DNA of 22,477 nucleotides from a virus, in the IMG/VR virus record IMGVR_UViG_3300049431_000007, positions 1-22,477 of that record. One strand, 5' to 3'. The number at the start of each line of letters is the position of its first letter. Position 1 is the stretch's first letter. A program made the translations under genes and the position numbers. The notes beneath the pieces were generated by a model that saw only the letters and a list, made by a program, of their open reading frames with translations, made no database searches and had not been told where the DNA came from. Shown piece by piece: positions 1 to 22,477 of this stretch.

Positions 1-1143
1 TTCACGATTGCTGCTAGACTGGATCTGAACCTGACATCTCTACTGTCGATCTTGAATGTGACACTGTTTGATACTGTCGGCTTCGCTCCTGATCAGTTGA
101 TCTTCAGCTTCATTAAGGTGATCGTAGAGACTTTCACTACTCAGGAAATTGTACAGAAAACGCTGACCAAGCCCAATGTTGCTGATTCGTTCAATGCCAG
201 TGATATTCAGGCCAAGGATGTGTCCAAACCACTATCTGATACTCAGGCATTGTCGGATACCAATGTCAAGGATGTCTTCAAGGTAATCCTTGACAATTAG
301 GCCACAGCTGAAATCATGGTAAAGGATTTTAGTAAAGAATTGCTTGATTTGCAGGAACTTTCAGATGTCAATGTCAAGGATGTGTCCAAACCACTATCAG
401 ATACACAGGCATTATCGGATGTCAATGTCAAGGATGTGTCCAAACCACTATCTGATACACAGGCATTGTCGGATGCCAATGTCAAGGATGTGTCCAAACC
501 AATCCAAGATGATCAGCTGACTGCTGACGGTAATATCAAGGATGTGTCCAAACCAGACTTGGCCGATTCGTTCAATGCCAGTGATATTCAGGCCAAGGAT
601 GTGTCCAAACCACTATCTGATACACAGGCATTGTCGGACGATAATATCAAGGATGTGTCCAAGCCAATTCAGGATACGCAGGCACTGTCGGATACCAATG
701 TCAAGGATGTGTCCAAACCAGACTTGGCCGATTCGTTCAATGCCAGTGAAATGGTTGAAAAGACACCTACGAAATCACTGGCTGATACCAATACAACGAC
801 AGATTCAACTGTCAACTCCTTTACAAAAAGCTTATCTGATGTGGTCAACACAGAAGATGCGATTACTGAATCTGTATTGTCTGCCGGTAGAACACTCGAT
901 GATACGCCTACTATGCAAGATACGCAGGCGAAGACATTTTCGACATCAAAGGAAGACACGACATCGGTTTCAGACACATTTGTGCGTGTTCCTGAAAAGG
1001 GTCTGTCTGACACGAACAGTGCAAATGACTCTGGTGGGTTAGCTGCATCTCCATTTTTTGTCGGGGATGCTTCCGACGGGAACGAAGTCCAGTAGCGGTA
1101 TTGGGAATATACATATCTGGAAGGTGAACAAGTCTTCACTTGA
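1..1143 (+). CDS. Repeat-rich phage virion protein, C-terminal part (amber-recoded)
   Basis: The frame is open from base 1, so the gene starts outside the window; 380 residues are visible. It is read through TAG at 298-300 and 1093-1095 and ends at TGA 1141-1143. About half of it is a tandem array of an 18-19-residue unit (KDVSKPLSDTQALSDxNV type, roughly residues 53-253). The 298-300 TAG falls exactly at unit position 11, where the other units of this type have CAG. After the repeats comes a Ser/Thr/Asp-rich segment, then an aromatic C-terminus (RYWEYTYLEGEQVFT) reached only by reading the second TAG. There is no catalytic motif. It lies upstream of a tail-fibre-like gene and gp8, so a tail or baseplate-associated structural role is inferred. 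The exact family is not recognised. Taken alone, the stretch before the first TAG would look like a separate small ORF with a TTG start at 52. Confidence 0.85.
157..759 (+). repeat. Tandem 54/57-bp coding repeat
   Basis: About eleven in-frame units of 54 or 57 bp encode KDVSKPLSDTQALSDxNV and a variant KDVSKPDLADSFNASDIQA. Units of the first type begin at 214, 268, 322, 376, 430, 484, 595 and 649. Position 11 of these is CAG at 244, 352, 406, 460, 514, 625 and 679, and TAG at 298. The unit length is a multiple of three throughout, so this is protein repeat expansion, not a CRISPR array. Confidence 0.9.
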
Positions 1144-1150
1144 TACACCC

Positions 1151-1157
1151 TTAAATA
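1151..1157 (+). promoter_or_regulatory. Candidate T4-type late promoter box TTAAATA
   Basis: TTAAATA lies in the 66-base gap after the repeat protein and before the 1210 gene. It matches the core of the T4 late promoter consensus TATAAATA. The short core also occurs by chance inside genes, so support is modest. Confidence 0.3.
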
Positions 1158-1167
1158 AATCACATAC

Positions 1168-1186
1168 GGTAGGAATCAATCCTACC
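1168..1186 (+). other. Intergenic hairpin in the leader of the 1210 gene
   Basis: A perfect 7-bp stem (GGTAGGA / TCCTACC) with loop ATCAA lies between the TTAAATA box and the 1210 start codon. No U-run follows, so it is not a standard intrinsic terminator. It may be an mRNA 5' stabilising or processing element. Confidence 0.45.
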
Positions 1187-1209
1187 CAATAACTTCAAAG
1201 GTAAAGAAG

Positions 1210-1671
1210 ATGATTAAAGATAATATCCAAGCCAAAGGTTCGCTGAAAGTTGTTCTTTTTGACGAGAATGGCATTGTCAAGGACAGTCGTGAAATTAACA
1301 ACCTCGTTGTGACGGTTGGTCGTTATTTCATTGCATCGCGTATGGTTGGTACCACTGCTAACACGCCTGCACAGATGACGCATATGGCTATCGGTTCAAG
1401 TGCGACTGCTGCTGCTGCTGCTGATACTACACTCGGTTCGGAACTTGGTCGTGTCGGTCTGACTGGTGCTGCCGGTACTGTTGCTGCTAACTCCAACTCA
1501 GCTGTTTTCACTGCTACTTTCCCTGCCGGTACAGGTACAGGTTCAGTGCAGGAAGCTGGCATTTTCAACGCGGCCAGTGCCGGTGTAATGCTTGCTCGTA
1601 CAACTTTCGGTCTTGTTACAAAAGCTGCTGGCGATAGCCTCGCGATTACTTGGACTGTATCCATCGTCTAA
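1210..1671 (+). CDS. Small tail-fibre-like virion structural protein
   Basis: A 153-residue protein starting at ATG 1210, behind a purine-rich AAAGGTAAAG leader, and ending at TAA followed by a second TAA. The N-terminus (KGSLKVVLFDENGIVKDSRE, then NNLVVTVGRYFIASRM) leads into a Gly/Ala/Thr-rich body. The segments MTHMAIGSSATAAAAADTTL, LGSELGRV and QEAGIFNAASAGVMLARTTF are typical of a widespread phage tail-fibre/structural family, ending in a beta-rich AITWTVSIV. It has no in-frame TAG. It sits 29 bases upstream of the gp8-like gene, probably co-transcribed with it. Assignment to the family rests on recalled motif similarity; its location in the tail is inferred. Confidence 0.8.
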   Translation: MIKDNIQAKGSLKVVLFDENGIVKDSREINNLVVTVGRYFIASRMVGTTANTPAQMTHMAIGSSATAAAAADTTLGSELGRVGLTGAAGTVAANSNSAVFTATFPAGTGTGSVQEAGIFNAASAGVMLARTTFGLVTKAAGDSLAITWTVSIV

Positions 1672-1700
1672 TAATCTCGAACTTACCCAAGGAATAAGAA

Positions 1701-4355
1701 ATGGCTATTTTGAAGCATGGTCTGAAAACGGCGTTTATCGATTCGTTCGTTGATCGAATCCGTACTGGTCAAACTCGGTACTACTATTGCTTGGGTAAGG
1801 TTTCCCCTTGGGAAATCGATGCTATTCCACCTGCCGAATCTGACAGCGAAAGCTATGAAAGATTTGTGCGTGACAACATCATCACGGCGAGACAAGTGGA
1901 TTTCATCGATGTCGGGCGTGTTGCCCGAAGAATTGATTGGGAATTTGGCAAAGCATACGATATGTATGATGACAAGTTCACCGTAGGAGTTTCAGGCGCA
2001 TAGAACTTGGCATCGGCTGATTTCTATGCGATGAACTCAAATTTCAATGTGTACAAGTGCATTTTCAATAACCTTGGACAGCCATCGACTGTCCAGCCAT
2101 TCGGTATTGACTCGCGCCCGATCACTCTAAGTGATGGGTATACATGGAAATATATTTACACTGTAAATCCTTCAGCACGGACAAAGTTCATGACGAAGGA
2201 TTACATTCCGGTTGCCAACCCACTAGACGAAGTTTACTTCCGCCGTGGTTCAATCGGATCTGTCAACATCAAGTCATCCGGTTCGGGTTACAGTAACAAC
2301 GCTTCCATTCTCGTGCAAGGCGATGGCTTCCAAGAAGCCAACCCATACAGCGTTTTCAATGTGACTGTCGAAAATGGTGGATCTGGTTACACCACAACAC
2401 CTACTGTCACTGTTGCTGCTCCATTTGCTTCGTTCATTTCATACGCTAACGGTGTACCTGTTATTCTTGGGCAGTATGTCAAAAATGGTGCTGGTTACTA
2501 TGAAGTAACGCGTGCTGGAACGCTATCATCGACACCTCCGACTCACTTTACCGGTACTGTTGACTATGGCACTGGATTTGCATCTCTGAAGTATGCAGCA
2601 ACGCAGGCGCTTGCAACTGGAATTTTTGATACTGGTAAGCTTGGTTCTGTGTTCCTAACCAATGCTGGCTTTGGATATACCTTCGCTCCTTCAGTGACCA
2701 TCACTGGTGGCGGCGGTACCGGCGCGACCGCGAATACAACGATTGACGATGGTATCGTTCAGGCTGTATAGATCAGCAACCAAGGCACTGGTTACACCAC
2801 TGATCCTACTATTTCCATTCAAGAACCTTATCCGCTTTTCGATTCAGGTGCACCGCTTCCAAATTCGTATATCGTTTTTGTCGCGTCTAGTGCAGGATCG
2901 GCTGGTCAAATTTACAAGTTTTCTGATGTTACCAGTGAACGATACTACCTAGCAACCACTTCAGGTACTTTCAACTCTGCTGGTCCGACTCATACAGCTG
3001 GTACCGTGACAAACGGGACTGTTGCACTCCAGTATCTTGCTACGCGTGCGGTTGGGATTGCAAAACGAGGAGTCGTGACTTCCGTAAGACTGAATGGATA
3101 TGTTAACGAAGTCAAATTACTGACTCCGGGATCTGGATATGTTCAGGCTTCGACTACAGTGACCATCACTGGTGGTGGCGGTACCGGCGCGACAGCATCG
3201 GCAGTTGTTCAGGGCGGTGCAGTTGTCGCTGTCATATTGACTGCACGCGGTAGCAACTACAATGGAAACATCACAGTAACGATCAATGGGGTTGGTACCG
3301 GCGCAACTGCATCTGGTGATGTCGCATATTCATATGGATATGATCTTCCTCCGTCTGCTACAATTTCGGCTCCGAACATTGCAAACGGCATCAACTCTCA
3401 GATCATTGTCGATGCTTTCAAGACAGAAGCAATCGTACAGGCAGTCGTAGTCAATGGTGCAGTAGCAGGGATCAGTATTATCGATGCTGGTGTCGGTTAC
3501 ACTTACGCTACGCTACTGGTTTCAGGCGGTGACGGTAAAGCTATTGTTGAGCCTATCCTAGATTCCGGTAAGAACATAACCGCGTAGTTGAACAATCAAC
3601 TACTTGCAGTTGCAGGTGCTCTGTCTGGTTTCGTTGTCGAGTCTGGTGGATCTGGTTGGGATTCAGGTGTCTCGATTGAAATTTTAGGTGACGGTACCGG
3701 TGCATCTGCACACGCTGAAGTGTCTAACGGTACTATCACGAAAGTAATTCTCGATTCCGAAGGATCTGGGTACTCGTACGCAACGGTCAATGCGATTGGG
3801 TTTGGTATTGGTGCGGAGATTCGTGTAATTTTGGCACCACCAAAAGGTCACGGTGCAGAACCTGTAAACGAATTCTTCTCGGATGCAGTGTCTTTTTACA
3901 GCACATTTTCGAGTGAGACTAACCAAGGCATTGCCGTAAACAACGACTATCGCCAAGTTTCGATCATGAAAAGCCCATTGAAATTCGGTGGGGAAATGCG
4001 GTTGTTCCAAGATCAACTGGGTAGCACATGCTATTTGCTTGGTACTAACTACAGCAATACCAACTTACTGAGAGATGAAATTCTCACGAGAACTCAAGAT
4101 GGCAAGCGTGTAAGAGTAGTCGCGATTGATGGTAGCAACATTTTAGTGTTGCCGGTTGATCAGATGGAAGTTGCTATCACTGACAACTTCTAGTATCAGG
4201 TTTCTGGTGTCACATACTCGTTCACGATCAATACGATTGCCGAACCTAGCATTGATAAGTATTCTGGTAGTTTGATTTTCTTTGACAATCTTGCTCCATT
4301 CAACTTCTCAGCTCAGCAGAATGTAGCCGTAAAAACCACAGTTAATTTCGGATGA
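1701..4355 (+). CDS. 8: Baseplate wedge subunit, T4 gp8-like, enlarged and amber-recoded
   Basis: An 884-residue protein from ATG 1701 (leader AAGGAATAAG) to TGA 4353-4355, read through TAG at 2001, 2769, 3585 and 4191 (codons 101, 357, 629, 831). The N-terminal ~175 residues are gp8-like: RTGQTRYYYCLGKVSPWEID, FYAMNSNFNVYKCIFNN, then SDGYTWKYIYTVNPSAR and TKDYIPVANPLDE. The C-terminus (VSIMKSPLKFGGEMRL, and after the last TAG SGSLIFFDNLAPF) matches the gp8 tail end. T4 gp8 is about 334 residues; the excess is a central array of Gly-rich beta repeats (GSGYTTTPTVTV, TITGGGGTGATA). In T4, gp8 is a structural subunit of the baseplate wedge. Without TAG decoding the gene would fall into five pieces in one frame, with no in-frame TAA or TGA between them. 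Confidence 0.88.
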
Positions 4356-4361
4356 TAAATA
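4355..4361 (+). promoter_or_regulatory. Candidate T4-type late promoter (GATAAATA)
   Basis: ATAAATA, preceded by G at 4354, overlaps the gp8 stop codon. It ends 28 bases before the fibre start codon, the same distance as the identical box at 18589-18596 before the other long fibre gene. It matches T4 late consensus TATAAATA at 7 of 8 positions. By T4 spacing, transcription would begin near 4367. Confidence 0.5.
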
Positions 4362-4384
4362 CCCTAAAGAATTTTAGGGTTTTG
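4362..4384 (+). terminator. Intrinsic terminator / RBS-sequestering hairpin
   Basis: The stem CCCTAAA (4362-4368) and TTTAGGG (4373-4379) with loop GAAT is followed by TTTTG, a short Rho-independent terminator for read-through from gp8. The 3' arm contains AGGG, the likely Shine-Dalgarno for ATG 4389. Transcripts crossing the hairpin would therefore hide the ribosome site. Transcripts starting at the promoter immediately before it would lack most of the 5' arm. Confidence 0.6.
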
Positions 4385-4388
4385 ATTC

Positions 4389-7300
4389 ATGGCGACGATT
4401 ACACTTCGGCAGGCTAAAGGTGCACCACTAACTATTTCAGAAGTCGATGCCAATTTCAGTTCCCTGAAAATTGGCGCAGACATCGCAGAAGCTGGTACCA
4501 ATGCCAATACTGCAAACACGCTTGTCAAGCGTGATGCTACTGGTAACTTCTCAGCTGGCACGATCACGGCCAGCCTACTTGGTAATGCCTCTACTGCTAC
4601 CACGGCAGTGAACGCAACAAACATCACAACTGCTGAAGATGCTGCTACCAACACTTCGTACTATCCGGTATTTCAAACTGGGATCAACGGTACGAACCCA
4701 CTGAAGACAACTTCAACAAAGTTTACTTTCAATCCCAGCACCGGCACTCTAACTGCATCCAATCTTGCTGGCTCTGGTTCCGCTATTACAGGATTGAATG
4801 CCGATAACCTTGCCTCTGGCACCGTTCCAGCTTCAAGGCTGACTGGTACCTATGGTATTAGCATTACGGGCAACGCAGCGACTGCCACGGCCTTACAAAC
4901 AGCTCGTACGATCTCTTTGTCTGGTGATGTCACCGGTTCCGTTTCTTTCAATGGTACGGCCAATGCTGATATCGTCGCAACTATTCAGCCTAACTCGGTT
5001 GCCCTTGGCGCAGACACGACTGGTAACTATGTTGCAACCGTGTCTGGCACCGCTGATCAAGTTCTGGTTTCTGGTGCTGCTGGTGAAGGTACTGCAACTG
5101 TTCTCTCATTACCACAGAGTATTGCGACGACAAGTTCGCCTACATTTGCTAATGTCTCTGCTACGAGTAATCCATCTGCACCGAATCATTTGGTAAACAG
5201 AGATTTCTACTACCGCCAAATCTGGAAAGATCCGGTTCGCGTAGCAGCTACTGTTAACATCAACCTCGCAGCACCGGGCACGGCTATCGACTCGGTTACT
5301 CTAGCTGTTGGTGAAAGTTTCTTGGCACCGTTCCAGACGACTGCCAGTGAAAACGGCATCTATGTTTTCAACGGATCAGCTGTTCCTGCTACGCGTAGAG
5401 TAGATGCTGATACTTCTGCAAAGGTTGTCGGTGGTACGCGTGTCCATGTTATGGAAGGTGCTAACTTTTCTGATACGCAATGGGTATTGATTACTAATAA
5501 CCCAATCACCCTTGGTACAACTGCCCTTGTATTCTCCGAGTCACTTTCTCAGGAAACTCGCGGTATTGCTCAACTTGCAAATGTCAATGGTATCATCACT
5601 AGAACAGGTCTTGGTTCTTTCGTTGCCAGAACACTTGCAGTTGCTGGATCTGGCCTGACTATCACTAATGCTGATGGCGTTGCCGGTAACCCAACAATCA
5701 CTTCCAATGCAACTTCGGCAAACACCGCCAACACGATTGTATTGCGCGATGCTACTGGTAACTTCTCAGCTGGTACAATCACAGCCAACCTAACTGGTGT
5801 GGCACTTAATGCGACCAATGTCAACATCATTTCGGATGTTGCGGCTGGTGACAAGTTCGTAACATTCGTGGATCTTCAGACTGGATTTGAAGACCTCAAG
5901 ACAAATGTCAACTTGAAATACAACTCAGGTACTGGACAGTTTTCGATTCCAAATATCCTGACAACCGGTAATGTGACTGTCGGCGGTAACTTGGTCGTTA
6001 ACGGTACAACCACAACTGTCAATAGCACAACTGTAACTATTGACGATCCAGTCTTTACGGTTGGCGGTGATACTCCTCCTGCTACCGATGACAACAAGGA
6101 TCGTGGTATCGAATTCAGATACCACAATGGAACTACTGCCAAGCTAGGGTTCTTCGGTTTCGATGACTCTACGGGGTTCATGACTTTCATTCCAGATGCA
6201 GTCAATACAGCTGAAGTGTTCTCTGGCGCTGTCGGCGTACTGGATGTTCAAAGAATTACAGGTTCAGCTGCAACGCTGACAACTCCTCGCACGATCACAC
6301 TTGCTGGCGATGTTGCCGGTTCCGCTTCATTTGATGGTTCGAGCAACATTACGATCACTGCTACTGTACAGCCTGACTCGGTTGCTCTTGGCACCGATAC
6401 GACTGGTAACTATGTTGCTACGGCTAGTGTATCCGGTGTAGGTTTGACTGGATCAGCTACTGGTGAAGGCTCTACATTCACAGTAACCAGCAACGCAACT
6501 TCAGCAAACACATCAAACACAATCGTTTCTCGTGATGCTTCCGGTAACTTTGCAGCTGGTACTATTAGTGCGAATTTGAACGGCAACGCGTCTACTGCTA
6601 CTGCTACTGTTGCTACTGTTACTGGCACCAACTCTACTGAACTTGTCCGTGGTAATATGGCGGATAACGATCAGTTTAGAATTCTCGTAGGCGGCACCGC
6701 AACAAATGCTGGTTTTGTAGAATTTGCAACATCAGATGATGGCACTGAGCCTATGTTCTTTAGGCAATACACTGGTGAAACATTTACCACTGTAGTCAGA
6801 ACCGCTACTATTCTGGGCGCATCTGGGGAAACATCTTTCCCCGTGATTGTAACAGCTCCAACATTTCAAGGTGCTCTTACAGGTAACGCGTCAACTGCTA
6901 CTACACTACAGACTGCCAGAAACGTCTCGATCACTGGTAATGCTGCCGCTGCCGCTGTATCCTTCAATGGCTCTGGTGATGTGGTTCTCAATGTCACATC
7001 ACTGACTGCTGGTGGCTTGACTGGAACAATCCCATCCGGTGTTCTTGGCAACTCGACTGCATTTGTTGGTACAACTGCAATTGCATTGAACCGTGCATCT
7101 GCTAACCAAGCACTGACTGGTATTTCTTCGGTTGCACTTCCGGGTGCTACTTCAGGTACCATCACGCTGACACCGACTTCTGTTGCTGGTACCACGACGA
7201 TCACATTGCCTGCCACAACAGGCACGCTGATCACTTCAGGTGATACCGGTACCGTAACGAGCACGATGATCCTTGACGGGACAATTGTTAACGCAGACAT

Positions 7301-8312
7301 CAACGCTGCCGCTGGTATCGTTGATACCAAGCTTGCTACAATCGCAACTGCTGGTAAGGTAGCTAATACTGCCACGACTGCAACATCAGCTAACACCGCC
7401 AACGCAATTGTTGCTAGAAATGCTTCCGGTAATTTTGATGCAAATTCGATTACTTTGGTAGGTGATATCGATGTTAACGGCGGCGATATTTCTACCACAT
7501 CGTCAATCACCACAATTTTTGCGAATGCGCAAGTATCTTCTTTATATCTTGGTCCTCTTGGAACAACTGCTGTACCAGCTACTCATTTTATTGATATTGG
7601 TGCTGCACAGATGGCATCTGGTAAGATAAAAAATGTAACCATCGGTGCGAATGGGGTTGCTGGTTCTACAACAATTGTAGATATTGGACCACTTGCAACC
7701 GCAGCATCGACTATAAACCTAAGAGGTAATACAAACCTACAGGCAGGTAGAGTATTCGCATTCTCGGGTGCTACTTCAGGTACCATCACGCTGACACCGA
7801 CTGCTGTTGCTGGTACTACGACTCTGACACTACCTGCGACTTCGGGTACGCTGATCACTTCCGGTGATACCGGTACAGTGACAAGCACGATGATCCTTGA
7901 CGGGACAATCGTCAATGCCGACATCAATGCTGCTGCTGGGATTGTTGATACGAAATTGGCAACAATCACTACTACTGGTAAAGTTGCAAACACTGCAACT
8001 ACAGCAACCTCGGCCAATTCAGCTAATGCGATTGTATCAAGAGATGCTTCTGGTAACTTCTCAGCTGGTACGATCACGGCCAGCTTGAACGGTAACGCAA
8101 ATACAGCAACCTCGGCAACGACAGCAACTACCGCTACGACAGCAACTAACCAGTCTGGCGGTACGGTAAGTGCTACTACAGGTTCTTTCTCGACTTCGCT
8201 GACGGCTCCTACGGTTGCAGCGTCTGTAAATAACACAACAGTAGCAACCACAGAATTTGCTAATCGCGCTGCCATTGATGCCGCCGTAGCACTCGCAATC
8301 GCTTTAGGATAA
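4389..8312 (+). CDS. Long tail fibre protein
   Basis: A 1307-residue protein without signal or membrane segments. The N-terminus (TITLRQAKGAPLTISEVDAN) is a phage-fibre attachment-type segment, also present in diverged form at the start of the 18624 fibre. The shaft is made of NFSAGTITA / NASTATT repeats. Residues about 266-382 form a module known from many fibres (NRDFYYRQIWKDPVRVAAT ... LITNNPITLGTTALVF). Residues about 532-619 form another (VNGTTTTVNSTTVTIDD ... GIEFRYHNGTTAKLGFFGFD). The C-terminus has NNTTVATTEFANRAAIDAAV. It contains a ~300-bp internal duplication. There is no TAG in 1308 codons, unlike neighbouring genes. It ends TAA, six bases before the next ATG. Probable role: host attachment as a trimeric fibre; the receptor is unknown. 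Confidence 0.88.
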   Translation: MATITLRQAKGAPLTISEVDANFSSLKIGADIAEAGTNANTANTLVKRDATGNFSAGTITASLLGNASTATTAVNATNITTAEDAATNTSYYPVFQTGINGTNPLKTTSTKFTFNPSTGTLTASNLAGSGSAITGLNADNLASGTVPASRLTGTYGISITGNAATATALQTARTISLSGDVTGSVSFNGTANADIVATIQPNSVALGADTTGNYVATVSGTADQVLVSGAAGEGTATVLSLPQSIATTSSPTFANVSATSNPSAPNHLVNRDFYYRQIWKDPVRVAATVNINLAAPGTAIDSVTLAVGESFLAPFQTTASENGIYVFNGSAVPATRRVDADTSAKVVGGTRVHVMEGANFSDTQWVLITNNPITLGTTALVFSESLSQETRGIAQLANVNGIITRTGLGSFVARTLAVAGSGLTITNADGVAGNPTITSNATSANTANTIVLRDATGNFSAGTITANLTGVALNATNVNIISDVAAGDKFVTFVDLQTGFEDLKTNVNLKYNSGTGQFSIPNILTTGNVTVGGNLVVNGTTTTVNSTTVTIDDPVFTVGGDTPPATDDNKDRGIEFRYHNGTTAKLGFFGFDDSTGFMTFIPDAVNTAEVFSGAVGVLDVQRITGSAATLTTPRTITLAGDVAGSASFDGSSNITITATVQPDSVALGTDTTGNYVATASVSGVGLTGSATGEGSTFTVTSNATSANTSNTIVSRDASGNFAAGTISANLNGNASTATATVATVTGTNSTELVRGNMADNDQFRILVGGTATNAGFVEFATSDDGTEPMFFRQYTGETFTTVVRTATILGASGETSFPVIVTAPTFQGALTGNASTATTLQTARNVSITGNAAAAAVSFNGSGDVVLNVTSLTAGGLTGTIPSGVLGNSTAFVGTTAIALNRASANQALTGISSVALPGATSGTITLTPTSVAGTTTITLPATTGTLITSGDTGTVTSTMILDGTIVNADINAAAGIVDTKLATIATAGKVANTATTATSANTANAIVARNASGNFDANSITLVGDIDVNGGDISTTSSITTIFANAQVSSLYLGPLGTTAVPATHFIDIGAAQMASGKIKNVTIGANGVAGSTTIVDIGPLATAASTINLRGNTNLQAGRVFAFSGATSGTITLTPTAVAGTTTLTLPATSGTLITSGDTGTVTSTMILDGTIVNADINAAAGIVDTKLATITTTGKVANTATTATSANSANAIVSRDASGNFSAGTITASLNGNANTATSATTATTATTATNQSGGTVSATTGSFSTSLTAPTVAASVNNTTVATTEFANRAAIDAAVALAIALG
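7141..7440 (+). repeat. Internal direct repeat, copy 1
   Basis: About 300 bp encoding GATSGTITLTPTSVAGTTT through DGTIVNADINAAAGIVDTKL. It recurs 624 bases downstream with few changes and keeps the reading frame. Boundaries are approximate, judged by eye. Confidence 0.8.
7765..8064 (+). repeat. Internal direct repeat, copy 2
   Basis: Second copy of the 7141 repeat at a constant offset of 624 bases (208 codons). The core (SGDTGTVTSTMILDGTIVNA) is identical at the protein level; the flanks diverge. This is consistent with fibre-shaft growth by recombination. Confidence 0.8.
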
Positions 8313-8318
8313 TATAAC

Positions 8319-8651
8319 ATGGCAAACGCATTTTTGAGAAAAACAAGTAGGGCAATTGGAACTACACCTGTTACGGTTGGTGGCTATACTGTAGCCGCTG
8401 CAACACAGGTGACGGTTATCGGACTCTCTGTTTCAAACATTACAGCATCACCGCTGACAGTCACAGTTAACCATTCCGATGGCACAAACTTGACAAGTCT
8501 TGTGAAGACTGCTCCTATCCCAGTTGGGTCTTCACTCGTGGTTATCGGCGGTGATCAGAAGCTGGTACTGCAAAGTGGTGACTCGGTTCAGGTCACAGCT
8601 TCGGTCGCGTCCGGTGTCGATGTTGTTATGTCTGTGCTTGAAATTACCTAA
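8319..8651 (+). CDS. Small virion structural protein (unknown family)
   Basis: A 110-residue, Thr/Val-rich, probably all-beta protein: MANAFLRKTSRAIGTTPVTV, then GYTVAAATQVTVIGLSVSNI, and a C-terminus with VQVTASVASGVDVVMSVLEIT. It starts at ATG 8319 after AGGATAATATAAC. It ends at TAA immediately followed by TAG (TAATAG), a tandem stop that would be redundant in the standard code. Small proteins of this style commonly sit beside phage fibre genes as structural or decoration proteins. I recognise the style, not a named family. It has no cysteines, signal peptide or catalytic motif. Confidence 0.7.
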   Translation: MANAFLRKTSRAIGTTPVTVGGYTVAAATQVTVIGLSVSNITASPLTVTVNHSDGTNLTSLVKTAPIPVGSSLVVIGGDQKLVLQSGDSVQVTASVASGVDVVMSVLEIT

Positions 8652-8665
8652 TAGGTTGATTTGAT

Positions 8666-9820
8666 ATGACTGGAAGTTCATACATTCCAAAAGACGGAGC
8701 GAGTTTGGTTCAGACTAAACTCGGCGACGAGACTTTTGCGACAGATCTTGGCACATTACCGCTTGGTGATATTGCGGTAGAAAGTATTCCGAATACGAAG
8801 TTGGCGGCTGGCATTCGCAATGATGTTTTGAATTTCCGTAATAAGCTATTCCCGTTGATGGTAGTGGCACATACCACACAACCTGTGATTACAGTGTATG
8901 GTCAAGATGTAGATACCTTCAATAAGATACCTAACCCAGCTTCTGCTGTAGTAGGTGATGGTAGAGGGTGCTCGTTCTCTAAGGATGGCAGATACTTAGC
9001 CGTCGCTTCCACATTATCGCCGTTCATAACTGTATACAAGAGATCAGGTGAGACTCTATCAAAGTTGCCAGCACCAGATGTTCTACCAACTGGCGTAGGT
9101 AGTGGTTGCTGTTTTTCAGATGACATGAATTACCTGACAGTAACCCATGCTACGACACCGTTCATCACGATTTACAAAAGGTCAGGTGATGTCTTTACCA
9201 AGCTGGCTAACCCAGCAACATTGCCGACTGGTACGGCTTACGATGCCTCGTTTTCGAAAGATGGGGTGTATCTTGCTGTACCACAGAATACCACACCGTT
9301 CATCACCATCTACAAAAGATCAGGTGATACATTCACGAAACTTGCAGATCCAGCGACATTGCCAACTGGCATAGGTAGAGCAACATCATTCTCGTCAGAT
9401 GGTCTTTACCTCGCAGTCGCATTTGAAGCAACTCCATTTGTGTATGTATACAAGAGATCTGGAGATACATTTACTGTTCTAGCAAACCCAGCAACATTAC
9501 CCACTGGTCTTTCAGAAGGCATTTCGTTTTCAACCGACACTGTATATCTTGCTGTTTCTCATGCTACAACTCCATTCATCACGATCTACAAGCGGTCAGG
9601 TGATACCTTTACAAAGTTAGCAAACCCAGCTACTCTGCCTGCTTCGACGGGGAATAGTTGCTTATTTTCACCAGACGGAAATTATCTTGCCGTCGCGCAT
9701 AACAACACACCGTTTGTTACTATATACAGTCGTTCAGGTGATATATTCACTAAGCTTGCGAACCCAGCAACATTGCCGACTGGAGCTGGGTTCGAAATTG
9801 ATTTTACAAAAACATATTGA
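8666..9820 (+). CDS. Seven-bladed beta-propeller virion protein, paralogue 1
   Basis: A 384-residue protein from ATG 8666 to TGA 9818-9820, with no TAG. A short N-terminal segment (about 65 residues, including VESIPNTKLAAGIRN) is followed by seven WD40/lactonase-like blades. Each blade has the pattern FSxDGxYLAVxHxTTPFITIYKRSGDTFTKLANPATLPTG. The outer-strand motif (ITxY followed by GQ, KR or SR) occurs exactly seven times, and the C-terminus (GAGFEIDFTKTY) supplies the closing strand. Two full paralogues follow at 9829 and 11569. A receptor-binding or adhesin role at the tail is inferred from position between fibre and baseplate genes; no enzyme motif is visible. Propeller structure is inferred from repeat number and spacing. 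Confidence 0.85.
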   Translation: MTGSSYIPKDGASLVQTKLGDETFATDLGTLPLGDIAVESIPNTKLAAGIRNDVLNFRNKLFPLMVVAHTTQPVITVYGQDVDTFNKIPNPASAVVGDGRGCSFSKDGRYLAVASTLSPFITVYKRSGETLSKLPAPDVLPTGVGSGCCFSDDMNYLTVTHATTPFITIYKRSGDVFTKLANPATLPTGTAYDASFSKDGVYLAVPQNTTPFITIYKRSGDTFTKLADPATLPTGIGRATSFSSDGLYLAVAFEATPFVYVYKRSGDTFTVLANPATLPTGLSEGISFSTDTVYLAVSHATTPFITIYKRSGDTFTKLANPATLPASTGNSCLFSPDGNYLAVAHNNTPFVTIYSRSGDIFTKLANPATLPTGAGFEIDFTKTY

Positions 9821-9828
9821 GAATTTGA

Positions 9829-10941
9829 ATGGCTTATATTGGAAATAAAAGTAAAGCTTCTGTTATTGCAGAAAATATACCTGCTAGCAGCATCCCAGCA
9901 TCTCAGATTGATGATGGATCTATCTCACCGTATTCATTTAACCTCACATCTCAGGAGGAGATGTTTGATGTTGATAGTTATTTGGCTGTTGGGCATGCCA
10001 CATCACCATTCGTGACAATTTACAATCAAGATGTTGATACATTCAGCAAAGTCCCAAATCCTGCGAACTTGCCAACATTTCACGCTTATAGTATGGACTT
10101 TTCTTCTGATGGCGTATACCTAGCAGTTGGTTACAATGCAGCATAGAATTTGATAATATACAAGAGATCGGGAGATACCTTTACCAAGCTGGCGAACCCA
10201 GCAGTATTTCCATCTATTCAAGTAAATGGTTGTTCATTTGATAATACAGGTTCTTACCTAGCAACAGGAGCAGGTGAGCCAAACACGCTAGTTATATACA
10301 AAAGATCAGGTGATACCTTTACAAAGCTGGCTGATCCAGCTGTTATGCCACCCTAGTAGGTAAATGAGTGCGTTTTTTCATCAGATGGAGTATATCTCGG
10401 TGTAGTTAATAATGGCAACCCAAGTGTATAGATTTACAAGAGGTCTGGCGATGTATTCACTAGACTTTCAACTCCTGATATTATACCTTCAAATGTTGCA
10501 GGTGGTTGTTCATTTTCTACTAATGGCGATTATTTCTCTCTAACTACTAATAATCCTCCGTGGTTATACATATACAAAAGAAGTGGTGATACATTTACAA
10601 AACTTCCAGATCCAGCTATATTACCACCTACGACTGGCAATAGTTGCTTTTCTAATAATGGTGATTACTTAGTATCAACATATGGCACCACCTCACCATA
10701 TTGTATAATTTATAAAAGGAATGGAGATGTATTCGATAAGATAAATGACTTAGATGTTGCTCCGACAAATGTACCTAGGAAGTGCAGGTTTTCTTCGGAT
10801 GATAGATACCTTGCAATTGCATCTGATCAGACACCATATATTCAAATATACAAGAGATCGGGAGATACCTTTACAAAGTTAGTCAACCCGATATCTTTAC
10901 CGACTAATGCTGCCCTTAGCGTAGCTTGGTTCCCTAAATAA
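9829..10941 (+). CDS. Seven-bladed beta-propeller virion protein, paralogue 2 (amber-recoded)
   Basis: A 370-residue protein from ATG 9829 to TAA 10939-10941, read through TAG at 10144, 10354, 10357 and 10429 (codons 106, 176, 177, 201); 10354 and 10357 are adjacent. The N-terminal region differs from its paralogues (MAYIGNKSKASVIAENIPAS). Seven IYKRSGD-type blade motifs are then present, but only when all TAGs are decoded. The TAG at 10429 (PSV-TAG-IYKRSGD) aligns with CAA in the last blade (PYIQIYKRSGD, 10843). The TAG at 10357 (TAG-VNECVF) aligns with CAA in the preceding blade (QVNGCSF, 10219). Both support Gln. It starts 8 bases after paralogue 1 ends, so translational coupling is likely. 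Confidence 0.85.
10934..10940 (+). promoter_or_regulatory. Candidate late promoter box CTAAATA
   Basis: CTAAATA overlaps the stop codon of propeller 2 and ends 27 bases before ATG 10967, nearly the spacing seen at the two fibre genes. Downstream, AGAAT/ATTCT (10950-10965) can form a weak 5-bp stem with the AGGTAA ribosome site in its loop. Confidence 0.35.
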
Positions 10942-10966
10942 AATTTTACAGAATAGGTAAATTCTA

Positions 10967-11569
10967 ATGTATGCAGTATTTGACGAAAATGGTATTTTTC
11001 TAGAAGGCCCATCAAACCTAAGATCTAGATTCAAAGATGTTCAAGACTTCCATCTTCTTTCAGAAGAGCAGAGACTAGCACTTGGCTGGTATCCATGCAC
11101 TGTGCAAAATGAATCATATGACCCACTGTTCGAGGATCGTCTCTACCCGACTGCTGTTCTGGATTATGTTACATCTACAGCGGTCGTTACTTATATTATC
11201 GAAGAAAAGACTCTCGAATTTGTCAAGAGAGAAATGCTTTCTCGCGGGAAAGAACTAACGAATTCTAAGTTGGAAGCACTAGTCAATAGCATACCACAAT
11301 TGGAAATGCTTTCATGGGCTAAACAAGAAGCAGATGCTAAGAGTTTTATCAGCAACGGCACATCTTCTGCTATGCTTGATACGCTTGCATTTATCAGAAA
11401 TGAAACAGTAGAAGTGCTTTGCCAAAAAATTCTAGGCAAATCAGCCCAATTTGCTACAGTTTCAGCTCAACTGATTGGTGAATGGCATGTGTTTGAAAAG
11501 AAGGTAAATAGCGCAACAACAAGAGTTGAATTGGAAGAAGTTCGCGGATTTATTGAAGGCGGTGAATAA
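10967..11569 (+). CDS. Probable tail fibre assembly protein (DUF4376-like)
   Basis: A 200-residue protein from ATG 10967 (AGG nine bases upstream) to TAA 11567-11569. The last A of its stop is the first base of the next ATG (TAATG), so the two are translationally coupled. The N-terminus (MYAVFDENGIFLEG) and the LALGWYPCTVQNESYDP segment resemble small chaperone-like genes next to phage fibres. The helical C-terminal half (VKREMLSRGKELTNSKLEAL, MLSWAKQEADAKSFISNGTS, LDTLAFIRNETVEVL) resembles the DUF4376 domain found in tail-fibre-assembly proteins. It lies between propellers 2 and 3, suggesting it helps fold or mount them. The role is inferred from motif style and position. No TAG. Confidence 0.65.
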   Translation: MYAVFDENGIFLEGPSNLRSRFKDVQDFHLLSEEQRLALGWYPCTVQNESYDPLFEDRLYPTAVLDYVTSTAVVTYIIEEKTLEFVKREMLSRGKELTNSKLEALVNSIPQLEMLSWAKQEADAKSFISNGTSSAMLDTLAFIRNETVEVLCQKILGKSAQFATVSAQLIGEWHVFEKKVNSATTRVELEEVRGFIEGGE

Positions 11570-12693
11570 TGTCATCAAATGATTCTTATATCGGAGAAAT
11601 CCCGCTAAGACAAAACCCAGCAGTTACTGGGCAGATTAGTGGAGATGTTCTTGCTGATGGGTCTGTCACTTTTGATAAGTTGAACAAGGGAATTTTACAG
11701 CAGGCTATTGCATCTCAGTTTAGTCAAGAGAAGCAGATGGTTATAGCTCATGCAAACTCTCCATTTATAAGTATATACAACCAAGATATTGACAGGTTTA
11801 CAAAAAGTGCAAACCCATCTACATTGCCAACAGGAATTGCTGTAGATTCTACATTCTCATCAGACGGTGTATATTTGGCAATTTCGCATACTGCTACACC
11901 ATTTATAACAATCTATAAAAGATCTGGAGATACATTTACAAAGTTAACAAACCCAGCAACATTACCGCCCGGTCAATGTCGCGGCGCGAAATTTTCTTCT
12001 GATAATACATATTTAGCAGTTGGTCATGCAACCAGTCCGTATGTAACGATCTACAAGAGATCGGGTGATACCTTTACTAAGTTGGCAAACCCATCTACAT
12101 TACCGACGGGTGAAGGCACGAGCTGTTCTTTTTCCTCTGATGATGCATATCTAGCCGTTTCTCACGGCACATCACCCTGTATCACGATCTATAAAAGATC
12201 TGGAGATACATTTACAAAGTTAACAGACCCAGCAACATTACCGACTGATGTTGGGTATTCGTGTAATTTCTCTTAGGATTCTTCTTATTTACTAGTTGGA
12301 TAGGGTGTCACTCCATTTGTTACCATTTACAAGAAGTCAGGTGATACATTTACCAAGCTGGCTGATCCAGCTACATTGCCGACTTCTTCTGGATTTGGGA
12401 CATCATTTTCATCAGATGGTCTTTATCTTGCTGTAGTTCATTCTACTACGCCTTTTGTTACCATTTACAAGAGATCAGGTGATACATTTACGAAGTTGGC
12501 TGATCCAGCTACACTGCCTGAAAGCGGTGGATAGGGAGTTTCATTTTCATCAGATGGTCTTTATCTTGGTGTAGTTCATTCTACTACGCCTTTTATTACC
12601 ATTTACAAGAGATCAGGTGATACATTTACGAAGTTGGCAACCCCAGAAACAATCCCAACTGGTCTAGCATAGGGTGTAGCATTCTTCCCATAA
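11569..12693 (+). CDS. Seven-bladed beta-propeller virion protein, paralogue 3 (amber-recoded)
   Basis: A 374-residue protein from ATG 11569 to TAA 12691-12693 (followed by TAG, giving TAATAG), read through TAG at 12274, 12301, 12532 and 12670 (codons 236, 245, 322, 368). The unique N-terminus (SNDSYIGEIPLRQNPAVTGQ) precedes seven IYKRSGD-type blades. Stopping at the first TAG would leave four blades and a broken ring; full decoding gives seven and a closing GVAFFP strand like paralogue 2's VAWFPK. One TAG (12301, VG-TAG-GVTPF) replaces a position that is His in other blades. The last two TAGs occupy the same position in successive blades. Proposed role: tail-tip receptor binding, by analogy with its position; not demonstrated. 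Confidence 0.85.
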
Positions 12694-12705
12694 TAGGATA
12701 GTAAA

Positions 12706-12780
12706 ATGGCATACATAAAGCTGCATATTTTGAAGAAGTTTAGAATAGATAGTTACCTCCTGAATACAGGTAACATATAA
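12706..12780 (+). CDS. Possible 24-residue peptide or remnant
   Basis: ATG 12706, with AGGAT seven bases upstream, opens a 24-codon frame (MAYIKLHILKKFRIDSYLLN...) ending TAA. The first four residues match the start of propeller 2 (MAYI), hinting at a degraded fourth paralogue start. The likeness is too short to be firm. It may be non-coding. Apart from this frame and a hairpin, the 145-base gap before the DUF4815-type gene holds only a candidate promoter box. Confidence 0.2.
   Translation: MAYIKLHILKKFRIDSYLLNTGNI
12752..12774 (+). other. Intergenic hairpin
   Basis: GTTACCT (12752-12758) pairs perfectly with AGGTAAC (12768-12774) around a 9-base loop. It is followed by ATATAAAG, not a U-run, so this is an mRNA structure and not a canonical terminator. 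Confidence 0.45.
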
Positions 12781-12799
12781 AGCGGTTCAGATACAGTGG

Positions 12800-12806
12800 T
12801 TAAATA
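12800..12806 (+). promoter_or_regulatory. Candidate late promoter box TTAAATA
   Basis: TTAAATA lies 33 bases upstream of ATG 12839 in an intergenic gap, with the same core as the boxes at 1151, 4355 and 18590. The following leader carries AGGA (in CAGGATTCC) as the ribosome site. Confidence 0.35.
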
Positions 12807-12838
12807 AACGAAACACCGCGCAAGACAGGATTCCGTTA

Positions 12839-15800
12839 ATGAGTGATATCAAAGCCTTCAACACCACACCGCACTTCGATGACTTCGATGAGAAGAAGAA
12901 CTTCCAACGAGTTCTCTTCCGTCCTTCGATCCCAGTGCAGGTGCGCGAACTGAACCAGATGCAGACTATCCTGCAAAATCAGATTGCAAATTCATCTTCG
13001 TTCTCGTTCCGCAACGGTGCCCGTGTTGCCAACGGTGAAACCTCTTTGGTAGACAAGATTTCGTACATCACTGTCACCAACCTGACGAACGAGATCCAGA
13101 ACTACCTCGGTGCTACTATCCGTCGTATCGTGCTTGGTGCTACTGTTCTAGAAGCAACTGTCATCGCAGTTTCTAAGAAGACAGCTACCGATCCGAATGT
13201 GCTCTATGTTAGCTACAAGTCATCAGACTCGAATTCAGGACAGCCAGAATTCCAGCCAGCCCAGACACTGACATTGATCTTTGCAGATGTCAATCAGGCC
13301 AATGAAATCATCACTGTCGCTGCTAATGGAAAAGCTCTCGGATTCTCTGTCAACGAAGGTATCTACTACTTCAACGGCCAGTTTGTCCATGTACCGAAGC
13401 AGTTCGCAATCGTCAACAAGTTCAGTAACACCCCAGAGAACACCGAAGTATCGGTAGGGTTCAACATCTACGAATCTGTCGTAACACCGGAAGAAGATGC
13501 TTCTCTGTTCGATAACGCGATTGGTAGTCCAAACGAATCGGCACCCGGTGCATATCGCTACCGCGTGCAGGCAATCTTGACCACGAAGGCCGATCTGGAA
13601 GCTGGTATCCTGAACAGTGTTGTTAACTCGGAAACAGTCGATGTTCCAGATGCCACGACTGACATCCAGAATTACTACGAGCTGGCTATCGTCAAAAATG
13701 GTTCGATCCAGCTCAAGCCAAGACAAGATGGTGACATCTCAGTTCTTGAACAGACACTTGCACGCCGTACATTCGACGAGTCTGGTGACTACATCGTAGA
13801 TAACTTCGCCATCCAGCTCAATGAGCATTTGAACGGTCAGGTTATCAAGACTGGTACCTACTCCCAGTCAGCTAACACGATTACTGTGACCGTGACTGCT
13901 CATGGTCTTTCTATCGGCGACACTGCATACCATGATTTTACCTCTGGTACATCGACTGACAACAGCTATATCGTCACTGCCGTTGATGCCATCGATCCAC
14001 TGAACAAGTACACTGTTACTGCTAGAGATTCGAAGACGACTTCTGGTAATGTGACAATTCGTTATGGCGAAAATGCTGGTCTTTACACGGCAGCTCAAGG
14101 TGGATCAGAAGCCAAGCTTGCTGTTACTCTTGACAAAGGCAAGGCGTATGTCCGTGGATTTGAAGTCGCCACACGCGGTAACACTTTCCTTGATTTGAAC
14201 AAGGCAAGAACTACTCAGATCCTACAAAATCAGCTGGTACAGCTCCAGTTTAATCAGGCATTCTATGTCTACTCTGCTTCGGCTACGCAGAATCTGGCGA
14301 ACCCTATTCTGTTCCAGAATGTGCAACTTCGCAATGCTGCTAACGCGGTCATCGGTACAGCGTTCGTTCGTGGCTTTAAGTTCGATTCGGTAAAAACAAT
14401 CACGGCAGTAAGCAAGAATGTTTACCGTCTTGATGTTATCGATGTCGTGTTCACTGGCACTAACGCGTTCCCTAATGTTGACAATATTCTCGGCACTGGC
14501 ACATACCCATTTGCTGGTAAGGTTGTTCCTGCTGATCAGACTTCTTTCATCGCAAATCAGAAAGAGTCTACACTGATCTGGTCTGCTGCTAATGGTTTCA
14601 CCAAGTCAACGATCCATCAGCTGTTCTCTCGTTACTATGAGAAGAACCTAACCACTACTTCTGCCGGTGGCGGAAGCCCGACACTGATCACTTTCTCAAC
14701 AGAAACTGCCGGTGAAACTTTCGATGCCGACCCTTCTTCTTTTGCTGTGTTCGTTGATCACCCTTCAGTTGATGTTTCTGGCATCCCTCAGTCAGTAACA
14801 CTGTCAAACGCAAACAAGACCGCTACTCTTGATGTAACCAACCTTACTGGTGTAGGTCATAACGGTATAGCAGCTATTGTGACCTCTCAAGTCTATAAAA
14901 CAGATGCAGTGAAGCGTTCAAAGACATTGACCGTCGCACCGGCATTGACAACTGCATCAAAAGCTGTTATCACGCTGCCGAACACCGATGTGTTCAAAGT
15001 GCTTTCCGTAAAGAATGCTGCTGGTCAGGAAATCAAGGATTTCTACACGCTAGACAACGGACAGCGTGATCAGTTCTACGCACCCGGTGCACTGAAATTG
15101 AGAAATGGATTTGCTGCTCCTACTGGTAATGTGACGATCACATTCTCGTATTTCGCTCATGGTACAGGTGATTACTTCTCGGTTGATTCGTACACCAACA
15201 TCAGCTATGATAAGATCCCTGACTATGTTGACAGTCAGAACAAGACATACTTCTTGGGTTCATCAATTGACTTCCGTCTTGATAGACCTACGACGACAAG
15301 CATGCCAATCGTCGGTGCCAACGCATTCTATCCAAACGATCCTCTGATCCAGACAGAAGAATTCTACCTGTCTCGTATGGACAAGCTTGTACTGACAAAG
15401 CGCGGTGAGTTCCAAGTTGTGGAAGGTGTACCGGCTGTATCCCCAGAGCTGCCAATTGAGCCAGTAGACGCAATCTCGCTATACAACATCAATCTACCAG
15501 CATACACATTTGATGTGCGTGATGTGACTGTATCGAAGTTGGAATATCAGCGATACACGATGAAGGATATTTCCAACATCGCAACCAGACTGAAAGATGT
15601 CGAAAATGCGACATCACTGTCACTGCTGGAAAATTCGATCAACTCTCGTCAGGATTTCAACAAGTACCGTAATGGTTTCTTCGTTGACACTTTCCAGAAT
15701 CAGGTTGCCGCTAACATCAATGACCCGTACCACTATGTCGGCTACGACATGAGCAAGGGTGAACTGAGAGCTGCAAACAGAACCTACAGCGTGAGCATGC

Positions 15801-18388
15801 AGGTAAGTACAAACTCCGGTCTTCGTGCACATTCTGATGGTGTGTACACGCTCCAGTACAGCGAAGTTCCATTTGTGAATCAGCCACTGGCATCCACGAC
15901 AATTAGAATCCAGCCATACGCACTTTCTGATTTCATCGGTGACATGAGCCTGAACCCATCGACAGACATCTGGTTTGACGGCAAGACTGTCAACACTTTC
16001 CAAGATACATCTGGCGTGTTCACTCAGCGTTACACTTTCGATAAGCCAACATCTGGCTACGATAGACGCTTGAATTACACGACTTGGGATGTTACCAACG
16101 GAATCTGGACAAATGTCAACACAGGTAAAGTTGCTACTGCACTTGAAAAGTCTTTGATCGAAGCTGGCATCAGGCGTGCTCCTGACCAGATTACAGGTAC
16201 AGCAGTTAGCTCAAGCACCACGCTTGCCAGCACAACTACTTCTTCTACTGCTATCCCGTACATCCGCAGTAAGTTGATCAATTTCACCGCAAACGGACTA
16301 AAGCCACAGACAAATGTGTTCTTGAAATTCGATGGAAAGGATATCACCTCGTATGCTGGTATTACCGAAGCGACAATCGGTAATGGACTGGTTACATCAG
16401 GTGGTGGTTCGATCTCAGGTGTGTTCCGCATCCCGAACAATGACACGATCAAGTTCTTGACAGGAAAGCGCCATGTCGTGGTTACCGATGTCGGTGGAAA
16501 CAACGAACAGTATGACGGTACAGTGGCTGATTGCTTCTACGAGGCAGCTGGCACGCTTGTAACGACTACCAACACCTTCGTTAACACAAAGACAAGCCAG
16601 CAGTCGATTCGTGTATACGATCCCCTTGCTCAGTCTTTCTTTGTGAAGGAAGATCAGTTCGATGATGGTATCTTTATCTCTTCGATTGATGTATACTTCG
16701 GACCCGGCATCAGCCCTGCAACGAACACAGAGTCCGTTCGACTTGAAATTCGCAACATGGTCAACGGTTACCCCGGTCCAGATATTCCGCACAATGGTAA
16801 AGTGACTGTTCCTGCATCTGGTATCACTGGATCGAAAGACGCTTCGCTTGCTACTAGATTCACATTCCCGTCACCGGTTTTCTTGGAAGGTGATAGCGAA
16901 TACTGCTTCGTGCTGGTTTCGAAATCGGAAACGATAAACATCTGGGCATCAAAGCTTGGACAGAAAGCTGTTATCGCAGGCGAAACTGTTCCTAACTCTG
17001 GTCAGGAAATCAGCAAACAACCGTACCTCGGTTCACTGTTCCTGTCTCAGAACAATACCACATGGACAGCTGAACAACTGATGGATATGAAGTTCAAGAT
17101 CAATCGTTGTCAGTTCGGTTCACAGGGTTCACTGTCACTGTCGAATGTTCTACCAACATCTGAATCCTTTACTGACTCCGATGAATACACTACGCTGTTG
17201 GATACAAACCCATTCAGCTTCACATCTGGTTCAACCAGCATGAGAGTGTACGATTTCGGTCATGGTTTCAAAGTCGGTGATCGCGTGAAGTTGTATAACC
17301 CAACGGTGACCGCATCTAATGTTGCTCAGATCTCGTACAATGGTGTTGCTGCACAGAACATCTATACGGTAGGTGCCTTCAACGCTACTGGTTTGCTGAT
17401 CACTGAAGTCGATACACCGATTCGTGCAAACACGACATACAGTCAGACTGGTACGACCATCACTGTAACGATTGCAAACACTGATTTTACTGTCGGTGAT
17501 GTTGTCACGCTTGATTTCACCACAGGCACTGCAATTGACGGTGATTATACAATCACCGCAGTTACTGATGCTAACTTCACGGTGACATCACCGGTTTCGA
17601 CAACTACCTCTGGTAATGTCACCGTGCTGATCGATCCCGGCTTCGGTAGCTATGTTGTGACATTGGCGACCAGTGCTACATCGACAGGTCGTAATGGTGG
17701 TGAAGGTAACAAGGCAAATCGATACATCGATTTCTCTACACTTCGTCTGCTGTCGGATGCTGTTGTTCTTTCAGGTACATCGATCAACTACGAATACCGT
17801 ACCAGATCGTTCCAGACGAATGCAATCGGTAGCTTCGAAAGCATCCTGCCGAATGTGGAAATGACACAGCCATCGCAGAAGCTGATCCTGACTTCAGGTG
17901 ACTCATCTGCCGGTTTGAATGTTTCACTGCGCTCGACAAAGAACAACCTGTCTCCGATCTTCGACAAAGACAGAGTTACGCTGGTCGTTCAGAAAAACAT
18001 CATCAACAACTTTGGTGATGTGTTCAACGGCAAGCAGTTCGGCGCTACTGCAAGATATGTGCAGCGCCCGATCACTGTTGTGAACCCATCAAACAACATC
18101 GATGTGTTCTTGGATCTGAACCTACCATCCGGTTCATCAGTGAAAGTTTACTACAGAACAGGACAGTCAAGCGTTTCTGGCATCTGGAAAGAAATGCCAC
18201 TGAGCATCGGTGACAATCTGGTGAACACAGATGACCCGACATTGTTCAGAGAAACAAAGTTCTCGACAGGTGATACTCCGCTTGCAGAGTTCTATGTTTC
18301 ACAGGTCAAGATCGTTCTCTTGAGCGACAACCGTGCTAAAGTTCCGCGTATCAAGAACTTCCGCTCGATTGTCAACAACAAGTTCTGA
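12839..18388 (+). CDS. Very large tail/baseplate structural protein, DUF4815-type
   Basis: A 1849-residue protein from ATG 12839 to TGA 18386-18388. The N-terminus has the DUF4815 signature: FNTTPHFDDFDEKKNFQRVL, then PVQVRELNQMQTILQNQIA. The second half carries the block shared by large structural proteins of T4-like cyanophages: YDPLAQSFFVKEDQFDDGIF near residue 1260, EIRNMVNGYPGPDIPHNGKV, FTFPSPVFLEGDSEYCFVLV, and KQPYLGSLFLSQNNTTW near 1393. The C-terminus ends KVPRIKNFRSIVNNKF. Two copies of a ~65-70-residue beta module are inserted at residues 338 and 1532. There is no TAG in 1849 codons although Gln is frequent, mostly as CAG. Probable role: peripheral baseplate or fibre-connector protein; the exact position in the virion is not known. 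Confidence 0.85.
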   Translation: MSDIKAFNTTPHFDDFDEKKNFQRVLFRPSIPVQVRELNQMQTILQNQIANSSSFSFRNGARVANGETSLVDKISYITVTNLTNEIQNYLGATIRRIVLGATVLEATVIAVSKKTATDPNVLYVSYKSSDSNSGQPEFQPAQTLTLIFADVNQANEIITVAANGKALGFSVNEGIYYFNGQFVHVPKQFAIVNKFSNTPENTEVSVGFNIYESVVTPEEDASLFDNAIGSPNESAPGAYRYRVQAILTTKADLEAGILNSVVNSETVDVPDATTDIQNYYELAIVKNGSIQLKPRQDGDISVLEQTLARRTFDESGDYIVDNFAIQLNEHLNGQVIKTGTYSQSANTITVTVTAHGLSIGDTAYHDFTSGTSTDNSYIVTAVDAIDPLNKYTVTARDSKTTSGNVTIRYGENAGLYTAAQGGSEAKLAVTLDKGKAYVRGFEVATRGNTFLDLNKARTTQILQNQLVQLQFNQAFYVYSASATQNLANPILFQNVQLRNAANAVIGTAFVRGFKFDSVKTITAVSKNVYRLDVIDVVFTGTNAFPNVDNILGTGTYPFAGKVVPADQTSFIANQKESTLIWSAANGFTKSTIHQLFSRYYEKNLTTTSAGGGSPTLITFSTETAGETFDADPSSFAVFVDHPSVDVSGIPQSVTLSNANKTATLDVTNLTGVGHNGIAAIVTSQVYKTDAVKRSKTLTVAPALTTASKAVITLPNTDVFKVLSVKNAAGQEIKDFYTLDNGQRDQFYAPGALKLRNGFAAPTGNVTITFSYFAHGTGDYFSVDSYTNISYDKIPDYVDSQNKTYFLGSSIDFRLDRPTTTSMPIVGANAFYPNDPLIQTEEFYLSRMDKLVLTKRGEFQVVEGVPAVSPELPIEPVDAISLYNINLPAYTFDVRDVTVSKLEYQRYTMKDISNIATRLKDVENATSLSLLENSINSRQDFNKYRNGFFVDTFQNQVAANINDPYHYVGYDMSKGELRAANRTYSVSMQVSTNSGLRAHSDGVYTLQYSEVPFVNQPLASTTIRIQPYALSDFIGDMSLNPSTDIWFDGKTVNTFQDTSGVFTQRYTFDKPTSGYDRRLNYTTWDVTNGIWTNVNTGKVATALEKSLIEAGIRRAPDQITGTAVSSSTTLASTTTSSTAIPYIRSKLINFTANGLKPQTNVFLKFDGKDITSYAGITEATIGNGLVTSGGGSISGVFRIPNNDTIKFLTGKRHVVVTDVGGNNEQYDGTVADCFYEAAGTLVTTTNTFVNTKTSQQSIRVYDPLAQSFFVKEDQFDDGIFISSIDVYFGPGISPATNTESVRLEIRNMVNGYPGPDIPHNGKVTVPASGITGSKDASLATRFTFPSPVFLEGDSEYCFVLVSKSETINIWASKLGQKAVIAGETVPNSGQEISKQPYLGSLFLSQNNTTWTAEQLMDMKFKINRCQFGSQGSLSLSNVLPTSESFTDSDEYTTLLDTNPFSFTSGSTSMRVYDFGHGFKVGDRVKLYNPTVTASNVAQISYNGVAAQNIYTVGAFNATGLLITEVDTPIRANTTYSQTGTTITVTIANTDFTVGDVVTLDFTTGTAIDGDYTITAVTDANFTVTSPVSTTTSGNVTVLIDPGFGSYVVTLATSATSTGRNGGEGNKANRYIDFSTLRLLSDAVVLSGTSINYEYRTRSFQTNAIGSFESILPNVEMTQPSQKLILTSGDSSAGLNVSLRSTKNNLSPIFDKDRVTLVVQKNIINNFGDVFNGKQFGATARYVQRPITVVNPSNNIDVFLDLNLPSGSSVKVYYRTGQSSVSGIWKEMPLSIGDNLVNTDDPTLFRETKFSTGDTPLAEFYVSQVKIVLLSDNRAKVPRIKNFRSIVNNKF
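13850..14059 (+). repeat. Beta module insertion, copy 1 in DUF4815-type protein
   Basis: Encodes 70 residues from TGTYSQSANTITVTVTAHGL through YTVTARDSKTTSGNVTI. It is homologous to the copy at 17432-17626 (shared TYSQ..TITVT, DFT.GT..D..Y.ITAV and TTSGNVT). It looks like an accretion domain common in phage fibre proteins. Confidence 0.75.
17432..17626 (+). repeat. Beta module insertion, copy 2 in DUF4815-type protein
   Basis: Encodes 65 residues from TTYSQTGTTITVTIANTDFT through SPVSTTTSGNVTV. It is a diverged paralogue of the 13850 module, about 1190 residues downstream in the same protein. Confidence 0.75.
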
Positions 18389-18390
18389 TC

Positions 18391-18597
18391 GTGAGCAAAC
18401 AGACAGTAAATGGATTTGAAGGGGTTCTCGAAAGAGATCCCTTGTCAAATGCTGTCGTGAATGTGGATACCGAAGGATTCAAAGCATTCATGCAACGGAA
18501 GCAAGAAAAGCTATCGATGGAAGCAAGAATGTAGGTAATGGAAGCTCGTATTGCAAGGCTAGAAACCATACTAGGCATGATCCAGATAGATAAATAA
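18391..18597 (+). CDS. Small coiled-coil phage protein (amber-recoded)
   Basis: GTG 18391 starts two bases after the DUF4815-type gene's stop and is read to TAA 18595-18597, passing TAG at 18532-18534 (codon 48): 68 residues. The N-terminus (SKQTVNGFEGVLERDPLSNA, VVNVDTEGFKAFMQRKQEKL) resembles a short conserved protein of T4-like phages that sits beside structural genes. The C-terminal half (EARM-TAG-VMEARIARLETILGMI) has the heptad spacing of a coiled coil, and the TAG falls inside it, where Gln would be tolerated. Cut at the TAG, the protein would lose its helix. Function unknown. Its last codons overlap the promoter box for the next gene. Confidence 0.75.
18589..18596 (+). promoter_or_regulatory. 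Candidate T4-type late promoter GATAAATA
   Basis: GATAAATA overlaps the stop of the small coiled-coil gene and ends 28 bases before ATG 18624. Box and distance are identical to those at 4354-4361 before the first long fibre gene. Ribosome site GAGG is at 18615-18618. Confidence 0.5.
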
Positions 18598-18623
18598 GCT
18601 ATAACTGTGTCTATGAGGTTTCC

Positions 18624-20945
18624 ATGTCTATCATCATCCTAAGAACTGTAAAAGGTTCTCCTATCACTGCTGCCGAGGCAGATGCAAACTTCAACAACTT
18701 GAATGTCGATAAAATCGAACGAGTTGTCAGTGTCAATGACGCAAATCCTGCTATCAGGATTACGCAGGTTGGTACCGGACATGTATTCCTAGCAGAAGAC
18801 TCAACAAATCCAGACGCTACCCCATTTGTTATCCGAAATGATGGTAAAGTTGGTATCGGTACATTGTCACCTACCGTTGCGCTTGAAGTCACTTCTGACA
18901 TCAAAGTAAGCGTACTCAATATCGGTACGGGTGCCGGAAACATAGCAACGAACACTGCTGTCGGTAGAACTGCACTGAGCGTCAACACGACAGGTAACAA
19001 TAACACCGCTTTTGGCAGTGATTCACTGAAAGCAAACCAGTCTGGTAACCAGAACACCGCTGTCGGTAGTAGAGCGATGATTGCCGTCTCTATTGGTTCC
19101 AATAACACTGCTATCGGTAAAGATTCGATGCTGGTTGCAACCACATCCGCTGATAACACCGCTGTCGGCTACCAGACGCTGCTGGCGCTTACTTCTGGTT
19201 CTGGGAATACCGCCATAGGGGTTGGATCTCTGCGTGCAGCTACGACCGTCTCAGACACTCTGGCTATCGGTAAGAATGCACTTGCTGCTATGACAACTGG
19301 CACTGCAAATACGGCTGTTGGTGTTGGTTCCCTTGCATCTGTCGTGACCGGTTCCTCGAACACGGCATTGGGTAATGCTGCCGGTGCCATTACAACTGGA
19401 TCTGGTAATACCCTACTAGGCGCATCTTCTGGATCACTCCTGACAACTGGTACAAAGAATACTTTCATCGGTGCCTACAGTGGTAACCAAAACTCACTCA
19501 ATTTGATAGCTGCAAGCAACAACATTGTCATTTCAGATGGCGATGGCGTACCTCGAATATATGTCAATACCACTGGCGATTACCTGCTGAATTCGGTCAC
19601 GAGCAACAACTACAAGCTTCAATTGGTTGGTAATGGTTCTTTGCTCTCGCTGAGATCGAGCACAAACTCAAACGAATTGCGAGTCAATACTGAAGCTGGC
19701 TTGGTTGCTATCAATGCTTTCTCTGATGCTGGAACAGGTGCACTTGCGATAAGACGAGAAGGTACTGATGTCATCCGCCTGACTCCGAACAACAATGTGC
19801 TCATCGGTGAAACTCTTGAATCGACATAGGGTAAGTTCAGAGTGAAGGGTGGTACTGCCAACGGCACGACTGCATATTTCCTTTCTCTGAATGTTGATTC
19901 TGGACTTGATATTCTCGCTGGTTATAAGCTGGAAGGTTCCACAAACGCAACCCGCGACGATACAGTTTCTACCATCCGCTCTACTAGCGGTGCACTGGCG
20001 TTTGCCACCGCATCGACTGAACTGGCAAGATTCGCAATCACTTCCGGTAACCTGATGATCGGAAGTGTGGTAGATTCTAACCACAAGATCCAAGTCAGAC
20101 TCGACAATTCCGCATCGCAGGCATTGTTCCTGAACTCAGGTGCATCAGCAGATGCAGGTATCGATCTCAGCCTGTCAGGTGCCAATGTCACGAGCATCAG
20201 AAAGCTAAGATCCGACAACAGCTTGAGCATCATCAGCAATTCAGTTGAACGCATGCGCATGCTCAATGCAGGCTACTTGAAAGCTTCGGCATCTGGTGCA
20301 TTTGAAGATGTTGCTGGGACATTCCACGAGTTCGGGTCTTCTGCAAACACAACATCTCTGATGGTAAAGAACACCAACACTGGATCTGCCGTAAACAACA
20401 TCTACTCTAACCTTGCCACTGGCGCTACCGGAAACCTGTACATCGGGTTCACTGGCGGTGCAGCTGTCTACCGTGTATCTGCTAATGGTAATGTTGCCAA
20501 CACGAACAACTCGTATGGTGCTATTTCCGACTTGAAGCTGAAGGAAAACATCAATGATGTCTCAAGCAAGCTTGACAAGCTGAATCAAGTCAGGATCGTC
20601 AACTATACTCTGAAAGCAGATCCAGCTCAGAACAAGTTGGTTGGTGTGATCGCTCAAGAGCTTGAAGAAATTTTCCCAAGCCTGATTGAAGAAACAGACG
20701 ACATCGAAACCGTCATCGAAACCACAGAAATTCCAAAGACTAGACTCGTGCAGGATAGCGAAGGTGCCCTTTACGAAGAGGATTATATAGAAGTAGAGGA
20801 AAGAGAAGTACAGCGAGCTTCTGGGACTAAAACAAAGTCCGTGAAGTATTCCGTTTTCATCCCTTTACTGATAAAATCAATCCAAGAGCTTACCGAACGC
20901 AATAGTGCACTGGAAGCTCGAATCACTGAACTGGAGCAAAGATGA
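18624..20945 (+). CDS. Tail fibre with C-terminal peptidase S74 chaperone (amber-recoded)
   Basis: A 773-residue protein from ATG 18624 to TGA 20943-20945, read through TAG at 19827-19829 (codon 402). The N-terminus (IILRTVKGSPITAAEADANF) resembles the 4389 fibre. Residues about 105-295 are NTAVG / NTAIG repeats like those of trimeric adhesin heads. Then comes a beta shaft with NVLIGETLEST-TAG-GKFRVKGG, where phage fibres typically have a short Gly/Gln linker. The C-terminal S74 domain has the SDLKLKENI motif (Ser635 the likely self-cleavage nucleophile) and GVIAQELEEIFPSLIEE. It ends in a coiled coil (SIQELTERNSALEARITELE). In this family the S74 domain assists trimer folding and cleaves itself off. 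Terminating at the TAG would leave a 401-residue fibre with no chaperone. Confidence 0.9.
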
Positions 20946-21196
20946 TGGAACTTAACATTGATGGCGTAATTCACAAGATCGAAGACCTTTCACCGCTGGC
21001 AAAGCACTGCGTAGAACAGCTTCAATCTCTAAATACTGAAGAGGTGAACCTACAGGTTCGTCTTGAGCATATTGAGATCATCAAGCAGGCATATATCAAG
21101 ACATTGAGAGATGTCGTGCCTGTACCAGAGGAAGCTAAAAATGTAGAAGTTGAAAGTGTTGCTGTAGAAGTTGAAGGGTCGGTTAACGCCGAGTGA
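20942..21196 (+). CDS. Small phage protein, DUF6447-like
   Basis: An 84-residue protein. ATG 20942 overlaps the fibre stop (ATGA); a second ATG at 20945 is an alternative start. GGAG at 20933-20936 serves either. The N-terminus (MELNIDGVIHKIEDLSPLAK, then QLQSLNTEEVNLQVRLEHIE) matches the layout of DUF6447 proteins common in T4-like phages: a short beta start, then a helix. The C-terminal tail is a Val/Glu-rich low-complexity run (NVEVESVAVEVEGS) and ends at TGA 21194-21196. The molecular function of the family is unknown. Translational coupling to the fibre gene is likely from the overlap. Confidence 0.75.
   Translation: MMELNIDGVIHKIEDLSPLAKHCVEQLQSLNTEEVNLQVRLEHIEIIKQAYIKTLRDVVPVPEEAKNVEVESVAVEVEGSVNAE
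21127..21132 (+). promoter_or_regulatory. Shine-Dalgarno-like AGAGGA before ATG 21141
   Basis: AGAGGA ends eight bases before an ATG at 21141 that is in frame with the downstream small membrane protein. That ATG is followed immediately by TAG, so this start is usable only if TAG is sense. It is the best ribosome site for that gene, better than the one before TTG 21171. Confidence 0.4.
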
Positions 21197-21365
21197 AATC
21201 CTTCGTCTGTTGAAACAACCCAGTACCAAGCGTGGCTTGATTGCCGCCCTTGGTCTACTGGGTTACCAGATTGCACCGGAATACATCGAACAGATCGTAC
21301 AAGGTACAATCGCTGCGTTTGCAGTGTATGAAGGACTAAGAGACGGCGATAAGACCGTCAGTTGA
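21171..21365 (+). CDS. Small hydrophobic phage protein, possible holin or membrane protein
   Basis: 64 residues if started at TTG 21171, ending TGA 21363-21365; it overlaps the preceding gene by 26 bases. A basic N-terminus (KGRLTPSEILRLLKQPSTKR) leads into a hydrophobic stretch (GLIAALGLLGYQIA) and a second mildly hydrophobic helix (EQIVQGTIAAFAVYEGL), ending with charged residues. This is the shape of a small phage membrane or holin-like protein, but no family is certain. With TAG decoded as Gln, the frame extends upstream to ATG 21141 (M-Q-K-L-K-V-L-L-Q...) behind AGAGGA, or even to ATG 21111, so the true start is uncertain. It is the last gene of the rightward cluster. Confidence 0.55.
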   Translation: MKGRLTPSEILRLLKQPSTKRGLIAALGLLGYQIAPEYIEQIVQGTIAAFAVYEGLRDGDKTVS

Positions 21366-21864
21366 CCCTCAGATAGCAGGTAAGGATGATCTTCTTACCT
21401 GTTTTCACTTCTGTACCACAATGCGGGTTTTCCCAAGTCGGCGAAAACACCAAACAATCTCCAGCATCCCCACGAAAGTAGCCATGTTCATGGTACTGCG
21501 TTTCTCCGCCTGTGTATTCATCGTTCAAATAGAACAGGAATCCAAGAACTCTTCCAATGGTGTCCTTTGTCACTGCATCAACATGCCAGTACATTGAATC
21601 ACCGGGTTCGTAGACTTTGATGTTTGCGAGTTCGATGATAGGAGCATCTGGGAAAACATAAGACATGCCTATGTTATCAAGATAGAGATATCTCAGCGTA
21701 TGCAGCTGGGAGATGACCGACTTCCGAAGACTGGGTGGTATCGGATATGTTGTGAACCGACTATTGCCGGTTTCATTGAGAATTGGCTGACTGGTTTCTA
21801 GACTATCGATAATGGCCTTGCAGTCCTCGCTACCGAGGACTGCCCTAAAAAGTTCTGGCTTCAT
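21358..21864 (-). CDS. 2-oxoglutarate/Fe(II)-dependent oxygenase, prolyl-4-hydroxylase-like
   Basis: A 168-residue minus-strand protein, start ATG 21864-21862, stop TGA 21360-21358. The iron facial triad is visible as HxD in MYWHVDAV (His94, Asp96) and His148 in NPHCG. Lys157/158 in TGKKIILTCYL lie about ten residues on, where the 2-oxoglutarate-binding Arg/Lys is expected. Other family marks are KVYEPGDSMYW, LGFLFYLNDEYTGGET and GDCLVFSPTWENPHCG. Such oxygenases are common in T4-like marine and freshwater phages; substrates (protein, nucleic acid or small molecule) are generally unknown. Its start overlaps the end of the upstream small gene by four bases (ATGA), suggesting coupled translation. 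Its end overlaps the rightward 21171 gene by eight bases. No in-frame TAG. Confidence 0.88.
   Translation of the reverse strand: MKPELFRAVLGSEDCKAIIDSLETSQPILNETGNSRFTTYPIPPSLRKSVISQLHTLRYLYLDNIGMSYVFPDAPIIELANIKVYEPGDSMYWHVDAVTKDTIGRVLGFLFYLNDEYTGGETQYHEHGYFRGDAGDCLVFSPTWENPHCGTEVKTGKKIILTCYLRVN
21377..21405 (+). terminator. Intrinsic terminator ending the structural cluster
   Basis: CAGGTAAG (21377-21384) pairs perfectly with CTTACCTG (21394-21401) around a 9-base loop, followed by TTTTC. It lies just after the last rightward stop and inside the 3' coding end of the convergent oxygenase gene, where it encodes part of TGKKIILTCYL. Confidence 0.65.
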
Positions 21865-22061
21865 ACGAAGAGTTCGTCAGAGATCGTGATACGAGCATTG
21901 CCGATCTTCAGCTTATTCTGTGCGATGAAGTAGGAACGCCCACCTGAAAGTGTGAACTTCTTTGCGACTGTCGTGGCATCGAGTTCAGTTGGCTTGCCTG
22001 CTAGAACCTTACCTCTGTTGTCAATGACCAGCCATTCGTGCTTCAGTGCTTCATTATCCAT
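21861..22061 (-). CDS. Small hypothetical phage protein
   Basis: 66 residues on the minus strand, start ATG 22061-22059 preceded by GAGG at optimal spacing, stop TGA 21863-21861. The sequence (MDNEALKHEWLVIDNRGKVL, then ATTVAKKFTLSGGRSYFIAQ, KLKIGNARITISDELFV) looks like a compact alpha/beta protein. It has no membrane segment, cysteine or recognised motif. It sits 16 bases after the HNH endonuclease and overlaps the oxygenase start by four bases, so it forms a small operon with the oxygenase. I do not recognise the family. Confidence 0.65.
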   Translation of the reverse strand: MDNEALKHEWLVIDNRGKVLAGKPTELDATTVAKKFTLSGGRSYFIAQNKLKIGNARITISDELFV

Positions 22062-22077
22062 GATACATCCTCGTTAG

Positions 22078-22477
22078 TTAAATTCTATATTCTTTCAAAA
22101 CTTTACTTTCTTCGTGCATACCATTGCTTGATGTCCTAGCACATCTTCTTGAACAGTAGTCACTTTTCTTTGTCTTTATCACAAGGTGTGTATTGTTTCT
22201 ACTTTTAGAGAAAATTGCATCACATACGCCACATTGGATCTCGACCATCTATTTCGATTTTCTATTCTACAAAATTCCTTTCAAGTTATTTTGATAGACT
22301 GTCAAGATTTGAAAATTTTCAATCCTGTCATCTAACTTATCTCCGTTTATGTGATCGACTACTAGCTCATCATCAATGAAATTCCCAATTTCTACTGATA
22401 ACAGATACCTAGCATATGATACCGTTGATCTATCATCTTTAGAATTGTATAGGATCACATTTCTTCTCGGTTCTTTG
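22078..22477 (-). CDS. HNH homing endonuclease with cysteine-rich C-terminus (amber-recoded, 5' partial)
   Basis: A minus-strand frame open from the right edge, read through TAG at 22269-22267 and 22251-22249, ending TAA 22080-22078; 132 residues are visible. Before the first TAG: RSTVSYARYLLSVEIGNFID, then the HNH core ELVVDHINGDKLDDRIENFQ, then ILTVYQNN. Between and after the TAGs: NRKSK, then MVEIQCGVCDAIFSKSRNNT and HLVIKTKKSDYCSRRCARTS. The CxxC and CxxxC pairs are a zinc-finger-like arrangement typical of the C-terminus of phage HNH proteins. Ending at the first TAG would remove all four cysteines. A GTG at 22458 could start a shorter product, but the frame continues upstream (KEPRRN). 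Probable role: mobile endonuclease gene at the edge of the late cluster. Confidence 0.85.

Follow-up and report, generated by a model that had tools for sequence, protein, structure and literature searches.

The question raised by this locus is whether TAG ends its genes or encodes an amino acid and, if the latter, which one. We examined a linear viral record of 22,477 bases (the window), whose genes are tail genes (Table 1). Within the annotated reading frames, 18 in-frame stop triplets were found, all of them TAG, with no TAA and no TGA (P = 2.6e-9 under equal likelihood of the three stops). This count omits two TAGs of the frame 21111-21365, a small overlapping gene, because they lie upstream of the gene's likely start. 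In the remaining frames, TAG was the least common of the three stop triplets (132 TAG, 222 TAA, and 403 TGA), so the in-frame excess is not a matter of composition. It was noted that the genes always end in TAA or TGA and never in TAG, and that TAG is read through in seven of them (genes 1, 3, 7, 9, 11, 12, and 16). Under code 15, coding density rose by 7-8 points, from 84 to 92% or from 90 to 97%, as computed from stop-to-stop ORFs.

Table 1. Genes, repeat features, and in-frame TAG codons of the window.
Feature	Position	Strand	Remarks
Gene 1, 5' end cut	1..1143	+	C-terminal part, baseplate-associated protein with repeat array; ends TGA
Repeat array (gene 1)	214..702	+	Eight 18-codon units: 214, 268, 322, 376, 430, 484, 595, 649
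TAG unit (gene 1)	268..321	+	TAG at position 11 (298-300); most divergent 18-codon unit
Gene 2, tail-associated protein	1210..1671	+	phrog_5417
Gene 3, baseplate wedge protein	1701..4355	+	phrog_438; weak Phage-Gp8 match; ends TGA
Gene 7, beta-propeller-like repeat protein	9829..10941	+	Ends TAA
Gene 9, beta-propeller-like repeat protein	11569..12693	+	Ends TAA
Gene 10, large tail/baseplate protein, VrlC-like	12839..18388	+	No TAG; ends TGA
Gene 11, small virion protein	18391..18597	+	phrog_473; ends TAA
Gene 12, tail fiber protein	18624..20945	+	C-terminal peptidase S74 chaperone; ends TGA
2OG-Fe(II) oxygenase gene	21358-21864	-	Orientation opposite to tail genes
Gene 16, HNH endonuclease, 5' end cut	22078..22476	-	Ends TAA
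Gene 1 in-frame TAG	298, 1093	+	
Gene 3 in-frame TAG	2001, 2769, 3585, 4191	+	
Gene 7 in-frame TAG	10144, 10354, 10357 (tandem), 10429	+	
Gene 9 in-frame TAG	12274, 12301, 12532, 12670	+	
Gene 11 in-frame TAG	18532	+	
Gene 12 in-frame TAG	19827	+	
Gene 16 in-frame TAG, codon starts	22269, 22251	-	
TAG 1093	1093..1095	+	Opposite Gln of C-terminal motif Q-x-Y-C-D-(I/L)-T-Y-F-A-E-D-Y-V
TAG 2001	2001..2003	+	13 Gln, 19 Thr of 40 homologues; Gln in most nearest relatives
TAG 3585	3585..3587	+	Gene 3 column is Gln in 35/35 standard-code homologues

Two accounts in which TAG is not a regular sense codon were weighed against these counts. The first takes the TAGs as nonsense mutations or errors stemming from gene decay, a chimeric contig, or bad assembly, a suspicion to which a metagenomic fragment without close kin is open. 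However, all 18 in-frame stops are TAG, the frames are otherwise intact, and conservation continues past each TAG, and we give this account a practically negligible chance. The second takes TAG as a normal stop at which mostly truncated products are made and a regulatory, leaky readthrough supplies the downstream parts. Readthrough extensions occur in other systems, and the decoder tRNA was not found in the fragment, both of which speak for this account. Against it, there are four TAGs in each of genes 3, 7, and 9, with a tandem pair in gene 7, so that low-level readthrough would yield almost no full-length product; in addition, TAG ends no gene, and the homologues are full length without a stop at these sites. 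We consider leaky readthrough very improbable. The pair in gene 7 (10354-10359) consists of adjacent TAG codons in the same frame, an arrangement that is by itself hard to square with leaky readthrough.

Gene content and order mark the window as a tail-gene segment of a T4-like (Kyanoviridae-like) phage. Its tail genes match T4-like phages, and the fragment does not include the major capsid, portal, and terminase genes by which Crassvirales are recognized. Homologues of genes 1, 2, 3, 4, and 10 were found in Synechococcus phage BUCT-ZZ01 (ON615601, Kyanoviridae), where the order of genes 2, 3, 4, and 10 is identical. In contrast to the window, the homologous genes of BUCT-ZZ01 contain no in-frame TAG, protein identity is approximately 30% (gene 3), and the gene-1 homologue is located apart, directly after gp6; this homologue matches the PHROG 'baseplate wedge subunit'. 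Genes 4 and 12 encode tail fiber proteins. Three neighboring beta-propeller-like paralogues (genes 6, 7, and 9; 8666-12693) carry 0, 4, and 4 TAGs, respectively. No tRNA and no other Rfam match was found in the 22.5 kb fragment. It was noted that relatives of the HNH endonuclease of gene 16 adjoin tRNA genes in several unrelated phages (L094, L095, L096, L098, and L099), so tRNA genes might sit just past the end of the window.

We assembled relatives from approximately 245 related IMG/VR loci found by profile scans and 51 more from one genome-contig scan. No clear recoded sister emerged, whether from IMG/VR relatives of genes 10, 3, and 2 or from genome-contig relatives of gene 3. Four loci (L244, L224, L186, and L196) were considered as recoded on account of a coverage gain and were rejected; they contain long TAG-free genes, and their TAGs lie mostly near ORF starts or in opposite-strand ORFs, so the gain is not a sign of recoding. 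Genes in the relatives nearest to the window by gene 3 ended in TAA 198 times, in TGA 18 times, and in TAG 16 times, and since TAG ends genes there, it is a stop in these relatives. The window occupies a long branch in the gene 3 tree (1.5 changes per column), which leaves its exact place in the tree unsure. The single-protein scan with gene 10 returned no close relatives, the repeat DNA was not found in IMG/VR in exact or degenerate form, and phage records contained no DNA-level match.

The residue specified by TAG had been claimed from the repeat array of gene 1, for which a preliminary description held that a single C-to-T change within a repeat with an invariant Gln, in a unit that otherwise still aligns, shows TAG to be glutamine. 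The codons are exactly as it gave them, position 11 being CAG at 244, 352, 406, 460, 514, 625, and 679 and TAG at 298, and the gene 1 frame remains open downstream of TAG 298. The C-to-T change does not stand alone in the unit, as the TAG unit (KDVFKVILDN*ATAEIMV) shares 7 of its 17 other residues with the neighboring KDVSKPLSDTQALSDTNV and differs at 10. Invariance of the Gln holds within the 18-codon type and fails for the three 19-codon units (KDVSKPDLADSFNASDIQA type), which have no Gln. The numbering of the site as codon 100 applies to the window only, because the window begins inside gene 1. One of the 19-codon units lies within the array (538) and the others at 157 and 703, such that the two repeat types are interleaved over 157-759. 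Over 56 bases, the 19-codon units at 538 and 703 share 96% identity, which suggests that copying within the array was recent.

Position 11 was also tabulated across 275 repeat units taken from gene-1 homologues in other phages (21 proteins), where it was Val in 84 (31%), Ala in 53 (19%), Gln in 26 (9%), Phe in 26, Ile in 21, and Ser in 18. The gene-1 homologue of BUCT-ZZ01 has 18-residue repeats with Gln at the equivalent position, and the array of L100, the other of the nearest arrays, has Gln there as well. Going by these units, position 11 is regularly Gln in this array and its closest kin, BUCT-ZZ01 and L100 among them, and not beyond. Because the TAG unit is the least similar to its neighbors and the Gln is local to the array and its nearest kin, the array by itself would give a modest preference for Gln and leaves the residue unfixed. 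The glutamine meaning drawn from the repeat is nevertheless well supported, with the support coming mainly from TAG 3585, TAG 1093, TAG 2001, and a calibrated test over many sites.

Single columns shared with standard-code homologues were more informative. The window residue was masked as X before alignment for both TAG 3585 and TAG 2001, and the count for TAG 3585 in Table 1 refers to the homologues that reach the column. Pairwise alignments blur the site of TAG 3585, and a multiple alignment with the anchors LL..G places it cleanly. The column corresponds to Q629, which is invariant in A4 and A5, and in the same gene 3 alignment the window has the consensus residue in 32 of the 34 other near-invariant columns. 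At TAG 1093, the motif position was Gln in 31 of 35 instances in a motif search that did not require Gln, and gap-free matches to L178, L182, and L184 set Gln opposite the TAG. Homology continues beyond TAG 1093, which is therefore not the gene end. A global alignment of the gene-1 C-termini was dropped since it misplaced the short motif, and the gap-free motif match was used instead. Many of the remaining TAG sites fall in variable columns, and each of these says little singly.

The sites were further assessed together by a classifier applied to their alignment columns, for which the window's own sense codons, masked, served as the training set. Over the 18 TAG sites Gln scored best, followed by Glu (-8.9 nats), Lys (-13.9), Asn (-14.0), and Thr (-17.2). 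Gln was still best when the array site was left out (Glu at -7.5 nats) and when both the array site and TAG 3585 were left out (Glu at -6.2 nats). When the classifier was run on control sets of 18 true Gln sites, 78% of draws came out as Gln and 15% as Glu, and true Glu or Asn sets came out as Gln in 17-19%; given these error rates, the classifier alone is not proof. An earlier masked-column test found that the TAG columns resemble masked Gln columns and rejected Tyr, Trp, Leu, Lys, Pro, His, Phe, Ile, Val, Asp, Cys, Met, Arg, Ala, and Gly. A first, uncalibrated count of homologue residues placed Asn, Ser, and Thr above Gln, and this ranking was dropped because, in the masked controls, true Gln columns of these genes gave the same picture as the TAG columns.

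These results also bear on the possibility that a different kind of suppressor tRNA inserts Glu, Asn, Ser, or Lys at TAG. The array leaves room for such a residue, and in one test the TAG columns were also compatible with masked sites of Glu and Asn. However, the Gln counts at TAG 3585 (35 of 35) and TAG 1093 (31 of 35) stand against it, as do classifier margins of at least 8.9 nats, and we regard another amino acid as very improbable. Alignment of TAG codons with Gln of standard-code homologues, a feature of code 15, was found at 3585, at 1093, and in the calibrated test. Taken together, the classifier, TAG 1093, and TAG 3585 make a strong sequence-based case for Gln.

From the sequence comparisons, TAG is almost certainly read as glutamine in this T4-like phage fragment. 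We place the probability at roughly 0.95 that the window is the baseplate and tail-fiber region of a T4-like (Kyanoviridae-like) lytic phage with genetic code 15, in which TAG is Gln and TAA and TGA are stops. The putative decoder would be a tRNA with anticodon CUA, charged with glutamine; as the fragment holds no tRNA, we infer this decoder, and it may be encoded by the phage outside the fragment or supplied by the host. Such a tRNA would outcompete release factor 1 often enough for full-length virion proteins to be made from genes with up to four TAGs, including the tandem TAG-TAG. The repeat unit with TAG at position 298 would then be decoded as KDVFKVILDNQATAEIMV.

The TAGs are unevenly spread among the genes. 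Gene 10 has 77 Gln codons (66 CAG and 11 CAA) and no TAG, and its smaller neighbors have up to four (P = 0.0005 for a random allocation of TAGs among Gln codons). Its bias toward CAG relative to CAA is also stronger, at 66:11 versus 75:58 in the other genes (P = 9e-6). The pattern would be accounted for if a slow codon is avoided in so long a virion gene, or if gene 10 was acquired recently from a phage with the standard code. We tentatively entertain, as a possibility on the doubtful side, an isolated and sparse TAG-to-Gln switch in an otherwise standard-code T4-like clade, with TAG a slow Gln codon that is absent from gene 10 and tolerated mostly at variable sites.

Phages with code 15 are known from Crassvirales and other groups, with proof by metaproteomics and mass spectrometry in two crAss-like phages (PMC9523058), and the known route is a suppressor tRNA with anticodon CUA that is charged with glutamine (PMC9523058, PMC10879173). 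Similar to these code 15 phages, the window carries TAG codons within the frames of virion structural genes, uses TAA and TGA as stops, and has Gln as the residue. It differs from them in being a T4-like tail region without close kin, in using TAG for only 18 of its 228 Gln codons, and in that no suppressor tRNA was seen within the fragment. Code 15 recoding is also sporadic across other Caudoviricetes families, among which Demerecviridae is named (PMC11210395). The window resembles these cases as a scattered recoded lineage whose relatives keep the standard code, and it differs in that the lineage is T4-like and Kyanoviridae-related. A small search of open papers found no report of recoding in this T4-like lineage.

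The glutamine meaning of TAG in phages is already known, and what is new is one more lineage, a T4-like one, so that this recoding now extends to a T4-like tail region, TAG still being a stop in its relatives. For reading codon meaning, a single repeat unit is a weak guide, and a single column that is invariant across homologues is a strong one. If the switch is indeed isolated and sparse, a code change would have been caught early. Surveys have applied a rule to contigs below 100 kb by which code 15 must raise coding density by at least 10% (PMC10879173), and recoding this sparse, with TAG at 18 of 228 Gln codons, can end up close to that threshold or beneath it. Such phages may therefore be missed, and their baseplate genes may be annotated piecemeal.
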